From Alphaproteobacteria bacterium (GTDB lineage: Bacteria; Pseudomonadota; Alphaproteobacteria; Caulobacterales; Maricaulaceae): a DNA stretch of 64,000 bases. Within the stretch, counting starts at the first letter, position 1. Every line of letters begins with the position of its first letter. Location of the stretch: the NCBI GenBank assembly GCA_024278855.1, contig JAJRSJ010000022.1:1-64000 (forward strand). The letters are read 5' to 3'. Shown piece after piece: positions 1 through 64,000 of the stretch. A program made the translations under genes and the position numbers. The notes below the pieces were generated by a model, which was given only the letters and a program-made list of their open reading frames with translations, did no database searches and was not told the DNA's origin.

Positions 1-471
1 GGCCGCATATTCACCGCTGGTGATCGGCTGAATGAGCGGCCCGACATTGCCGAGGATTGCCGCATTTCCCGTATCGAACAAAGTTTTAAGCGGCGTCAAT
101 TCATCGGGGAGCGCGAACTGCCTTGCGCCAACATCCGCCCCATTGTCAGGGTTAAGCACCAATAACCGGTCTCGTGTCCGGTTTGAACCACCTTGCTTGG
201 CGGCGTAATTCGCTAAAATACCCGAACGTAATTGGGCATAAGCATCATAGGATGTCTGATCAAAGGGCAAGACCGTATCACTACTGTCCTGACCACCATG
301 AAAGAAAACGCAGACCAGTGCTTTATAGCCCGACACATCTGCCGCAAATGCTTGCGGTGCGCCAAGCGCCGATAATATGCCCGCCCCGCCCAAGAAAGAT
401 AATGCGCCTGCGCCGGATAGTCCTTTTAGAAATGCCCTTCTATTATTTAAATAGCGTCTATATGCCATCAT
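1..471 (-). CDS. DUF1501 family exported protein, copy 2 (C-terminus outside window)
   Basis: The 157 visible residues start with ATG-ATG, 6 bases after the stop of the DUF1800 gene; GGAGAG just upstream is the ribosome binding site. RRAFLKG at residues 11-17 followed by a hydrophobic Gly/Ala stretch looks like a twin-arginine-type export signal with cleavage near residue 40. The mature part begins with the family block that includes FHGGQDSSDTVLPFDQ. It closely matches the complete copy at 2439-3902 nearly residue for residue. DUF1501 proteins resemble the alkaline phosphatase/sulfatase fold, but no reaction is established and I do not assign one. It is the last gene visible of a four-gene minus-strand run. 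The C-terminal two thirds lie beyond the left edge. Confidence 0.85.
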   Translation of the reverse strand, partial: MMAYRRYLNNRRAFLKGLSGAGALSFLGGAGILSALGAPQAFAADVSGYKALVCVFFHGGQDSSDTVLPFDQTSYDAYAQLRSGILANYAAKQGGSNRTRDRLLVLNPDNGADVGARQFALPDELTPLKTLFDTGNAAILGNVGPLIQPITSGEYAA

Positions 472-477
472 ACTCTC

Positions 478-2250
478 CTAACGCTGCACTATATAGCTAG
501 GGGACGACATCACCATTGATATAGCCACCCTGACCCGCGAAATTCTGTCTTCTGCTTGTGAGCCAGCGTCTATGGGGATTTCGTTTAATAACCCGACAAT
601 ACGGTCTTTGGTAACCGTGCTTAATTGCTTGCCCGTGAGCAATAAATCCAATTCATCCACAAGCACCTGGGCATCATCGGCAATGGCCAGTTGCGGCGTA
701 TAATCGCCGTTAACCCCGGCGTCCGGGTTCTGTGATCTGGTGTTTGAAAAATCATAAATAAATGCGTTCATAAAATTGATGTAACTCATAGAGCTACTTT
801 CATTGATGATCTGAAGCTCCGGTATGGTCAGCCCCGCAGCCCCGGTCTCGGTGCCGGGTGCCACATGTTCAGGTTCAAAAAAATTAAAAACATGTTTGGC
901 TCGAAACGGGTGTTGCCCCAAAAACCGCGTCATATCAAACAGCAAAAATTCTTCCCCGCTGTCAGGCGTCGTCTCTCCGAACGTCCTGGCCCAATTGATG
1001 AAGCGCAACATAGGTTCGCGAATTTTACCAAAATCCTCCGGCGTGGTGGCCGGATCGCGCAAGGCATTGGCATCCAGAAGTATGGCGGCCAGTGTGGCTT
1101 TTAAATCACCGCGCTGCCCGGTGCCAACCGCAGTTCCGTTTGGCAAGGTAAAGCGCCCGTTTTCAAATGCAGTTGCCACCCGGCGCACATATTCCGGCTT
1201 GGGGTGCGAGGTTACAAATCTCTGGATCAATTGGCGCGCAACAAATGGGGCCACATTTGGGTGGTTAAAAATTTCGTCCAGTGCCATTTGAATGCTGTCC
1301 GTACCGTTGGTATTGGCCGGTATTGTCAAACCCAGAAAAGTTTTCTCCAATTCAGAATGAAATTGGTCAAACATTTCCAAGGGTTGATGAAAGCGCGGGC
1401 ATTTTTGAAAGTCCGGGCACTCCCTAAATATATTATAAAAATTGCTGCCGCGCACACTCAAGCCGGTAAACACCTTTGCCAGGCCGGTAATATCACTATT
1501 GTCATAGGTGTCGATCTGTTGGCCCTGACCATCGGTTTTCGCTGTGCCGTCCATTTCCAACTCCACCAAACCAATGGAGAATAATTGCAATATTTCCCTA
1601 GCGTAATTTTCGTCCGGCACCCGCCCGGTAGCCATATTGCCCTTTTCATTAGCCAAATAGGTTAAATAGACCGACATAGCCGGTGAATATGTGATGTCGT
1701 CCAGCACATCCCGATAATTACCAAAAGCGTTCTCAGACAATATATCCACATAGTGGGCCATGGTTGCAGGCAGGTTGTTCAACGTACCGTCACTGGACGC
1801 GACAACAATTTCCGACAGGGCCAACACCATGCGCTGTCTGAGCTGATCATTGCCGGCGATTGCTTCATCCAAATATAAATTGGTGACGCTGCTGACAAAC
1901 AATAATTCACCTTGGGGCAGAACCTGCAGCAGATCAGAAATACGGGTGCGGTATAATGTCGCCGGCTTGGCAAATTCCGCAAGGATCCAATCGGAAACCT
2001 CCGTATCGGTAAGGGTGTTTATTTGCGCTTTGGTGGCCCCGAAAGTAGCGCGGCTCAAAAATTGCGCCGTAGAAGTATCGGTTTTAAAGCCCGGCGAGAC
2101 TTGTTTGGGCGGTGGAGGCGGCGGGGGCGGGGGCGTCGGCGCCGGTGTAGAGCCGCCGCCGCATGCGGATAAAATTATTGGCAGCACCAAGATAAACACC
2201 AAGGTAAAAATACGGCTCCGGGTCAACAAAGCAAAACTTGCAAATGACAA
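478..2250 (-). CDS. DUF1800 family lipoprotein, copy 2
   Basis: 590 residues. A TTG start is chosen because GGAGG sits 5 bases upstream and no ATG lies nearby. The N-terminus is a lipoprotein signal ending in the lipobox LSAC (Cys30), then GGG and a proline run at about 37-48 that should act as an extended tether. The rest is the DUF1800 domain: AQFLSRATFGAT near residue 65, GRVPDENYAREILQLFSIG in the middle and a C-terminal SPSYIVQR. DUF1800 genes are typically paired with DUF1501 genes, as here with a 6-base gap. The biochemical function is unknown. It is clearly a paralogue of the protein at 3909-5672. Confidence 0.88.
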   Translation of the reverse strand: MSFASFALLTRSRIFTLVFILVLPIILSACGGGSTPAPTPPPPPPPPPKQVSPGFKTDTSTAQFLSRATFGATKAQINTLTDTEVSDWILAEFAKPATLYRTRISDLLQVLPQGELLFVSSVTNLYLDEAIAGNDQLRQRMVLALSEIVVASSDGTLNNLPATMAHYVDILSENAFGNYRDVLDDITYSPAMSVYLTYLANEKGNMATGRVPDENYAREILQLFSIGLVELEMDGTAKTDGQGQQIDTYDNSDITGLAKVFTGLSVRGSNFYNIFRECPDFQKCPRFHQPLEMFDQFHSELEKTFLGLTIPANTNGTDSIQMALDEIFNHPNVAPFVARQLIQRFVTSHPKPEYVRRVATAFENGRFTLPNGTAVGTGQRGDLKATLAAILLDANALRDPATTPEDFGKIREPMLRFINWARTFGETTPDSGEEFLLFDMTRFLGQHPFRAKHVFNFFEPEHVAPGTETGAAGLTIPELQIINESSSMSYINFMNAFIYDFSNTRSQNPDAGVNGDYTPQLAIADDAQVLVDELDLLLTGKQLSTVTKDRIVGLLNEIPIDAGSQAEDRISRVRVAISMVMSSPSYIVQR

Positions 2251-2438
2251 AATGTCCTCCCTAAATTTCTATCGCCCCTAAACTTTTAATCTACCTATAT
2301 AACGGACACCGCAAAAATATCCGTCGCGGTATTTGAATACTTACATAGATTAACACCGAATACAAATATTCCGCAATCTGGCCATAGTTAGCCGGATACA
2401 TAACTAGAGGTATGATTTATCAGGGAATGCTCCAGGGT

Positions 2439-3902
2439 TTATACGACAGCCCCGGCCATAACACCTAAATCATTTTGGGTAAAGTTGGCCAAATTGGGCA
2501 GGGCGCTCGCAAGCTCGGCGTCGTTAAGTCCAAACCAACGCCCCAATGTGGCGGCATATTGCTCGACCGATGTTTGCGGGATCAAGCGGCCATTGCCTGC
2601 GTCTTGTGCGTGGTCGGTCGTATAGGGCGGAATATCGCCGTAAATCCGGTTGCCGTTGACAGCGCCGCCGACGATGAAATGATGCCCGCCCCAACCATGA
2701 TCCGTACCATTGCCGTTTTCGCGAAGTGCGCGACCAAAATCAGACGCCGTGAACAATGTCACTTCATTCTCGACCCCCATCTCCACGGTGGCTTGATAAA
2801 ACGCGCCTATGGCACTTGCATATTGGCCTTGCCTGTTGGGTAGACCCGTAGCTTGATTATCATGGGTGTCAAACCCGCCAATGGCCACGAAAAACACTTG
2901 CCGACCGACGCCCAAAGCCGTGTTAAGTTTTCTGGTATCCGCAACCGATTGCAACTGCCGTCCCGTGCGGTTGGACGGAAATTGGGTTTGCAAATCTGTC
3001 GCATTTTCGCGCGCCGTGTTAAATGTGGCATTCAGTTCAAATGCGCGGTCACTTATCGTAGACATGTCTTGCTTTAGCATATTGCCGTTGGTCATGCCTA
3101 TATGGCGGTAATGATCTTCCAATAACCGTCTTGCCCGTTCTGAATTACGCCCCGTCCCCAACAAAGCGCTGCGGCGATTATTCAAGCCGTTAACCTGGGG
3201 CGGGCCATTGGTGTTCAGGTTATATTGTTGTACGCTACCGCCCGACAAAAACACGGAATTTCCGGCTGTGCTAATCGCCGTAAATGCTTCTTCCTGGTTG
3301 GCACCGGATGCCACCACTGCATCTGCAAACCTGCCGCCCCAACCGATAATCCCGCCTTCGGGCGCATTGCTCTTCCATGTGGATTGCTGGTCATTATGGG
3401 AATATAATTTTGGTGGGCGCTGCACGGTGCGGCTTTGATATTCAGATCTATTCATGGGGTGGATCAGCGGTCCGACATTGCCAAGAATAGCCGCATTACC
3501 ACTATCAAACAGTGTTTTAATCGGGGTCAAATCGTCAGGCAAAGCGAACCGCCTTGTGCCAAAATCTGCGGCATTTTGCGGATTAAGTCCTAATAACCTG
3601 TCCAATGTCCGGTTCGACCCGCCTTGCCTTGCCGCGTAATTTGCCAGAATCCCGGAGCGCAATTGCCCATAACTATCATAGGAAGCCTGATCATAGGGCA
3701 AGACCGTATCATAGCAATCCTGCCCGCCGTGCATAAACAGACAGACAAGCGCCTTATACCCCGAGACTTCCGCCGCCAAAGCTTGTGTATTGCCAATGGC
3801 TGATAATATGCCCGTCCCGCCGATAAAAGACAATGCGCCTGCGCCGGATAGTCCTTTTAGAAATGCCCTTCTATTCTTTAAATAACGTCGATCTGTCATC
3901 AT
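2439..3902 (-). CDS. DUF1501 family exported protein, copy 1
   Basis: 487 residues, start ATG-ATG with AGGAGG upstream, 6 bases after the DUF1800 stop. RRAFLKG at 11-17 followed by a hydrophobic Gly/Ala/Leu stretch is a twin-arginine-like export signal ending around ALAAE at 41-45. The mature protein contains FMHGGQDCYDTVLPYDQ, VAIGGFDTHDNQATG and TDHGWGGHHFIVGGAV. The last two resemble the Asp/His metal-site regions of the alkaline phosphatase superfamily, which is the basis for calling it possibly metal-binding. No substrate can be named. It pairs with the DUF1800 gene just upstream, and the pair is repeated at 1-2250. Confidence 0.88.
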   Translation of the reverse strand: MMTDRRYLKNRRAFLKGLSGAGALSFIGGTGILSAIGNTQALAAEVSGYKALVCLFMHGGQDCYDTVLPYDQASYDSYGQLRSGILANYAARQGGSNRTLDRLLGLNPQNAADFGTRRFALPDDLTPIKTLFDSGNAAILGNVGPLIHPMNRSEYQSRTVQRPPKLYSHNDQQSTWKSNAPEGGIIGWGGRFADAVVASGANQEEAFTAISTAGNSVFLSGGSVQQYNLNTNGPPQVNGLNNRRSALLGTGRNSERARRLLEDHYRHIGMTNGNMLKQDMSTISDRAFELNATFNTARENATDLQTQFPSNRTGRQLQSVADTRKLNTALGVGRQVFFVAIGGFDTHDNQATGLPNRQGQYASAIGAFYQATVEMGVENEVTLFTASDFGRALRENGNGTDHGWGGHHFIVGGAVNGNRIYGDIPPYTTDHAQDAGNGRLIPQTSVEQYAATLGRWFGLNDAELASALPNLANFTQNDLGVMAGAVV

Positions 3903-3908
3903 ATCCTC

Positions 3909-5672
3909 CTAACGCTGCACAAGATAACTTGGGGATGTCATCACCATAGAGACGGCGACCCGCACGCGCGAAATTTTATCTTCGTCTTCCGAGCCCACAT
4001 CAATAGGGATTTCCCCAAGCAACTCAACAATACGGTCTTTGGTCGCCGTGCTTAATTGTTTTCCGGTCAAAAGCAGATCAAGATCATCAACCAAAGCCCG
4101 CGCATCATCCGCAAGGGCGATTTGGCGCGAATAATCAGCATTTACCCCTCCGTCCGGATCACGGGATCTGGTGCTAGATGTGTCATAAATAAATGAGTTT
4201 ATGAAATTGATATAACTTATGACACTGCTCTCATTGACGATTTGCAGCTCCGGTATAGTCAGTCCCGCCGCTCCGGTTACGGTTCCCGGTGCTACATATT
4301 CCGGCTCGAAAAAGTTAAACACATGCACGGCGCGAAACGGGTGTTGGCCTAATAATCCTGTCATATTGCGCAACATGCGTTCATCCGCACTGTCAGGCGT
4401 CGCCGCTTCAAATGTTCTCGCCCAATGGATAAACCGCAACATGGGCTCGCGGATTTTGCCAAAATCGTTTGGCGCAGTCCCAGGATCGCGCAAGGCATTA
4501 ACGTCCAGTAACACGGCTGCCAATGTGGCTTTCAAATCACCCCTTTGCCCCAACCCGACCACCGTACCGTTGGGCAAAGTAAATCTGCCGCTTTCAAAAG
4601 CATTGGCAACCCGGCGAATATAGTCCGGCTTGGGATGTGATGTAACAAATCTCTGGATTAACTGCCTCGATATGAACGGGGCCACATTGGGGTGATTGAA
4701 AATTTCGTCCAAGGCCATTTGAATACTGTCCGTACCGTTGGTATTAGCCGGAATGGTCAAATCCAGAAAAGCTTTTTCCAACTCTGAATGATAATCGTCA
4801 AACATCACCATTGGCTGGTAAACTCGGGGGCAATCGCGTCTTAATGTCGGGCAATTTCGGTAAAGACCGTTAAATCTACTGCCCTCCAAACTCAGACCTG
4901 TAAACACTTTGGCAAGCCCGGTGACATCACTATTGTCATAGGTGTCAATTTGCCGACCTTGGCCATCGGTCTTGGGGGTTCCGTCCATTTCAAGCTCGAC
5001 CAGACCAATAGAAAATAATTGTAATATCTCACGGGCATAATTTTCGTCCGGCACCCGACCACTAGCCATATCGCCTTTTCGGTTGCGCATATATGACAAA
5101 TACCCGCCCATACCCGGCGAATAGGTAATATCGTTGAGCAGGTCGCGGTAATTGCCAAAGGCATTTTGCGATAATATATCCACATAATAGGCCATGACTT
5201 CGGGATAGCTGCTAAGCATGCCGTCGCTCGACACCACAATAATCTCTGAAAGCGCCAACACCATGCGCTGCCTCAACTGGTCACTGCCTGCAATGGCTTC
5301 ATCCAAAAATAAATTGGTAACATCATAATCGCGCAGCCGCGTACCCGGCATGGCGTCCAGCCTGTCTGTAATCCGGGTTCTGTAGAGCGTTGGTTGTTTG
5401 TTAAATTCACCAAGTATCCAGTCAGAAACTTCCGTACCCGCCAGTCCGTCAATTTGCGTTTTTGTCGCACCAAATGTGGCGCGGGACAGAAATTGCGCCG
5501 TGGAAAACTCGGTTTCAAATATTTTAGAAATCTGACTGCCCGGCGGGGGCGGTGGGGGCGGAGGCGGGGGCGAGCCACCACCACATGCGGCCAAGACGAA
5601 TGGTGTGAACATTATAAAGGTTAACATCACGGTACGAGATCGTATCTCTGCAAATATTTGCGAAACAGGCAA
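3909..5672 (-). CDS. DUF1800 family lipoprotein, copy 1
   Basis: 587 residues, first gene of the four-gene run. The start is TTG, preceded by AAGGGAGGA with about 5 bases spacing, the same unusual start choice as its paralogue. Signal peptide with lipobox LAAC (Cys30), then GGG and about ten consecutive prolines. The DUF1800 domain follows, with AQFLSRATFGATKTQIDGLA, VPDENYAREILQLFSIGLVE and the C-terminal SPSYLVQR. By eye most positions are identical to the copy at 478-2250; the differences cluster in the linker and in one central loop. Probably an outer-membrane-anchored or periplasmic lipoprotein acting with DUF1501; function unknown. Confidence 0.88.
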   Translation of the reverse strand: MPVSQIFAEIRSRTVMLTFIMFTPFVLAACGGGSPPPPPPPPPPGSQISKIFETEFSTAQFLSRATFGATKTQIDGLAGTEVSDWILGEFNKQPTLYRTRITDRLDAMPGTRLRDYDVTNLFLDEAIAGSDQLRQRMVLALSEIIVVSSDGMLSSYPEVMAYYVDILSQNAFGNYRDLLNDITYSPGMGGYLSYMRNRKGDMASGRVPDENYAREILQLFSIGLVELEMDGTPKTDGQGRQIDTYDNSDVTGLAKVFTGLSLEGSRFNGLYRNCPTLRRDCPRVYQPMVMFDDYHSELEKAFLDLTIPANTNGTDSIQMALDEIFNHPNVAPFISRQLIQRFVTSHPKPDYIRRVANAFESGRFTLPNGTVVGLGQRGDLKATLAAVLLDVNALRDPGTAPNDFGKIREPMLRFIHWARTFEAATPDSADERMLRNMTGLLGQHPFRAVHVFNFFEPEYVAPGTVTGAAGLTIPELQIVNESSVISYINFINSFIYDTSSTRSRDPDGGVNADYSRQIALADDARALVDDLDLLLTGKQLSTATKDRIVELLGEIPIDVGSEDEDKISRVRVAVSMVMTSPSYLVQR

Positions 5673-5843
5673 ATTATCCTCCCTTAACTACTCGGCATTT
5701 ACAGCCGGAACCTTCAACGAAAAATGCAAGTAGAACAACAAGCATATAACCCGAAGAATCGTTACATAAACTCTATAAGGGTAATTAAGGCATTTTTGTG
5801 ATTTTTCGAAAACAATGGTAAAAAAACACTTTAAAAGAGAAAT

Positions 5844-7268
5844 TCACCCTTCAAATCTGAATATCGACTGCGCGCGAACACGCTCGTCAAATCTAAGCTT
5901 TCTATTGATGGGTGCATGGGCGCGGGTGCGGCACGCAGGGCGTTCACATAAATAACAATTGACCCCTATGGGCGTTGGCGCAAGCTCGATATTACCTGCA
6001 CTATAGACAAGCTCTCCGGCGTGTTCCATCTCACACCCCAGACCAATAGCGACCATTTGGGCACGCTGGCCGTGGGCACCTTCGGGCCTTAGCACGGCGC
6101 GGGCAACACTAAAATACCGGGTTCCGTCTGGCATTTCTATGACTTGCGGTATGGTCTCGCCTGGAGTTTGAAAGCAAGCATGAATATTCCACAAAGGGCA
6201 AGCGCCGCCAAAATGGGAAAAATGAAACTTGCCAGCACTAAAACGCTTGGAGATATTGCCTGCCATATCAACCCGCACAAAAAAGAACGGCACGCCGCGG
6301 GCCTGCTTGCGTTGGAGCGTGGTGAGGCGGTGAGCGGTTTGCTCATAACTGGTATCAAACCGCCGGGTTAGCATTTCTACATCATATTGCTTTTCTTTCG
6401 CGGTCTTTAAAAACTGGCCGTAAGGCATCAAAACGGCGGCGGCAAAATAATTGGCGAGGCTGAGACGCGCCAAATCCTCGGCTTCCTTGCTCGGCAATGC
6501 GGCTTTGCTAATCGTAGCATCGATCAATGCCCGTTGCTCAAGCAGACCCAATTGATAGGCAATGCGAAATCGCCGCCCTGATTGCGGCAATAACTCAGAC
6601 AGGCTCAGGCGGCTAGCGTGGGGATCAAACAAGCTAAATTGTCCCGGAATGATGTCTGCGGGGACAATGCGAACCACAATGCCGTGTTGCGTCTTTAGTC
6701 TATCCGTAAGAGCCGTATTGGGCTTGCGGTTTCCAAGACCAAGCGCATTGGCGGTTTCTTCTGCGGCCCGGTCCAGAGCATCAAAATAGTTTTGGCTGTC
6801 ATGAATAAACCGGCGCACATTTTCCACCGCGCCCGCACTTTCTTCCAAAAGCTCGACCTTATCCCTGTCCGCCAGTGGATCATTGCGCAAAGATGCCTGG
6901 ACGGTTAAGGCTTCGGCCCGTTCGTGCAGGGCGATAAACGCCCGGGCAAAATCCGGGCTGACCCCAACACTATCCCTAAGCTCGGCGCTAGATACGCTAT
7001 AGGAACCGTAGAGCGGGTTTTTCAAAATCCGACCGATGTCTTGCACCATTTTTGCATCGGATTCAGGCGAGAGTTTGGAAATGTCAACTTCGTAGACTTG
7101 AGCAAGACGCAGCAAAATTTTGGCACTCATAGGCCTTTGGTTACGCTCAATTAAATTCATATAACTGGTGGAAATACCCAGCTCACCCGCCATGACCGCT
7201 TGGGTAATACCCAAAGTCTGGCGCAAGCGCCGCACTCTTGGTCCGATCATAAGTTTTTGTTTGTTCAT
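5844..7268 (-). CDS. ScfR/RamB-type short-chain fatty acyl-CoA regulator (XRE-IrrE-DUF2083)
   Basis: 474 residues. An N-terminal XRE helix-turn-helix (about 10-62, including GELGISTSYMNLIERNQRP) is followed by an IrrE-like/DUF955 region (about 185-300) and the C-terminal DUF2083 domain. The C-terminus has several cysteines, including CPLWNIHAC and CYLCERPACRTRAHAP. This architecture defines the ScfR/RamB/PccR group, regulators of acetate, glyoxylate or propionate genes that sense acyl-CoA-type signals. It is divergent from aceB-aceA, which fits that role directly. The intergenic region carries repeated TTTACAAT motifs. Ends in TGA. The exact ligand is unknown. Confidence 0.88.
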   Translation of the reverse strand: MNKQKLMIGPRVRRLRQTLGITQAVMAGELGISTSYMNLIERNQRPMSAKILLRLAQVYEVDISKLSPESDAKMVQDIGRILKNPLYGSYSVSSAELRDSVGVSPDFARAFIALHERAEALTVQASLRNDPLADRDKVELLEESAGAVENVRRFIHDSQNYFDALDRAAEETANALGLGNRKPNTALTDRLKTQHGIVVRIVPADIIPGQFSLFDPHASRLSLSELLPQSGRRFRIAYQLGLLEQRALIDATISKAALPSKEAEDLARLSLANYFAAAVLMPYGQFLKTAKEKQYDVEMLTRRFDTSYEQTAHRLTTLQRKQARGVPFFFVRVDMAGNISKRFSAGKFHFSHFGGACPLWNIHACFQTPGETIPQVIEMPDGTRYFSVARAVLRPEGAHGQRAQMVAIGLGCEMEHAGELVYSAGNIELAPTPIGVNCYLCERPACRTRAHAPINRKLRFDERVRAQSIFRFEG

Positions 7269-7300
7269 TTGCTATCTCAAACCCTACAGGGCTTGCATTA

Positions 7301-7340
7301 TTTACAATATTTACAATATTACAAGATTTAAATTTACAAT
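7301..7340. promoter_or_regulatory. Candidate operator: repeated TTTACAAT motif between scfR and aceB
   Basis: TTTACAATA occurs at 7301-7309 and 7310-7318 back to back. A shortened TTACAAG copy follows at 7319-7325, and TTTACAAT occurs again at 7333-7340. RamB and PccR are described as binding TTTGCAAA-like boxes. This 9-base-period array differs from that box mainly at one position and lies between the divergent regulator and glyoxylate genes. Binding by the adjacent ScfR protein is inference. Confidence 0.5.
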
Positions 7341-7421
7341 CCATTCTTTTGCACCTGTTGTTTCTGGATTTCTCCCGGTTTTGGGCTTACCCAATACATG
7401 AACCCGAATCAGGAGCTAGCC

Positions 7422-9068
7422 ATGACCGCCATTTCCCCCACTACCGATATTCCTCGTCACCGGGTTTTGGCTAGTGTCACCGGAACATTACACCAAAAAA
7501 CCAATAAGGGGATTGAGAATATTCTCACCCCGGACGCGCTCTTGTTTCTGGCTGATCTGGAACGCCGCTTTGGCCGGGCGCGCCGCAATATGCTAGAATA
7601 TCGCCAAGACCGCCAAGACCGGTTTGATTATGGCGAATTCCCGGATTTCCTACCAGAAACCGCCCATATCCGCGCCGGCATGTGGGAAGTTGACCCCATC
7701 CCCCCTGCTCTGCGTGACCGCCGTGTTGAAATCACCGGGCCGGTTGACCGCAAAATGATGATCAATGCGCTGAACTGCGGTGCAAAAATGTTTATGGCGG
7801 ATTTTGAAGATGCTAGTGCGCCGAGCTTTGACAATATGATCGACGGGCAAATCAACATGTATGATTTCGCCCGTGGGCAATTGACCCATTCCAGCGGCGG
7901 TAAAGATTACAAGCTAAACGACGACATCGCCACCATGTTGGTGCGTCCACGCGGTTGGCATCTTGAGGAAGCCAATATCACAGTTGATGGTCGCCCTATG
8001 TCGGCAAGCCTGTGTGACTTTGGTCTGCATATTTTCCACAACGGCAAATTATTGGCCGAGCAAGGTAGAGGCCCATTTTATTACCTCCCCAAATTGGAGA
8101 GCCATAAAGAAGCAAGGTTGTGGAATGATGTCATTAACTTCGCCCAAACTTTTGTCGGCATTCCCCACGGAACAGTCAAGACCACCGTCCTGATTGAAAC
8201 CCTGCCCGCCGCTTTCGAGATGGACGAAATTCTTTATGAACTTAAATCCCACATCACAGGTCTGAATTGCGGACGCTGGGATTATATCTTCTCCTATATA
8301 AAATGCTTGCGTAATCATAAAGGTTTTGTCCTGCCCGACCGCGCCCAGGTAACGATGGATAAGGATTTTCTGCGGGCTTATTCTTTAAAATTAATCGAAA
8401 CCTGCCACCGCCGCCGCGCCCATGCTATGGGCGGCATGGCGGCGCAGATTCCGGTCAAGGGCGACGCCGCCGCGAATGATGCCGCTTTTGCCAAGGTCCG
8501 CGCCGACAAAGAACGCGAGGTTTTGGCCGGGCACGACGGTACATGGGTGGCCCACCCCGGCTTGGTACCAGTGGCTATGGACGTGTTTAACGAACACATG
8601 CCAGGCCCGCACCAGATTTTGCGCAAAGGTCTGGCCCCGAAGATCACAGCCCAGTCAATGCTCATCCCCCACGCAGGCAAAGTTACCGAGGACGGTATCC
8701 GCACCAATATATCGGTCGGCATTATCTATATCGCCGCTTGGCTATCGGGGCGCGGGGCCGTGCCCATTCACAACCTGATGGAAGATGCGGCGACGGCGGA
8801 AATATCGCGCTCACAAATTTGGCAATGGTTGCGCCACGGCGTCTCGGTAGACTTAGCCGATGGCAAAACGACCAAAATGACTTCGGAGCTGTTCGACCGT
8901 ATTTTCGCCCAGGAAATTGAAAAACTGGAAGACGCCATGAGCGTCTCGGATTTCCGCAAAGGTCATTACACCGAGGCCGCAGAGATTTTCAAAAAATGCG
9001 CCACCAGTATTGATTTCGTCTCGTTCCTCACCTTGCCCGCTTACCAACAACTTTTAAAATATACATAA
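7422..9068 (+). CDS. aceB: Malate synthase A
   Basis: 548 residues from the ATG at 7422, chosen because AGGAG ends 6 bases upstream; an in-frame ATG at 7398 has no such site. It condenses glyoxylate with acetyl-CoA to malate, the second step of the glyoxylate shunt. Family marks: MLVRPRGWHLEE around residue 170 with the catalytic Arg, GLNCGRWDYIFSYIKCLRNH around 280-297 (the malate synthase signature) and MEDAATAEISRSQIWQW near 453, which holds the catalytic Asp region. Length fits the isoform A family. aceA follows after 11 bases, so the two are surely co-transcribed, probably under the divergent ScfR regulator. Confidence 0.97.
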   Translation: MTAISPTTDIPRHRVLASVTGTLHQKTNKGIENILTPDALLFLADLERRFGRARRNMLEYRQDRQDRFDYGEFPDFLPETAHIRAGMWEVDPIPPALRDRRVEITGPVDRKMMINALNCGAKMFMADFEDASAPSFDNMIDGQINMYDFARGQLTHSSGGKDYKLNDDIATMLVRPRGWHLEEANITVDGRPMSASLCDFGLHIFHNGKLLAEQGRGPFYYLPKLESHKEARLWNDVINFAQTFVGIPHGTVKTTVLIETLPAAFEMDEILYELKSHITGLNCGRWDYIFSYIKCLRNHKGFVLPDRAQVTMDKDFLRAYSLKLIETCHRRRAHAMGGMAAQIPVKGDAAANDAAFAKVRADKEREVLAGHDGTWVAHPGLVPVAMDVFNEHMPGPHQILRKGLAPKITAQSMLIPHAGKVTEDGIRTNISVGIIYIAAWLSGRGAVPIHNLMEDAATAEISRSQIWQWLRHGVSVDLADGKTTKMTSELFDRIFAQEIEKLEDAMSVSDFRKGHYTEAAEIFKKCATSIDFVSFLTLPAYQQLLKYT

Positions 9069-9079
9069 AGGAATCCATT

Positions 9080-10702
9080 ATGACCAAACGTAAATCATAT
9101 ACAAAAACATTGAAAAAATATCTCAAGCGTTACCCGGACGGTGTCGCGCCCGGCGGTATCGGCGTTGACGATCTGGTACAGCTTAATTTGCAAAACACCT
9201 ATAAAACCCATTTGGACATTGCCAAAAAAATGGCAACGGTCATGCGAAAAGACATGAAAGCTTATGATAAAGACACCGCCAAATTCACCCAAAGTCTGGG
9301 CTGTTGGAGCGGGTTTCATGCCCAACAAATGATCAAGTCCGTCAAGCGCATGAAAGGCACCACAAAAGGCACATATGTGTATCTGTCCGGCTGGATGATC
9401 GCCGGTCTGCGCAACCAGTTTAGCCATTTGCCCGACCAAAGCATGCACGAGAAAACTGCCGTGCCGGAATTGATCAGCGAGATTTATGCGAGCTTGCGCC
9501 AAGCCGACGAGGTGGAGCTGAATGATCTGTTCAAAGTCCTGAAAACCGCCAAACAAAACGGCGACGAAATCGCCACTAAAAAAGCCGTAAAAGCCATTGA
9601 TAATTTCGAGAGCCATGTTGTACCGATCATCGCCGATATCGACGCGGGCTTTGGCAATTCCCACGCCACCTATCTGCTGTCCAAAAAAATGATCGAAGCC
9701 GGAGCATGTTGCATCCAAATTGAAAATCAGGTGTCCGACGCCAAACAGTGCGGCCATCAGGACGGCAAGGTCACGGTTCCCCGCGAAGATTTCATCGAGA
9801 AACTGCGGGCCGTGCGCATGGCCTTTGAAGAAATGGGCGTTGAGGACGGGGTTATCGTCGCCCGCACCGACAGCCTCGGCGCAGGCCTAACCCAAAAAAT
9901 CCCGGTCTCGACGGAGCCTGGTGACAGCGCGGCCCAATATACGAAATGGCTTGAGACTAGCGACGTAACGACCGACAATCCTTTGGGCGAAGGCGAAGTC
10001 GCCATTCAACTGGACGGCAAATTGGTCAAGCCGGTGCGCTTGCCCAACGGTCTCTATAAATTCAAACCAGACACGGGCCGCGAGCGCGTCATCGAGGATT
10101 GTATTTCGAGCCTCGTTGACGGCGGTGCGGATCTTTTGTGGATTGAAACCGCCACACCGGATGTGAGTGTCATTGGTGCCATGGTCGACGAGATCAAGAA
10201 GACCGTCCCGGACGCCAAGCTGACCTATAATAATTCTCCGTCCTTTAACTGGACGCTAAATCTGCGCGGGCAAGTACGTGAAGACTGGATCGCGTCTGGT
10301 AAAATCACAGAAGACGAATATCCTGAAGGTTTGGCGCTGATGTCGGCCAAATATGACGACACGGAGCTTGGCCGCGAAACTGATAACCGTCTGCGCAGTT
10401 TCCAAGGTGATATTGCCGCCAAGGCCGGGGTGTTTCACAATCTCATTACCCTGCCGACATTCCACATGACGGCGAAGTTTATGGATGATTTATCACGCGG
10501 ATATTTCGGCGACGACAAAATGATGGCCTATGTCAACACCATCCAGCGCGAGGAAATCCGCCGCGAAGTTTCCGCTGTCAAACATCAACACGAAGTCGGC
10601 TCCGACATCGGCGACAATTTCAAAGAAATGGTAGCAGGCGAACGCGCCCTAAAAGCCGGCGGCCACAAAAACACAATGAACCAGTTTAGCAATGTGGCAT
10701 AA
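9080..10702 (+). CDS. aceA: Isocitrate lyase
   Basis: 540 residues. It cleaves isocitrate to glyoxylate and succinate, the first step of the glyoxylate shunt. The active-site signature KQCGHQ lies near residues 221-226 with the catalytic Cys. IIADIDAGFGNSHATYLLSKK precedes it and TYNNSPSFNW near 380 is the conserved substrate-binding block. It is longer than the roughly 430-residue enterobacterial enzyme and belongs to the larger ICL subgroup seen in many alpha- and gammaproteobacteria. AAGGAATCCATT supplies the ribosome binding site. Second gene of the aceBA operon, ending at a strong intrinsic terminator. Confidence 0.97.
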   Translation: MTKRKSYTKTLKKYLKRYPDGVAPGGIGVDDLVQLNLQNTYKTHLDIAKKMATVMRKDMKAYDKDTAKFTQSLGCWSGFHAQQMIKSVKRMKGTTKGTYVYLSGWMIAGLRNQFSHLPDQSMHEKTAVPELISEIYASLRQADEVELNDLFKVLKTAKQNGDEIATKKAVKAIDNFESHVVPIIADIDAGFGNSHATYLLSKKMIEAGACCIQIENQVSDAKQCGHQDGKVTVPREDFIEKLRAVRMAFEEMGVEDGVIVARTDSLGAGLTQKIPVSTEPGDSAAQYTKWLETSDVTTDNPLGEGEVAIQLDGKLVKPVRLPNGLYKFKPDTGRERVIEDCISSLVDGGADLLWIETATPDVSVIGAMVDEIKKTVPDAKLTYNNSPSFNWTLNLRGQVREDWIASGKITEDEYPEGLALMSAKYDDTELGRETDNRLRSFQGDIAAKAGVFHNLITLPTFHMTAKFMDDLSRGYFGDDKMMAYVNTIQREEIRREVSAVKHQHEVGSDIGDNFKEMVAGERALKAGGHKNTMNQFSNVA

Positions 10703-10729
10703 CCGCTAAACAGACATGCGAATTTATCA

Positions 10730-10758
10730 CCCTGGGCAGCAATGCCCGGGGTTTTTTT
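10730..10758 (+). terminator. Intrinsic terminator after aceA
   Basis: CCCTGGGCA (10730-10738) pairs with TGCCCGGGG (10743-10751) as a 9-bp stem with one G-T pair. The GCAA tetraloop is followed at once by seven T residues at 10752-10758. It lies 28 bases after the aceA stop. Confidence 0.9.
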
Positions 10759-11465
10759 GTAGGGTTGTTTTATTTTGTATCTCGGTTTTATGAAACCCAG
10801 CCACCACGGCCATAAATGTACGAACCACACGCCGCAATACAGACGGCCAAAACGCCCAAGCGGCTCGCGCCACCAACCGTGGTCATAACAAACAAGCAAA
10901 GCCCGTCTTTGCAAGACCGAGCCAAAATCTACGAACCCGTATATGCTCACCCGCCCCAAAGGCGACAACCTGCACAGCCATTCCATAAATTGCGCACCGC
11001 TAATACCGCTTGGGCACAAGACCCAAAAAACACCAAAATTGCGCACAAGCGGCGCAGTACGCCTTGCCGCACGCCGCGCCATATGCAAGTCCAAACGCCG
11101 CAATTGCCGGTTAGGCAAGTCCTGTTCACCGAACATATCCGGGTCAAGCCCACGGCCAAAGTCCCCTCCAACCAATAACCAATTTAACCAAACCTGAAAC
11201 CAAACGAAAAACACCAACACCCCGTTCGTGGGATACGTGGGAAGTTTGTGGGCATGAGCAGAACGCACATCCACAAACCCATCCCAAACCCCCAACACAA
11301 CCACAAAGGACAAAGGGGACACACTAGACAAACACGCTATTTTAAATTCAGACACATAATTCATGCCCCCAAAATATACCCGCGCCTAAAACCATGGATT
11401 AGGTTTCTGGTGTCTCTGTAGTTAAAGAAATTGGAGATAAAAGGAAATGCCAGAGCATTGTCTAA
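10759..11465. other. Unassigned 0.7-kb stretch with strong strand bias (C/A-rich on +)
   Basis: No recognisable gene. The plus strand is rich in C and A and poor in G for about 600 bases, so the minus strand is G/T-rich. A minus-strand frame stays open from an ATG at 11364 to 10585, reading through the aceA terminator and 118 bases into aceA antisense. Its product is rich in Trp, Phe and Leu and resembles no family I know. A plus-strand frame (10816-11178) is equally unconvincing. Small hairpins are present: GTCTTTGCAAGAC near 10905 and GGTTTTATGAAACC near 10784. It could be a decayed gene, an orphan membrane protein or a non-coding RNA; I cannot choose. Confidence 0.3.
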
Positions 11466-11515
11466 AAATTAGGCGGGACTGGTAGATGTCCATTTATTGG
11501 CGGCCAAACGGGTTG

Positions 11516-11785
11516 TTAGTGAATGTCTATCCAAAATGGGTTAAAGAGTTCAATCACGTTCAATTTATAAGCCCGCTTCCATTTCTTGATCTGTCGTTCT
11601 TTCCTGAATGCGTCTTCACGAGTATGATATTCCTTAAACCATACCAGTTTATCACATCCATATTTCGCAGTGAAGCCACCGAAAATCTTCTGCTTATGTT
11701 GCTCGACCCGTGCAGAAAGGTCGTCCGTATGACCTGTGTAGAGAGTTCCGTGTGGTTTATTGGTACAAATATAAGTATAGAACAT
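11516..11785 (-). CDS. Small GIY-YIG nuclease-like protein, copy 1 (tail lost to a stop codon)
   Basis: 89 residues forming a compact single-domain GIY-YIG protein of the UPF0213/YhbQ type. TYICTNKPHGTLYTGHTDDL holds the Y...Y and TGH core, the Arg of LSARVEQHK follows, and the Glu of RKERQIKKWKR is in the expected place. Family members are DNA nucleases or structure-specific nicking proteins; the target here is unknown. The homologue at 40354-40680 has a 19-residue C-terminal tail. Here codon 90 is TAA, yet the same frame continues as QPVWPPINGHLPVPPNF up to a TAG at 11464-11462, matching that tail. The upstream side carries an inverted pair of palindromic repeats. Confidence 0.82.
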   Translation of the reverse strand: MFYTYICTNKPHGTLYTGHTDDLSARVEQHKQKIFGGFTAKYGCDKLVWFKEYHTREDAFRKERQIKKWKRAYKLNVIELFNPFWIDIH

Positions 11786-11908
11786 TTAATGAGCATGCTA
11801 TAATGGCGGCATATATACAAGCCCAAAGCAAACAATGTTTATCCAGTGAAATCCCTGCATCCCCCACCCGCTTGGGTGAATTAGTATAAGGTGAATTACT
11901 CCCTCAAA

Positions 11909-12003
11909 CCCGCTCATGCCTGCGTATGCAGGTATCCACCACCGGATTCCCGGTATCCCCAATAACCCAGCAATAGACCCCTGCATTCGCAGGGGTGAGC
12001 GGG
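11909..12003. repeat. REPIN-like inverted pair of palindromic repeats (cluster 1)
   Basis: A forward unit at 11909-11938 begins CCCGCTCA and contains the stem CCTGC-GTAT-GCAGG. A reverse unit at 11976-12003 contains CCCCTGC-ATTC-GCAGGGG and ends TGAGCGGG, the reverse complement of the forward head. The two units point at each other around about 37 bases that include a small ACCGG/CCGGT hairpin. Lies between the GIY-YIG gene and the PLD gene. Confidence 0.8.
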
Positions 12004-12055
12004 TTGTGGGTAGTTGGGTTTATCCTGCATAGGAGACGTTAGAAATCAGGCAACA

Positions 12056-13237
12056 CTAAGTGGGTTCATAATAGATTGCATCTAGCATTGCAGCCCGCAC
12101 TTTCCGAACTTTTCGTTGGAGTTTTCGGTTCGGCTTTTTTTGATTCCACCAAACGGAATCCATAATTCTAACTATGATTTCATCCCAGTATTTTTCATAA
12201 GTAAGGGTTGAGGCAGTGACGCCAAAATCTTTGCAAAGTGCTTTTTTATTAGCCCCATCAAGACATACAAACAGGTCTGGCCTCTTCATTGCAAGCAATC
12301 TAGTTGCTGTTGAAATACCATCCCTCCCATTTGGGAACGCTTTCGTATATTCAGCTATATATTTCAGGTATTTCATCTTTGAGACTTTACCTGTTATCGG
12401 TATAAAGTCTAATGCTGTAGATAAATAAGGGTTGTTGTCATTTACCGCTTGATGAAAGTACCCCGCTCCCTGCATACTTCCAAACCACGCCCAATATTCG
12501 TGAAAATCCGTTGGGAGCCCTGCTATCATCTTTCTTTGACCTAATGGCATTTCTTTGAACCTACCAAATTCCTCAAAAGCTTCTTTAATATCTGCAAGCA
12601 AATTACATCGCCCATTAAATCCATGGTGGGGATCGTTTTGCACTTTTTTGAAAAACTTAGACCAAGACATTGGAATTAAATCTGTTTCAATATACGGCTT
12701 TGCCTTCATTGTAGAGAAAGGTGTTAAAATTCTTGAAAGTTTAGGGTTGTTCAACTTGTATAAATTAGCGTACTTAACCGCCTCCTTTTTTGTGATGCTT
12801 TTTGCTCTTTCCCAATATTTATCTAGTTGCTTGCTCGTCTCTTCAAAAAAAGCGTGATCGGTATCATTAGAAGATATATGGAGCATTAATTCTGTATTGT
12901 TTTTCAAACCACCATTCGTCATGTTGGCGCTGCCAATAACTATGTCCCAGTTTTTACCAGTGCTGAAAATGTATATTTTGGGGTGAAATGTACCCTTGGG
13001 TTCAATTAAGAATTTCACTTTCTTACTTTTTGTATAATCGACAAGAGCCTGTGGTTCGGTTATATAAGAATGACACCCTATAACGGACTGTGAAATTTTT
13101 TCTTTCTGATAAAATATTTTCTTATAAACATCGTTGCTACATGTTGCCCAAGCAACGGCAAACTGAATATGGTTGTGGTCGTTAAGGAGCTTGACCAATG
13201 TACGGGTCAACATTTTTCCGTTTGAAATTATCTGCAT
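12056..13237 (-). CDS. PLD-type nuclease-like protein, probable defence or restriction function
   Basis: 393 residues from the ATG at 13237, preceded by AGGA with 6 bases spacing; an upstream TTG at 13258 is less likely. One HKD motif is visible: FHPKIYIF with His85 and Lys87, Asp98, then IGSANMTNGG and an acidic residue in NNTEL. A single HKD copy means two subunits would have to pair to form an active site, as in BfiI- or NgoFVII-like nucleases. The C-terminal half ends in a block containing RPDLFVCLDGANKKALCKDF and YWDEII, unlike ordinary lipases. Codon use is markedly AT-rich compared with its neighbours, suggesting horizontal transfer. It is flanked on both sides by REPIN-like repeats. 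No partner methylase is present. Confidence 0.65.
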   Translation of the reverse strand: MQIISNGKMLTRTLVKLLNDHNHIQFAVAWATCSNDVYKKIFYQKEKISQSVIGCHSYITEPQALVDYTKSKKVKFLIEPKGTFHPKIYIFSTGKNWDIVIGSANMTNGGLKNNTELMLHISSNDTDHAFFEETSKQLDKYWERAKSITKKEAVKYANLYKLNNPKLSRILTPFSTMKAKPYIETDLIPMSWSKFFKKVQNDPHHGFNGRCNLLADIKEAFEEFGRFKEMPLGQRKMIAGLPTDFHEYWAWFGSMQGAGYFHQAVNDNNPYLSTALDFIPITGKVSKMKYLKYIAEYTKAFPNGRDGISTATRLLAMKRPDLFVCLDGANKKALCKDFGVTASTLTYEKYWDEIIVRIMDSVWWNQKKPNRKLQRKVRKVRAAMLDAIYYEPT

Positions 13238-13367
13238 TGTACATCCTATCTTTTTCAAAAATACAATATTCTATGTACGATTGCACAATCTAATAGTAAG
13301 TCAAGTATTTTGGGCGTTATACTCAAAATTCTAACGCCCCCTCCTGACCGCAAAGCAATCCCCTACA

Positions 13368-13474
13368 CCCCGCTCATTCCCGGCCCCGACCGGGAATCCA
13401 GTTAAACAATAATGTGCGAGCTTTGCTAGCTCTTTATTCGCTGGACACCCAGTCAAGCTGAGTATGAGCGGGGG
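13368..13474. repeat. REPIN-like inverted pair of palindromic repeats (cluster 2)
   Basis: A forward unit starting CCCCGCTCA at 13368 contains TTCCCGG (13377-13383) and CCGGGAA (13390-13396) as a 7-bp stem and ends TCCAG. The reverse unit begins CTGGA at 13441 and ends TGAGCGGGGG at 13465-13474. The units face each other across about 40 bases. The 339-base gap between the PLD gene and comEC holds nothing else I can identify. Confidence 0.75.
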
Positions 13475-13576
13475 AGTGAGGAAATGGCATGCGCACACAA
13501 AAGGCTTTATAATTTCGAAAACTTTACATTTCCCGCTATAATTTGCGCGTTGACGATTGATGATTTGGCCCTGTGC

Positions 13577-15706
13577 TCACCCCCAAGGCCTGGCCTTGCG
13601 CCTTTCCGGATTGGCGTCGCGGATTTTCATTTTGCCGTTTTTTATGTGCACATCCCTTGCGCCAGTTTTTGCTAGCTCTACCGCGTCTAGCAATGGGGTT
13701 TTGCATTGGCGTCTTGCTATGGGGCCGGCTGCGCGCAGGGTTAAAATCACCAGATCGGAGTTGGCGCAGGCTTCGGCTACGCCTTCGGGGCTATGGACTA
13801 TGCTGATGGTTTTCCCTTTAAGCTCTATGCGGCCGGCCTGCATATCGCATATTGTTCCCGCGTCTTTGAATGTACGTAGTTCTGCGGTTTTTAGCCCGGC
13901 TTGTTCCATGAAACGGGCGCGGCCAAATCCGTCGCCGCGCTTGCGGTCTACGGTGAGGATGTTGACATCTCCCGCGTCCCAAAACGCCACGCGGGCTTTG
14001 TCGGATATGCGCATGTCCGGCCTGTCAATGCCGGCCCACATCAACCACGACCCGATCAACATAAATAATCCTGTTATCCGTATCCGCTTTGGCCCCAAAC
14101 ACAAAAACACAAACCCGAGGGCAAACAGGCTGATGACCTGCCCGTTGGCGCTTTTGAAATACATCAAGGCCCCGTCCATCTCGCTGACCCAGACGGCAAT
14201 GAACAACACATATTCCAGTGCCTTGCCCATGACAAAAAGTGGCAAGCGATCAAGCCCCAAAGGCATGACCAACACGGCCACAAACCCGGCGGGCATAGCC
14301 ACCATCGTGAACACAGGCATGGCCAATATATTGGCGATAAATCCAAGCCTTGCGAAGCGCTGAAAATGCAAAGCTGCAAAGCCGCCCGTGGCCCCGCCCG
14401 CCACAAAACTGGTCACGGCCATACCGACAAAACCTTTCCAGACCCGGTGTGCGAAATTTGCCGGGCGGGTATAGACACGCCGATCCGCCCAGTATCTATA
14501 AACCGCGACCAATGCTGCCGTAGCAGCAAAGGACATATGAAACCCCGACGATAAAATATTTTCCGGATGCAGCCCCAAAGTAATCGCCGCCGCCAATGCC
14601 ACAGAGCGCATTGTAAACGCACGACGGCCTAAAATCACGGCGGCAAATACCACCACCGCCATAATAAAGGCCCGGGTGGTCGAAACACTAGCCCCGGATA
14701 TCAACAAATATGCGGTCGCGGTCGCTATGGCCGAGGCGGCGGCCCATTTGCGCATATCATATCGCCGCGCCAATGGCCCGATAGACGCCAATAAAAGCGA
14801 CATTAAAAAATAAGAGCCCCCGGCCAACAGCCCCATATGCAGGCCCGATATGGCAAGTAAATGCGCCAGACCCGCATCGCGCAAGGCTTGTTCCTGATCG
14901 GGCGGAATGGTGGATCTGTCCCCGGTCAACAAGGCCGATTGCAGACCAGAGGTGTGCGGCGGAGCGCGGGCCTGAATATGGCGCGACAAGCCGTAGCGAA
15001 ATTTAACCAAGCGGCGTTCCGCTTTCTGCCGCAAAGACAGCGGGGCAAGTTGCGCGGCTTTGGCTTTGGAGATGGCAAAGCCGGAGCCGCCAATTTGTTT
15101 AAAATACGAAGCCCTGCCCGAATCATATCCCCCGACAATGGCCGGGCCGGGCGGGGCTTTCAGCAAGGCTCTAATATGGATGCTATCGCCGGGTTTGGAA
15201 TCATAAGGCTTGATCCGCAGACGAATACGCACCGGGGTTTTGTCGGGCGCGAGCCGCTCAATGCTCTGTACGCGGATAAAAAAATGCTGCAATTTTCCTG
15301 AAGATTTTATATTTTCAATCCAGCCATTGACGCTATAGGCCCGCTGTGTATCTGGCAATATTGGGGCTTGCACGGATTGTGTATGGTAGACGGCCCGGGA
15401 AACCCCCACCGCCAAAAACAATGCCAATACCAAAGTTTCGCGCACAGCCAGATGCTTTCCCGACACCAGCACCAAAGCCGCCAGAACACCTAAAACAGCT
15501 ATGGCCACAAGCCCCGGCCATAAAGCCGGTTCAGTGGCCACGGCGAAATATACGGCAATGCCTGCGCCAAATGTGACCAGACACCACTCAAACCTGGCCC
15601 GGGCCATCATCGAGACAAGTCCGGATTTAACGCCCGTCCAGACATGCAAAAAAGCCGAGCACCTTCCCCCATTACTAGACATGTCACTAGACATGTCACT
15701 AGACAT
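13577..15706 (-). CDS. comEC: ComEC/Rec2-type DNA uptake channel
   Basis: 709 residues. A polytopic inner-membrane protein that by family carries one DNA strand into the cytoplasm during natural transformation. It shows an N-terminal hydrophobic/DUF4131 region (about 30-200), the conserved HLLAISGLHMGLLAGG around residues 280-295, and many membrane helices to about 540. The C-terminus is soluble but too short for a complete metallo-beta-lactamase domain. The start is ambiguous: three ATGs lie in a 12-base tandem repeat that encodes MSSDMSSDMSS. Divergent from gltX, a common alphaproteobacterial arrangement, though the lexA gene often found nearby is absent. No other competence gene is in the window. 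Confidence 0.88.
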   Translation of the reverse strand: MSSDMSSDMSSNGGRCSAFLHVWTGVKSGLVSMMARARFEWCLVTFGAGIAVYFAVATEPALWPGLVAIAVLGVLAALVLVSGKHLAVRETLVLALFLAVGVSRAVYHTQSVQAPILPDTQRAYSVNGWIENIKSSGKLQHFFIRVQSIERLAPDKTPVRIRLRIKPYDSKPGDSIHIRALLKAPPGPAIVGGYDSGRASYFKQIGGSGFAISKAKAAQLAPLSLRQKAERRLVKFRYGLSRHIQARAPPHTSGLQSALLTGDRSTIPPDQEQALRDAGLAHLLAISGLHMGLLAGGSYFLMSLLLASIGPLARRYDMRKWAAASAIATATAYLLISGASVSTTRAFIMAVVVFAAVILGRRAFTMRSVALAAAITLGLHPENILSSGFHMSFAATAALVAVYRYWADRRVYTRPANFAHRVWKGFVGMAVTSFVAGGATGGFAALHFQRFARLGFIANILAMPVFTMVAMPAGFVAVLVMPLGLDRLPLFVMGKALEYVLFIAVWVSEMDGALMYFKSANGQVISLFALGFVFLCLGPKRIRITGLFMLIGSWLMWAGIDRPDMRISDKARVAFWDAGDVNILTVDRKRGDGFGRARFMEQAGLKTAELRTFKDAGTICDMQAGRIELKGKTISIVHSPEGVAEACANSDLVILTLRAAGPIARRQCKTPLLDAVELAKTGARDVHIKNGKMKIRDANPERRKARPWG

Positions 15707-15709
15707 GTT
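15674..15709. repeat. 12-bp tandem repeat at the comEC start
   Basis: Three copies of ACTAGACATGTC run head to tail; the third has one changed end base. Each unit contains the palindrome GACATGTC. On the minus strand each unit supplies an in-frame ATG of comEC. Unit length is a multiple of three, so copy-number change would add or remove four residues without shifting frame. Confidence 0.85.
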
Positions 15710-15809
15710 AATAGGCGTGTTTATGGGCGTGCTATTCGCTTTAATCTCTTTAGTTTTGCGACCCTTTATGGTAAACCCTCCCTATAGTCTCTCAGTATTG
15801 GTTTTACCC

Positions 15810-17237
15810 ATGTCCCAACAAAATCATCAAGCTAAAATTGTAACACGGTTCGCGCCGTCGCCCACCGGGTTTTTGCATATTGGTGGGGCGCGCACGGCGT
15901 TGTTCAGCTATTATTTTGCCCGGCGGCACGGTGGTAATTTTTTACTGCGCATCGAAGACACCGACAAAGCCCGCTCGTCCGAAGACGCAACCAAAGCAAT
16001 TCTTGACGGCATGGATTGGCTCGGCCTCAAGCACGACGGCGAGGTGGTTTACCAAAGCAAAAACGCCCACAAGCACCGGGCGGCGGCGGAAGATCTGATA
16101 AAAACCGGCCATGCCTATTTGTGTTATTTGACCCCCGAAGAACAGGCGGCCGAGCGCGAATTATCGCGTACCGAAGGCCGGGCCTTTCGCTCCAAATGGC
16201 GGGACGGCGGCGACCCGCCCAAACATACGCCTTTTGTTGTACGCTTCAAAGTTCCGGACGGCGAAACCGTGGTTGATGATTTGGTGCAAGGCCGGGTGAC
16301 ATGGACCAACAACGATTTTGATGATCTGATATTACTGCGGGCTGACGCTAGCCCGGTGTATATGTTGGCGGTGGTGGTGGATGATCACAATATGGGTATC
16401 ACCCATGTGGTGCGCGGTGATGATCATTTGGTCAACGCCGGTCGGCAAAAACTGATCTATCAGGCGCTCGGTTGGGACGTGCCCGCCTTCGCCCATGTGC
16501 CTGTAATTTTTGGCCCGGACGGCAAGAAATTATCGAAGCGCCACGGTGCGCTCGGCATAGATGCTTACGCGGATATGGGATATTTGCCGGCGGGTCTGCG
16601 CAATTATCTGGCGCGGCTTGGCTGGAGCCACGCAGATATGGAAGTGTTCGGCGACGACGAAATCACCGCCTTGTTTGAACTATCCGATATTAACAAAGCC
16701 CCGGCCCGGCTCGATGTTGATAAAATGGCTTTTATCAACGGCAAACATATAAAAAAAACAGATGTGGCAACCCTGCTGTCCTATGGCCGCAAGTTTTTTG
16801 AGGCCAAAAACGGCGGGCCGTTAAATGAAGCACAAATGGCGCGACTTGTCGCCGCATTGCCCCATATTGCCTCGCGGGCTAACACTTTGATCGAACTGGC
16901 TGATAAAGCTTATTTCGTGACGCAGGAACGCCCTATTAGCATCACTGGCAAGGCTAAAAAACCGCTAAAGCCAGAGACAGAATCCCGCCTAAGAGATTTG
17001 CTTTTTGTGCTGAAAGAGGTTAAGCAAGAGCAATGGACAGACGGAAATATTTTGGCGCGGTTAAACCAGTATATTGCGGCACAGGATATAGGATTTGGCA
17101 AGATCGGCGCACCCCTGCGGGCTTGTTTAACTGGCGGCGCAGCATCGCCGGATTTATCACTGGTATTGGAATTATTGGGCCGAGACGAGGCACTTGGACG
17201 GATTGAAGATTGCCTGAACACATGTTTTAAAGATTAG
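15810..17237 (+). CDS. gltX: Glutamyl-tRNA synthetase
   Basis: 475 residues from the ATG at 15810. The frame is open upstream, but that part overlaps comEC antisense and is not protein-like; an in-frame ATG at 15767 is a weaker alternative. It charges tRNA-Glu in the cytoplasm. Class I marks: FAPSPTGFLHIGGARTALFS with the HIGH motif near residue 23, and KKLSKRHGAL with the KMSKS equivalent near 240. Length is normal. Many alphaproteobacteria use a non-discriminating GluRS and also charge tRNA-Gln this way, but that cannot be read from this sequence. gltA follows after 19 bases. Confidence 0.96.
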   Translation: MSQQNHQAKIVTRFAPSPTGFLHIGGARTALFSYYFARRHGGNFLLRIEDTDKARSSEDATKAILDGMDWLGLKHDGEVVYQSKNAHKHRAAAEDLIKTGHAYLCYLTPEEQAAERELSRTEGRAFRSKWRDGGDPPKHTPFVVRFKVPDGETVVDDLVQGRVTWTNNDFDDLILLRADASPVYMLAVVVDDHNMGITHVVRGDDHLVNAGRQKLIYQALGWDVPAFAHVPVIFGPDGKKLSKRHGALGIDAYADMGYLPAGLRNYLARLGWSHADMEVFGDDEITALFELSDINKAPARLDVDKMAFINGKHIKKTDVATLLSYGRKFFEAKNGGPLNEAQMARLVAALPHIASRANTLIELADKAYFVTQERPISITGKAKKPLKPETESRLRDLLFVLKEVKQEQWTDGNILARLNQYIAAQDIGFGKIGAPLRACLTGGAASPDLSLVLELLGRDEALGRIEDCLNTCFKD

Positions 17238-17256
17238 AAAATAGAAAGAAGAAAGA

Positions 17257-18561
17257 ATGGAAAACAAAATTGAAAACAGAGGCACCGCCAAAATCGAGCT
17301 TGGTGGCAATAGTTTCGAATTGCCGGTATACGGCGGCACTATGGGGCCGGACGCGGTTGATGTGCGCACTTTGTATAAAAACTCCGGGCATTTCACCTTT
17401 GACCCCGGCTATACATCAACTGCCAGTACCGAAAGCCAGATCACATTCATCGACGGGCTGAAAGGGCAATTGTTGTACCGGGGTTATCCCATTGAACAAT
17501 TGGCCGAACAATCGACATTCCTGGAAACCTCATATTTGCTCATAAACGGCGAACTACCGACCGCAGAGCAAAACGCGGAATTTACCAACACTATCACCCG
17601 CCACACAATGCTGCATGAACTGGTCGAGCGTTTTTTCCACGGCTTTCGCCGCGACGCTCATCCCATGGCCATGATCTGCGCCACTACTGGCGCATTGGCT
17701 GCTTTTTATCACGACAGCACCGACATTACAGATCCGGTTCAGCGCAAATTAGCCATCCACAGGCTAATCGGCAAAATGCCGACCATTGCGGCGCGGGCTT
17801 ATAAATATTCTATCGGCCAACCCCATGTTTATCCGGATAACTCATTGAATTATTCAGAGAATTTTCTGAAAATGTGTTTTGCCGTCCCGACCGAAGAATA
17901 CGTGGTCAGCCCGGTGATCGCCGATGCTATGGACAAAATTTTCATCCTGCACGCCGACCATGAGCAAAATGCGTCGACCTCGACAGTGCGTCTAGCCGGC
18001 TCAAGCGGGGCCAATCCGTTCGCTTGTATCGCAGCGGGTGTTGCGTGTCTTTGGGGGCCGAGCCACGGCGGGGCTAATGAAGCTTGTCTGAACATGCTCA
18101 AAGAAATCGGTACGGTTGACCGCATCCCGGAATTTATCGCCCGCGCCAAAGACCGCAATGACCCGTTCAGGCTCATGGGGTTTGGCCACCGGGTGTATAA
18201 AAACTACGACCCACGCGCCAAGGTCATGCAAAAAACCGCCCACGCAGTGCTTAATGAGCTAAACATCACCGACAATCCAATCCTTGACGTGGCTATGGAA
18301 CTGGAGCGTATTGCCCTTAACGACGAATATTTCATCGAGAAAAAACTGTTCCCGAATGTGGATTTCTACTCCGGCACAGTGCTTTCGGCCCTAGGTTTCC
18401 CAACCTCCATGTTCACCGTCCTGTTCGCCCTTGCCAGAACAGTAGGCTGGATTTCCCAATGGAACGAAATGCTACAAGACAAATCCCAACGCATAGGCAG
18501 ACCGAGACAGATTTATACAGGTGCGCCCTTGCGGGATTATGTGGCTATGAAGGATAGGTAG
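17257..18561 (+). CDS. gltA: Citrate synthase (type II)
   Basis: 434 residues. It condenses acetyl-CoA with oxaloacetate to citrate, the entry to the TCA cycle and also required for the glyoxylate shunt encoded at 7.4-10.7 kb. Conserved blocks: [20 protein letters not shown] near residue 70, [16 protein letters not shown] around 265-280 with a catalytic His, and [17 protein letters not shown] near 308 with the second His. The length and the N-terminal beta-rich extension fit the hexameric, NADH-sensitive bacterial class. AAGAAAGA precedes the ATG. Probably co-transcribed with gltX. Confidence 0.97.
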
Positions 18562-18610
18562 ATGGGTGAGTGGTAGGATCCACAAGCGCTGGCCTATAGG
18601 TGAATTTGTC

Positions 18611-18677
18611 CTTCAAATCATGGTGTTGTGGTCTAGCGTGAAGTGCCTACCTCCTCCCACAGCACCATGAAATGAAG
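18611..18677. other. Long stem-loop in the gltA/lpxB convergent gap
   Basis: CTTCA-AAT-CATGGTG-T-TGTGG (18611-18631) pairs with CCACA-G-CACCATG-AAA-TGAAG (18657-18677). This gives stems of 5, 7 and 5 bp with a T-G pair, a symmetric 3x3 internal loop and a 25-base apical loop. There is no T-run on either strand, so it is not a classical terminator. It could be a bidirectional rho-assisted end, a processing site or a remnant of a mobile repeat. The rest of the 322-base gap shows only a weak GAGCGC/GAGTGCTC hairpin. Confidence 0.6.
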
Positions 18678-18883
18678 TGTCAGCATTAGCCAATATTCCA
18701 TATGCGTCTGATGGGTGGATTACTGACCTTGCCAAATGAGTTATGAGCCCGTAGCGAGCGCCCCCGCTTCGAGTGCTCATCTAGCAATTGCAGCCCAAAT
18801 ATCTGTTTTGTTTCTTATTGTCAAACATACATGCGAACGCACACAAAAGCCGTAACTAGCCTATCCATAGTCTTTTACGAAAG

Positions 18884-20056
18884 TTATTTCACTATCTCCA
18901 GCACCGCCCGCCCCGCTCTGGCGCTGGATGTGCCTGCGCTGCCGCCTGCATTGCCTTTGCGCATTTTTTTAGTGGCGGATATTAGGGCTTGGCTGGCGGT
19001 GTTGCGGGTTTCGGGGTTGGTTAGATAGGGCAGCACTGTATCTGCTAGGTTTTTGCCGTTGCAATCATCTTGGATAAATTCCGGCATTAAAAGATGGTCA
19101 TTAGCTATGTTGACGATGGACATATAGTCGGGCTTGAATAGTCGTTTGGCGATTAGGAAAGTGAGCATGTTGAGCTTGTAGCCGACCACGGTCGGAACAC
19201 CGGCGCAGGCCAATTGGGTGGTGACGGTGCCGGAACAAGCAATGGCGGCGTCGGCGGCGGCAAAGCAATCCAGCTTGCGGGTCTCGCCGAGCAAGATCAC
19301 GTCTTGCAAATGTTTCTCCTGGGCCGCAGCCGCCAACACATCTTCGCTAATGGTATCTGAGACCGGCGAGACAATCACCAATTCCGGCAAGGCTTTTTTC
19401 AGCCGCACCACCGCATCCGCGAACGGTGCGGCCAGTCTTTGAATTTCAGACAGGCGGCTGCCGAACAACATAATAAGCACTGGTGTGTCCGGGCCAATAT
19501 TATATTCCGCACGCAGCCCTGCGCCGTCGCCATTATCATAATTTTGGTCAAATACCGGGTTACCCACATAGATGGTGTTCAGCCCGTGGCGGGTAAAATA
19601 GGGTGCGTCGAAACCATGAATGGTCAATAGATGATCAACACCGTCCGCCAAAATCTTGGAGCGCCCCTCGCGCATGGCCCAGACTTGCGGCGCGACATAC
19701 TTTATGACTTGCCCGCTAAACCCTTGTTTTTTCAAGCGTTTTGCAACGCGTATCATGAAACCCCAACTGTCGATCAACACCACTGCGTCTGCACCTGATG
19801 CCATAATCGCGGCGGTAGCCTGTGCAACACGTTGCATGATAACCGGATAGGATTTGAGCGCTTCAAAAAACCCCAATATTGAAAGCGGGCTTATGTCCAC
19901 AGGACTGGTCAGGCCCACGGCCTTCAGCGCTGAACCGCCAATGGCCGACAGAGTGATGGCACCGCCCGTTTGTTGTCTTAGTTCGCGCACCAAAGCGGCG
20001 CCCAATTCGTCCCCGGATTTTTCGGCCGCGACAATGTAGATATGAGGTTTAGTCAT
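18884..20056 (-). CDS. lpxB: Lipid-A-disaccharide synthase
   Basis: 390 residues from the ATG at 20056, which overlaps the end of lpxI by 8 bases. It joins UDP-2,3-diacylglucosamine and lipid X to form lipid A disaccharide at the inner membrane. Family blocks: IYIVAAEKSGDELGAALV at the N-terminus, VAPQVWAMREGR near 125, LLTIHGFDAPYF, and ACSGTVTTQLACAGVP near 285 in the nucleotide-sugar site. It is the last gene of the minus-strand envelope operon and converges on gltA. The open frame upstream of 20056 overlaps lpxI and is not used. Confidence 0.95.
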   Translation of the reverse strand: MTKPHIYIVAAEKSGDELGAALVRELRQQTGGAITLSAIGGSALKAVGLTSPVDISPLSILGFFEALKSYPVIMQRVAQATAAIMASGADAVVLIDSWGFMIRVAKRLKKQGFSGQVIKYVAPQVWAMREGRSKILADGVDHLLTIHGFDAPYFTRHGLNTIYVGNPVFDQNYDNGDGAGLRAEYNIGPDTPVLIMLFGSRLSEIQRLAAPFADAVVRLKKALPELVIVSPVSDTISEDVLAAAAQEKHLQDVILLGETRKLDCFAAADAAIACSGTVTTQLACAGVPTVVGYKLNMLTFLIAKRLFKPDYMSIVNIANDHLLMPEFIQDDCNGKNLADTVLPYLTNPETRNTASQALISATKKMRKGNAGGSAGTSSARAGRAVLEIVK

Positions 20057-20915
20057 GAGCGTTTTGCGCGGTAGCTTCCGGCTTGACGCCGTAAATGAAG
20101 ATATCGTGTTTGTCGGCCTTGGCTCTAACATCTGCGCGGGCCATGACGAATGCTTGGCCTGCCACCAATACAATACCTGATAATCCGGCTTTGGCGGCTA
20201 GCTCAACGGTTTTTACCCCGATGGTCGGTAAATCGACGCGGGCTTCCTGGCCCGGTTTCAAGCATTTTGCCAAGACACCGCCGCGTATTTCACTTGGCAA
20301 TTGAGCCACCCGCTCCAACATTTTATCGGTACCCTCCTGGGCTTCGACCGCTAGCACCAGACCATTATGCACCACCGCGCCCTGGCCTATATCTTGTGCG
20401 CCAATAAGCGCGGCAATCTGCAAGGCTTTTTCCATATCATCCCGGTGGTTTGCGGCAGGTTTAACACGGCCAAGTGCGCCTGTGACCATGAGAGCCGAAC
20501 CCAACACATCTTGAGGTGCCAGGATTTTAAACCCCTCTTTTTCAAACAAGGAAACCATAAATTTAAGCAGAGCGTCATCGCCTTTCGTGGCCGCATTGAC
20601 AATTTTAGCCAGCAACGGCAAATCGCGAATACCGGGTTTTATAGTGGAAAAATCCGGCCGCGACACTGTGCCCGCCATCGCCACATGGCTGCATTTTTCT
20701 TGCTTGAACCGCTTGACGAGCCCGCGTAGCTCGCCAAACCCGAAGCTGCCACCCGGCGCGTCAAAATCTCCGGGCTCAACAAAGCCGCGCAAGGCGGCCA
20801 CATATATACCGTAACCTTGGTTTTGGGCGGCGCGGATCACATCATGGGGCAAGGGGCCGCCGCCTGCAATCAAGCCTATTTTGCCTGGCGCGTCCATATT
20901 TTTAGACCGGCCCAT
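20049..20915 (-). CDS. lpxI: UDP-2,3-diacylglucosamine pyrophosphatase LpxI (DUF1009)
   Basis: 288 residues. It hydrolyses UDP-2,3-diacylglucosamine to lipid X and UMP, the step done by LpxH in enterobacteria. LpxI is the alternative enzyme typical of alphaproteobacteria. Visible marks: KIGLIAGGGPLPHDVIRAAQ at the N-terminus, HVAMAGTVSRPDFSTIKP around 95-112 and the C-terminal GIVLVAGQAFVMARADV. The start ATG lies 2 bases after the lpxA stop; a second in-frame ATG occurs at residue 7. Its position between lpxA and lpxB matches the pathway order. Confidence 0.93.
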   Translation of the reverse strand: MGRSKNMDAPGKIGLIAGGGPLPHDVIRAAQNQGYGIYVAALRGFVEPGDFDAPGGSFGFGELRGLVKRFKQEKCSHVAMAGTVSRPDFSTIKPGIRDLPLLAKIVNAATKGDDALLKFMVSLFEKEGFKILAPQDVLGSALMVTGALGRVKPAANHRDDMEKALQIAALIGAQDIGQGAVVHNGLVLAVEAQEGTDKMLERVAQLPSEIRGGVLAKCLKPGQEARVDLPTIGVKTVELAAKAGLSGIVLVAGQAFVMARADVRAKADKHDIFIYGVKPEATAQNAHD

Positions 20916-20917
20916 TT

Positions 20918-21718
20918 TTACAAACCAGCCCCGTCAGGTAGACAAATTGGCCGCTTGTCCTGGGTCTTGATAAATTCGACCATTTTCGCCACTTGTTGAT
21001 TATCTGCAAACTGGTCTGCGGCTTGCTGTAACCTGTCCTGGAAATTTCCTTCCGAGGCAAATATCAATTTATAGGCCGTGCGGATTTCATGGATTTCTTC
21101 GTGGCCAAATCCGCTGCGTTTAAGCCCCACCACATTCAGCCCGGTCAATTGTTGTCTATTGCCCACAGAAATGCCGAACGGTATCACGTCCTTGACCACA
21201 GTGGTCATGCCGCCGATAAACGCATTTCTGCCAATCCGGGTATATTGGTGGACGGCGCACAAACCGCCAATGACCACATTATCATCAATGGTCACACAGC
21301 CACCGACCTGCGTGCCGTTGGACAATACGACTTTATTACCAACCTTGCCTTCATGGGCCACATGGGTGCCGACCATGAAATAGCAATCATCCCCGATTAT
21401 GGTTTGCGGGCGGCCTGCATCGGTTCCGGGGTGGATATTGACCAGTTCGCGCAAGATAGTACGCGCACCGATTTTCAAGCTGACCGGGCCGCCTTTGTGC
21501 TTGAAATCCTGGGGGGGATGGCCAAGGGATACGAACGGGTAAAACGTGCAATCTTCACCGATTTCCGTGTTGCCGGCAATATTAACCTGGCTAATCAAAT
21601 GGACATTTTTAGCCAGTTTTACATCAGGGCCAACGACACATAGGGGGCCGATTTTTACGCCGTCCGCAAGTTGTGCTTTGCTGTCCACAAATGCGGATGG
21701 ATGAATGTCAATACTCAT
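20918..21718 (-). CDS. lpxA: UDP-N-acetylglucosamine acyltransferase
   Basis: 266 residues. It transfers a 3-hydroxyacyl chain from ACP to UDP-GlcNAc, the first step of lipid A synthesis in the cytoplasm. The N-terminal two thirds form the left-handed beta-helix, seen as hexapeptides such as IHPSAF, IGPLCV, IGEDCT and IGRNAF. The catalytic His is in GTHVAHEGKVGN near residue 125. The C-terminal helical part begins around 190 (VGLKRSGF). Typical length. It lies 13 bases downstream of fabZ in transcription order. Confidence 0.96.
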   Translation of the reverse strand: MSIDIHPSAFVDSKAQLADGVKIGPLCVVGPDVKLAKNVHLISQVNIAGNTEIGEDCTFYPFVSLGHPPQDFKHKGGPVSLKIGARTILRELVNIHPGTDAGRPQTIIGDDCYFMVGTHVAHEGKVGNKVVLSNGTQVGGCVTIDDNVVIGGLCAVHQYTRIGRNAFIGGMTTVVKDVIPFGISVGNRQQLTGLNVVGLKRSGFGHEEIHEIRTAYKLIFASEGNFQDRLQQAADQFADNQQVAKMVEFIKTQDKRPICLPDGAGL

Positions 21719-21731
21719 ATTTGTCCCCGTG

Positions 21732-22184
21732 TTATTGTTCTGCGGTCTTTGGCGTCAACGCCGCCGAGAAGTCCAAATTCATCACCAATTCATCACCCAC
21801 CTGCGCCCGGCCGGAAAATTTATAGAGATGTTTACGCACTTTCACCAATTTACAATAAACACAAAGGGTTTCATTAGGCTTCACAAATCGACGAAATCTG
21901 GTTTTCTCAAACCCGGTAAAGGCTAATAAATGGGTTTCTGTGTCAAAATCGCCCTTAAGCGCCGCCAATAACGCGCCGGTTTGGCCAATACATTCCATAA
22001 TGATGACCCCTGGCATAATCGGGTTACCGTCAAAATGCCCGGCAAAGAAAAACGCATCATGGCGCACATCTATCTCGGTTGTGATGGAATTTTCGCCGTA
22101 CGCCCTAACCCGGTCAAGCATCAGCATGGGGCGGCGATGGGGGAGATATTCTTCGATAACCTCTTGTCCAAATGGCACTTGCAT
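21732..22184 (-). CDS. fabZ: 3-hydroxyacyl-ACP dehydratase
   Basis: 150 residues from the ATG at 22184, preceded by AAGGGAG with suitable spacing; an in-frame GTG at 22205 is rejected on that ground. It dehydrates 3-hydroxyacyl-ACP in fatty acid elongation and competes with LpxA/LpxD for substrate. The hot-dog fold shows YLPHRRPMLMLDRV near residue 13, then HFDGNPIMPGVIIMECIGQ, which carries the catalytic His and Glu. It sits between lpxD and lpxA, the standard arrangement. Confidence 0.95.
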   Translation of the reverse strand: MQVPFGQEVIEEYLPHRRPMLMLDRVRAYGENSITTEIDVRHDAFFFAGHFDGNPIMPGVIIMECIGQTGALLAALKGDFDTETHLLAFTGFEKTRFRRFVKPNETLCVYCKLVKVRKHLYKFSGRAQVGDELVMNLDFSAALTPKTAEQ

Positions 22185-22208
22185 GGCCGCTCCCTTATTT
22201 TGCACACA

Positions 22209-23213
22209 TTATTTTGCAGATGGTTTTTTCTTGACCAATTTACGAATAGCGCTCAATTGCCGCAATTGTTCACGCACCGGTGTCGCAGGCGCGCCGCCCC
22301 ATATTTCCCCGGGTGGCACATTGCGGATTGGTCCGGCTTGCGCCAACAAAATAGCGCCGTCGCCAATTGATATATGGTCAGGAACCCCGGCACCGCCGCC
22401 CATCAGAACTCCGTCGCCTATATTTGCACTGCCTGCAATGCCGACAAACGCCGCAAACATACAGTTCTTGCCAATTGTTACATTATGGGCGATCTGGATA
22501 AGATTGTCGAGCTTACTACCGTCGCCGATTCTGGTTTCGCCAAACAAAGCCCGGTCAACACTGGTGTTACACCCGATACTCACATTGTCACCAAGCACCA
22601 CACTGCCCACATGGGGAATATCCACCCCGCCTTGGTCAGTAAGCGCAACCCCGAAACCTGTGCCGCCAAGGATTGCCCCGTGGTGGATTTTACATCCGTC
22701 GCCGATTTGGCAAAATTCCATAACCACATTGGCACCGATCTGGCAGTTTTCACCAATCTTGACCCCAGGGCCAATGACAGAGTTTGGCCCTATACTGGTG
22801 CCGGCGCCAATTTCCGCCCCTGCGCCAACCACAACGCCTTGGGCCAGTTTCACATGCGCAAAATCAGTGGTCTGCTCCTCGCCGTAGCCCAGCGGCACAT
22901 ACATGCGCTGTAAAACTTTGGCGAAATCTGCCCGAGGGTGTTTTGATATCAGTGCCAGTATATTTTTGCCGCCGACAAGATGGGCTTTACCTGCATGCAC
23001 CAAACAAACCGCAGCAACACAGGCGGCACTTCTCTTGAGGGATTTTTTGCCCTCCAAATAGGTAATATCAACGCTGGATGCTTGATCAACAGGGGCGGCA
23101 TTATGAATTTGGATGTCCGTAAACTGGCCCTCGGGAAACTCTACATCTATTGCACCAACCAAATCAATCAAGCTTAGCGGGCCAAGGTGCTGATAAAATC
23201 GCTCTTTCACCAT
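22209..23213 (-). CDS. lpxD: UDP-3-O-(3-hydroxyacyl)glucosamine N-acyltransferase
   Basis: About 334 residues from the ATG at 23213; a GTG at 23219 and one at 23207 are alternative starts. It adds the N-linked 3-hydroxyacyl chain in lipid A synthesis. An N-terminal uridine-binding domain (about 1-100) is followed by a hexapeptide left-handed beta-helix: IGAGTSIGPNSVIGPGVKIG, HHGAILGGTGFG, and IAHNVTIGKNC with the catalytic His. Length is normal for the family. It lies between ompH and fabZ. Confidence 0.95.
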   Translation of the reverse strand: MVKERFYQHLGPLSLIDLVGAIDVEFPEGQFTDIQIHNAAPVDQASSVDITYLEGKKSLKRSAACVAAVCLVHAGKAHLVGGKNILALISKHPRADFAKVLQRMYVPLGYGEEQTTDFAHVKLAQGVVVGAGAEIGAGTSIGPNSVIGPGVKIGENCQIGANVVMEFCQIGDGCKIHHGAILGGTGFGVALTDQGGVDIPHVGSVVLGDNVSIGCNTSVDRALFGETRIGDGSKLDNLIQIAHNVTIGKNCMFAAFVGIAGSANIGDGVLMGGGAGVPDHISIGDGAILLAQAGPIRNVPPGEIWGGAPATPVREQLRQLSAIRKLVKKKPSAK

Positions 23214-23234
23214 GACCACGCCCGCTCGCCAGTC

Positions 23235-23852
23235 TTACTGTTTGGGTGGCAGGGCAGGTTTGGGCAAAGGTTTGCGCGCCAAACGTTCACGAACCACTGT
23301 GACGGTTTTAAGTTGGCTGTTTAAGCGGCTAATGACCGTGTCTGTAATATCAACCTTGGGCCCGGCAAAGACAACGATTGAGCGGTCCAGGATCACGTCC
23401 GCCTGTTTTTCCGCCACAATGGCTTGAATTATAACCTCAAGCTGTGTTTTGATTTTAGCTATGGCTTTTTGCTCGGTTATTTGCAATTCGGTTTGTTTGT
23501 ATTTCGCTTCAAGTTGGCTTTTTTGCATTTGCTCCTGCAATTTTACTGCGCGTTGTTGTCAATCAGGGCGCCCTTGCAAAGCTTCGGCGCCCATACCTTT
23601 CAATTCCGTCAGTAAAGAAGCGCGTTCAGACGAAACCGGCGTCATTTGCGCTTTCATTTCGGCTTCCATTTGCTTGCCGATAGATGCGATTTGGCGTTTG
23701 ACGTGTTTTCCCACATCAGAATCGATCAAAACCCGTCCTTGATCAATGACCAATACCGTCGATTGTGCCAGAGCCGAATTGGCCATTGTAAGCATTGTAA
23801 CCATTGTGATCATAGTAACAAATATGAGCGTAATATATTTGGGCGTTTTCAT
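23235..23852 (-). pseudogene. ompH: OmpH/Skp periplasmic chaperone with an in-frame TGA
   Basis: The frame opens at the ATG at 23852, one base after the bamA stop. A signal peptide ends ALAQ, then STVLVIDQGRVLIDSDVGKH, the usual OmpH start. At 23561-23559 a TGA interrupts after LQGRPD. The same frame resumes directly with QQRAVKLQEQMQKSQLEA and runs to 23235, giving the expected coiled coil and the conserved C-terminal VVFAGPKVDITD. Total length of about 205 codons is right for Skp, which carries unfolded outer membrane proteins to BamA. So either a real nonsense mutation or a base error. TGA is used as a normal stop elsewhere in this window, so recoding is unlikely. Confidence 0.85.
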
Positions 23853-23853
23853 T

Positions 23854-26256
23854 TTAAAACCTTGTACTTGTGTTAAACTGGAAAGATACAGTTTCATCAT
23901 AAATTTCTCTAAGAATTGGATTGGTAAAGTCGAACCGGATCGGGCCAAATGGCGAGTCCCAGAACACACTTGCCCCATACATTGAACGGATGGACAAATC
24001 ATCACGTATGACCAATCTAGTTGGATCGAGAACCACTTTAAATTCATCGTCGAGCAAACCAACTGTGCCCGCTTCTATAAATATACTGCCCGTGAGAGAT
24101 GCTACAAGCGGAAAACTCACCTCGGCTACAGCATGTCCATAAGCATTACCCCCTAAGGCATTGCCGCGCCGAACGGGGTAAGCGGCTCCGGGTGTCGGAT
24201 CCAGTATCACCTGTCTTGGCCCAATACCCGCCCGGTCAAAGCCTCTAAATGTCTGGGAGCCTTTGAAAAACCTGTCATTAATTAGCACAGAATCGCCCCC
24301 CCAACCAGTAATATAACCGCCGGAAAGTTTGGCCGTCGCCACAACATCTTTGATAATACCGCGGTAAGTCGATGCTCTGAACTCAGTCCGCAAATATTTC
24401 ACATCCCCGCCAACACCGGCAAAGTCCTGTGTCAGAAATACATCGAAACCACGCGTTGGCATAATCGGGTCATTTCTACGGTCCCAACTAAATGTATAGC
24501 CTAAAACTGACGATAACCGGTTATTTTGTTGCCGGCAAAGTTGCGGGTTTGTGCTTGACAAACTAGCCGAGCATTGCACGGATTCTTGTCGAATGGCATA
24601 GCGGGCTTGCAAGCTGGTAAATTCCGTCACCCGAAAAGCCAGAGTTGCTTGCGTGCCAAGACGAGTCGATCTAAATCCTGCTTGTTGGGTGAAATCATTG
24701 GTAATATTGAACAATTCTATCCCGGCGGCCAAATTTCGGTTCAAAAAACGCGGCTCGGTAAAACGCAAGTCAATTTCCTGGCGAAATGAACTGGCGCGAA
24801 TTGCAAACCGTAATTGTTGCCCACGGCCACGCAAATTCCGTTGGCTAATCGTGAAGTCTACCAAAAAACGACTGGCGGACGAAAACCCGGCGGAAAACGA
24901 CAATTCACCCGTGGGTTGTTCGGTCACTTTTACCTCAACAATGGCCCGGTCCGGCGTGACGCCTTGGGTTTCCGTGATCTCAACTTCTTCGAAAAACCGC
25001 AAGGCCCTGATGCGGTTTTTAGATCTGTCCAGTAATATCCGGTTAAAGGCATCCCCTTCAACAAGTTCCATCTCCCGGCGAATAACATAATCAAGCGTGG
25101 TGGTATTCCCGACAATATCAATGCGCTCAATATATACCCTCGGCCCCTCAACCATATTAAACACCAAATCAACGGTTTTCGTATCCCGGTTACGTTTAAT
25201 TTGCGGTTGGATGTCCACGAAAGCATAACCTGCCGCGCCGGACGCAAATGTCAGCGTATCTATAGCGTCTTCTACATCACTGGATTTATAAATCCGGCCC
25301 GTGTTTATGGGTATGATAGCTTCCAAGACTTGCTTATCCAAGGTTTCCAACTCGGTTTCTACAGAAATTTTACCCCATGTGTATTCCAAACCTTCATCCA
25401 CGGTGAAAGTGATATAAAAATCTTTCTGGTTGGGCACCAATTCTGCTACCGCAGACACAACCCGAAAATCGGCGAAACCCCTGTCCGTATAAAATGTCCG
25501 AATTTGCTCCCGGTCATATTCCAACCTGTTGGGATCATAATTATCATTAGAAGAGAAAAATTTGTACCAAATGGATTCCTTGGTGGCCAATTGTGTACGC
25601 AAACGTCTGTCGGAAAGCTCGTTATTACCGATAAAGTTAATTCGCTTGACGCCTGTGACTGGCCCCTCGGTGATTTCGAAGATCAAATCAACCCTGTTTT
25701 GCTCTTGCTGTACTACTTTAGGCACAACTTGCGCCGCAAACCGGCCCGATTGACTATAGAGATCGATAATTCTTTGCACATCCGCCTGTACACGCGACCG
25801 GGTAAATACCGAACGCGGGGCGGCTTCCAGTTCATCGGTAATTTTATCGGTTTTGAGCGCCTTATTACCCTCAATAAGCACCTGGTTAATGATCGGGTTT
25901 TCCACAACCCGGATAATTAAATTCCCGTCGCCCGGCTCAATTAAAACATCAGCAAATAGTCCCGTAGCAAACAGTGTCTTGATGGACATATCAATTCGCT
26001 CATCACTATAACGGTCCCCCGGTGCGATCAACAAATAGGACGCGACCGTATTGGCCTCGACCCGCTGATTGCCAATAACTCTGATGGACTGGATAAAATC
26101 GGGGCGGGTTTGTAAGTTTGCAGGCGGGGTTTGGGCATTTTGTGCATCTTGAGCCTGAGCAACAGGCCCATATACCAGACCAAGGCTCAAAAGCCCCCCC
26201 AAGAGCAAAGCGAGCAGATATGCGCCTATACTGTAACTGGTATCGGTTTTACTCAT
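23854..26256 (-). CDS. bamA: Outer membrane protein assembly factor BamA
   Basis: 800 residues. Signal peptide ending AQAQDA, then five POTRA repeats (about 50-430) and the C-terminal 16-strand Omp85 barrel ending in FNTSTRF with the terminal Phe typical of barrel proteins. It folds and inserts outer membrane proteins as the core of the BAM complex. The conserved barrel motif of the family is seen as GGNAYGHAVAEVSFP, and the fork near the POTRA-barrel junction reads GELSFSAGFSS. It lies downstream of rseP and is followed with one base spacing by ompH, the usual order. Confidence 0.96.
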   Translation of the reverse strand: MSKTDTSYSIGAYLLALLLGGLLSLGLVYGPVAQAQDAQNAQTPPANLQTRPDFIQSIRVIGNQRVEANTVASYLLIAPGDRYSDERIDMSIKTLFATGLFADVLIEPGDGNLIIRVVENPIINQVLIEGNKALKTDKITDELEAAPRSVFTRSRVQADVQRIIDLYSQSGRFAAQVVPKVVQQEQNRVDLIFEITEGPVTGVKRINFIGNNELSDRRLRTQLATKESIWYKFFSSNDNYDPNRLEYDREQIRTFYTDRGFADFRVVSAVAELVPNQKDFYITFTVDEGLEYTWGKISVETELETLDKQVLEAIIPINTGRIYKSSDVEDAIDTLTFASGAAGYAFVDIQPQIKRNRDTKTVDLVFNMVEGPRVYIERIDIVGNTTTLDYVIRREMELVEGDAFNRILLDRSKNRIRALRFFEEVEITETQGVTPDRAIVEVKVTEQPTGELSFSAGFSSASRFLVDFTISQRNLRGRGQQLRFAIRASSFRQEIDLRFTEPRFLNRNLAAGIELFNITNDFTQQAGFRSTRLGTQATLAFRVTEFTSLQARYAIRQESVQCSASLSSTNPQLCRQQNNRLSSVLGYTFSWDRRNDPIMPTRGFDVFLTQDFAGVGGDVKYLRTEFRASTYRGIIKDVVATAKLSGGYITGWGGDSVLINDRFFKGSQTFRGFDRAGIGPRQVILDPTPGAAYPVRRGNALGGNAYGHAVAEVSFPLVASLTGSIFIEAGTVGLLDDEFKVVLDPTRLVIRDDLSIRSMYGASVFWDSPFGPIRFDFTNPILREIYDETVSFQFNTSTRF

Positions 26257-26268
26257 AACCCCTACAAT

Positions 26269-27468
26269 TTATCCCGTTTTTTCAAATAAGCTCGAGACAT
26301 ACCCGATATCATTGAATGTTAAAACAACAAACAGAGTTATAAGTACGGCAAAACCGATACGAAACCCTATTTCTTGCGCCCGTGCACTTAAAGGGCGTCG
26401 CATGACAGCTTCATAGCCGTAGTACATCAAATGTCCACCGTCTAACACAGGAATTGGCATTAAATTTGCGAAACCTAAGCCGACAGAAAGTGCGGCGGCG
26501 AGCGAGAGCAGGTTGTAAAACAGGGCGCGGGCTTTGACGCCAATACCGCCCTCAACCTGCGAGGACATCACGCCAATTTTTCCAGAAAACGCCAAGATTT
26601 TCACGGGGCCACCAAGAGCTTTCCCGTCTTCCTTGCCCTGGAATATCCGCCCGATATAATACAGTGTCGTCGACAATGTATTGCCGACACCCTCCACCCC
26701 ATATTTGGCCGCTTGCGGCAAAGTATAGGTCTGGTGAACAATTGTACCGCCAATTTTCACATCTATAACCCCGCCGGACATTCTCCCGCCAATACCGTCT
26801 TTTTTCTCGCGCCGCTGCGGCGTTACGACCAGATCCACCGTCTCGTCGCCGCGCAGTATCTCGACACCAAGCCGCTCGCCGCTATTTAGGGTTATGATTT
26901 GTATGACCATATTGACATTGCGGGCCTGTTTGCCGTCAATAGTCAATATTTTATCCCCGGTCATAAAACCGGCTTGCGCCGCCGGGCCGCCGGGTGTGAC
27001 AGCCTGGATTTCCGCCGTGTTTTTGTAAATTCCAAAACCCCAGGCAAGTCCTGCAAACAAAACCGCTGCCAATATAAAATTGGCCATCGGGCCAGCAAAT
27101 GCCACTAAAGCCCGTTGATACAGCGGCTTAAAATGCAGGCATGATTTCCATACGTCCTGGCCGTGTTTGCTGTCCATTTCGGACTTAATTTTTGCCAACT
27201 CCTCGGTGTCGGGGTTGCTAGCAGCGCCGGCGTCTCCGAGAAATTTCACATAACCGCCCAGCGGAATACGCGACACCACCCACTCTGTCCCGGATTTGGC
27301 CTTATAGCGCAGCACGGGTTTGCCAAAACCGACGGAAAACCGCTCAACCGCAACGCCGAAAAATCGCCCCATAGCGTAATGGCCAAGCTCGTGAATAAAC
27401 ACCAACAAGCCAAGCACAAAGCCGAAGCTAAGAATGGTAATCACCGCATTTATTAAAAATTGCACCAT
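26269..27468 (-). CDS. rseP: RIP metalloprotease RseP/YaeL
   Basis: 399 residues. A site-2 intramembrane protease that trims anti-sigma factors and residual signal peptides. The zinc motif HELGH lies at residues 26-30 in the first membrane helix. A PDZ domain follows with TPGGPAAQAGFMTGDKILTI (about 140-160), and the second metal motif MPIPVLDGGHL lies near 340. Three to four membrane helices are visible. The start ATG touches the dxr stop with no gap. The position between dxr and bamA is standard. Confidence 0.95.
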   Translation of the reverse strand: MVQFLINAVITILSFGFVLGLLVFIHELGHYAMGRFFGVAVERFSVGFGKPVLRYKAKSGTEWVVSRIPLGGYVKFLGDAGAASNPDTEELAKIKSEMDSKHGQDVWKSCLHFKPLYQRALVAFAGPMANFILAAVLFAGLAWGFGIYKNTAEIQAVTPGGPAAQAGFMTGDKILTIDGKQARNVNMVIQIITLNSGERLGVEILRGDETVDLVVTPQRREKKDGIGGRMSGGVIDVKIGGTIVHQTYTLPQAAKYGVEGVGNTLSTTLYYIGRIFQGKEDGKALGGPVKILAFSGKIGVMSSQVEGGIGVKARALFYNLLSLAAALSVGLGFANLMPIPVLDGGHLMYYGYEAVMRRPLSARAQEIGFRIGFAVLITLFVVLTFNDIGYVSSLFEKTG

Positions 27469-28665
27469 TTAGGATTTTCCGCCCATTTCTTTCGCCGTAT
27501 CGGCCGCTTTTAGTCTCGCACGTTTGTCCATATCCAACACGTCTTCTAAGCGCAGTGGGGCTTTAGCAAAACTTCTCTCCCCTTGGAAGTGTTCCAATAC
27601 ATTTTCTATACACTTTGTAAGGGTTGAGAAACTTAAATCCCCTTGCAAAAATCGCGCCACGGCAATTTCGTTGGCCGCATTTAAGACGGTTGGCGCCATC
27701 CCGCCTGCTTCAAGGGCGTTTCGGGCCAGACGTAAAGCCGGAAACTTTTGCGCATCCGGAGCAAAGAACTCTAATTTGGCTATTTCGGTTAAATCCAGGG
27801 TCTTAACGTCGGTCTGCATACGTTTTGGCCAAGCCAAAGCATAGGCAATGGGGGTGCGCATGTCGGGCGCGCCCATTTGTGCCAATACCGAACCGTCCAC
27901 ATATTCAACCATGGAATGAATGATCGACTGGGGGTGGACGATAATATCAATCTCCTTGGACGGTCTATCAAACAAATAGCTAGCCTCAATCAGCTCTAAC
28001 CCTTTGTTCATCAGGGTGGCAGAATCAATGGAAATTTTGGCCCCCATATCCCAAACCGGGTGATTAAGAGCTTGGGCGCGGGTAACAGAGTTTAATTGGG
28101 CGTCTGTAAATGTGCGAAACGGCCCGCCGGACGCGGTTAATATCAGCCGGCGTACGTCTTTGGGCCGCTTGTTGTTTAAAACCTGGAAGATCGCATTATG
28201 CTCAGAATCTACCGGCAATAAAACCGTGCCCGATGCGGCCACTTCTGACATGAACAATTCGCCCGCGCAGACCAGACATTCTTTGTTGGCCAAGCCGAGC
28301 GTAACCCCCTGGCCCACTGCCGCCAAGGTCGGCTCTAGCCCGGCCGCACCTACGATAGCCGCCATGATAAAATCCGAAGGCCACGCCCCGGCCTCTACCA
28401 GAGCCCCCGGCCCAATACCAATTTTTATGCCGCTGCCCAATAATGCGTCTTGCAAAATATCGCGGTTGGCCCCCCGGTCACCCTCATGGCCCAGCACCAC
28501 AAATTCTGGCCTAAATTCCAATGCTTGCTCTGCCAATTTTTTGGCATTGGTATGTGCGCTTAAACAAACGACTTTATAGGCATCAGGCCCTGCGGCCCGT
28601 AACAGGCTCAGTGTGCTTTGCCCGATGGAACCGGTGGAGCCTAATATGGTGACACGTTTTGCCAT
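27469..28665 (-). CDS. dxr: 1-deoxy-D-xylulose 5-phosphate reductoisomerase
   Basis: 398 residues. It converts DXP to MEP, the committed step of the non-mevalonate isoprenoid pathway, feeding the UppS product encoded upstream. NADPH-binding GSTGSIGQSTLSLL lies at residues 9-22. The catalytic and metal residues sit in LLPVDSEHNAIFQ (near 150) and ISIDSATLMNKGLELIEA (near 217-235). Normal length. It lies 6 bases after cdsA and is immediately followed by rseP. Confidence 0.96.
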   Translation of the reverse strand: MAKRVTILGSTGSIGQSTLSLLRAAGPDAYKVVCLSAHTNAKKLAEQALEFRPEFVVLGHEGDRGANRDILQDALLGSGIKIGIGPGALVEAGAWPSDFIMAAIVGAAGLEPTLAAVGQGVTLGLANKECLVCAGELFMSEVAASGTVLLPVDSEHNAIFQVLNNKRPKDVRRLILTASGGPFRTFTDAQLNSVTRAQALNHPVWDMGAKISIDSATLMNKGLELIEASYLFDRPSKEIDIIVHPQSIIHSMVEYVDGSVLAQMGAPDMRTPIAYALAWPKRMQTDVKTLDLTEIAKLEFFAPDAQKFPALRLARNALEAGGMAPTVLNAANEIAVARFLQGDLSFSTLTKCIENVLEHFQGERSFAKAPLRLEDVLDMDKRARLKAADTAKEMGGKS

Positions 28666-28671
28666 TGGTCT

Positions 28672-29562
28672 TTACACCATAGGCCACAAATTGGGCCACA
28701 CTATCAAGGCGCCAGCCGCCACCACCACAATAAGTAAAAGCGAGTCTATTCTGTCCAGAATACCGCCGTGGCCCGGAATAAGACCGCCTGCATCTTTGAC
28801 CTTTAAATGCCGTTTGATCATGGATTCCAGTAGATCACCAGCCACGGCAAAAACCACAATCGGCACGGCCAATAAAGCACCATAGGCCGGGCTAAATCCG
28901 ATAACCCAAGCCGCAAATGCGCCAAACGCTGCCCCAAAGACAAAGCCGCTAACAAGACCTGACCAGGTTTTATTGGGGCTAATTTTTGGCACGAGTTTTG
29001 GCCCCCCAATCGTCGAACCACCCAGATAGGCCCAAGTGTCCGCCGCGATGACCACAACTACAATAAACAAAAATTTGGCAAAGCCGGCAGCAGCAAAACC
29101 GACCACATCACCGCGCAACCATAGCATCGCTAAGCTCGGCAATAAAACATACAAGATACCAAACCCGGCCCACAAACCACGCCCGCGCTCACCACGCCCC
29201 CCACCACGCCCCCCACCACGTTTGGAGCGTTCATAGGTGGCCAAAGCCCCAATGAACAAGGTCGAGATTAAAGCCTCTTGCCAATGGCCGAATTGCGCCA
29301 AACCCATGACCACAAGCAAGCCCGCAATAGGTAGAGCAAGCGCCAATTTACCCGCAGCACTGTCGCTCATACGCACCCATTCATAGATCACCCGCGCACA
29401 GACCAAGACAATGAAAGCGGCCCAAATCCAACCACCAAAATAAATAGGGATGCCGCAAATAGCCATCAACACCAGACCAGAAAGCGCCCGAATACCAAGG
29501 GTTTTCCAGCGCGCACTTTTACCCGTATTCCCTTTACCCGTTTTTTCTGAAAGATCAGCCAT
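28672..29562 (-). CDS. cdsA: Phosphatidate cytidylyltransferase
   Basis: 296 residues from the ATG at 29562, four bases after the uppS stop; the upstream open frame overlaps uppS and is not used. It makes CDP-diacylglycerol from phosphatidic acid and CTP at the inner membrane. Multiple hydrophobic helices and the C-terminal family signature SMIKRHLKVKDAGG...PGHGGILDRIDS near 247-275 are present. An odd Arg/Gly-rich cytoplasmic loop at about 109-126 (RSKRGGGRGGGRGERGRG) comes from a 12-base tandem repeat at 29191-29220, and it is not a usual part of CdsA. Confidence 0.93.
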   Translation of the reverse strand: MADLSEKTGKGNTGKSARWKTLGIRALSGLVLMAICGIPIYFGGWIWAAFIVLVCARVIYEWVRMSDSAAGKLALALPIAGLLVVMGLAQFGHWQEALISTLFIGALATYERSKRGGGRGGGRGERGRGLWAGFGILYVLLPSLAMLWLRGDVVGFAAAGFAKFLFIVVVVIAADTWAYLGGSTIGGPKLVPKISPNKTWSGLVSGFVFGAAFGAFAAWVIGFSPAYGALLAVPIVVFAVAGDLLESMIKRHLKVKDAGGLIPGHGGILDRIDSLLLIVVVAAGALIVWPNLWPMV

Positions 29563-29566
29563 ACTT

Positions 29567-30319
29567 CTAAGCCACCTCTTCGGCAGGGGCAGATGAAGAT
29601 GCAAGATTGCCAAATCGCCGATCCCGGCTTTGGAAAACCTTTACGGCGGCGCGTAAATCATATTTGCTGAAATCCGGCCACAACACATCGGTAAAAACAA
29701 ATTCCGCATAGGCCGCCTGCCAGAGCAAGAAATTACTGATGCGCTTTTCGCCGCTAGTCCGAATAACCAGATCAGGCGCAGGCAAACCGCGTGTATCCAG
29801 ATAGGTCTCGAATTTGGCTTCGTCCAGATCAGAACTAGCGCACTGCCCGGCGTTCACATCATCTACAAAGGCCCGGGCGGCCCGCAAAATTTCGTCCCGG
29901 CCACCATAGTTAAAGGCGATGTTTAGAAAAAATCTGTCATTCCCCTTGGTGGTGGTCTCCACTTTATCAAGTATGGCCAACATGTCCGGCTTCAGCCCGG
30001 TGCGCGACCCTAAAATCCGAACCCGAACACCGCGTTTATGCAAGGTCTGCAAATCATCGTCGATATATTTGCGCATCAGGGCGAACAGTGCCGAAATTTC
30101 GGTTTTTGGTCGCGACCAATTTTCCGTAGAAAAACTATAGAGGGTCAAACATTTAACCCCCATTTCGGACGCATCTTCCACCACCTTGCGCACCGTCTTG
30201 ACCCCGGCCTGATGCCCAAAAACCCGAGGCTTACCGCGCGTGCGCGCCCAACGACCATTGCCGTCCATAATGATAGCAATATGTTGCGGAAAATTGTGAT
30301 CGGGGGCGCTTGTGGTCAT
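29567..30319 (-). CDS. uppS: Undecaprenyl diphosphate synthase
   Basis: 250 residues. A cis-prenyltransferase that makes the C55 carrier for peptidoglycan and O-antigen. HIAIIMDGNGRWARTRG holds the catalytic Asp19. TLYSFSTENWSRPKTEI follows near 60-80. The C-terminal RTSGEKRISNFLLWQAAYAE and FTDVLWPDF carry the conserved Arg/Ser and Trp. Length is normal. The next gene upstream is frr after 7 bases, and cdsA follows after 4. Confidence 0.96.
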   Translation of the reverse strand: MTTSAPDHNFPQHIAIIMDGNGRWARTRGKPRVFGHQAGVKTVRKVVEDASEMGVKCLTLYSFSTENWSRPKTEISALFALMRKYIDDDLQTLHKRGVRVRILGSRTGLKPDMLAILDKVETTTKGNDRFFLNIAFNYGGRDEILRAARAFVDDVNAGQCASSDLDEAKFETYLDTRGLPAPDLVIRTSGEKRISNFLLWQAAYAEFVFTDVLWPDFSKYDLRAAVKVFQSRDRRFGNLASSSAPAEEVA

Positions 30320-30326
30320 GCTCTAT

Positions 30327-30890
30327 CTAAACCTGCATAATCTCTTCGTTTTTGGTGGCCAAAGCCTTGTCAATATCCTCAATATGCTTGTCGGTAATGT
30401 CCTGAACATCGCTGGAGCTATGTTTGTGGTCATCTTCGCTAATATCACCGCATTTTTCCAAATCGCGCAGGGTTTCCATACCGTCGCGCCGTACATTGCG
30501 CACGGCAACCTTGGCCGCTTCGGCGTAATTGCCCGCAACTTTGGTCAGCTCCTGGCGGCGTTCTTCGGTTAGGGCAGGCATGGGAATGCGGATGGTCTGG
30601 CCGTCAACCACCGGATTTATCCCCAGATTGCTTTCGCGCAGGGCTTTTTCAACCGCCGCAATCAGGGACTTATCCCAAACATTGACGCTAAGCATGCGCG
30701 GCTCGGGTACGTTGATCGCACCGACCTGATTAAGCGGGGTTTGTGCGCCGTAGGCCTCAACCGTAATATTGTCTAAAATAGCCGTATGGGCCCGCCCGGT
30801 GCGCAGGCTGTTAAATTCACTTCTCATTGCCGTAATCGCTCCGTCCATGCGGCGACCCAAATCGGCGAGATCATATTCTTGTATTGCCAT
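30327..30890 (-). CDS. frr: Ribosome recycling factor
   Basis: 187 residues from the ATG at 30890 with AAGGAG 6 bases upstream; an in-frame TTG two codons earlier lies inside that site. With EF-G it splits the post-termination ribosome. The protein is mostly helical, with [40 protein letters not shown] and [12 protein letters not shown], all family blocks. It sits between pyrH and uppS in the usual order. Confidence 0.96.
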
Positions 30891-30929
30891 TTTCAACTCC
30901 TTTGGTGGTCAAAACCTCTAAAAACAGGA

Positions 30930-31664
30930 TTATGACGTTATTATGGTGCAGATACCTTTTCCTGTCATTACATCTTCAAATCTGCGCTTTTCAGCTATGG
31001 AAAATACAATGATCGGGATTGCGTTGTCACGCATCAATGTCACTGCGGATGTGTCCATAACCTGTAAGTCCTTGGTAATCACATCCATATAGCTAAGTTG
31101 GTCATAACGCACTGCGTCAGCATATTTGGCCGGGTCTTTATCATAAACCCCGTCAACCTTGGTGCCTTTTAGAAGCGCATCACAGCCCATTTCGGCGGCC
31201 CGCAAGGCGGCGGCCGTATCTGTGGTAAAAAACGGATTGCCGGTTCCGGCCGCAAAAATAACAATCCGGCCACGGGCCATATGGCGGCTAGCACGGCGGC
31301 GAATATAGGGTTCACATACGGTGGTCATGGGAATGGCAGACATAACCCGCGTATCCAGCCCAATATGCTCCAAAGCACTTTGCATGGCCAGGGCATTCAT
31401 CACCGTGGCCAACATGCCCATATAATCGGCGGTTGTGCGTTCAATTCCGGCTTCGGAAGCTGCAAGACCGCGAAAAATATTGCCGCCGCCAATCACCAAC
31501 CCGATTTCAAGTCCCTTGGCATGGGCGCTAGCCACTTCTTCGGCGATCCGAGCGGTCACGTCTACATCAATCCCGAAAGCCTGCTTACCCATCAAAGCTT
31601 CGCCGGATATTTTCAGTAAAACACGCTTATAGTTCAGCTTGGTATATTTCAGCTTGGCGCTCAT
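30930..31664 (-). CDS. pyrH: Uridylate kinase
   Basis: 244 residues. It phosphorylates UMP to UDP; the bacterial hexameric amino acid kinase fold. [11 protein letters not shown] near residue 16, [10 protein letters not shown] near 57, [20 protein letters not shown] near 133 and the C-terminal [15 protein letters not shown] are visible. The product feeds RNA synthesis and the UDP-GlcNAc used by LpxA. It is separated from tsf by about 150 bases and from frr by 39. Confidence 0.96.
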
Positions 31665-31735
31665 GCTCGTCCCCTCGTTTTTCCCAAAAATTTCGCGACT
31701 CAGTACCGCCTTTATAGCGAAGTTTTATGCCCCCG

Positions 31736-31776
31736 TCTAAAGTAAAGATATCTAAAATAAAGATGTCTAAAATAAA
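31736..31776. repeat. 15-bp tandem repeat between tsf and pyrH
   Basis: TCTAAAGTAAAGATA (31736-31750), TCTAAAATAAAGATG (31751-31765) and TCTAAAATAAA (31766-31776) form 2.7 imperfect copies. On the transcribed minus strand this is a T-rich leader ahead of pyrH. No function is evident. Confidence 0.75.
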
Positions 31777-31812
31777 CGCGGGCAAAATATTTGGCAAATG
31801 CGCAAAGGTATT

Positions 31813-32739
31813 TTAAGCGTCACCCAAAGTTGCCGCCACTTCAGCAGCAAAATCTTCAACTTTTTTCTCAATGCCTTCGCCGAGCTGCATGCGCACAAAT
31901 GCGGTCATTTTAATCGCCGCACCCAAAGATTTAGCTTCGTCTTCAATAACTTTGGCAACATTTCGGTCCGGGTCCATCACAAACATCTGGTTGAGCAAAA
32001 CCGACTCTTTGAAGAATTTCTGCATACGGCCATCCACCATGTTTTCAATGATATTTTCAGGCTTCCCAGATGCACGGGCTTGCTCGGACAACACATCGCG
32101 TTCCTTTTGCACGACGGCAGCGTCCATATCGTCAACACTGAGCGACAAAGGCGCCGTCGCTGCAACATGCATGGCCAATTTTCGGCCAAGGGCAGTCAAG
32201 CTTTCCGCATCACCGTCCGATTCGAGCGCAATCAATACACCGATTTTGCCCAAATTATCCGCAACACTGTTGTGCAGATAGCCCGCAACCACGCCTTTAT
32301 CCACACTCAGGGATGCTGTGCGGCGCAAATTCATGTTTTCACCGATTTTCGAAATCAAATCGGTAATCGTTGTCGCCACGGTTTTACCCGCAGATGTGTT
32401 CATTGCGGCCAAAGCCTCAACATCACTATCCGCACCCACTGACAATGCGCCAATTTCGCGTACCATGCGTTGGAATTCTTCGTTGAGGGCAACAAAATCG
32501 GTTTCGGAATTCACCTCAACCAATGCGGATGTAGTGCCGTCTTGGCCAAGGCCGATTAGACCTTCGGAGGCCACACGACCGGATTTCTTGGAGGCTTTGG
32601 CAATACCTTTTTTACGTAGCCAGTCTGCCGCATCCTCGATATTGCCGTCCGTAGCCGTCAGGGCTTTTTTGCAGTCCATCATGCCTGCAGATGTTTTATC
32701 GCGCAGTTCCTTGACTAGCGCAGCTGTAATCATAGCCAT
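31813..32739 (-). CDS. tsf: Translation elongation factor Ts
   Basis: 308 residues. Nucleotide exchange factor for EF-Tu. The N-terminal UBA-like helices read ALVKELRDKTSAGMMDCKKA and DWLRKKGIAKA. The core holds VNSETDFVALNEEF near 78-91, with the TDFV motif that contacts EF-Tu. The C-terminal subdomain ends with FVRMQLGEGIEKK. Follows rpsB, as in most bacteria, with a stem-loop in the gap. Confidence 0.96.
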   Translation of the reverse strand: MAMITAALVKELRDKTSAGMMDCKKALTATDGNIEDAADWLRKKGIAKASKKSGRVASEGLIGLGQDGTTSALVEVNSETDFVALNEEFQRMVREIGALSVGADSDVEALAAMNTSAGKTVATTITDLISKIGENMNLRRTASLSVDKGVVAGYLHNSVADNLGKIGVLIALESDGDAESLTALGRKLAMHVAATAPLSLSVDDMDAAVVQKERDVLSEQARASGKPENIIENMVDGRMQKFFKESVLLNQMFVMDPDRNVAKVIEDEAKSLGAAIKMTAFVRMQLGEGIEKKVEDFAAEVAATLGDA

Positions 32740-32764
32740 TTTACTCTCCGTAAATGTATTGGTT

Positions 32765-32792
32765 TAGGGCAAAGATGGGGGTCTTTGCCCTA
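32765..32792. other. Stem-loop between rpsB and tsf
   Basis: TAGGGCAAAGA (32765-32775) and TCTTTGCCCTA (32782-32792) form a perfect 11-bp stem with a 6-base loop. A T-run follows it only on the plus strand. The genes are transcribed on the minus strand, where the stem is preceded by A residues and not followed by U. So it is more likely a transcript-processing or differential-expression element for rpsB versus tsf than a terminator. Confidence 0.7.
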
Positions 32793-32847
32793 TTTTTCAA
32801 TAGGCCCGCAATTCAAAGAAGCTGAACGCAGGATTTAAGCCCAGATA

Positions 32848-33981
32848 TTAAATTCTGGCCGCATCGCTTTTGGCGCGGGGCGGTTTGCCAGCCAAAATTT
32901 CTTTGGCTTGCTCTACCCACTCACCCGAAACGATTTTGCCTTTAAGCTCTAGTTTTTCGTCCAGTGCTGCAATAGCATTTGCATCAAACTCTGCGATTTG
33001 TGTCAAAGTCTTGATGCCTTCACCTTCCAGTTTTTTCTTGAAGATCGGGCCAATGCCGTCAATCAAAGAAATATCGTCCGGCGTTGATGCAGGTGCTTCT
33101 GCTTTAGGTGCCGCTTCTTTTGGGACTTCTGCTTCAGGCGCTTCTACAGGTGCCGCTTCTTTTGGCGCTTCTGTTTTAGGTGTTTCCGCTTTCACGTCTT
33201 CTTTGGCAGGAGCTTGCGCGGGTACATCAACTGCAATCGCGGTTTCGACAGGGTTTTCCGCCGCGCCGATGTCAACACCGGCAGCAATGGCACCTTCGGT
33301 CATACCGTCCAAAATGGCGTCGGCCATCAAATCACAAAACAAAGATATGGAACGCACCGCATCATCATTGCCCGGAATAGGCATATCAACATCATCAGGA
33401 TTGCAATTGGTGTCTAGGAGCGCGATCACCGGAATGCCCAATTTACGAGCTTCTTTAATGGCGATGGTTTCTTTGGTGGTGTCGATGACAAACATTAAAT
33501 TTGGGATTTTGCCCATATCTTTGATCCCGCCAAGGGCGCGGTCAAGCTTGTCTTTCTCGCGGGTAAGCTTCAGCAGTTCTTTCTTGGTCAAGCCGGACTG
33601 CTCAACACTTTCCAACTTGGTTTCAAGCTCACGCAAGCGGGCGATTGAATTGGAAATGGTCTGCCAATTGGTCAACATACCGCCAAGCCAACGGTGATTG
33701 ACATAATATTGGGCGCAACGTGTCGCGGATTCTTTGACCGCGTCAGATGCCTGGCGCTTGGTGCCAACAAATAGGATGCGGCCACCACCGGCAGCAACAT
33801 CACGCATTTTCACCATAGCCTGATGCAAAAGCGGAACCGTCTGGGACAGGTCAAGAATATGGATATTGGAACGTGACCCAAAGATATAGGGTGCCATTTT
33901 CGGGTTCCAACGATGGGTTTGATGTCCAAAATGCACGCCTGCTTCTAATAGCTGACGCATGGAAAATTCTGGTAGTGCCAT
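32848..33981 (-). CDS. rpsB: 30S ribosomal protein S2 with C-terminal helix-hairpin-helix domain
   Basis: 377 residues from the ATG at 33981 (AGGAG upstream); the longer open frame is not used. Residues 1 to about 230 are ordinary S2, with [20 protein letters not shown] and [20 protein letters not shown] linker of Ala/Pro/Glu/Lys repeats (about 245-300, including [13 protein letters not shown]) follows. Then comes a domain of about 75 residues beginning [20 protein letters not shown] and ending [12 protein letters not shown], a helix-hairpin-helix of the type also fused to L21 in some alphaproteobacteria. S2 is normally about 250 residues. The role of the extension is unknown; nucleic acid binding is inference. 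Confidence 0.93.
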
Positions 33982-34104
33982 GGGTTTCTCCTTCTCCGGT
34001 TGGCCTCGAACGGGGGAGAGAAAACCAACATAATTGTCAACTTTCACCGGAAAGACAAACTACATATGTGTAGCCGCCATTCCCCGCTCTGCGAATTTGT
34101 GCGC

Positions 34105-34132
34105 TATATAACAGGAAAATCACGACTGGCAA
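34105..34132 (-). promoter_or_regulatory. Candidate sigma70-type promoter for rpsB
   Basis: On the minus strand TTGCCA (34132-34127) and TATATA (34110-34105) are separated by 16 bases. They lie about 120 bases before the rpsB start in the 176-base gap after dnaE. This would start the rpsB-to-lpxB transcript independently of dnaE. Confidence 0.5.
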
Positions 34133-34157
34133 GGGAAAAACGAACGAAAAACAGTCT

Positions 34158-37100
34158 CTAAAAGTCAGATATTTTCTCTACCCCGTTTACGGCTTTGAGG
34201 GCAGCTTGGTAACTGGCATCAAGACCGTATTTCCCCGGTAGCTTCAGAGCAATTTCGCGCGCGTTCTCTATGGGGACAATGATATTCATTTTGCCTTTGT
34301 TTTTTACAGGGGCGCCCTCAAGCCCGGCTATACATTTTTTGAGTGCTTCCAGAGTTTCGGCATTCCGAATATAGACATCCAGACCCCGGACTTTTGCGGA
34401 CATACTTGCGCCGGACGCCGCCGCCAAAGGGTGCAGCGCATTGGCGCTCAACCGTATTTCGCCGTCGCGCATATCCAGCTTAATCTGTAATTCCAACAAC
34501 GTCCCCGCCTGGAGTAAATCTCTCGATTTGACCAGTAAATCCTCGCCGATAAACACTTCATATTCACCGGTCGGGTCTGACAAATTCAAATAGGCAAACC
34601 GTTTTTTGGTGCGCTGGGATATGCGCTCTTGGCGTTTATGCAACACACCCGCCATGCGGACGATGCGTTGGCCGCGCACATAAACCGCGTCTGTGTCTTC
34701 TATATAGACGATTTTTCGCCGTTTCAGTGCCTCTTGCTGGGTCTCGAGTGGGTGTCCGCTAAGATAATAACCAACGGCGCCCAGTTCTTGGTCCAGCTTC
34801 TCGACCACGCCCCAAGGCTCGACCATTGGCAATTCCGGTTCCGCCATAGCCGTTTGGGTATCGCCGAACAAATTGACCTGGGCCGAATTGCGTTCCTCGA
34901 AGGCGCGTGCACCAATTGACAACAAAAGGGCGGCAGATGACCAGGTACAGGCCCGGTTGGCCTGCAAACCGTCAAATGCGCCGGCCCGTGCCAGATTTTC
35001 ATAGGCACGTTTATTAACAATACGCGCATCCACCCGGCGTGCAAAATCAAACAAATCCGTAAATACCCCGCCTTCTTGGCGCACCACAACCAAATGGCGC
35101 ATGGCTTCCAGACCTACATTTTTTATGGCCCCGAGCGCATATAATATCTTGCCGCCCTTACCCTCAACATTGGCTTGCACTTCGAAATCAGCAAAACTGT
35201 GATTGACGCAGGGCGGCGCGATCTCGACCCCCATACGCCCGGCCTCTTTTGCGAACAGTGACAATTTATCAACATTGGATATTTCCAAACTCATGGAAGC
35301 GGCAATAAATTCTACGGGATGATGGGCTTTGAGATAAGCCGTGCGAAAGGAAATCATTGCGTAGGCGGCCGCGTGGGATTTGTTAAACCCGTAGCCGGCA
35401 AATTCATTGACCAGTTCAAATATTTGCCGGGCCAACACGTTTTTAACCCCGTTTTTCGCAGCCCCATCGACAAATCTTGCTTCTTGGCGCGCCATTTCGG
35501 CCTTGTCTTTTTTACCCATAGCCCGGCGCAACACGTCCGCTTCGCCGAGTGAATACCCCGACAAAACCTGGGCGATTTGCATCACCTGTTCTTGGTAAAT
35601 TATAATCCCGTAGGTTTCCTTGAGAATTTCTTCAAGGCTATCATGGGGGTAACTGATGGGTGAACGGCCAAATTTACGCTCAATATATTCCGGGATATTG
35701 CGCATGGGGCCGGGACGATACAGCGAAATAATCGCGGTTAATTCTTCAATAGAATTGGGGGCCATTTTGCGCAATGTATCGCGCATTCCGGAACTTTCCA
35801 GTTGGAATATACCTTGGGACAAACCTTGTTCCAGGAGTTTATAGGATTTTTCGTCGTCAACATTAGCCGCGTCCAAGTCCAAATCTATGCCTTGCTTTTT
35901 GAGATATTTAAGGGCACGGTCAATCACCGTCAGGGTTTTGAGGCCCAAAAAATCAAATTTGACCAGTCCGGCTTTCTCGACCCATTTCATGGTAAATTGG
36001 GTGGCAGGAATATCGGAGCGCGGATCGCGGTACAAAGGTACCAATTCCGCCAATGGCCGGTCACCAATCACCACCCCCGCCGCATGGGTCGAAGCGTTGC
36101 GGTACAGACCTTCCAACTGCAAAGCAATGGTGAGAAGTTCCTGTACGGCGGGTTCATTGTCGCGCTCACGCTGCAAGGCCGGTTCTATGTTAATGGCCTC
36201 GGACAAGGAGACCGGGTTGGCCGGGTTGGACGGCACCAATTTGGCCAATCTGTCCACTTGGCCGAGCGGCATTTGCAATACCCGCCCGACATCACGCACC
36301 ACGGCGCGAGCTTGCAGCGTCCCGAATGTGATAATATGAGCAACCTGGTCGGCGCCGTATTTATCTTGCACATAGCGAATGACCTCGCCGCGCCGCTCCT
36401 GGCAAAAATCAATATCAAAATCGGGCATGGATATGCGTTCCGGGTTTAAAAACCGCTCAAATAGCAGGCCGTAACGCAGCGGGTCCAGATCCGTAATCAA
36501 CAAGGCCCAGGCTACAACCGAGCCGGCCCCGGAACCCCGCCCCGGCCCGACTGGGATTTTCTCGTCCTTGGCCCATTTGATAAAATCAGAAACGATGAGA
36601 AAATATCCGGGAAAGCCCATTTTATTGATGACCTTAAGCTCAAAATCAAGCCGCGCAAAATAGTCTTCGCGTGCAGTGGCAGGTTCGGCTTGCTTAAGCC
36701 GCGCCTCCAGCCCGGCCCGGGCCTGGTCGGCCAACATATCGGTTTCACTAATCGTTCCGTCGCCGAACCCCGGCAATATTGGCTCGCGCTTCGGGCTTTG
36801 AAAGGCGCATCTTTTGGCAATGTTGACCGTGTTTTCTATAGCTTCGGGAATGTCTTTAAACAATTCAGCCATGACTTCGGGCATTTTTAAATAATGTTCG
36901 GGCGAGACATGGCGGCGGTCTGGCTCCAACACATAACTGCCCTCTGATATGGCGAGTAATGCATCATGGGCCTTGTGCATATCCGGGTCGAGAAAATATG
37001 GCTCATTGGTTGCCACAAGCGGCAGGCCCATAGCATAAGCAAAATTGATTAAAATCGGCTCGGCTTTTTTCTCCTCGGGCAAGTCGTGGCGCTGCAATTC

Positions 37101-37688
37101 AATATAGAGACGCTTTGGGAACCAATCTGACAATTTTGCCAGCCAGTCCTTTGCTTGCTCCGCATGGCCTGCGCAAATCAATTTATTGATAAAACCGTCC
37201 ATACCGCCGGTCAGCACAATCAAGCCCTCGCTTAACGCTTGTAGTTGGGTGATTTTAATATGGGGCAAGTCCGTAGCCGCCGCATCAAGAAAAGCCGAGG
37301 AGGACAGCTTTAAAAGATTGCTATAGCCTTGCTCGTTTTGGGCCAAAAACACAATCGTGCCTGACAGTTGTTTCTCCCCTTGGTGGTGCAGGTTATTTTG
37401 CGCTTCAACCACGCCCAAATCCACCATCAGCGTACAACCGATGATCGGCTGAATACCTGCTACGCACATGGCCTGTGAATATTCCAACGCCGCACATATA
37501 TTATTGGTATCGGTCAACCCGGCGGCCGGAATACGCCATTCGCGAAGTCGTGCCGCCAGCTCGTCAATCGTGGTTGCCCCCTCTAACAAGGAATAGGGCG
37601 TGCGACACCGCAAAGGCACAAACCCAGATACGCGTGTTGACTTGACTTGTCTTTTATTGGGTCTTTTATTTTTCTGCTTATCCGGCAT
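34158..37688 (-). CDS. dnaE: DNA polymerase III alpha subunit
   Basis: 1176 residues. Replicative C-family polymerase. An N-terminal PHP domain (about 20-290) precedes the palm. GRGSGAGSVVAWALLITDLD and MPDFDIDFCQERRGEVIRY (catalytic Asp residues near 421-423) are visible, and KFDFLGLKTL near 579 holds the third Asp. HhH and OB-fold regions are C-terminal, with YLNLSDPTGEYEVFIGE in the OB part. The first PHP metal motif reads FVPLRCRTPYSLLEGA, where family members normally have His-x-His, so the PHP site is probably not catalytic. 176 bases separate it from rpsB downstream. Confidence 0.96.
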   Translation of the reverse strand: MPDKQKNKRPNKRQVKSTRVSGFVPLRCRTPYSLLEGATTIDELAARLREWRIPAAGLTDTNNICAALEYSQAMCVAGIQPIIGCTLMVDLGVVEAQNNLHHQGEKQLSGTIVFLAQNEQGYSNLLKLSSSAFLDAAATDLPHIKITQLQALSEGLIVLTGGMDGFINKLICAGHAEQAKDWLAKLSDWFPKRLYIELQRHDLPEEKKAEPILINFAYAMGLPLVATNEPYFLDPDMHKAHDALLAISEGSYVLEPDRRHVSPEHYLKMPEVMAELFKDIPEAIENTVNIAKRCAFQSPKREPILPGFGDGTISETDMLADQARAGLEARLKQAEPATAREDYFARLDFELKVINKMGFPGYFLIVSDFIKWAKDEKIPVGPGRGSGAGSVVAWALLITDLDPLRYGLLFERFLNPERISMPDFDIDFCQERRGEVIRYVQDKYGADQVAHIITFGTLQARAVVRDVGRVLQMPLGQVDRLAKLVPSNPANPVSLSEAINIEPALQRERDNEPAVQELLTIALQLEGLYRNASTHAAGVVIGDRPLAELVPLYRDPRSDIPATQFTMKWVEKAGLVKFDFLGLKTLTVIDRALKYLKKQGIDLDLDAANVDDEKSYKLLEQGLSQGIFQLESSGMRDTLRKMAPNSIEELTAIISLYRPGPMRNIPEYIERKFGRSPISYPHDSLEEILKETYGIIIYQEQVMQIAQVLSGYSLGEADVLRRAMGKKDKAEMARQEARFVDGAAKNGVKNVLARQIFELVNEFAGYGFNKSHAAAYAMISFRTAYLKAHHPVEFIAASMSLEISNVDKLSLFAKEAGRMGVEIAPPCVNHSFADFEVQANVEGKGGKILYALGAIKNVGLEAMRHLVVVRQEGGVFTDLFDFARRVDARIVNKRAYENLARAGAFDGLQANRACTWSSAALLLSIGARAFEERNSAQVNLFGDTQTAMAEPELPMVEPWGVVEKLDQELGAVGYYLSGHPLETQQEALKRRKIVYIEDTDAVYVRGQRIVRMAGVLHKRQERISQRTKKRFAYLNLSDPTGEYEVFIGEDLLVKSRDLLQAGTLLELQIKLDMRDGEIRLSANALHPLAAASGASMSAKVRGLDVYIRNAETLEALKKCIAGLEGAPVKNKGKMNIIVPIENAREIALKLPGKYGLDASYQAALKAVNGVEKISDF

Positions 37689-37704
37689 CCATCACCCTCA
37701 GAAT

Positions 37705-37797
37705 CTAGCCGCCCAGAACCATCATCCAGACGCTCATCATAACCACTGCACCTGCAAGTACCACACCACGGGTAATGTCCATAACTATTTGTTTCAT
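37705..37797 (-). CDS. 30-residue single-pass membrane peptide upstream of dnaE
   Basis: A small frame, ATG at 37797 to TAG at 37707-37705. GGGAG lies 6 bases before the ATG, a good ribosome binding site. The product starts MKQIVMDITRGVVLAG and continues with a Val/Met/Trp-rich hydrophobic helix ending VLGG. The basic head and hydrophobic body fit a single transmembrane peptide. It ends 16 bases before the dnaE ATG, so it may be co-transcribed or act as a leader. It matches no family I can name. Coding is inferred from the ribosome site and composition; it is too short for a firm call. Confidence 0.55.
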   Translation of the reverse strand: MKQIVMDITRGVVLAGAVVMMSVWMMVLGG

Positions 37798-37918
37798 AAT
37801 TTACTCCCAATTTACATGTTCTTGCTTTGTTCTAGCTGCAATAACGGGCTTAGTCAAGGACAAATCAATACTTTATTCCGGACTTGCCCTGCTCGCCAAA
37901 ATCGCGCAAAATGCAGAT

Positions 37919-38302
37919 ATGGGAAAATTAGTTTTATGTATTATAGCTCTGATATCGACGGCCTTCGGGCTCAGCTTTATTGTTGCGCCGCATATGTTTT
38001 TCGAGATCTTCACAGATGCAACATTCCCGACCACCAGTGCCGCCATTGATGTGCGCACCACTTACGGCGGCTTTAGTTTCGGCTTTGGCTTGTTTTTGTT
38101 TTACTGCCTCAAAAACAACTTGAAAATCGGCCTATTCGCCGCCCTCTTGGCACTAACAAGCATCACAGCCGTCCGCATACTCGGTATTGCCGTAGACGGC
38201 GACCCGAACACATATGCGTATATATTTTTGGGCATGGAAGCCGTCGCACTGGTCTTGGCGTTTTGGGCTTGGCGGCAAGAGGGGCGAAAAGAGGCGGGGT
38301 AA
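37919..38302 (+). CDS. DUF4345-type four-helix membrane protein
   Basis: 127 residues from the ATG at 37919 (MGKLVLCIIALISTAFGLSF). Four hydrophobic helices are visible, with a conserved-looking DVRTTYGGFSFGFGLFLFYC after the first helix and RILGIAVDG near residue 90. The pattern fits DUF4345, small inner-membrane proteins of unknown function. It is divergent from the small peptide and dnaE, and tail-to-tail with the next gene after 7 bases. Confidence 0.7.
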   Translation: MGKLVLCIIALISTAFGLSFIVAPHMFFEIFTDATFPTTSAAIDVRTTYGGFSFGFGLFLFYCLKNNLKIGLFAALLALTSITAVRILGIAVDGDPNTYAYIFLGMEAVALVLAFWAWRQEGRKEAG

Positions 38303-38309
38303 ACCTTAT

Positions 38310-39074
38310 TTAAGTGTCTTTGCTTTTTCCGCGCCCAAACAAGTCTGGTATTAAGAGAAGCAGTGCACCACCGGATAAATAGAGCATTATTGCCAAAAAG
38401 GTGAAAATCGCTGTCAACACACGAACAACGACCCGCGATGGGCTTAGGGTGACTATGGCTTCGGTTTCGGTAAACCGGACCTCTTTGGGCGCCATGGCAG
38501 CTATAGAGCCTTTCAGCCCCGCATCGGTTAAGTCGTAAATCGGCAGATTCTCAAAGAATTTATGAGCGGCAATTACGGCAAGCTCTTTAATTTTCTCCTG
38601 ATTGCGTCCGACAATATTGTCCAATGAGTGCTTAGCTTCTTCGCTGAGCATTTTATTGCGCTGTCTTTGCACAAAATCCTTGGCGACATGTTTAACATCA
38701 TCCACCTTGCCTTGAGTTGCCTTATCAAGGTCCAAAACAATGTCCACGGGCGCAAGATTGGCCAGATAGATTTTCGGTTGGCGGTAATTGATCCCGGTGG
38801 CAAATTCTCCCTGGGCAACACCCGAATAGCCAAATCCGGCGGCTTTGAAATCCACATTGACGGACGCCGTATTGTTAGCCTTGAAATCGATGGTCGCGGA
38901 TTTAATATCCAATTTGACCCCCAAGGAAGATACTGGCGCACTGATCATGCTGTCGTCGATCATTTTTTGCGCGGACGTCTCGGAAATACGAACATCAAAA
39001 TCCTTGCCAAAAAAGAACGTAGCAACAAAAAGCGCAGCAAAAACTACTACCAATACAAGAGCAATTTTCTTCAT
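38310..39074 (-). CDS. DUF1439-like envelope protein with two membrane segments
   Basis: 254 residues. An N-terminal hydrophobic segment (about 4-22) is either an uncleaved anchor or a signal peptide, followed by a beta-rich periplasmic part. TSAQKMIDDSMISAPVSSLG and YLANLAPVDIVLDLDKATQG resemble the lipid-binding-like DUF1439/YceB group. A second membrane helix lies near 215-240 (TAIFTFLAIMLYLSGGALLL), with a charged tail after it. GGAGAACATT precedes the ATG. Function unknown; the family assignment is by general pattern only. Confidence 0.55.
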   Translation of the reverse strand: MKKIALVLVVVFAALFVATFFFGKDFDVRISETSAQKMIDDSMISAPVSSLGVKLDIKSATIDFKANNTASVNVDFKAAGFGYSGVAQGEFATGINYRQPKIYLANLAPVDIVLDLDKATQGKVDDVKHVAKDFVQRQRNKMLSEEAKHSLDNIVGRNQEKIKELAVIAAHKFFENLPIYDLTDAGLKGSIAAMAPKEVRFTETEAIVTLSPSRVVVRVLTAIFTFLAIMLYLSGGALLLLIPDLFGRGKSKDT

Positions 39075-39135
39075 AATGTTCTCCCCAAAACCGTGTTATT
39101 ATTTATCCTACATTTTTTTTTGCAAAGCAATACCC

Positions 39136-39867
39136 CTAACTCACCCCGTGCATATCAAACTTCTCAGCCAGCAAACCCAACGCTGCGGCCCAGGCGCGTT
39201 TTTCTGCTTTGGCATTATACTGCACGCCGTTTTTGGGGTCATTGGCCGTCTCGACCATGAAAGCGTGTTTTGTGTCGCCGTAAGCGTGGATTTGCCAGTC
39301 GCATTTGGCCTTGGTTAGTTCCTCGCCCAGTTCTGTGACGGCGGCGGGCGGCACCATGGGATCGTCCCAACCGTGCAGGGCCAGAACACTGGCTTTTATT
39401 TTCTTGGCCGGCAAGCCGTTACCGTTGAAAAGTCCGTGGAAACTGATGGCAGCCTTGAGATCAATGCCGCTACGGGCCAAATCCAGAGCGCACAGCCCGC
39501 CAAAGCAATAGCCCATCACGGCTAGCGCCGTCTCGTCCACCTGGTCAAGGGCTTTGGCGGCTTTCACGGCCGCCTTTAGACGTTTTAGCAACATTTTACG
39601 GTCATCCAAAAACGGCATCATCAGAGCTTCGTTCTCGGCCGGGTCTGCGCCTAACTTGGCGCCGCCGTAAACATCAATAGCAAAACCAACATAACCTTGG
39701 GCCGCCATTTGCACGGCTTTACTTTGGGCAAACCCGTCGCACCCGCCCCAAGCATGGGCGACCATTACACACGGCTTGGGATCGGCATATGTCTCGTCCC
39801 ATGCCAAGTATCCGGTGCAGGTGGTTTTACCGTCTTTGTATTCGAAAGGTTTGGTGGTGATGTTCAT
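39136..39867 (-). CDS. Dienelactone hydrolase family protein
   Basis: 243 residues, alpha/beta hydrolase. The nucleophile is Cys121 in MGYCFGGLCALDLA, the feature that separates dienelactone hydrolases from serine hydrolases. The acid is in LHGWDDPMVPP and the His in GDTKHAFMVETA. VAHAWGGCDGFAQ near 36-48 forms the oxyanion region. The physiological substrate is unknown, and no aromatic degradation genes are nearby. The RRM gene lies 31 bases upstream in the same direction. Confidence 0.88.
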   Translation of the reverse strand: MNITTKPFEYKDGKTTCTGYLAWDETYADPKPCVMVAHAWGGCDGFAQSKAVQMAAQGYVGFAIDVYGGAKLGADPAENEALMMPFLDDRKMLLKRLKAAVKAAKALDQVDETALAVMGYCFGGLCALDLARSGIDLKAAISFHGLFNGNGLPAKKIKASVLALHGWDDPMVPPAAVTELGEELTKAKCDWQIHAYGDTKHAFMVETANDPKNGVQYNAKAEKRAWAAALGLLAEKFDMHGVS

Positions 39868-39898
39868 GGGGCTTCCTTATTGCTATAAATTTTCGGTG

Positions 39899-40165
39899 TT
39901 AGGAGGGTGTTTGCGGGGCAGGTGATTTAGTCTGCGCCAATTTCACACGGATTTTTGCGCCGTCAACTACGGTATTGTTGAGTGCCTTGATCGCGGCCTT
40001 GGCAGCACCGGCTTTGGGCATTTCCACAAACCCGAAACCCTTGGACGCGCCGCTGTCCTTATCCAAAACCAGATTACAAAACTGCACGTCTCCGAAGGCT
40101 GCAAATAACGCACCAAGGTTTTCTTCGGTCGTAGCCCGCGCCAAATTTCGAACAAGTATTTTCAT
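39899..40165 (-). CDS. Single RRM RNA-binding protein
   Basis: 88 residues forming one RNA recognition motif. RNP2 is ILVRNL at 3-8 and RNP1 is KGFGFVEM at 42-49 with its two Phe residues, and a short Pro/Ala/Ser tail follows. Bacterial RRM proteins of this size are related to cyanobacterial cold-response RNA-binding proteins. Targets are unknown. Its own promoter region is the repeat-containing gap to the right. Confidence 0.9.
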   Translation of the reverse strand: MKILVRNLARATTEENLGALFAAFGDVQFCNLVLDKDSGASKGFGFVEMPKAGAAKAAIKALNNTVVDGAKIRVKLAQTKSPAPQTPS

Positions 40166-40287
40166 GGGTTTCCTTATGTTTTGGTAGATTTGCGGGTGTT
40201 ATAGAGTGTGGGTGAGTTATGCGCAATGGTTGAAGGTACTAACCCCCACACACTAATCATATTTTTTACTGCCCCTGCCTATTTCCT

Positions 40288-40345
40288 CCCGCTCACCCCT
40301 GTCTCCGTTCACCCCGGCGTAGGCCGGGGATGCAGGGGTCTATCG
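40288..40345. repeat. Nested palindromic repeat (cluster 3) at the 3' end of GIY-YIG copy 2
   Basis: CCCGCTCA at 40288-40295 opens the unit. ACCCCTG (40295-40301) pairs with CAGGGGT (40333-40339). Inside this, CCCCGGC (40312-40318) pairs with GCCGGGG (40323-40329). This is the same head and stem as cluster 1, with a second palindrome inserted into the loop. It ends 9 bases before the GIY-YIG stop codon. Confidence 0.8.
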
Positions 40346-40353
40346 CAGGGTTT

Positions 40354-40680
40354 TCAAGTGGGGGCAGGCGGAACAGGCAAATGCCCATGAACGGGCGGCC
40401 AAACAAGCTGCTCATGGATATCCAACCAAAACGGGTTTTCTAACTCTACCACATTTAATTTATAGGCGCGTTTCCATTTCTTGATTTGCCGTTCCTTTTT
40501 AAACGCCGCCTCCCGGCTTGGAAACTCCATAAACCAAACCAGCTTGTCGCACCCATATTTCGCAGTGAAGCCAACAAATATTTTCTGCTTGTGTTGCTCC
40601 ATACGCGCAGACAGATCATCCGTATGGCCCGTATATAATATACCGCGTAGTTTGTTTGTGCAAACATAAACATAGAACAT
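40354..40680 (-). CDS. Small GIY-YIG nuclease-like protein, copy 2
   Basis: 108 residues. Residues 1-89 closely match copy 1 at 11516-11785: YVYVCTNKLRGILYTGHTDD, the Arg in LSARMEQHKQK, GFTAKYGCDKLVWFMEF and KKERQIKKWKRAYKLNVVEL. A tail follows that contains VWPPVHGHLPVPP. The bases just before the ATG (TGTTCATATAATGTTC) also match copy 1, so homology covers at least the whole gene. Palindromic repeats of one family sit on both sides: cluster 3 downstream and cluster 4 upstream. Nuclease activity is inferred from the family; its link to the repeats is a hypothesis. Confidence 0.85.
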   Translation of the reverse strand: MFYVYVCTNKLRGILYTGHTDDLSARMEQHKQKIFVGFTAKYGCDKLVWFMEFPSREAAFKKERQIKKWKRAYKLNVVELENPFWLDIHEQLVWPPVHGHLPVPPAPT

Positions 40681-40761
40681 TATATGAACATACAGAATTT
40701 TAGTGCTGTCCGCAAGCAGATTTATTTAACGTTCTTGCGCCCCCTAAAACTTGGAATATAG

Positions 40762-40930
40762 ACCCCTGCATCCGCAGGGGTGAGCGGGGTGTGTGGATTG
40801 GTGTGGCTATGGAAAAGGATACTGTTCATCGTCGCCAAAAAAAACCGCTCATACCTACGCAGGTCGGCATCCATTGTGAGTACCGCACTAAACCAAAAAA
40901 TGGACACCGTTCTGTGGGCGGATGAGCGGG
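40762..40930. repeat. REPIN-like palindromic repeats (cluster 4)
   Basis: A reverse unit at 40762-40790 has CCCCTGC-ATCC-GCAGGGG and ends TGAGCGGGG, almost the same as the reverse unit of cluster 1. A decayed forward unit at 40846-40875 begins CCGCTCA with an ACCT/AGGT stem. A further TGAGCGGG head lies at 40923-40930. The cluster fills the gap between the GIY-YIG gene and the orphan gene at 40943. Confidence 0.75.
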
Positions 40931-40942
40931 TTTTAGGGGGTT

Positions 40943-41671
40943 TTAGTTTTCTGTACTACACTTATCCAACGCCCGTTTGCGAACCGAAGTTGTAACTGAG
41001 TAGGGTACATTATGAAAACATCCGCCACCAATATTTTGTGCGTAGCCTGCTTGCAAACAGTGTTCAAGAACTTTGTCTTGATAGCCACGAACAAATTTTC
41101 TAGCACAAACTTTTGGGTCGCCCTTCAAACCAGAATAAGCATCTCGTATTAGCTGAATTGCTTCCTCTGATAAATCCTCATCTTTTATTCTTGGATCATC
41201 CATTAAGTCTATGACTTCAAAACTGATTAGTCGATTGATGAAACGGTCATGCTCTTTCGTTAACGCGACGCCAAAAACCATTCTTACATAACTACCACTT
41301 TCTATGCTATCAAACTCTTCTAGAACGGACTGTTTCCCTGTAAAGCCTATCATCACCAAAGAGCCAGGCGTATCAATGTTGGCAGACCGATAACCTCGCT
41401 CTTTTTTACTCGTCCACAAGGGGTTTTCTAAAGCACCATAATAAACATCAATTTTTTCTTGGCTAAAAGACGAACCATTCGCAACAAACTTACGCATGGG
41501 GTAATAAATTACATTGTATACTGGCCGGATAAAATGGGTTTCATTTCTGTTTTTGACTTCGAATGGGCGGACAATTTTATTTTGTACAATATAAAACGTG
41601 AAAACATATATCCCAAAAAGAAGTGAAAGAACGCCCAAGACGTAAATCAACTTCGAAATACTATTTTTCAT
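40943..41671 (-). CDS. Orphan membrane-anchored protein, AT-rich
   Basis: 242 residues; not recognised. One hydrophobic segment at about 8-30 suggests an N-terminal anchor or signal. The remaining part is soluble, with four Cys residues in the last 60 (CARKFVRGYQDKVLEHC, GGGCFHNVPYS, the C-terminal CSTEN). Codon use is clearly more AT-rich than in the adjacent CoA-transferase genes. It starts 14 bases after the scoB stop with GAGAGAAAAT upstream, so it may ride on that operon. Its stop abuts a TGAGCGGG repeat head. The combination suggests recent insertion. Confidence 0.7.
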   Translation of the reverse strand: MKNSISKLIYVLGVLSLLFGIYVFTFYIVQNKIVRPFEVKNRNETHFIRPVYNVIYYPMRKFVANGSSFSQEKIDVYYGALENPLWTSKKERGYRSANIDTPGSLVMIGFTGKQSVLEEFDSIESGSYVRMVFGVALTKEHDRFINRLISFEVIDLMDDPRIKDEDLSEEAIQLIRDAYSGLKGDPKVCARKFVRGYQDKVLEHCLQAGYAQNIGGGCFHNVPYSVTTSVRKRALDKCSTEN

Positions 41672-41685
41672 ATTTTCTCTCTACC

Positions 41686-42336
41686 CTACCCCCAACGCAA
41701 ATCCGCCTCGGTCTTCGCCTTAACCTCGTCCATCTCAACACCCGGAGCTAACTCCGTTACACGGAACCTGCCCTCGCCCTCACCCCGCGAGAACACGCCC
41801 AGATCCGTGATTACCATGTCTATGCAATCACGCCCCGTTAGCGGAAGTGTACACTGGGGCAGGAACTTGCTCGCGCCGGCTTTATTGGTGTGATCCATTA
41901 CGGCTACGCAGCGTTTTACGCCGGCGACCAAATCCATGGCACCGCCCATGCCTTTGACCATTTTGCCGGGGATCATCCAGTTGGCTATGTCGCCGCCCTC
42001 GCTAATCTCCATAGCGCCCAGGATTGAAATATCTATGTGGCCGCCGCGTATCATGGCGAAGCTTTCTGCCGAGTTGAAATAGCTGGAGCGGCGCAGTTCG
42101 GTGATGGTCTGCTTGCCCGCATTGATTAAATCTGGGTCTACCTCGTCCGGGTAAGGAAATGGCCCCATGCCGAGCATACCGTTTTCGCTCTGGAGCGTCA
42201 CATCCACCCCGTCCGGGATATGATTGGCCACCAATGTCGGGATACCAATGCCAAGATTGACATAAAACCCGTCTTTAAGTTCCTGTGCGGCGCGGCGCGC
42301 CATATCGTCACGTGTCCATCCTGTTCTTTGGGTCAT
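41686..42336 (-). CDS. scoB: 3-oxoacid CoA-transferase subunit B
   Basis: 216 residues. With subunit A it moves CoA from succinyl-CoA to acetoacetate or a similar 3-oxoacid, a route for ketone body and short-chain acid use. YVNLGIGIPTLVANHIPDG and SENGMLGMGPFP carry the catalytic Glu51. GGHIDISILGAMEIS and the C-terminal ELAPGVEMDEV are typical. Its ATG shares one base with the TAA of subunit A (TAATG), so the two are translationally coupled. The substrate could also be an adipate-type oxoacid. Confidence 0.93.
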   Translation of the reverse strand: MTQRTGWTRDDMARRAAQELKDGFYVNLGIGIPTLVANHIPDGVDVTLQSENGMLGMGPFPYPDEVDPDLINAGKQTITELRRSSYFNSAESFAMIRGGHIDISILGAMEISEGGDIANWMIPGKMVKGMGGAMDLVAGVKRCVAVMDHTNKAGASKFLPQCTLPLTGRDCIDMVITDLGVFSRGEGEGRFRVTELAPGVEMDEVKAKTEADLRWG

Positions 42337-43034
42337 TAGTTCCGCTCCCTAACCGTCATGTTTTCTATGCGCTTCTCGCATTTGGCTTCTATGATGCGCT
42401 GCACAAAAATGCCCGGCGTGTGGATAGTGTTTGGGTCAAGTTCGCCGACCTCGACCAGTTCGTCGACCTCGACCACCGTCACCTTGCCCGCCGTCGCCAT
42501 CATCGGGTTGAAATTTCGCGCCGTCTTGGCGAATTGCAAATTGCCCTGGGTGTCGCCGCGCCATGCTTTGACCAAAGACACATCGGCCTTGAGGCCCGTT
42601 TCCATGATATAGGTTTCGCCGTCAAATTCGCGGGTCGGTTTGCCCTCGGCGATCACCGTGCCGTATCCGGTTTTGGTGTAAAACCCCGGTATCCCGGCCC
42701 CGCCGGCCCGAATACGCTCGGCCATTGTGCCTTGGGGGTTAAACTCAAGCTCCAACTCACCGGCCAAAAACTGGCGTTCAAATTCCTTGTTTTCGCCCAC
42801 ATAGCTTGAGATCATTTTTTTAATCTGGCGGGGTTCCAGCAACAGCCCAAGCCCGAACCCGTCCACCCCGGCATTGTTGGAAATCGCGGTGATGTTCTGC
42901 GCACCGCTGTCCCTAAGGGCTGCGATTAAATTCTCAGGTATGTCGCACAGCCCGAAACCGCCGGACATAACGGTCATACCGTCAAAAGTCAGACCTTCGA
43001 GTGCATCGGCGGCATTTTTATAAACTTTTCCCAT
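42336..43034 (-). CDS. scoA: 3-oxoacid CoA-transferase subunit A
   Basis: 232 residues from the ATG at 43034 (MGKVYKNAADAL); a TTG eight codons earlier is an unlikely start. VMSGGFGLCDIPENLIAALR near 25-45 is the family glycine motif, followed by ISNNAGVDGFGLGLLLEPRQ. TGYGTVIAEGKPTREFDG and WRGDTQGNLQFAKTARNFNP complete the pattern. It forms the heteromeric enzyme with the overlapping scoB. Together with aceBA it points to growth on short-chain acids or stored polyhydroxybutyrate products. Confidence 0.93.
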   Translation of the reverse strand: MGKVYKNAADALEGLTFDGMTVMSGGFGLCDIPENLIAALRDSGAQNITAISNNAGVDGFGLGLLLEPRQIKKMISSYVGENKEFERQFLAGELELEFNPQGTMAERIRAGGAGIPGFYTKTGYGTVIAEGKPTREFDGETYIMETGLKADVSLVKAWRGDTQGNLQFAKTARNFNPMMATAGKVTVVEVDELVEVGELDPNTIHTPGIFVQRIIEAKCEKRIENMTVRERN

Positions 43035-43129
43035 ATTTCCACTCGCAATAAATTTCAATTCGAGTTTTAGCCAGAATAAAAAAATATGCTAGAGGATTAT
43101 ATGAAAAATCATCCTATTTAAAAACCATA

Positions 43130-44047
43130 CTACTGCATCGCCGCCAATGCTTTCTTAGCCTGTTTTAAACCGGCTATGTCTACGGCTTTTCGGTAGTGGG
43201 TTTTTGCGGTATCGGGGTCGTCTATTTGCGCAAAAATTTTGCCGAGGCGGTAATGGGTAAAGGCCATATAAGTTTTGTTTTCGTGGCCGATTTTGATAAA
43301 TTCTTCGAATGCCGCTTTGCCCTTTTCGTATTCGACCTTTCCGACTTGCGCGGTTTTACCGATCAGATAACGACAATCCTGATTGTCTGGTTCATGCTCC
43401 AAACATGTCTCGAAAACCCCGATAGCCTCTGCGTATTTCTGGCGCTGCCCCAATCCGCTCCCTTTGACCAATAATGTTTGGCTGTTTGTCGGGTCGATCG
43501 CAAGTGCCTTGTTGATATGCACCTCCGCCTCAGCGAATTTCTCCTCTTTGGCAGACATCGTCGCCATGATGACATGACCGCGCACCGGTTTAAGCTCGAT
43601 CATCCGTGCGATCAGTTTTCGGGCTTCATCTTTGTCGCCGCCCGCAATGCCCGGTGCTTGTATATGAAACTGGATCAAACCTTCCAAAGCACCAATGTTT
43701 TTGGGATCCAGTTTTAGGGAATGTTCGGTGGAGGCTTTTATCTTCTTGGCCAGGCCCAATTGTTTAAGTTTCCCGACCTGATTGATCCTTGCTGCATAGG
43801 CATTGGTCAGCAGCAAGCTCATGTCTATGGTGTCTTCGCCGTTTTTTTGAGCCTTTGTGATGATTTTTGCGGCTTGCTTGTAGTTTTCGGCCTTCATCAA
43901 AGTTTGTGCCTCCATAAAGGCGGCGCTTTTCACCTCGGTTTTGGCTTCGTTGGCCTGAGAAGCTCCGGTGAATAATAGTGCCGCGAGGACAATAAAACCA
44001 ATGAATAAACTCATCAAGGTTTTGAAATTTGTGCTTGTAAAGATCAT
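43130..44047 (-). CDS. Periplasmic tetratricopeptide repeat protein
   Basis: 305 residues. A signal peptide ends near GASQANEA; an ATG at residue 12 would give a more typical signal. The rest is helical with TPR-like units, for example EAQTLMKAENYKQAAKIITK, AEVHINKALAIDPTN and KYAEAIGVFETCLEHEPDNQ. The block FHIQAPGIAGGDKDEARKL recurs in a family of secreted TPR proteins of unknown role. It probably scaffolds an envelope complex. Divergent from the hydroxylase gene. Confidence 0.8.
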   Translation of the reverse strand: MIFTSTNFKTLMSLFIGFIVLAALLFTGASQANEAKTEVKSAAFMEAQTLMKAENYKQAAKIITKAQKNGEDTIDMSLLLTNAYAARINQVGKLKQLGLAKKIKASTEHSLKLDPKNIGALEGLIQFHIQAPGIAGGDKDEARKLIARMIELKPVRGHVIMATMSAKEEKFAEAEVHINKALAIDPTNSQTLLVKGSGLGQRQKYAEAIGVFETCLEHEPDNQDCRYLIGKTAQVGKVEYEKGKAAFEEFIKIGHENKTYMAFTHYRLGKIFAQIDDPDTAKTHYRKAVDIAGLKQAKKALAAMQ

Positions 44048-44205
44048 TAAAGTTCCCCGTTTTGCGTATTGCCCATTTACGTATTGCGATGTGATAAAAT
44101 ATGACTACAAATATAGCAAATTACAAATGGGACAGTATTTTACAATTTGTCACATGGCGTTACTATTGCGGCCTGTTACAACGGCAATAAAACGAGGGAG
44201 CAATC

Positions 44206-45141
44206 ATGACCAATATTAGCAACCCACAATTTCCAGACCTGCTGCTGTGGGCCATTCCGTTTTTCATTCTTTGTATTGCTTTGGAAATATTATGGCTTAA
44301 ATACCATCCGATCAAAAACGCCTATACCTTTAAAGATGCGCGCACGTCTTTGCTCATGGGGCTTGGCTCAACCATAAGCGACATTTTGCTCAAAGTGCTA
44401 TTGGTGGGCAGTATGTTTTGGGTCTGGCAATTTCGGTTCTTTGATCTGGGCGCTTCGATTTGGGTTATTTTATTGGCGCTCATCGCAACGGATTTCGTCT
44501 ATTACTGGATCCATTTCACCTATCATAAATCCCGTTGGTTCTGGGCCACCCATGTGGTGCATCATTCCTCTGAACATTTCAACTTAACCACGGCGCTACG
44601 TCAACAATGGACCAACGGCATATCCGGCGCGGTATTGTTTAAAATGCCTTTGGTGTTGTTAGGTATTCACCCCGGCATTATCGTATTTGTCATGGCAATC
44701 AATTTGATCTACCAATTTTGGTTTCACACCGAAACCGTCAATAAAATGCCCCGGTGGTTTGAGTTTATCTTCAACACCCCCAGCCATCACCGCGTCCACC
44801 ACGGGCGCAATGCCCGTTATCTGGATTGCAATTATGCCGGAATTCTGATAATCTGGGACAGAATGTTCGGCACATTTGTCCCGGAGTTGGACGATGAAAA
44901 AGTTGATTACGGTATCGTCAAACCGCTTAAGTCCTACAACCCGTTTGTGGTTGCATTTCACGAATTTTACGCCATTGGCCAAGACATATTTAGGAGCGGG
45001 CTAACACTGGGCCAAAGGCTTAAATATCTGTTCGCCCCACCGAGGTATTCCCACGATAATTCCCGCCAAACCGTGGCAGAGATCAAAGCGGAATTTATTG
45101 AAAAACACCCTGACCAAAAGGGAACGGCAGGCCTGCCGTAA
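44206..45141 (+). CDS. Sterol desaturase/fatty acid hydroxylase family membrane enzyme
   Basis: 311 residues, several membrane helices. The di-iron histidine boxes of the family are all present: HFTYH and HVVHHSSEHFN at about 105-130, and HHRVHHGRN near 195-203. GGGAG ahead of the ATG gives a good ribosome site. Members hydroxylate or desaturate lipids, sterols, carotenoids or ether lipids; the substrate cannot be read from sequence. Stands alone with its own upstream region of 158 bases. Confidence 0.88.
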   Translation: MTNISNPQFPDLLLWAIPFFILCIALEILWLKYHPIKNAYTFKDARTSLLMGLGSTISDILLKVLLVGSMFWVWQFRFFDLGASIWVILLALIATDFVYYWIHFTYHKSRWFWATHVVHHSSEHFNLTTALRQQWTNGISGAVLFKMPLVLLGIHPGIIVFVMAINLIYQFWFHTETVNKMPRWFEFIFNTPSHHRVHHGRNARYLDCNYAGILIIWDRMFGTFVPELDDEKVDYGIVKPLKSYNPFVVAFHEFYAIGQDIFRSGLTLGQRLKYLFAPPRYSHDNSRQTVAEIKAEFIEKHPDQKGTAGLP

Positions 45142-45224
45142 AACATGCAGATTTATTAAGACAAAATTAGCCATATTTTCGCACAATACGCCTCAATTAT
45201 AAGTTTTTATCTGCGGAGAGCATA

Positions 45225-46094
45225 ATGCGTATCTTATCTAGTGTTTTGATGGCAACAACAATATTGGCAATTGGTGCCTGTTCCACCACGGCCGTTAACC
45301 CCTATTATCAGCAAACCACCAAATATAAGGGCAGCAGCCCCTACGGTAATGAAGCCGTGGTTCAGCAAGCCGGATATCAAGGCCAACAAGTTGAGACCCA
45401 GGCACCGGCCCCAGTGACTTACGCAACCAATAACCAACAAGCCTACCGGGACTGTATCTCCAAACAGAGCAATAGAAAAATTATGGGTACGGCGGCAGGC
45501 GGAGTTGTCGGCGGTTTACTTGGCCGTAAAATCGGCGGCGACAACAAAACCCTCGGCACAGTTGCAGGCGCAGCGCTCGGCGGCGCGGCAGGCTACGGCA
45601 TTGCCGATAAAACCATTCATTGTGACCGGGTCAGCCCGCCCGCAGTCGTTCGCCAACCCGCTCAAGTTTACCAAACTTTCCCGCAAACTGCCCCGCAAGC
45701 CGTGTCCTACGACGCACCAACTCCGCCTGCTCAAGCCATACAGGAAACCACCCAAAGTCCGGGCGATGCGGGTACGCCGGGTTATTATGCGGTCAACGGC
45801 GGCGCACCTGCACCCGAAACAACCCGGCCCCAATTTGCCCAAATTCAGCCAAATAGCCCTCAAGCCTCTAGCCCGGCCCCGGTTTCAACCCAGACAAATT
45901 TTAACGCACCACCCCAAATTTTGCCCCCCGGCACCAGTCGCCACCGGGTTATCGCCGGCGATACCCTGTATTCCCTGGCCCGAACCACATGCAGCAGTGT
46001 CGCGGAAATTCAGCGCCTCAACGCAATCAACCAGGATTTCTACATCCGCGCCGACGACGATATTATTGTGCCGAGCGGCAGGTGCATACAATAG
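45225..46094 (+). CDS. Lipoprotein with glycine zipper and C-terminal LysM domain
   Basis: 289 residues. The lipobox IGAC near residue 19 makes it a lipoprotein. A Tyr/Gln-rich stretch is followed by a glycine zipper (about 87-125: GTAAGGVVGGLLGRKIGG and GTVAGAALGGAAGYG), which usually inserts into membranes. A Pro/Gln/Thr-rich linker follows, and then one LysM domain at about 238-287 (HRVIAGDTLYSLARTTC) for peptidoglycan binding. So it can bridge outer membrane and cell wall. GGAGAGCATA precedes the ATG. Confidence 0.85.
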   Translation: MRILSSVLMATTILAIGACSTTAVNPYYQQTTKYKGSSPYGNEAVVQQAGYQGQQVETQAPAPVTYATNNQQAYRDCISKQSNRKIMGTAAGGVVGGLLGRKIGGDNKTLGTVAGAALGGAAGYGIADKTIHCDRVSPPAVVRQPAQVYQTFPQTAPQAVSYDAPTPPAQAIQETTQSPGDAGTPGYYAVNGGAPAPETTRPQFAQIQPNSPQASSPAPVSTQTNFNAPPQILPPGTSRHRVIAGDTLYSLARTTCSSVAEIQRLNAINQDFYIRADDDIIVPSGRCIQ

Positions 46095-46120
46095 GGCGCA
46101 CCTCTATACCCCAAATGCCA

Positions 46121-46906
46121 CTAATCCGCCTCTTTAAAGGTTTCGTTTAAATAGGCCGCCAAGCGGATACCGGACTGGCTCAGGCGGGTTCTGACCGTAG
46201 CGCGGTGTTCAAAGACATAATTCCATTTTACATCATGCTCCGGGTCCGGGTAAATTGTCTCTCTGATCTGCGCACTTTCAGTCGCCCACACCACCGGATC
46301 GGTCTCCGTCCATTTTCTAACTAGCTCGGGTGTAATGCGCCGGGACAGCCAATTTTCCAATTCAGAATAGGACAGCTCCTCTTGACCGATTAAGCTTGCG
46401 TCCCATACTCTGTGCAGATTTGTCAATTTGCCGAAAAATGTCATCTTAAAATCATTGCCGCCGCGATCATCCCCGTTTCCTGCATGTAGGGGTTGGTGTA
46501 GATCGCCGACAATATGGATGACGAACCGTAGCGCCAACTTCTTGTCTTCCTTGTTGGATTTTTGGTCTTTCAAAACTGCGGTAAATTTTTCAAGGGCGGT
46601 GATGGCATCGCCTCGCTTGGGGGCGCCGACTTGTTCATATGTCTTGCCTTTGGGGATGGTGACATAATGGTACGCCCCCGCCTCATGTCGCCAAAATTTA
46701 TCCTGACTGGCCCGCATAAAATCAGGCCAAGTCGAAGCTTCGGCCAAATCCTCTACGCCTAAAATGCGCAAGACCGCCGCTTGTGCGTCCGTATCCAAAT
46801 GTTTTTGTGCAATCTGGCCAATGACCCGGTGGCCGGTTTTACCCCAAGCCCAGGCATTGGCGGGGATGAGCATTAAAGCGACGAAAATGGAGAGTATAAA
46901 TTTCAT
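46121..46906 (-). CDS. S1/P1-type secreted nuclease
   Basis: 261 residues. The signal peptide ends NAWA, placing Trp21 at the mature N-terminus as required: in this family the terminal Trp helps bind zinc. WGKTGHRVIGQIAQ, then GAYHYVTIP, FVIHIVGDLHQPLHAGNGDD and NLHRVWD give the remaining His/Asp ligands of the tri-zinc site. It degrades single-stranded DNA or RNA in the periplasm or outside the cell, probably for phosphate and nucleoside scavenging. Monocistronic, convergent with the LysM lipoprotein gene. Confidence 0.93.
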   Translation of the reverse strand: MKFILSIFVALMLIPANAWAWGKTGHRVIGQIAQKHLDTDAQAAVLRILGVEDLAEASTWPDFMRASQDKFWRHEAGAYHYVTIPKGKTYEQVGAPKRGDAITALEKFTAVLKDQKSNKEDKKLALRFVIHIVGDLHQPLHAGNGDDRGGNDFKMTFFGKLTNLHRVWDASLIGQEELSYSELENWLSRRITPELVRKWTETDPVVWATESAQIRETIYPDPEHDVKWNYVFEHRATVRTRLSQSGIRLAAYLNETFKEAD

Positions 46907-47006
46907 AATATTTCATGTCCTATCAGTTATTGGTTGGCAAACCCAAGGTTAGCTCCAAAGTCATATCTGGGCCGTAAATTTGGCCAAGAATTACATATCC
47001 ATTGTT

Positions 47007-47031
47007 GCGCAAGTTGATATAATGCGCAAGT
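47007..47031 (+). promoter_or_regulatory. Extended -10 element framed by direct repeats ahead of pyk
   Basis: TGATATAAT at 47015-47023 is a TGnTATAAT extended -10. It is exactly framed by direct repeats GCGCAAGT at 47007-47014 and 47024-47031. It lies 58 bases before the pyk ATG. A regulator binding the repeats would block the promoter directly; no regulator is identified. Confidence 0.5.
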
Positions 47032-47088
47032 CTGGAACAGTTAAAGTCTGGTGCAAAAAACACTGCTAGTCTATTGGAGAGATATTTC

Positions 47089-48498
47089 ATGCGTAAACGG
47101 TTTGCCAAAATACTTGCAACTGTCGGCCCGGCCAGTGCGGCCCCGGATACTTTGAAGCTTTTGCACGAGGTCGGGGTGGATGCGTTTCGGTTAAATTTCT
47201 CCCACGGCAGCCACGAAGACCATGCCCGGGCCATCAAATATATTCGCGCCATTGAAAAATCCAGCGGAAATTCCGTGGCCATTGTCGCGGATATGCAAGG
47301 GCCAAAAATCCGGGTCGGGACATTCGCGGGCGGGGAAATCACTTTGCGCTACGCAGAAACGGTCAGCTTGGAGCACGGCGACAGCTCTGATAAACCCGGC
47401 CTCATCCGCCTGCCCCATCCTGCGCTAATGAGCGCATTGTCCATTGGCGATGCCCTGAAATTTGACGACGGCAAGCTGATGGTGACAATTATCGGAAAAT
47501 CAGCAACAGGCCTAAAAGCCCGTGTGGATGTGCCAGGCGTCCTCAAAAATAAAAAAGGCGTCAATGTCATAGGCGCCGTCCTGCCCATGTCGGCCATGAC
47601 CGATAAAGATAAAATAGATATGGATTTCGCCTTGGCACAAAAGGTCGATTTTATCGCGCTTTCATTTGTGCAAACCGTTCAGGACGTTTTAGACGCACAA
47701 AAAATCATTAAGGGCAAAGCCGGTCTGATTGTCAAAATCGAAAAACCGTCAGCAGTTGATGACATAGAAGCTATCGTGAAATTGGCCGATGCGGTCATGG
47801 TGGCGCGGGGCGATTTGGGGGTTGAGCTACCCTTGGAGCAAGTCCCCGTAGTACAGCGCAAAATCATTGGCGTGGCCCGCGCCCTTGGCAAGCCGGTGAT
47901 TGTTGCCACCCATATGTTGGAAAGTATGATCGACGCCCCGACCCCGACCCGCGCCGAAGCATCCGATGTAGCCACCGCCATTTACCAGGGCGCAGACGCA
48001 GTGATGCTGTCCGCCGAAACCGCCGTTGGTCGCCACCCGGCTACGGCTGTGGCCATTATGGACAGGATTATCAAAGCCGCCGAGGGCGACCCGAGCTATC
48101 CGGACAATAGCCGCACCCATTTGCGCCCGCAAGCCACCATCAATGATGCGATCAGCCAGTCCATTCGCGGCATTGCCGAAGTGCTGGGCGTCAAGGCGGT
48201 GTTGGGCTATACCAAATCCGGCTCCACAGTTAAGCGCATAGCCCGCGAGCGCCCGCCCTGCCCTATATTAGGCCTGACGCCCGACAAAGCCGTAGCATCA
48301 AGAATGGCCCTGACTTGGGGGGTGCGCCCGGTGGTTATGGACGACCCCAACAGTTTTGACGAAATGCTGTCTAGCACGCAAACCATCGCCAAAGAACAAG
48401 CCGATGCAACGCCCGGCGATAAAATCATCATTGCCGCCGGCATCCCGTTCGGGCGGCCCGGCACGACAGATACGCTCAAGATTGCGACCATTGACTAG
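47089..48498 (+). CDS. pyk: Pyruvate kinase
   Basis: 469 residues from the ATG at 47089 (GGAG upstream); a TTG five codons earlier is not preferred. It transfers phosphate from PEP to ADP at the end of glycolysis. KILATVGPAS, FRLNFSHGSHEDH, IVADMQGPKIRVG, LIVKIEKPSAVDDIEAIV with the catalytic Lys, and VMVARGDLGVELPLEQVP are all diagnostic. The C-terminal domain is present, so allosteric control is possible. The promoter region shows an extended -10 between direct repeats. Confidence 0.97.
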   Translation: MRKRFAKILATVGPASAAPDTLKLLHEVGVDAFRLNFSHGSHEDHARAIKYIRAIEKSSGNSVAIVADMQGPKIRVGTFAGGEITLRYAETVSLEHGDSSDKPGLIRLPHPALMSALSIGDALKFDDGKLMVTIIGKSATGLKARVDVPGVLKNKKGVNVIGAVLPMSAMTDKDKIDMDFALAQKVDFIALSFVQTVQDVLDAQKIIKGKAGLIVKIEKPSAVDDIEAIVKLADAVMVARGDLGVELPLEQVPVVQRKIIGVARALGKPVIVATHMLESMIDAPTPTRAEASDVATAIYQGADAVMLSAETAVGRHPATAVAIMDRIIKAAEGDPSYPDNSRTHLRPQATINDAISQSIRGIAEVLGVKAVLGYTKSGSTVKRIARERPPCPILGLTPDKAVASRMALTWGVRPVVMDDPNSFDEMLSSTQTIAKEQADATPGDKIIIAAGIPFGRPGTTDTLKIATID

Positions 48499-48537
48499 GG
48501 CGTATTCAAACCCGACCAAATGTGCTAGTCTGGCAAT

Positions 48538-48834
48538 ATGCAAGCCGCCTTAAAACCAAAAAACTTTCTAATTACCCTGCTAATCGGGGCTGTGTTTGGG
48601 CTAATGTCTCCGGCTTTTGCCGCGAGCGACAAAACCGATGCAGAAATCATCCAGACCCTTATCAAAGAAAGCATTGCCAATTATAGCGGTGTTTGCCCGT
48701 GTCCTTACAGCATTAAACGGAGCGGGCGACGCTGCGGCAAATCTTCAGCGTACTCAAAACCCGGCGGCGCGGAACCCCTTTGCTATGCCGCCGATATAAC
48801 CCCGCAGATGATACAGAGATATCGGAACCGGTAA
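48538..48834 (+). CDS. Small secreted cysteine-containing protein, conserved hypothetical
   Basis: 98 residues. A signal peptide ends near PAFAAS. The mature part has GVCPCPYSIKRSGRRCGKSS and PGGAEPLCYAADIT, with four Cys that could form two disulfides. This CPCPY...RRCG...SAYS pattern is one I associate with small conserved alphaproteobacterial proteins of unknown role. It lies 39 bases after pyk and 20 before the transporter gene. Confidence 0.75.
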   Translation: MQAALKPKNFLITLLIGAVFGLMSPAFAASDKTDAEIIQTLIKESIANYSGVCPCPYSIKRSGRRCGKSSAYSKPGGAEPLCYAADITPQMIQRYRNR

Positions 48835-48854
48835 ATTTGTTGTAAGCATATAAA

Positions 48855-50054
48855 ATGATAGAAAACACTTTCATATTGGCGGCGGTTTTGTTTGCCGCTT
48901 TTATTTTGATGCTACCGCGCTTGGTCAAATCGAGGGACTGGCGGGCGACCATTACGCCTTTGGCTTCGATTATCGGTAGCGGTTTTTTGGTTTTGGGGCC
49001 AATTTTAAACGCATCCTACGGCAAATATGCGCCGCTCATCATGGCCGCACTGTGCGGGGTGGCATTTTTATTTGGCGCCGCTATTCGCTTTAATATTGCG
49101 GACATTGATGCAAATCCGAAGACCAGACACGCGTTGGTGCTCAAACTTGAGACATGCGCCTCCTGGGTTTTAGCCTTTGCCTATATTATTTCCGTGGCCT
49201 ATTATCTCAACCTGTTCGGTGCCTTTGGGGTGAGCCTGACCAATGTTAGCAATGCCCACCACGCCAATCTGTTGACCACGGCCATGTTTTTGTTGATTTT
49301 AATGGTTGGCTGGACGCGGGGTTACGGCGCACTTGAGCGTATGGAGCAGGTGTTTGTCGGCATAAAATTAGCTATTATTGCCGGGCTTCTGGTCGGGTTG
49401 GCTGTATTTTTCACCAAAACAGCAACCGGCGGCGAACTAGCGTTTAATGCGGCGACGCAGACGGGTTGGGCCGGTATAACCCTTGCCTTTGGTCTGATTG
49501 TCACGGTTCAAGGTTTTGAAACATCACGGTATCTTGGTGATGAATACAGTGCCAAAATCCGTATATCCTCCATGCGCCGGGCCCAATATATCTCGGCGGC
49601 AATTTACATGATTTATATCGTGTTGCTCGCCTATGTATTTCACCACAACACCATTACACTCAATGAGACGGCGATCATCGACATGATGGCCATCGTCGCG
49701 CCAATATTGCCTGTCCTACTGGTCGTCGCAGCCCTCAGCGCCCAGTTCAGCGCCGCTATTGCTGACACTAGCGGCGCGGGCGGCTTGTTTGGGGAATTGA
49801 CCAAGAACAAGCTCAAACCCACACAGGCCTACGCCCTGCTGGTTGCCGTGGGTATCGCTTTGACCTGGAGCGCCAATGTGTTTGAAATCATCAGCTATGC
49901 CTCGCGGGCTTTCGCACTTTACTATGCCTTGCAATCACTCATCGCAGCATTGTCGGCACGGCGAAGCGCACAACATGCACGCGCATTTTTGTTTGCGCTT
50001 ATGGCCGCCCTGGCCATAATGATTGCTATTTTCGGTGTACCCGTCGAAGAATAA
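48855..50054 (+). CDS. APC-superfamily-like integral membrane transporter
   Basis: 399 residues with about ten to eleven hydrophobic helices. The N-terminal part contains PLASIIGSGFLVLGPIL, reminiscent of the GSG unwound helix of APC carriers. QGFETSRYLGDEYSAKIR near 220-238 resembles the equivalent loop of amino acid permeases. The substrate is unknown. The stop lies 4 bases from the convergent serine hydrolase gene. Confidence 0.7.
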   Translation: MIENTFILAAVLFAAFILMLPRLVKSRDWRATITPLASIIGSGFLVLGPILNASYGKYAPLIMAALCGVAFLFGAAIRFNIADIDANPKTRHALVLKLETCASWVLAFAYIISVAYYLNLFGAFGVSLTNVSNAHHANLLTTAMFLLILMVGWTRGYGALERMEQVFVGIKLAIIAGLLVGLAVFFTKTATGGELAFNAATQTGWAGITLAFGLIVTVQGFETSRYLGDEYSAKIRISSMRRAQYISAAIYMIYIVLLAYVFHHNTITLNETAIIDMMAIVAPILPVLLVVAALSAQFSAAIADTSGAGGLFGELTKNKLKPTQAYALLVAVGIALTWSANVFEIISYASRAFALYYALQSLIAALSARRSAQHARAFLFALMAALAIMIAIFGVPVEE

Positions 50055-50058
50055 ATCT

Positions 50059-51996
50059 CTACGGGTTCGCTTGGGCAATATTCATTAGATCGGATGTTAA
50101 ACTGGTCACAACACCACCTTGACCGCGCGCTAGCGCACTATTGGTCATGGCAACCACGACGATATCATCATCCACATTTATGCGGATATGGGCTAGAGCG
50201 CCTTGTTGACGCCCCGCCTTTTGCACGAGAGTTGGTGCTGACGTGCTGTTGGTATCCCAACCGGCAGCGTAGCTGGCGCGGGTATTGGAACCTGACCACA
50301 TTTGATCGCGAACTGATTGTGGAAATAGCTTGTTATCAAGGAGAGCATTACCAAACTTTGCCAAATCCAAAGGCGAGGCCTGTATGCCGCCGCCGCCCCA
50401 TTTCCAACTATTGTTTTGGAACTGACTATCCGTGACCGCCGTGATACCGCCGCGTACAGTGGTTGTATACAATTTAGCTAAATCACCACTGGACGCACCG
50501 CTAGTCCTAGTTTCCGCCCTTAAAGTTGACAGACCAAGCGGCCCAGAAAACCTTTGGCGTAACAATGCACTGAAGTTTTGCCCAACCCTTGCTTCAAGGG
50601 CCGCCGCCGCAATTGTGTAACCGTGGGTGCTATATCTATAATTATTCCCGGCCGTGCAAGGGCCGTAGAGTGCGCTATTTGACTGCAAGACACCGTTTTG
50701 CTTTTCGGATAATACCCTTTGGGCCGATATATATTGTGTCTGGTCTGCATTTTCGTCTCCCGGAACGCCGCTATAATGGCTGACGCATCCCGTGTTTTGC
50801 AACAATTGTAAAACCGTGTGATTATGCTGACTGGCAAGTTCTGGAAGGAATGTATCGGTGCGTTGGTTCAGATTGATTGTCCCCATATTTTGCAATTTAA
50901 AACCAAGAACACCCGTAATCGCCTTGGCTATGGATGCGGATCTGTAGATGGTACCGCTATGGGCATTGATGTTCTTTTCTCTGTCCGCAAAACCAGAGCC
51001 GCTACGAAACACGACTTTGCCCTTGGAAATCACGGTCGCAGATACGCCGGGCGCACGATTGCTACGAACACAATCTGACAACAATTTTTGCGCATCCCTG
51101 CGCCCTGCCCAATCATAACGGGCGCTGTTCTCCCGCCAGATAGCGGCAAATTCAACCCCGCCCCCGGACTTCGCCGGACACATCTCAACATCGACAATCC
51201 GCATGCCTTTGTCGTTGTTTCGCTTCCATTGGTTCTTAAAACCCTGCGCCGACATTTCGCGGTTTGCGGCCCAACCACGGCCCGGTTTATTCTTCTCCCA
51301 AACCGCTGCATAGGTAAGTTTTCCGTTTCTGCGGTAGCAATCCAAATCCGTGACACGGTAGCCGCTACGGCGGTATTGTTGGAACTTTTGGCCGTAAGCT
51401 GCAGGCGTCATATTGCGGTGTAAATACCATCCTTGTTTTGGCTTGTTTTCCAGCCAAATGACGGAGTAACGCAAGCTACCGTCGATTTCGACTGCATCTA
51501 TGTCAACCGGTTTATAACTGTTTTTACGGGCGTTGAATTTCTCCGTGAATTGTGCCAACGTTAAATTTCGGTTGGATGCCCATTTTAACCCTTCTTTGTT
51601 TTGCACCATAATCAGCGAATAACGCACTTTGCCATTGATAACTTCCGTATCAATATCAATGGGACGATAACCCTTGTCTTTTAAATTTTTCCAACGTTGA
51701 CCAAATTGCTGCCCCGTTAGATTGCGGTAACTTCGCCACTTGCGACCGTCGGTATTTTTTTGCCAAACACCGGAAAATTTCAAACCGCCAAGCATATCCG
51801 TTTCAATATCAACGGGAATATAATTTTGGTTTTTATAGGTTTGCCAGATGCTCGAAAAATTACTGTCTGATTGGTTATAGCGAAATTTCCAACCAACAGA
51901 TGCAGGGTCTTGAAAGTCTGCCGCCTTTGCTATTTGCCCATAAAACGGAAGTGAAAGAAGATTTAAAACCAATAAAAAAGATAGTTGTTTGAACAT
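50059..51996 (-). CDS. Secreted serine hydrolase with N-terminal tandem repeats (polyglycine hydrolase-like)
   Basis: 645 residues from the ATG at 51996. A signal peptide ends QIAKAADF. Residues about 35-300 hold roughly six repeats of about 45 residues with the pattern Y-P/R-DID...G...R/K-YS-W-N...W-R-N-T-F, seen in YRPIDIDTEVINGKVRYSLI and YKPVDIDAVEIDGSLRYSVI. These match the bacterial tandem repeat also found in polyglycine hydrolases. A class C beta-lactamase-type domain follows: SIAK near 356 (Ser-x-x-Lys) and YSTHGY near 455. It is probably a periplasmic or secreted peptidase/esterase; real substrate unknown. Confidence 0.85.
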   Translation of the reverse strand: MFKQLSFLLVLNLLSLPFYGQIAKAADFQDPASVGWKFRYNQSDSNFSSIWQTYKNQNYIPVDIETDMLGGLKFSGVWQKNTDGRKWRSYRNLTGQQFGQRWKNLKDKGYRPIDIDTEVINGKVRYSLIMVQNKEGLKWASNRNLTLAQFTEKFNARKNSYKPVDIDAVEIDGSLRYSVIWLENKPKQGWYLHRNMTPAAYGQKFQQYRRSGYRVTDLDCYRRNGKLTYAAVWEKNKPGRGWAANREMSAQGFKNQWKRNNDKGMRIVDVEMCPAKSGGGVEFAAIWRENSARYDWAGRRDAQKLLSDCVRSNRAPGVSATVISKGKVVFRSGSGFADREKNINAHSGTIYRSASIAKAITGVLGFKLQNMGTINLNQRTDTFLPELASQHNHTVLQLLQNTGCVSHYSGVPGDENADQTQYISAQRVLSEKQNGVLQSNSALYGPCTAGNNYRYSTHGYTIAAAALEARVGQNFSALLRQRFSGPLGLSTLRAETRTSGASSGDLAKLYTTTVRGGITAVTDSQFQNNSWKWGGGGIQASPLDLAKFGNALLDNKLFPQSVRDQMWSGSNTRASYAAGWDTNSTSAPTLVQKAGRQQGALAHIRINVDDDIVVVAMTNSALARGQGGVVTSLTSDLMNIAQANP

Positions 51997-52189
51997 TGTA
52001 ACGCCCTGTATAGCTGTCCTCTGGACAGGCCTTGATCCCGTGCGACATCCCGTGCGACTGGCCAAATCCAATGTCGGTAAGCCCATACCGTACTACAATG
52101 TCAACAATTTGGTAGCATAAAGCCTGACTACCGGGTATAATGCGCTACTCAACAAATTTTTCTTAGTTGCACAAATTCAGGGGATAGCC

Positions 52190-52552
52190 ATGAAATTATT
52201 AGCAAATTTATTGACCGCTTTTGTTGCTCTAAGCCATATCGGGTTTTTGGTGTTGGAAATGTTTTATTGGAAAACCGCTTTGGGGCAAAAAATATTTGAT
52301 TTAACCCCGGAATTTGCGGAGCAATCGGCAGTTCTTGCCGCCAATCAGGGGCTTTATAACGGGTTCTTGGCCGCCGGATTGATATGGGGCCTGATGTCCA
52401 AACGCACTGATCTCAAGATTTTCTTTCTTTTATGTATTGTGGTCGCCGGGATTTTTGGCGGGCTTACGGCCAGCACATCCATTCTGTTTATTCAGGCGGC
52501 ACCTGCGCTTATTGCTTTAGCCCTAGTGTGGTTGTCCCGGCAGAAAAATTAA
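52190..52552 (+). CDS. DUF1304 membrane protein
   Basis: 120 residues, four membrane helices. ALSHIGFLVLEMFYWKTALG and ANQGLYNGFLAAGLIWGL are the recognisable blocks of DUF1304. GGGGATAGCC precedes the ATG. Function unknown. The next gene starts 23 bases downstream. Confidence 0.85.
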   Translation: MKLLANLLTAFVALSHIGFLVLEMFYWKTALGQKIFDLTPEFAEQSAVLAANQGLYNGFLAAGLIWGLMSKRTDLKIFFLLCIVVAGIFGGLTASTSILFIQAAPALIALALVWLSRQKN

Positions 52553-52575
52553 ACAAATTCAAAGCGGTCATCAAT

Positions 52576-53537
52576 ATGGGTATCAAATTTGCGAATATTA
52601 CCGACTTGGTATATGGCTTGGGACTAGTGCTAGGCTTGGCGGCCTGCGCAGACACAGCTCCGATTGCAAACTGCACCGCTAATTTGTTCGTTCTCGGTAC
52701 GGCCCAAGATGCGGGCAAGCCGCAAATCGGGCAACACGCCGACCCGGCCTGGCGCGACGGCGGCTTGATCCGCACGGCCAGTTCGCTCGCCTTGGTGAAC
52801 ACAGCAGACAATCAATTCTACCTGTTCGATGCGACCCCCGACATCAAATTTCAGCTTTATGCTTTGGCCCAATATAGCAAGCAGGCAGACATGGAATTAG
52901 CTGCCGTCTTCCTGACCCACGGTCATATGGGGCATTATCTTGGGCTAGCCCAGCTTGGCCGCGAAGCTATGGGAGCCAAGAATATCCCCGTTTACGCCAT
53001 GCCCAAGATGCAAAGTTTTTTGGAAACCAACGGGCCGTGGGATTTGCTTGTCAAACTCGGTAACATTGATATCAAACCGCTAACCGACCAAAACCCGGTC
53101 AAGCTCGGCGGTGACATTACCGTCACCCCCTTCTTAGTGCCGCATAGGGGCGAATACACTGAAACCGTTGGGTTTCGCATTGAAGGGGCGAGGAAATCGG
53201 CCATTTATCTGCCGGATATTGATAGTTGGGAAAAATGGGACGAAATGGGGACGCAATTAGAAGATATTGTCGCCGCCAATGATTATCTGTTTCTGGATGC
53301 AACATTTTACAGCGGCGACGAATTGCCGGGACGCGATATGTCAAAAATTCCGCACCCGACCATTACCCACACCGTAAAGCGGCTTGAAGCCCTGCCCCCA
53401 ATGGAGCGCGCCAAATCCATTTCACCCATCTAAACCACACAAACCCGGCCCAGGACGAAATAACCATTGTTTCCAAAACCATAGAAGAAGCCGGGTTTAA
53501 AGTCGCCAAAACTGGGCAGCAGTTTTGCCTAGATTAG
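52576..53537 (+). pseudogene. PqqB-like metallo-beta-lactamase-fold lipoprotein, frameshifted near its end
   Basis: Starts at the ATG at 52576 with a lipoprotein signal (GLAAC). VLGTAQDAGKPQIG and the metal motif THGHMGHYLGL (about 113-123) place it with PqqB-like hydrolases. The open frame ends early at 53433 after ERAKSISPI. One frame over, the sequence reads IHFTHLNHTNPAQDEITIVS and continues to TAG at 53537, exactly the conserved end of the family. Loss of one A in the AAA run at 53413-53415 explains it. Either a recent mutation or a homopolymer sequencing error. Not a PQQ operon: no other pqq gene is near. Confidence 0.85.
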
Positions 53538-54062
53538 TTACTCCGTATAAACACCCGGTTTGATGGAGCTTATGATGCTGTCGGCGCCGTAGACATTATC
53601 GGGCACATGATCTGTCGCATTCATCAGGATGATTTCCATACTGGCCGTGATTTTTGAGCCTTGCAAAGCGCCGGCAATATCATTGATGCCAATCCCCACG
53701 CCTACATTTGTGCGTGAGCCGCGCCCATATCCCCGCCCATAACCATAACCACCACTGCCAACCCCGATGCCGACACTGGTCGAAACCGGCGAACCGCTAC
53801 GGCTACGGCTATTGGTCGCACTGCCGATCACCCGAAAATGGCTAAACCCTGCACCTTTGGTCAGCTCGGCTGCCCGCAAAAGAGCCAGGCTGCGGGCTTC
53901 ATCTGCATTTCGGCCCGTGAAACTAACCTGGAAGCGGTCGCTTTCAATCTGTTGGCTTGCAAAGCCGAGCCCGGTATTTTGCGCCGGGCCGTAGGCGGTC
54001 GGCCCTGTGGCGCACGCCCCTAACAACATGATTGCAATTCCGGATAAAAATATGTTTTTCAT
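53538..54062 (-). CDS. CC0125/CC1285-type lipoprotein
   Basis: 174 residues, lipobox LGAC with Cys17. The middle YGPAQNTGLGFASQQIESDR and FTGRNADEARSLALLRAAEL follow the CC0125/CC1285 pattern, a small lipoprotein family of alphaproteobacteria. A Ser/Gly/Tyr/Arg-rich loop (VGSGGYGYGRGYGRGSRTNV) precedes the C-terminal strand. Function unknown. Tail-to-tail with the metallo-hydrolase gene with no gap. Confidence 0.75.
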   Translation of the reverse strand: MKNIFLSGIAIMLLGACATGPTAYGPAQNTGLGFASQQIESDRFQVSFTGRNADEARSLALLRAAELTKGAGFSHFRVIGSATNSRSRSGSPVSTSVGIGVGSGGYGYGRGYGRGSRTNVGVGIGINDIAGALQGSKITASMEIILMNATDHVPDNVYGADSIISSIKPGVYTE

Positions 54063-54171
54063 AGCTCAGCCCCTTTTGAAGCATTTGGTTCGCGCCCTTA
54101 TACACCAAATCATCCAAAAGTAAAAATCACAATGCAGTGCAATTACAGCCCTTCACCTACCTGCAAGCACA

Positions 54172-54555
54172 TTATCCTGACGGTATTTCCATGTGAAATA
54201 TATTGCATTTATTGCCGTCCGGATCGCGGAAATACCCGGCGTAAAAACTACCGTCTCCGCGTGGGCCGGCCGGGCCTTCGTCGGTTGCGCCCAACTCCAA
54301 AGCCTTGGCGTAGATTTTGTCAACCATTGCCGGACTTTCCACCATAAAGGCAGTCATGGCACCATTGCCGACACTTGCTTGCTCGCCGTCATGGGGTTTG
54401 CATATACAAAATGCGGTTTCGGTCGGGGATCCGGCCCAGGCAATAAATTTATCGTCCTGCATCATGCGCGACGCACCCATTTCGCCCATGAGCGCATCAT
54501 AAAACGCCGCTGATTTCTCGAAATTATTGGTTCCCACCATTTGATAGCCAATCAT
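54172..54555 (-). CDS. VOC (glyoxalase/bleomycin resistance) superfamily protein
   Basis: 127 residues from the ATG at 54555 with GGAG 8 bases upstream; the longer frame is not used. Two beta-alpha-beta-beta-beta modules are visible: MVGTNNFEKSAAFYDALMGE at the start and YAGYFRDPDGNKCNIFH at the end with a metal-type Asp/Glu region. These proteins range from glyoxalases to resistance proteins; no substrate can be named. Confidence 0.85.
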   Translation of the reverse strand: MIGYQMVGTNNFEKSAAFYDALMGEMGASRMMQDDKFIAWAGSPTETAFCICKPHDGEQASVGNGAMTAFMVESPAMVDKIYAKALELGATDEGPAGPRGDGSFYAGYFRDPDGNKCNIFHMEIPSG

Positions 54556-54667
54556 AATATTCTCCACTTTTAATTGATTGCGGAAAGAGTATAGCTTGAT
54601 TTTACCCAACAACCCAATTTATAATTGACTATCCACCATTCGGATTTGCTTATCAAAAGTTTAGCTT

Positions 54668-55081
54668 ATGACCAATACATATAGCATTATTGACCTGCTT
54701 AAGCCGCTCGCTTTAACGGTGATTATTGACAACAAAATCCGTGACCCGGAATTGTCGTCCTTTATCGTCCAAGCGGAAGGTATTTTGGATTTACTCGGCC
54801 ATAGCGATGCCTTGACCGCAAAGGATATATTGGCCTGGTTTCATGAACACGAAACGGCACTCGTGGCGCGCATTAAAGACGCCCGCAAAAACACCTATGT
54901 CCTCACGGCTCTAACCCGCTTTAAAGATGATGATATGGCCATTGAAGCCATGTACGATTCTATGTTGGCCATTTCCATTTCCGACAAGGAATATCATGTG
55001 GACGAGTCTGATCTGATAAAATCCGCCGCCAGCCTGTGGGGCTATGAACGCCCACCTTTTAAAACCGTTGGCCGTAGATAA
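54668..55081 (+). CDS. TerB-like helical protein
   Basis: 137 residues, all-helical and acidic. AMYDSMLAISISDKEYHVDE followed by SDLIKSAASLWG resembles the metal-binding acidic helix pair of TerB/DjlA-type domains. It may be a metal or stress-related cytoplasmic protein. Six bases separate it from the LysE gene, so they are probably co-transcribed. Confidence 0.5.
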   Translation: MTNTYSIIDLLKPLALTVIIDNKIRDPELSSFIVQAEGILDLLGHSDALTAKDILAWFHEHETALVARIKDARKNTYVLTALTRFKDDDMAIEAMYDSMLAISISDKEYHVDESDLIKSAASLWGYERPPFKTVGRR

Positions 55082-55087
55082 ACCGCC

Positions 55088-55729
55088 GTGATTGACTGGG
55101 CAGTATTTGGTTCGCTGATCGGACTTGTGTTTGTGGCTAGCATGACACCTGGGCCAAATAATTTTATGTTGATGTCTTCTGGTGCATTATTTGGCTTTAA
55201 GCGCTCAATGCCACATATTTTGGGTGTTACATTCGGGTTTCCGGCTTTGCTGATTGCCACCATTTACGGGTTGGGGGCATTACTGGAGCGTTTGCCTTGG
55301 TTGGTCACTATCGTAACAACAATCGGGGCGGGTTGGCTAGCGTGGATGGCGGTTAAATTTCTTCTTGCGGCCCGCCATATAGCTTTAGCGAAACATGGCG
55401 GAGACGTAAACACCAGACCCGCCAACCGCGCCCGCCCATTTCGTTTTTACGAAGCCGCCTTATTTCAGTGGGCCAATCCTAAAGCCGTTTTCATGGCCCT
55501 GACCACATCAGGGGCTTTTGTATCCCTGTCTCCCAACATTCATATGCGCGCCGTGCTCATTACCTCAGCCTTTATAGCTTTCGCGTTCTTGGCCACAACA
55601 GTGTGGACATTGGCAGGCAGCACATTAAGCCGGGCCATGTCCCAAGGACGCTCTGCGGTGGTGTTGAATATTATCATGGGTGTGCTACTTTTGGGCACTG
55701 CCGTCATTATTCTCATGAGCAGCGTATAA
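55088..55729 (+). CDS. LysE/RhtB family exporter
   Basis: 213 residues with a GTG start; no ATG is near. Six membrane helices. VASMTPGPNNFMLMSSGALF near residues 17-36 is the family signature with the PGP motif. QWANPKAVFMALTTSGAFVS near 130 is the second conserved block. Exports an amino acid or a derivative; the substrate is not readable. Confidence 0.92.
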   Translation: MIDWAVFGSLIGLVFVASMTPGPNNFMLMSSGALFGFKRSMPHILGVTFGFPALLIATIYGLGALLERLPWLVTIVTTIGAGWLAWMAVKFLLAARHIALAKHGGDVNTRPANRARPFRFYEAALFQWANPKAVFMALTTSGAFVSLSPNIHMRAVLITSAFIAFAFLATTVWTLAGSTLSRAMSQGRSAVVLNIIMGVLLLGTAVIILMSSV

Positions 55730-55827
55730 AATGGAGCAGCGTATAGAGCGCTTAGTGCGTTTAAATTATTCGTACATTAACTCCCGTGCGGTAATAATTT
55801 TCTCATATTATTGCGCAGGGGAAACAA

Positions 55828-56550
55828 ATGACGCCCATATTTAAATTGGTAAAAGCACTCAATAAAATCGGCGGGTTTAACCTGCTTGTGCCTCCTAAAA
55901 CACGGCTGATATTGGCGTTGGTGGTCATACTCGCGCCTGGCCTGTTGCTTCTAGCCGTATTGGCACAGCCCTGGGTTGAACCGAAATGGATGTTTTTGGA
56001 TATGTTGACGGCGGCAGAGTTTTCTGATGATTGTTGCCATGTTTATTACGGCTTTATGTCCAATCTGGGCATATTTCTCTGGGTGGCAACGGCGGCGATT
56101 AGCCTGTTCGCGGCCATGATATTTTACAACTGGAAAAGCGATAAAGCCCTGTTCAGATTTGCGCTCACGTCCGGGCTGTTTTCGGGTTGGCTCGCTTTGG
56201 ACGACGGGTTTTTATTGCACGAAACCGTCCTACCCAAGCTAGGCATTGGGCAAAACCTTGTGCTGGCGATTTATGTTCTCTTGGCGCTTAGTTATATTCT
56301 GTCGTCTTGGCGGGTGATCTTGTCGTCTGAATATTGGATATTGGCTTTGGCCGTATTTGGTGTGAGCCTCAGCCTTGGCGTTGATGTGATCCTGCACAGC
56401 ATAGACCAGACCGTGATCATTATAGAAGACAGTGCCAAGTTTTTCGGCTTGTTTCTCTGGTTCGCATTTCACGCCACGACGTTGGTTGTCGCGATGCAAA
56501 ACCACGGGCCTGTAAAACAAGGGGCTGCAAAACAAAGGTCTGCAAAATGA
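55828..56550 (+). CDS. Six-to-seven-helix membrane protein of a surface-polymer cluster
   Basis: 240 residues; not recognised. Hydrophobic helices alternate with short loops. A distinctive acidic loop WLALDDGFLLHETVLPKLG lies near 118-136, and a matching GVDVILHSIDQTVIIIEDSA near 188-207. Both carry Asp and His in membrane-proximal positions, so metal or substrate contact is possible. The C-terminal tail repeats Lys-Gln-x-x-Ala-Lys. Its TGA overlaps the flippase ATG (ATGA), so the two are translationally coupled. AGGGGAAACAA precedes the ATG. Confidence 0.75.
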   Translation: MTPIFKLVKALNKIGGFNLLVPPKTRLILALVVILAPGLLLLAVLAQPWVEPKWMFLDMLTAAEFSDDCCHVYYGFMSNLGIFLWVATAAISLFAAMIFYNWKSDKALFRFALTSGLFSGWLALDDGFLLHETVLPKLGIGQNLVLAIYVLLALSYILSSWRVILSSEYWILALAVFGVSLSLGVDVILHSIDQTVIIIEDSAKFFGLFLWFAFHATTLVVAMQNHGPVKQGAAKQRSAK

Positions 56551-58001
56551 AACTGGCGCGGCATTTATTAGGCTATGCGCCGGTAAAACTTGTCGCCGCC
56601 CTGTGTGCCTTTGGCGGCATATATGTCTTCACCCGCCTGCTGAGCGCCGAAGAATATGGCCGTTATGCCTTGATGTTTTCGGTCATGGCACTGATGCACA
56701 CATTTAGTTTGACATGGGTCTAGGCTGCCGCCTACCGGTTTACCGCCAAAGCGCAAAAAGCGGGGCATTTACCGGACCATTTCCGCACATCTCTCATCTT
56801 GCTGTTGCGGGCTTTGGGCCTTGGTTTGTTTCTGGTTGTTCTTCTGCTCATCATAACATGGGACATGCCAAATTACCGCGCTTTCGTGCCGTATATTGCA
56901 CTTTTACTGCCCTTTAACACCATGATTAAAATTGCAATGGAAGCCCATAAGGCAAGCCAGCGGGTTAAACATTATGCACTGGTCTCCATGTCAAAAATGC
57001 TGTTGGGTTTTATGGTCGGGGCCTTGCTGGCCTGGCAAGCCGGCTTGGGGGCTGTGGCACCATTTGCGGGCCTGTTATTTGCCTCGGCCTTTCTGGTTAT
57101 TATTGAAGGGCGGTGGCTGCTCAAACAAGCGGCCGGCGGACAGTCTGACAAGAAGACACGCCGCGCCTGGTTATCATACGGCATCCCTACGGCCATTGCG
57201 TTGATGTTGGATATGCTGCTGTCCTCCGGGGACAGGTTTTTCATTGCTTATTTTATCGACGAGGCGGCGGTCGGCGGCTATGCGGCCGGCTATGGGGTCG
57301 CCGATAAAACCGTGCTTGTCTTGTGTGCCTGGGTGGCTATGGCCGGCTCGCCCTTGATGATGGCGGCCTATGAAAAAGGCGGGCGGGCTGCGGCTCAAGC
57401 GCAATCTAGGAATTTCGTCACTATGTTGTTACTGGTCGGGCTTCCCGCTGCTACGGGGTTGGCTCTGGTCGCAGATCCATTAGCGGAGGCTATGATCGGC
57501 GAAAATGTGCGCGCACAAGCCAAGAAGATCATTCCGTGGATTGCCTTTGCCGGCCTGTTCAACGGCCTGCTGATCCATTATTTCTCCGAGAGCTTTAATC
57601 TCGCTCACAAAACCCGCACCAGAGCCCTGTTAATGCTCGTGCCTTTGGTGATGAATATCGTCCTCAACATCATCCTCATCCCCATATACGGGGTGATGGG
57701 CGCAGTCATATCCACATTGGCGTGCTATATTACGGCAGTGGTCTTGCTCGGCATGGTCGGGCGACAATATGTCCGTCTCGGTATCCCTGTAAAAAATACA
57801 GTACTGATCATAATCGCCTGCGCCGCCATGTGGCCGGTGATTGCGCTCGTGCCTGCTTATGGTAGTTGGACGGAATTGCTTGTCAAAGCGGCAGCAGGCG
57901 GCAGTGTTTACGCTAGCATGATCTATATGCTCAATGTGGCAAATACACGTCAATTTGCGCGGAAAATCATAGCGAAGTTTATAATGACTAAATTAGTTTA
58001 A
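56547..58001 (+). pseudogene. Oligosaccharide flippase (Wzx-type) interrupted by an in-frame TAG
   Basis: The frame opens at ATG 56547 (MKLARHLLGYAPVKLVAALC) and reads a normal first helix pair with FTRLLSAEEYGRYALMFSVM. Codon 59 (56721-56723) is TAG. It then continues without any shift as AAAYRFTAKAQKAGHLPDHF through about ten more helices to 58001. The whole of about 484 codons has the length and helix pattern of polysaccharide exporters of the MATE/Wzx type, which flip lipid-linked oligosaccharides. Internal starts such as 56799 would lack the first helices. One base change from CAG or GAG would restore it. Either a real null allele or an error. Confidence 0.85.
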
Positions 58002-58077
58002 TCATTATAATATTTTCGAAAATAGCTTTGTATTTCTAGCTCAAATAGATGTGAGGTTTTTAGGGTCTGCCCCTTTT

Positions 58078-58116
58078 TTACTTGGCCGGATTACTTGGCC
58101 GGATTACTTAACCGGG
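58078..58116. repeat. 13-bp tandem repeat across the ATP-grasp stop codon
   Basis: TTACTTGGCCGGA occurs at 58078-58090 and 58091-58103, and a diverged TTACTTAACCGGG follows at 58104-58116. The stop codon of the ATP-grasp gene lies in the third unit. Each unit supplies a TAA on the minus strand. Confidence 0.8.
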
Positions 58117-59333
58117 GCAATGCCGGGCATAGTACCGCGTTTTGCTTGGCGGCGTTTTTCTCGGATAGGCGCAATAATTTTATTACCGTAAACCCCCAGT
58201 GTCGGCAAGGGGTCTAAGGGATCGAATATAGCGTGATGGCAACGCGCCGCGTCCCAAAAGGCACGGGCCAGACGGGTCGTAAATTCCCAAGCGCTGATTT
58301 TCCGGTTTTTCAGCAAGCTGCCCAACATGGTCAGTTCGCCCTTCGTCCAAGTATATTCCACCCCGATTTTCAAATTCCACGGGTCGCTAAGAGCCGCAAC
58401 CGGTTCGCCGTGGGCGATATTAAGCCCCCAAACACTGTGGGTTAGTCCGGCGCATTCAGAAATGCGGGCCAGGCTGACGCGGGGGTTTAGCTCCATAAAT
58501 GTCACTTCGCCTGTACCCGGTTCGACAATATATTGCAAACAGCCCGTATATGAATAGTTCATTTCTTTTACAAAGGCTTCCACCGAAGCTTTGATGATAG
58601 GGTTAGGTTTCACCGTAATGCCGTAGGTGGTATACCCGGTTCCGTCGTTTTCATGGGTACGGGCCGCGCAGATTTCCACCGCGCCCAGAATCTTGCCCGC
58701 TTGGGCCGAATAAATCACACTATGGCGCGGCCCGGACAGATATTTTTGTAATACCAGTTCCGGATGTTCTGTCGGCCAATGAGGGAACCTAGCTTCAAAT
58801 GCGGCCTTGTCTTTTAAGATCAGCGCTTTGCGGCCAAATATATAGGCGTCCACAATGGATGGTTTGATGATAAATGGATAACCGATTTCGGCTATTGCAT
58901 CTTGAATATCCGCCATGTTGGTGATTTTTTTGTAAGCTGCCAAAGGGCCGTTAATGCGGCTACACAGATCAAACATATTGGTTTTATCTGTTGCCGCCGC
59001 AATGATTTCGCGGCTCGGGAGTATCAATTTCGCCTGGGTTTCCAGAAAGTCCCGGTGGCGGGTCACAAAACGGATACCGGCTTCATTGACCGGTTGGATA
59101 CTGTCAATTTCAGGATGGGCCAACAGCCAGTCGCGAATAGGTGCAAATGGTTCGTCCGTACCCGGTTCCAAAGGCGCGTGCCAGAAAGATTTGTCTACAT
59201 AACGCGACCATTCCAGATAATTGCTATAAATTGAAACCCCGGCGTGCACCTTATGCCCCGCCCGTGACAGGGCGCGGGCGACAGGAAATGCCATGCGCGC
59301 ATCCCCAATCAACAATATAGTATGGCGGGTCAT
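58104..59333 (-). CDS. ATP-grasp family ligase
   Basis: 409 residues. ILLIGDARMAFPVARALSRA at the start is the pre-ATP-grasp Rossmann segment. IGYPFIIKPSIVDAYIFG near 150-167 carries the ATP-binding Lys. CLQYIVEPGTGEVTFMELNPRVS near 270-292 has the Glu and Asn that bind magnesium. It is closest in style to carbamoyl-phosphate-synthase-like ligases of surface-polysaccharide or peptide loci. It joins a carboxylate to an amine; substrates unknown. Its ATG overlaps the GNAT gene stop (ATGA), implying joint translation. Confidence 0.85.
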   Translation of the reverse strand: MTRHTILLIGDARMAFPVARALSRAGHKVHAGVSIYSNYLEWSRYVDKSFWHAPLEPGTDEPFAPIRDWLLAHPEIDSIQPVNEAGIRFVTRHRDFLETQAKLILPSREIIAAATDKTNMFDLCSRINGPLAAYKKITNMADIQDAIAEIGYPFIIKPSIVDAYIFGRKALILKDKAAFEARFPHWPTEHPELVLQKYLSGPRHSVIYSAQAGKILGAVEICAARTHENDGTGYTTYGITVKPNPIIKASVEAFVKEMNYSYTGCLQYIVEPGTGEVTFMELNPRVSLARISECAGLTHSVWGLNIAHGEPVAALSDPWNLKIGVEYTWTKGELTMLGSLLKNRKISAWEFTTRLARAFWDAARCHHAIFDPLDPLPTLGVYGNKIIAPIREKRRQAKRGTMPGIAPVK

Positions 59334-60472
59334 GAGGCTTTGGACAAGAAAGGAAAGGCGGCTTTGGAAAACCCTAAAACCCGCTGCTTGGTGGAGGTTT
59401 CTGTCGATAATATTTGCTCGGTACGTCTGCGGACACGTCCCAGATTTTTTGAAATATTTTCCGGGGTTTTATCTTCCATAAATGCCCAGGTCTCGCCCAA
59501 CATGCTGACCAGATTGGTGGTTTTATCTTGGGCATGTATTGGCCCGTGGGCGATGGTGCTTGTCATATTGGTGAAGTATTTTTTATAATGCCCGTGGCCC
59601 GAACCCGCATCATAATATGCCAGCCCGTGCTTGGGTATGGCTTGCAAAATTTTATGGGTCAGCAACATGCCCGGCGAATATTTACCGAACTTTGGGTCAA
59701 ATGCCACAAGCCAACCATGTAAGAGCGTGCCGCTTCGTAGATTAAATTCTGCCGCAATCAGTTTTCCGTCAACCCGCAAGGTTGAAAGCACCGTGTTTAG
59801 ACCCGGACAAGCACCGCCGCGCAATTGCTCAAGCATTTGTTTGACCCAGATCGGTCGCAGGACATCATGGTATTTGCTGTGTGCGTATTGCTCTCTTTTC
59901 ATGGTGATTAAACGCCTGAACATTTCGGGGCATTTATCGTCAAATGTAAATACGACCTCGCTGTGTTCTTTTTCAAGCTTGCGGTCAAGACGGCCAACTT
60001 TTTTGAAAAATTTCTTGTGGGCTTGGGTTTGGTGCGCGGAAAAATCCGCCCAACCCTGGCTTAAATCAGAAATATTTGCAGTTACGGTTTCCACCGGATC
60101 TACCGTTATTTGGTCACATAAGACTAGCCCGGTTGTTCTAAATCCGGAAATATTATGGTCGTGTAAATACCGGGAAATATCAATATTTGCGCCAACGCGC
60201 ACGACAGGACCATTGCGATCGCTAAACGTACCGCCGATGCCCCGCGCCCAGCCCCCCATGCCAATATGCATGGGCCAATAGGCCAACAGCCCGTCTTGGT
60301 CTTGCTCTACACAAATAGACACGTCATTTCGAAGCTTGCCAACTAAGTGCGCAAAATCAGGGTCAAAAAACGGGCTTGCATAAGCCATTTGACCGCTGCG
60401 AAGCGCCCGAAACGCTACCCACATTTCGTCCGGTATATCAGATGCATTATAAACCTTAGGCGCAGACGTCAT
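59330..60472 (-). CDS. GNAT/FemAB-like acyltransferase (CelD/BcsL type)
   Basis: 380 residues. The second half has the GNAT fold seen in CelD-type proteins: KKFFKKVGRLDRKLEKEHSE, LIAAEFNLRSGTLLHGWLVA and FGKYSPGMLLTHKILQAI. The end carries YYDAGSGHGHYKKYFTN. Such proteins are common in exopolysaccharide and cellulose loci, where they may acylate or aminoacylate sugars. It is the first gene of a two-gene minus-strand unit with the ATP-grasp ligase, opposite the flippase pair. The 255 bases upstream show nothing definite. Confidence 0.8.
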   Translation of the reverse strand: MTSAPKVYNASDIPDEMWVAFRALRSGQMAYASPFFDPDFAHLVGKLRNDVSICVEQDQDGLLAYWPMHIGMGGWARGIGGTFSDRNGPVVRVGANIDISRYLHDHNISGFRTTGLVLCDQITVDPVETVTANISDLSQGWADFSAHQTQAHKKFFKKVGRLDRKLEKEHSEVVFTFDDKCPEMFRRLITMKREQYAHSKYHDVLRPIWVKQMLEQLRGGACPGLNTVLSTLRVDGKLIAAEFNLRSGTLLHGWLVAFDPKFGKYSPGMLLTHKILQAIPKHGLAYYDAGSGHGHYKKYFTNMTSTIAHGPIHAQDKTTNLVSMLGETWAFMEDKTPENISKNLGRVRRRTEQILSTETSTKQRVLGFSKAAFPFLSKAS

Positions 60473-60727
60473 TTATTACCCCACTCTATCCTAGCCACAG
60501 TAGAGAAAATCATTTAAAAATTAGCTAAGAAACTGCACTTGTTTATGGTTTTCTAGCTTATAGCTTTCTGGCTAAACCGTGGTGAGAAACAGAACTATCT
60601 GCACACATCTCCCAATCTATTGACACAAGTGACAATATTTAAAACAAACAAAGTTATTTTACGTTGATAAGCAGGCGCGAAAAGCATAGTTTACGGCGGC
60701 AATCTGCACTTTAACAAGGCTTAGCTT

Positions 60728-61267
60728 ATGCTCGACAGTCCGCGAGATAGTCTAACGGCACATTATCTTAAGCAACGGGCGGCATTGTTGCGGTTCTTGG
60801 TGGCACGCATGCGCAATAGAGACATTGCTGAAGATGTCATGCAAGACTTATATATCAAGCTGACCAAAGCAAACCTGCCTGAACAAATAGACAACCCGTC
60901 GGGGTTTTTGTTTCGCATGGCCGCCAATCTGGCGCTTGATCACATTCGTAAAAATGAACGGGTACGTTTACGGGATCGGGCCTGGAGTGATTTGAACCGC
61001 GAAAAGCTGGGCAATGAATATTTGGCCGATGCACCCCACGCTGATGATGCCCTGATTGCCAAACAGCGGCTCGCCGCCCTAAAGGCCCGGCTTCAATCCT
61101 TGTCGCCAAAGTCCCGTGAAGCCTTTGAGCGGCATAAATTCCGTGGCCAGTCCTATAAACAAGTTGCTCAAGATATGAACATCTCCGTCGGCACAGTCGG
61201 CAAGCATTTGGGCAAGGCCATCAAGCATATCATGGAAGCAAACCTAGAGAATACGCATGATATTTAA
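60728..61267 (+). CDS. ECF sigma factor, FecI type
   Basis: 179 residues. Region 2 spans about 12-85 (LRFLVARMRNRDIAEDVMQD, FRMAANLALDHIRKNERV) and region 4 about 115-170 (SLSPKSREAFERHKFRGQSY, ISVGTVGKHLGKAIKHIME). No other domains. It directs RNA polymerase to one or a few promoters, usually that of the receptor gene downstream. It heads the fecI-fecR-receptor unit; activity is controlled by the adjacent FecR. Confidence 0.93.
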   Translation: MLDSPRDSLTAHYLKQRAALLRFLVARMRNRDIAEDVMQDLYIKLTKANLPEQIDNPSGFLFRMAANLALDHIRKNERVRLRDRAWSDLNREKLGNEYLADAPHADDALIAKQRLAALKARLQSLSPKSREAFERHKFRGQSYKQVAQDMNISVGTVGKHLGKAIKHIMEANLENTHDI

Positions 61268-61366
61268 ACCAATATATGGGGGTGCGCCCGGTTTGGCGAC
61301 GTCTATACAGATGAGAGCAATTGTGTGCTTCACGGAGGGGCACAAACAATTAAGCAGGCTGGATAA

Positions 61367-62377
61367 ATGAACGATAATGCCGCAACTGGCGAAAAAATTA
61401 ATCAACAGGCCCGCGCCTGGTATGTTCGCTTGGGCAGTGAACAGGCCGGCGCAGATGATTGGCACGACTTTACTGTCTGGCTAGAAGCCGACCCCAAGCA
61501 CATAGATGCCTATGACCGCGTAGAGCTTGCCCTTTTAGACATTTCCCCTCAAGAAACCAAGAGCGGCGTGCTAAACAACCCGGTCGGAAAGCCCGAAGAA
61601 AACCCTTCAGATAAAATTATTGTCTTACAAGAAAAACGCCGCTTGTTAAAACCAATCCCGCGTTCATATCTGGCGGGCATAGCTGCGACTTTTATCGCGG
61701 CTCTGGCCCTGCTCTTTTCTGCGAATATTTTCCAATCTCCCGCAAACATTCAACATTACGCGACCAATATTGGCGAATATGAGAACATTGTTTTATCCGA
61801 TGGTACGCGGATCAATCTCAACACCAATACAAAGCTGAGTGTGCAAATGGGCAAGAAAATCCGGGCCGTGACCCTGTATAGCGGCGAAGCATATTTCGAT
61901 ATTGCCCAAGACACAAAGCGCGGTTTTATCGTCAATGTCAAAGACACAATAATCACGGATATAGGCACGGCTTTCTCCGTCAACTTTTATGAGAGCACTT
62001 TGTCTGTCTCAGTTGCCCACGGCATTGTCGACATGCAGTCTCCAGTGCAAAAAGTCCGCTTAACCAAAGGGCAAAAAGCGGTTCGTTTAAGCGGGGCCAA
62101 AACAATGACAATTGCGTCTGTGGAAATTGACAATATATCCACATGGCGCGACGGGGTGTTGGTGTTTGAAAACGCACCTTTGTCCAGCATTGTCCCCGAG
62201 CTGAACCGCTATTTCAAAACATCAATTGTCCTCATGGACGAACAGACTGCGGCCTTGACCTTTTCAGGCGTTTTGAACATAAGTGATCAAGATAAAATGA
62301 TCAATTCCATTGAGGCACTTTTGCCAGTACGGGTAATGGATGACGGCAGACAAATATTACTTTCTGGCAAGCAGTAA
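61367..62377 (+). CDS. FecR-type transmembrane anti-sigma factor/sensor
   Basis: 336 residues. An N-terminal DUF4880-type cytoplasmic part (about 8-50: QARAWYVRLGSEQAGADDWH) binds the sigma factor. One membrane helix lies at about 100-122. The periplasmic FecR domain (about 130-225) holds IVLSDGTRINLNTNTKLSVQ and YSGEAYFDIAQDTKRGF, and the C-terminal DUF4974-like part (about 255-330) contacts the receptor STN domain. Gap to the sigma gene is 99 bases, to the receptor 6. Confidence 0.93.
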   Translation: MNDNAATGEKINQQARAWYVRLGSEQAGADDWHDFTVWLEADPKHIDAYDRVELALLDISPQETKSGVLNNPVGKPEENPSDKIIVLQEKRRLLKPIPRSYLAGIAATFIAALALLFSANIFQSPANIQHYATNIGEYENIVLSDGTRINLNTNTKLSVQMGKKIRAVTLYSGEAYFDIAQDTKRGFIVNVKDTIITDIGTAFSVNFYESTLSVSVAHGIVDMQSPVQKVRLTKGQKAVRLSGAKTMTIASVEIDNISTWRDGVLVFENAPLSSIVPELNRYFKTSIVLMDEQTAALTFSGVLNISDQDKMINSIEALLPVRVMDDGRQILLSGKQ

Positions 62378-62383
62378 ACGTCT

Positions 62384-64000
62384 ATGGCGAGGCTTAGTGT
62401 GGAAAAATCCAAATCTGGACACCAGTGGAAAATGGCATTTACCCCAAAAGCTATTGTTTTGGCAGGTATTGCTTTGGCCTGCTCTATGCCCGCCCATGCT
62501 TCGCAAGCTATACCCATAAACCTGCCGGCCCAATCCCTTGACCGCGACATTCGGGATTTAGCCAGGCAAGCAGGCATCACCATTAGTTATTCGCGCCGCG
62601 CCTTGAAAAAATATGACGGCGAGGCAATTTTGGGTTCCTATACACCGCGCGAAACCTTGGACATATTGCTCAAAGATACAAATTATGATTTCAAATTTGT
62701 CAATGAGACCACGGTCCGCATTTTTAAACGAATACCCAACGCGCAAAGCCCCAAACCTTATGGTGACAGCTCTCCAACCCGGCCCAACACTGATAAGCTA
62801 GCGCCAAAAAACCCCGGGCTCAACCAACCCACTGCCAAGACCAAAGACGAAATTATTGTCACCGCCAACAAGCGCAAACGTTTCGATATCCTGCAATCCG
62901 CCCCCTATAGCGCAAGTGTTATTACAGCAAAGCAGCTCAAAACCTTGGGCGTAGCTGACACCCCGTCCCTGTCCCTGCACATAGCGGGTGTGGAAATGAC
63001 CAATCTTGGTTTAAACCGCAATAAAATGTCAATTCGCGGCATATCGGACGGTGCTTTCAATGGGCGGGTTCAATCTACGGTCGGCGTGTATTTTAATGAT
63101 AGCCCCATCAATTATAATTCGCCTTATCCGGAAATACCCCTGCTTGATATTGAGAGCATTGAGATTCTGCGCGGCCCCCAAGGCTCCCTCTACGGGACGG
63201 GCTCCATTGGTGGTATTTTCAAAATAACGCCCAATCCGGTTGATCTGCGAAAGACCGAAGCCTGGTTGCAGGCCGGCCTGTCTGCAACACACGACGGTGG
63301 GCGTAATACTGAGCTTATGGCCATGGTCAATGTACCAATTCTCAAAGACAGTCTCGGCCTACGCGCCGTGGGGTATAAGATCAATAGCAGTGGGTATATT
63401 GACGATATTCGCTTGAACGTAGACAACATTAATGCCGCCAGAAACATGGGCGGGCGCTTGAGTGCAAATTGGCAAATCACGCCTGACTGGAGCGTTGTGG
63501 CCGGGGGTACCTATCAAGATGTACAAGCTGACGATACCCAATATGCGTTGGCAAATCTCCCGCGTCTGCAAAGAGAGAACTATGTCGCCGAGCCCCATTC
63601 CGATAATTTGCTACATACGCATTTTAATGTTGTCGGGGATTTTCAATGGGGGACATTAAAATCAACTTCATCTCGCATCAAACGCGATATCACCCATCAA
63701 TTTGATGCCTCCCTTTCACTGCCGCAAAACCTGAACCGCCCCGTTGAGCCTGCTAGTTTTACTGAAAGTAGAAACATCGATTTTCTATCTCACGAAACCA
63801 CGCTTAATATTGATTTAAATGACTGGATAGATATTTTGGCGGGCGTATTTGTTACCCATGCCAATAGTAATTACCAGTCCGAATACAAAATAATTGGCGC
63901 GGCTAGCAACCAAAATTCCGAAGTTTTTTATAGTGAGGTTAGAAATGATATTTCAACCCAATTTGGCGGCTTTGGCGAGATGGACTTCAAACTATCTGAT
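62384..64000 (+). CDS. TonB-dependent receptor with STN signalling domain (C-terminus outside window)
   Basis: 539 codons are visible from the ATG at 62384, 6 bases after the fecR stop; the frame is still open at the window edge. A signal sequence ends near MPAHASQA. The STN domain follows (about 42-115: INLPAQSLDRDIRDLARQAG, ILGSYTPRETLDILLKDTNY), then a linker and the TonB box DEIIVTA at about 155-161. The plug domain includes IESIEILRGPQGSLYGTGSI, and barrel strands begin near 300. With the ECF sigma factor and FecR it forms a cell-surface signalling system that senses its ligand outside the cell. The ligand (siderophore, heme, glycan) cannot be told. Confidence 0.92.
   Translation, partial: MARLSVEKSKSGHQWKMAFTPKAIVLAGIALACSMPAHASQAIPINLPAQSLDRDIRDLARQAGITISYSRRALKKYDGEAILGSYTPRETLDILLKDTNYDFKFVNETTVRIFKRIPNAQSPKPYGDSSPTRPNTDKLAPKNPGLNQPTAKTKDEIIVTANKRKRFDILQSAPYSASVITAKQLKTLGVADTPSLSLHIAGVEMTNLGLNRNKMSIRGISDGAFNGRVQSTVGVYFNDSPINYNSPYPEIPLLDIESIEILRGPQGSLYGTGSIGGIFKITPNPVDLRKTEAWLQAGLSATHDGGRNTELMAMVNVPILKDSLGLRAVGYKINSSGYIDDIRLNVDNINAARNMGGRLSANWQITPDWSVVAGGTYQDVQADDTQYALANLPRLQRENYVAEPHSDNLLHTHFNVVGDFQWGTLKSTSSRIKRDITHQFDASLSLPQNLNRPVEPASFTESRNIDFLSHETTLNIDLNDWIDILAGVFVTHANSNYQSEYKIIGAASNQNSEVFYSEVRNDISTQFGGFGEMDFKLSD

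Follow-up and report, generated by a model that had tools for sequence, protein, structure and literature searches.

In RAYT REPtrons, a gene for an HUH Y1 enzyme (PF01797) is flanked by inverted REP units of the GTAG type, gene-less REP pairs occur elsewhere in the genome, and several sub-families are present per genome. The CGTC REP superfamily includes Neisseria dRS3 (CGTC-1 family) and Rickettsia RPE-4 and RPE-6 (Di Nocera et al. 2013, PMC3733652). Its members occur mostly as inverted dimers, mainly in alphaproteobacteria, and each unit has an 8-9 bp stem that mostly starts A-T, a 4-5 nt loop, a CCA tail and a terminal unpaired CGTC tag, for which TGTC or CCTC has also been reported (PMC3733652). 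The survey, whose species include A. lipoferum and S. meliloti, closes with the statement that CGTC REPs are apparently without a dedicated transposase (PMC3733652). For GIY-YIG nucleases, the main text of Dunin-Horkawicz et al. 2006 (PMC1564403) names NUMODs for the HEase cluster, does not contain the string "palindrom", and describes Penelope-like retroelements, in which a GIY-YIG nuclease serves a mobile element. Among the matches listed from a library of 5.39 million papers, which lacks most subscription papers and bioRxiv preprints, no title or abstract points to a GIY-YIG/REP link.

We analyzed a stretch of 64,000 nucleotides (the window) from a Maricaulaceae genome of 2.72 Mb in 79 contigs, whose nearest named relatives are Robiginitomaculum MAGs. 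As in RAYT REPtrons, a gene lies between inverted REP units (the focal copy in the window excepted), more unit copies occur elsewhere in the genome, and several sub-families are present. Unlike in REPtrons, the linked gene is a PF01541 GIY-YIG gene rather than an HUH Y1 gene, and the units carry a tag that resembles CGTC instead of GTAG. The stem, loop, CCA tail and inverted dimers are those of CGTC REPs; the tag reads CGCTC in the window units and is exactly CGTC or TGTC in units at many relatives' GIY-YIG genes. What sets these loci apart from the CGTC survey is a GIY-YIG gene inside such dimers. We propose that gene and palindromes probably form one REP-bounded mobile element, in effect a REPtron whose RAYT is replaced by a GIY-YIG nuclease. 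By analogy, the element would work like a REPtron, yet it is not one by its defining enzyme.

The first-pass annotation of the window had reported a small GIY-YIG gene adjoining an inverted palindromic pair, and a second such gene bracketed by like units; both arrangements are present (Table 1). The focal protein, P0001, matches Pfam GIY-YIG (PF01541) with 59 bits. Beside it, the focal REPIN (11910-12002) consists of two inverted units with their CCGCTCA heads outward. As single-stranded DNA, it folds with -24.9 kcal/mol (z -5.5), which none of 200 shuffles equaled, and two REPINs of the window (z -5.5 and -3.8) show the single long hairpin, made from two inverted REPs, that characterizes a REPIN. 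One unit of the window has the layout ATGCCTGC-GTAT-GCAGGTAT-CCA. The string CCCGCTCA occurs 8 times in the window, a count reached by 1 of 100 shuffles. The focal gene has a REP pair on its 5' side only, and the best inverted repeat between its two flanks scores 7, which is noise level. It is the weakest of the four copies in the genome.

Table 1. Features of the two GIY-YIG loci in the window
Feature	Position	Strand	Details and basis
GIY-YIG gene, focal copy, P0001, 89 aa	11516..11785	-	ORF and translation; Pfam PF01541
Left REP unit, focal REPIN	11910..11940	+	head CCGCTCA, hairpin CCTGC-GTAT-GCAGG, tail TATCCA; sequence, pair-pattern match
Right REP unit, focal REPIN	11973..12002	-	CCCCTGC-ATTC-GCAGGGG; sequence, hairpin-pattern match
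Second REPIN, sub-family II	13370..13471	.	CCCGG stem, TCCAG tail
Outer arm, 3' side of second GIY-YIG gene	~40287..40345	+	loop of hairpin contains nested second unit
Second GIY-YIG gene, P0002, 108 aa	40354..40680	-	ORF, Pfam
Outer arm, 5' side of second GIY-YIG gene	40759..40788	-	
Further degenerate REPIN adjoining second element	40845..40930	.	also in G093

Between the focal REPIN and the second REPIN lies a gene (12056-13258, minus strand) for a 400-aa PLD-domain protein that resembles NgoFVII-type restriction enzymes and PADLOC ZacB. The stretch of ~2.9 kb from before the focal GIY-YIG gene to past the second REPIN corresponds to only ~0.2 kb in the related genome G117.

Alignment of 131 proteins revealed near-complete conservation of Y5 (129/130), Y16, R26, H30 and E63 (130/131 each), and high conservation of N82 (115/124), which we take to be the catalytic positions from the roles of their counterparts in I-TevI and UvrC. 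An AlphaFold2 model is a confident single domain (pLDDT 96.7). The modeled fold matches UPF0213, Slx1 (a branched-DNA nuclease by its entry title), I-TevI and UvrC with tied and modest Z values of 5.4-6.7, and the best PDB sequence match is UPF0213 (1zg2; E 9e-17). In fold and in catalytic Y, Y, R, H, E and N, the protein thus agrees with the GIY-YIG superfamily. dN/dS was 0.028 between P0001 and a relative's near-identical protein (L034), 0.069 between P0002 and L036, and 0.11 between a third gene of this genome and that of a close relative. We used these three close pairs; the full range over 360 pairs (dS 0.05-1.2) was 0.03 to 1.0 and includes distant, unreliable pairs. As judged from the alignment and substitution rates, the protein is a conserved, predicted nuclease under selection. 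P0001 had no match among 50,697 phage records, and neither P0001 nor P0002 matched the PADLOC defence profiles.

Like GIY-YIG homing endonucleases of the I-TevI type, the protein has the catalytic domain and residues, and selfish spread is suspected here too. Unlike them, at 89-108 aa it has no room for a DNA-binding extension, and its gene is bounded by palindromic repeats. With UPF0213/YhbQ it shares the single GIY-YIG domain and a similar fold and sequence, and it differs in context, the studied sub-family being bracketed by repeats. As in Penelope-like retroelements, a GIY-YIG nuclease is tied to a putative mobile element; in contrast to those, no reverse transcriptase was seen between the arms, and the whole element spans ~0.5 kb.

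A PF01541 search of the genome returned seven matches: a 633-aa frame taken as UvrC, one YhbQ-like gene, another small type (L006), and four genes of the studied sub-family, each beside inverted REP pairs. In the copy on contig C30, the gene lies between an arm of the form CGCTCACCCCTGC-GAAT-GCAGGGGTCTAT and its inverted partner; the 40-kb copy is built alike, apart from the unit nested in one arm. The C71 copy has a sub-family II REPIN on each side (CCCGG or CCCGC stem, TCCAG tail), with one arm decayed, and the second REPIN near the focal gene is of this type. In this one genome, then, two unit types accompany two protein types. Flank-to-flank scores were 29 for C30, 16 for the copy at 40 kb, 15 for C71 and 7 for the focal copy; the bracketing is clear at the 40-kb and C30 copies.

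The hairpin CCCCTGC-N-GCAGGGG occurs 12 times genome-wide, while a reversed-pattern control gave 0. Four of the 12 lie 5-193 bp from GIY-YIG genes of the studied sub-family, compared with an expectation of 0.019 in a zone of ±400 bp (Poisson P ~5e-9). The inverted pair CCGCTCA-N75-105-TGAGCGG was found in 14 places; by eye, two had no hairpins and two were nested duplicates, leaving 10 REPINs, three of them within ~210 bp of GIY-YIG genes. These REPINs are inverted dimers, and REP pairs without a gene, having the same ends, occur elsewhere. Three hairpins hold a second unit of another sub-family in the loop (window 40287-40345; L018 1422-1453 on C44; L019 1424-1455 on C60), which hints that the hairpin loop may be the attack point or insertion target. 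A related fused arm is seen in a REPIN on C59 (L030).

To measure bracketing in other genomes, we took the best ungapped inverted repeat between the 250-bp flanks and called a score ≥18 strong. A relative of the gene was present at E ≤1e-10 in 99 of 119 family genomes. Matches listed in the family numbered at least ~150, of which 30 were taken as loci and 60 as regions; contig-edge and many lower-scoring matches were left out. Of 90 loci, 40 showed strong bracketing; of 2845 random positions within these loci, none did. For a pooled set, 148 loci were reduced to 134 by removing identical 100-bp upstream stretches and to 133 by dropping one with flanks too short; of 12 plasmid loci, L216 and L224 were excluded as near-duplicates of L215 and L220. 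In this set, 51 of 133 loci reached 18, compared with 3 of the 624 ORFs of ≥200 aa that these loci also contain (Fisher 4e-39). With the threshold fixed beforehand, 18 of 29 loci were strong in a second set, drawn from other families of the phylum; of 613 random positions, none was. This set was the best 30 loci phylum-wide minus the window's own genome and therefore consists of best-scoring relatives; its loci share no 40-base stretch with the 133. Loci below 18 numbered 82 of 133 (including three of the genome's own four, at 16, 15 and 7) and 11 of 29. Several second-set arms are classic CGTC REPs, for example CGTCATTCCCGCGAAGGCGGGAATCCA.

In many copies, then, the gene lies between inverted, sequence-matched REP units at short spacing. 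Among the 51 strong loci, the median distance is 41 bp between the left arm and the point where the match starts, and 8 bp between the stop codon and the right arm; by a crude motif rule, heads point outward in 26, inward in 6 and are ambiguous in 19. Units picked out by a detector (stem 7-9, loop 3-6, tail CC or CTA) were present at 15 of 45 loci, and their density was 6-fold higher in the vicinity of the gene. Of the most distant GTDB loci, which number 16 (L063-L078), seven reached 18 with flanks taken from the match end (L066, L068, L070, L071, L073, L074 and L078) and four did so with flanks taken from the ORF end. Bracketed loci in this group include sphingomonads, a Burkholderiales MAG and a Myxococcales MAG, and their palindromes are of another type (CCGTTCGCCCTGAGC...GCGAAGGG, or CCTGAGCTTGTCGAAGG and similar). 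The Myxococcales MAG (L070) is the one strong example outside Pseudomonadota; two further loci were weaker or not significant, one from Chloroflexi (score 17, control maximum 15) and one from Lysobacterales (score 12, control maximum 14). The GIY-YIG/REP association is real and broad. Enrichment of units near GIY-YIG genes, a check set by the first-pass annotation, holds in the window's own genome and across others, and its scope is wider than first claimed, taking in CGTC-like repeats and families across Pseudomonadota, plus L070.

That abundant hairpins such as terminators adjoin these genes by chance is scarcely credible, being refuted by all three controls (0/2845, 3/624 and 0/613). Such an explanation has some force in Neisseria, where dRS3 units are very dense and adjacency is accordingly weak evidence. 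In Neisseria gonorrhoeae (L219, from 3273), only 2 bp lie between the end of a GIY-YIG gene and the dRS3-type unit that follows it, which alone means little because dRS3 is so dense there.

Bracketing is also not a property of GIY-YIG genes in general, a possibility we considered and rejected. None of the seven YhbQ-like genes in the same bacterial family reached 18 (a control of only 7 genes, in 7 of 59 genomes), and neither L006 nor the UvrC-like gene L007 had bracketing repeats. The sub-family profile was matched at E ≤1e-10 by 156 of 299 phylum genomes, a count that includes YhbQ-like genes; the window genome's own YhbQ-like gene matches it at 6e-20.

At one and the same site, some relatives have the module and others lack it. 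Azospirillum lipoferum 4B has a REPIN-gene-REPIN module between sufB and sufC, whereas A. ramasamyi, A. oryzae and B510 have the sufB-sufC operon without it. In Sphingobium, the module or its remnants lie beside fnrL in seven plasmids. At this site, TYG74 (L229) and TYG64 (L230) hold a solo palindrome with a head at both ends, which may be a precursor, an excision scar or an independent insertion; neither TYG72 nor TYG65 has such a unit there. A comparison of TomMM7A with TomTYG46 over 49 kb showed two complete REPINs present in one and missing from the other. One of these REPINs shares an identical 31-nt stretch, in its left unit, with the arm of the TomMM7A GIY-YIG element. In G093, of the window's genus, the 40-kb element is missing and the neighboring REPIN (Table 1) is kept. 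No clean insertion junction or target duplication was found between occupied and empty sites in Azospirillum, the Sphingobium plasmids or the window's genus; because intergenic DNA around the element also differs in the plasmid pairs, exact ends and target duplication cannot be set.

Short copies share their ends with the coding element; a MITE with an autonomous partner would share sub-terminal DNA as well. A REPIN on C19 has 18 of 19 nt in common with the stretch immediately within the 40-kb element, a likeness that none of 500 shuffles equaled and that would be expected if the REPIN were an internal deletion derivative. Of five element ends compared with REPIN loops, this kind of sub-terminal match was clear in one, weak in one (p 0.04) and absent in three.

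The presence/absence pattern bears on whether the gene is a domesticated host nuclease that trims, resolves or deletes REP cruciforms, with close linkage keeping enzyme and substrate together. Purifying selection in the close pairs and the structural likeness to Slx1 would fit such a role, and the solo palindrome of the two Sphingobium plasmids could have arisen by deletion. However, copy numbers that reach 7 in a genome (among the matches listed) are the sign of a mobile gene, and presence or absence at one site, together with the place between arms, points to mobility rather than housekeeping. We consider this explanation distinctly improbable.

To relate the gene to repeat number, we applied a single unit pattern to 119 genomes; its counts are incomplete, with 8 places matched in the window's genome, for example. 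Where the gene was present, the median was 3 units (73 of 99 genomes with any), compared with a median of 0 (7 of 20) in genomes without it (p 0.0014, from statistics that, like all these genome-level counts, ignore kinship). Among RAYT-less genomes, units were present in 58 of 80 with the gene and 4 of 17 without (p 0.0004). The seven genomes that have units and no detected gene, one of them with 15 units, count against strict dependence; six of the seven are assemblies of ≥120 contigs, and gene loss after spread would yield the same pattern.

These counts also speak to a view in which RAYTs, since lost from some genomes, or another transposase moved the REPINs, with the GIY-YIG genes as passengers. 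RAYT-bearing genomes are indeed richer in units (median 8.5 vs 1, p 0.008), and some genomes without a GIY-YIG gene have units. Against this, PF01797 is matched in 22 of 119 family genomes and in none of the other 97, which include genomes with 52, 54 and 65 units; we thus rejected RAYT as the mobilizer, which correlates with unit number but leaves those genomes unexplained. At the GIY-YIG loci, just 3 of the 624 other ORFs are bracketed, and no CGTC units were detected next to genes for tyrosine transposases in the 2013 survey (PMC3733652). In the window's own genome, a search for the RAYT-type PF01797 gave no match, so the matching RAYT that the first-pass annotation had named as a counter-explanation was not found there. 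In G057, the PF01797 gene (L210, on C120) lies amid different repeats, of the GTAGGGTGGATTA type. The same genome has CGTC-type REPINs and no GIY-YIG relative detected at E ≤1e-10. Overall, we regard the passenger view as very improbable.

Arms were more alike where proteins were: over 63 loci, arm and protein similarity correlated with a Mantel rho of 0.28 (0 of 2000 permutations), a value that still includes shared ancestry. Within genomes, 12 pairs gave no significant correlation (rho 0.10, p 0.75), in part because the arms at L091 are an unrelated long repeat. At that locus (G117:C27:294-599), the GIY-YIG gene sits within a long inverted repeat unlike REP units. For four pairs of distant paralogues within genomes, arm likeness was 0.35, compared with 0.38 across genomes at equal protein distance.

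The main rival is homing-like copying into REPINs, in which a selfish, homing-endonuclease-like gene cuts gene-less REPINs and is copied in via matching arms, so that it spreads itself and not the REPs. Several features suit it: the gene is located between the arms of what is otherwise a REPIN, two Sphingobium plasmids hold a solo double-headed palindrome where others hold the gene between two units, and the fold resembles I-TevI. Homing leaves unexplained the origin of REPINs and their excess in gene-bearing genomes, and it predicts the arms of any local REPIN, yet arms are more alike when proteins are (ancestry included). We hold this rival to be rather unlikely.

A REP-bounded element with its own nuclease is the reading we prefer, and an enzymatic role for the GIY-YIG protein in it is likely. 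Because bracketing is far above chance, GIY-YIG nucleases are the best candidate for the missing repeat-spreading enzyme. The nuclease would recognize its own units by their hairpin, in the form of a cruciform or an extruded single strand, and would nick at or near that hairpin; the pair of units, either alone or together with the gene, could then be copied elsewhere by host repair or replication. Short REPINs would be non-autonomous derivatives, reliant on nuclease supplied in trans. GIY-YIG enzymes cleave DNA by hydrolysis and have no known strand-joining activity, so the joining step would have to come from host enzymes. The first-pass annotation had suggested that a single-domain GIY-YIG protein may recognize or spread the palindromes; with the association established and no PF01797 match in the genome, this is the best-supported reading, and recognition and movement themselves are what we infer.

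More tentatively, these loci could represent a class of ~0.5-kb bacterial mobile elements whose palindromic REP units are moved by a single-domain GIY-YIG nuclease, with no transposase involved, and which would supply the missing mobilizer of CGTC REPs; we put this broader claim at somewhat less than an even prospect. If true, the mobilizer of CGTC REPs would perhaps also be that of Neisseria dRS3, the elements would have molded the repeat complement of Pseudomonadota and perhaps of other groups, and a nuclease fold would be added to the folds on record as spreaders of bacterial repeats. As intergenic repeats, CGTC REPs are widespread; with a gene family now seen bracketed by units like these, the question of a dedicated transposase can be tested directly. 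It also offers a possible function for the common annotation "GIY-YIG nuclease family protein."

Two further arrangements were seen among the relatives. In G077, the counterpart of the 40-kb gene (L195, on C19, reverse ~8715-10575) is interrupted near its start by an insert that carries an apparent transposase gene. Paired GIY-YIG genes 0.6-1.1 kb apart occur at G396:C23:9484-10605 and G294:C147:10807-12440.
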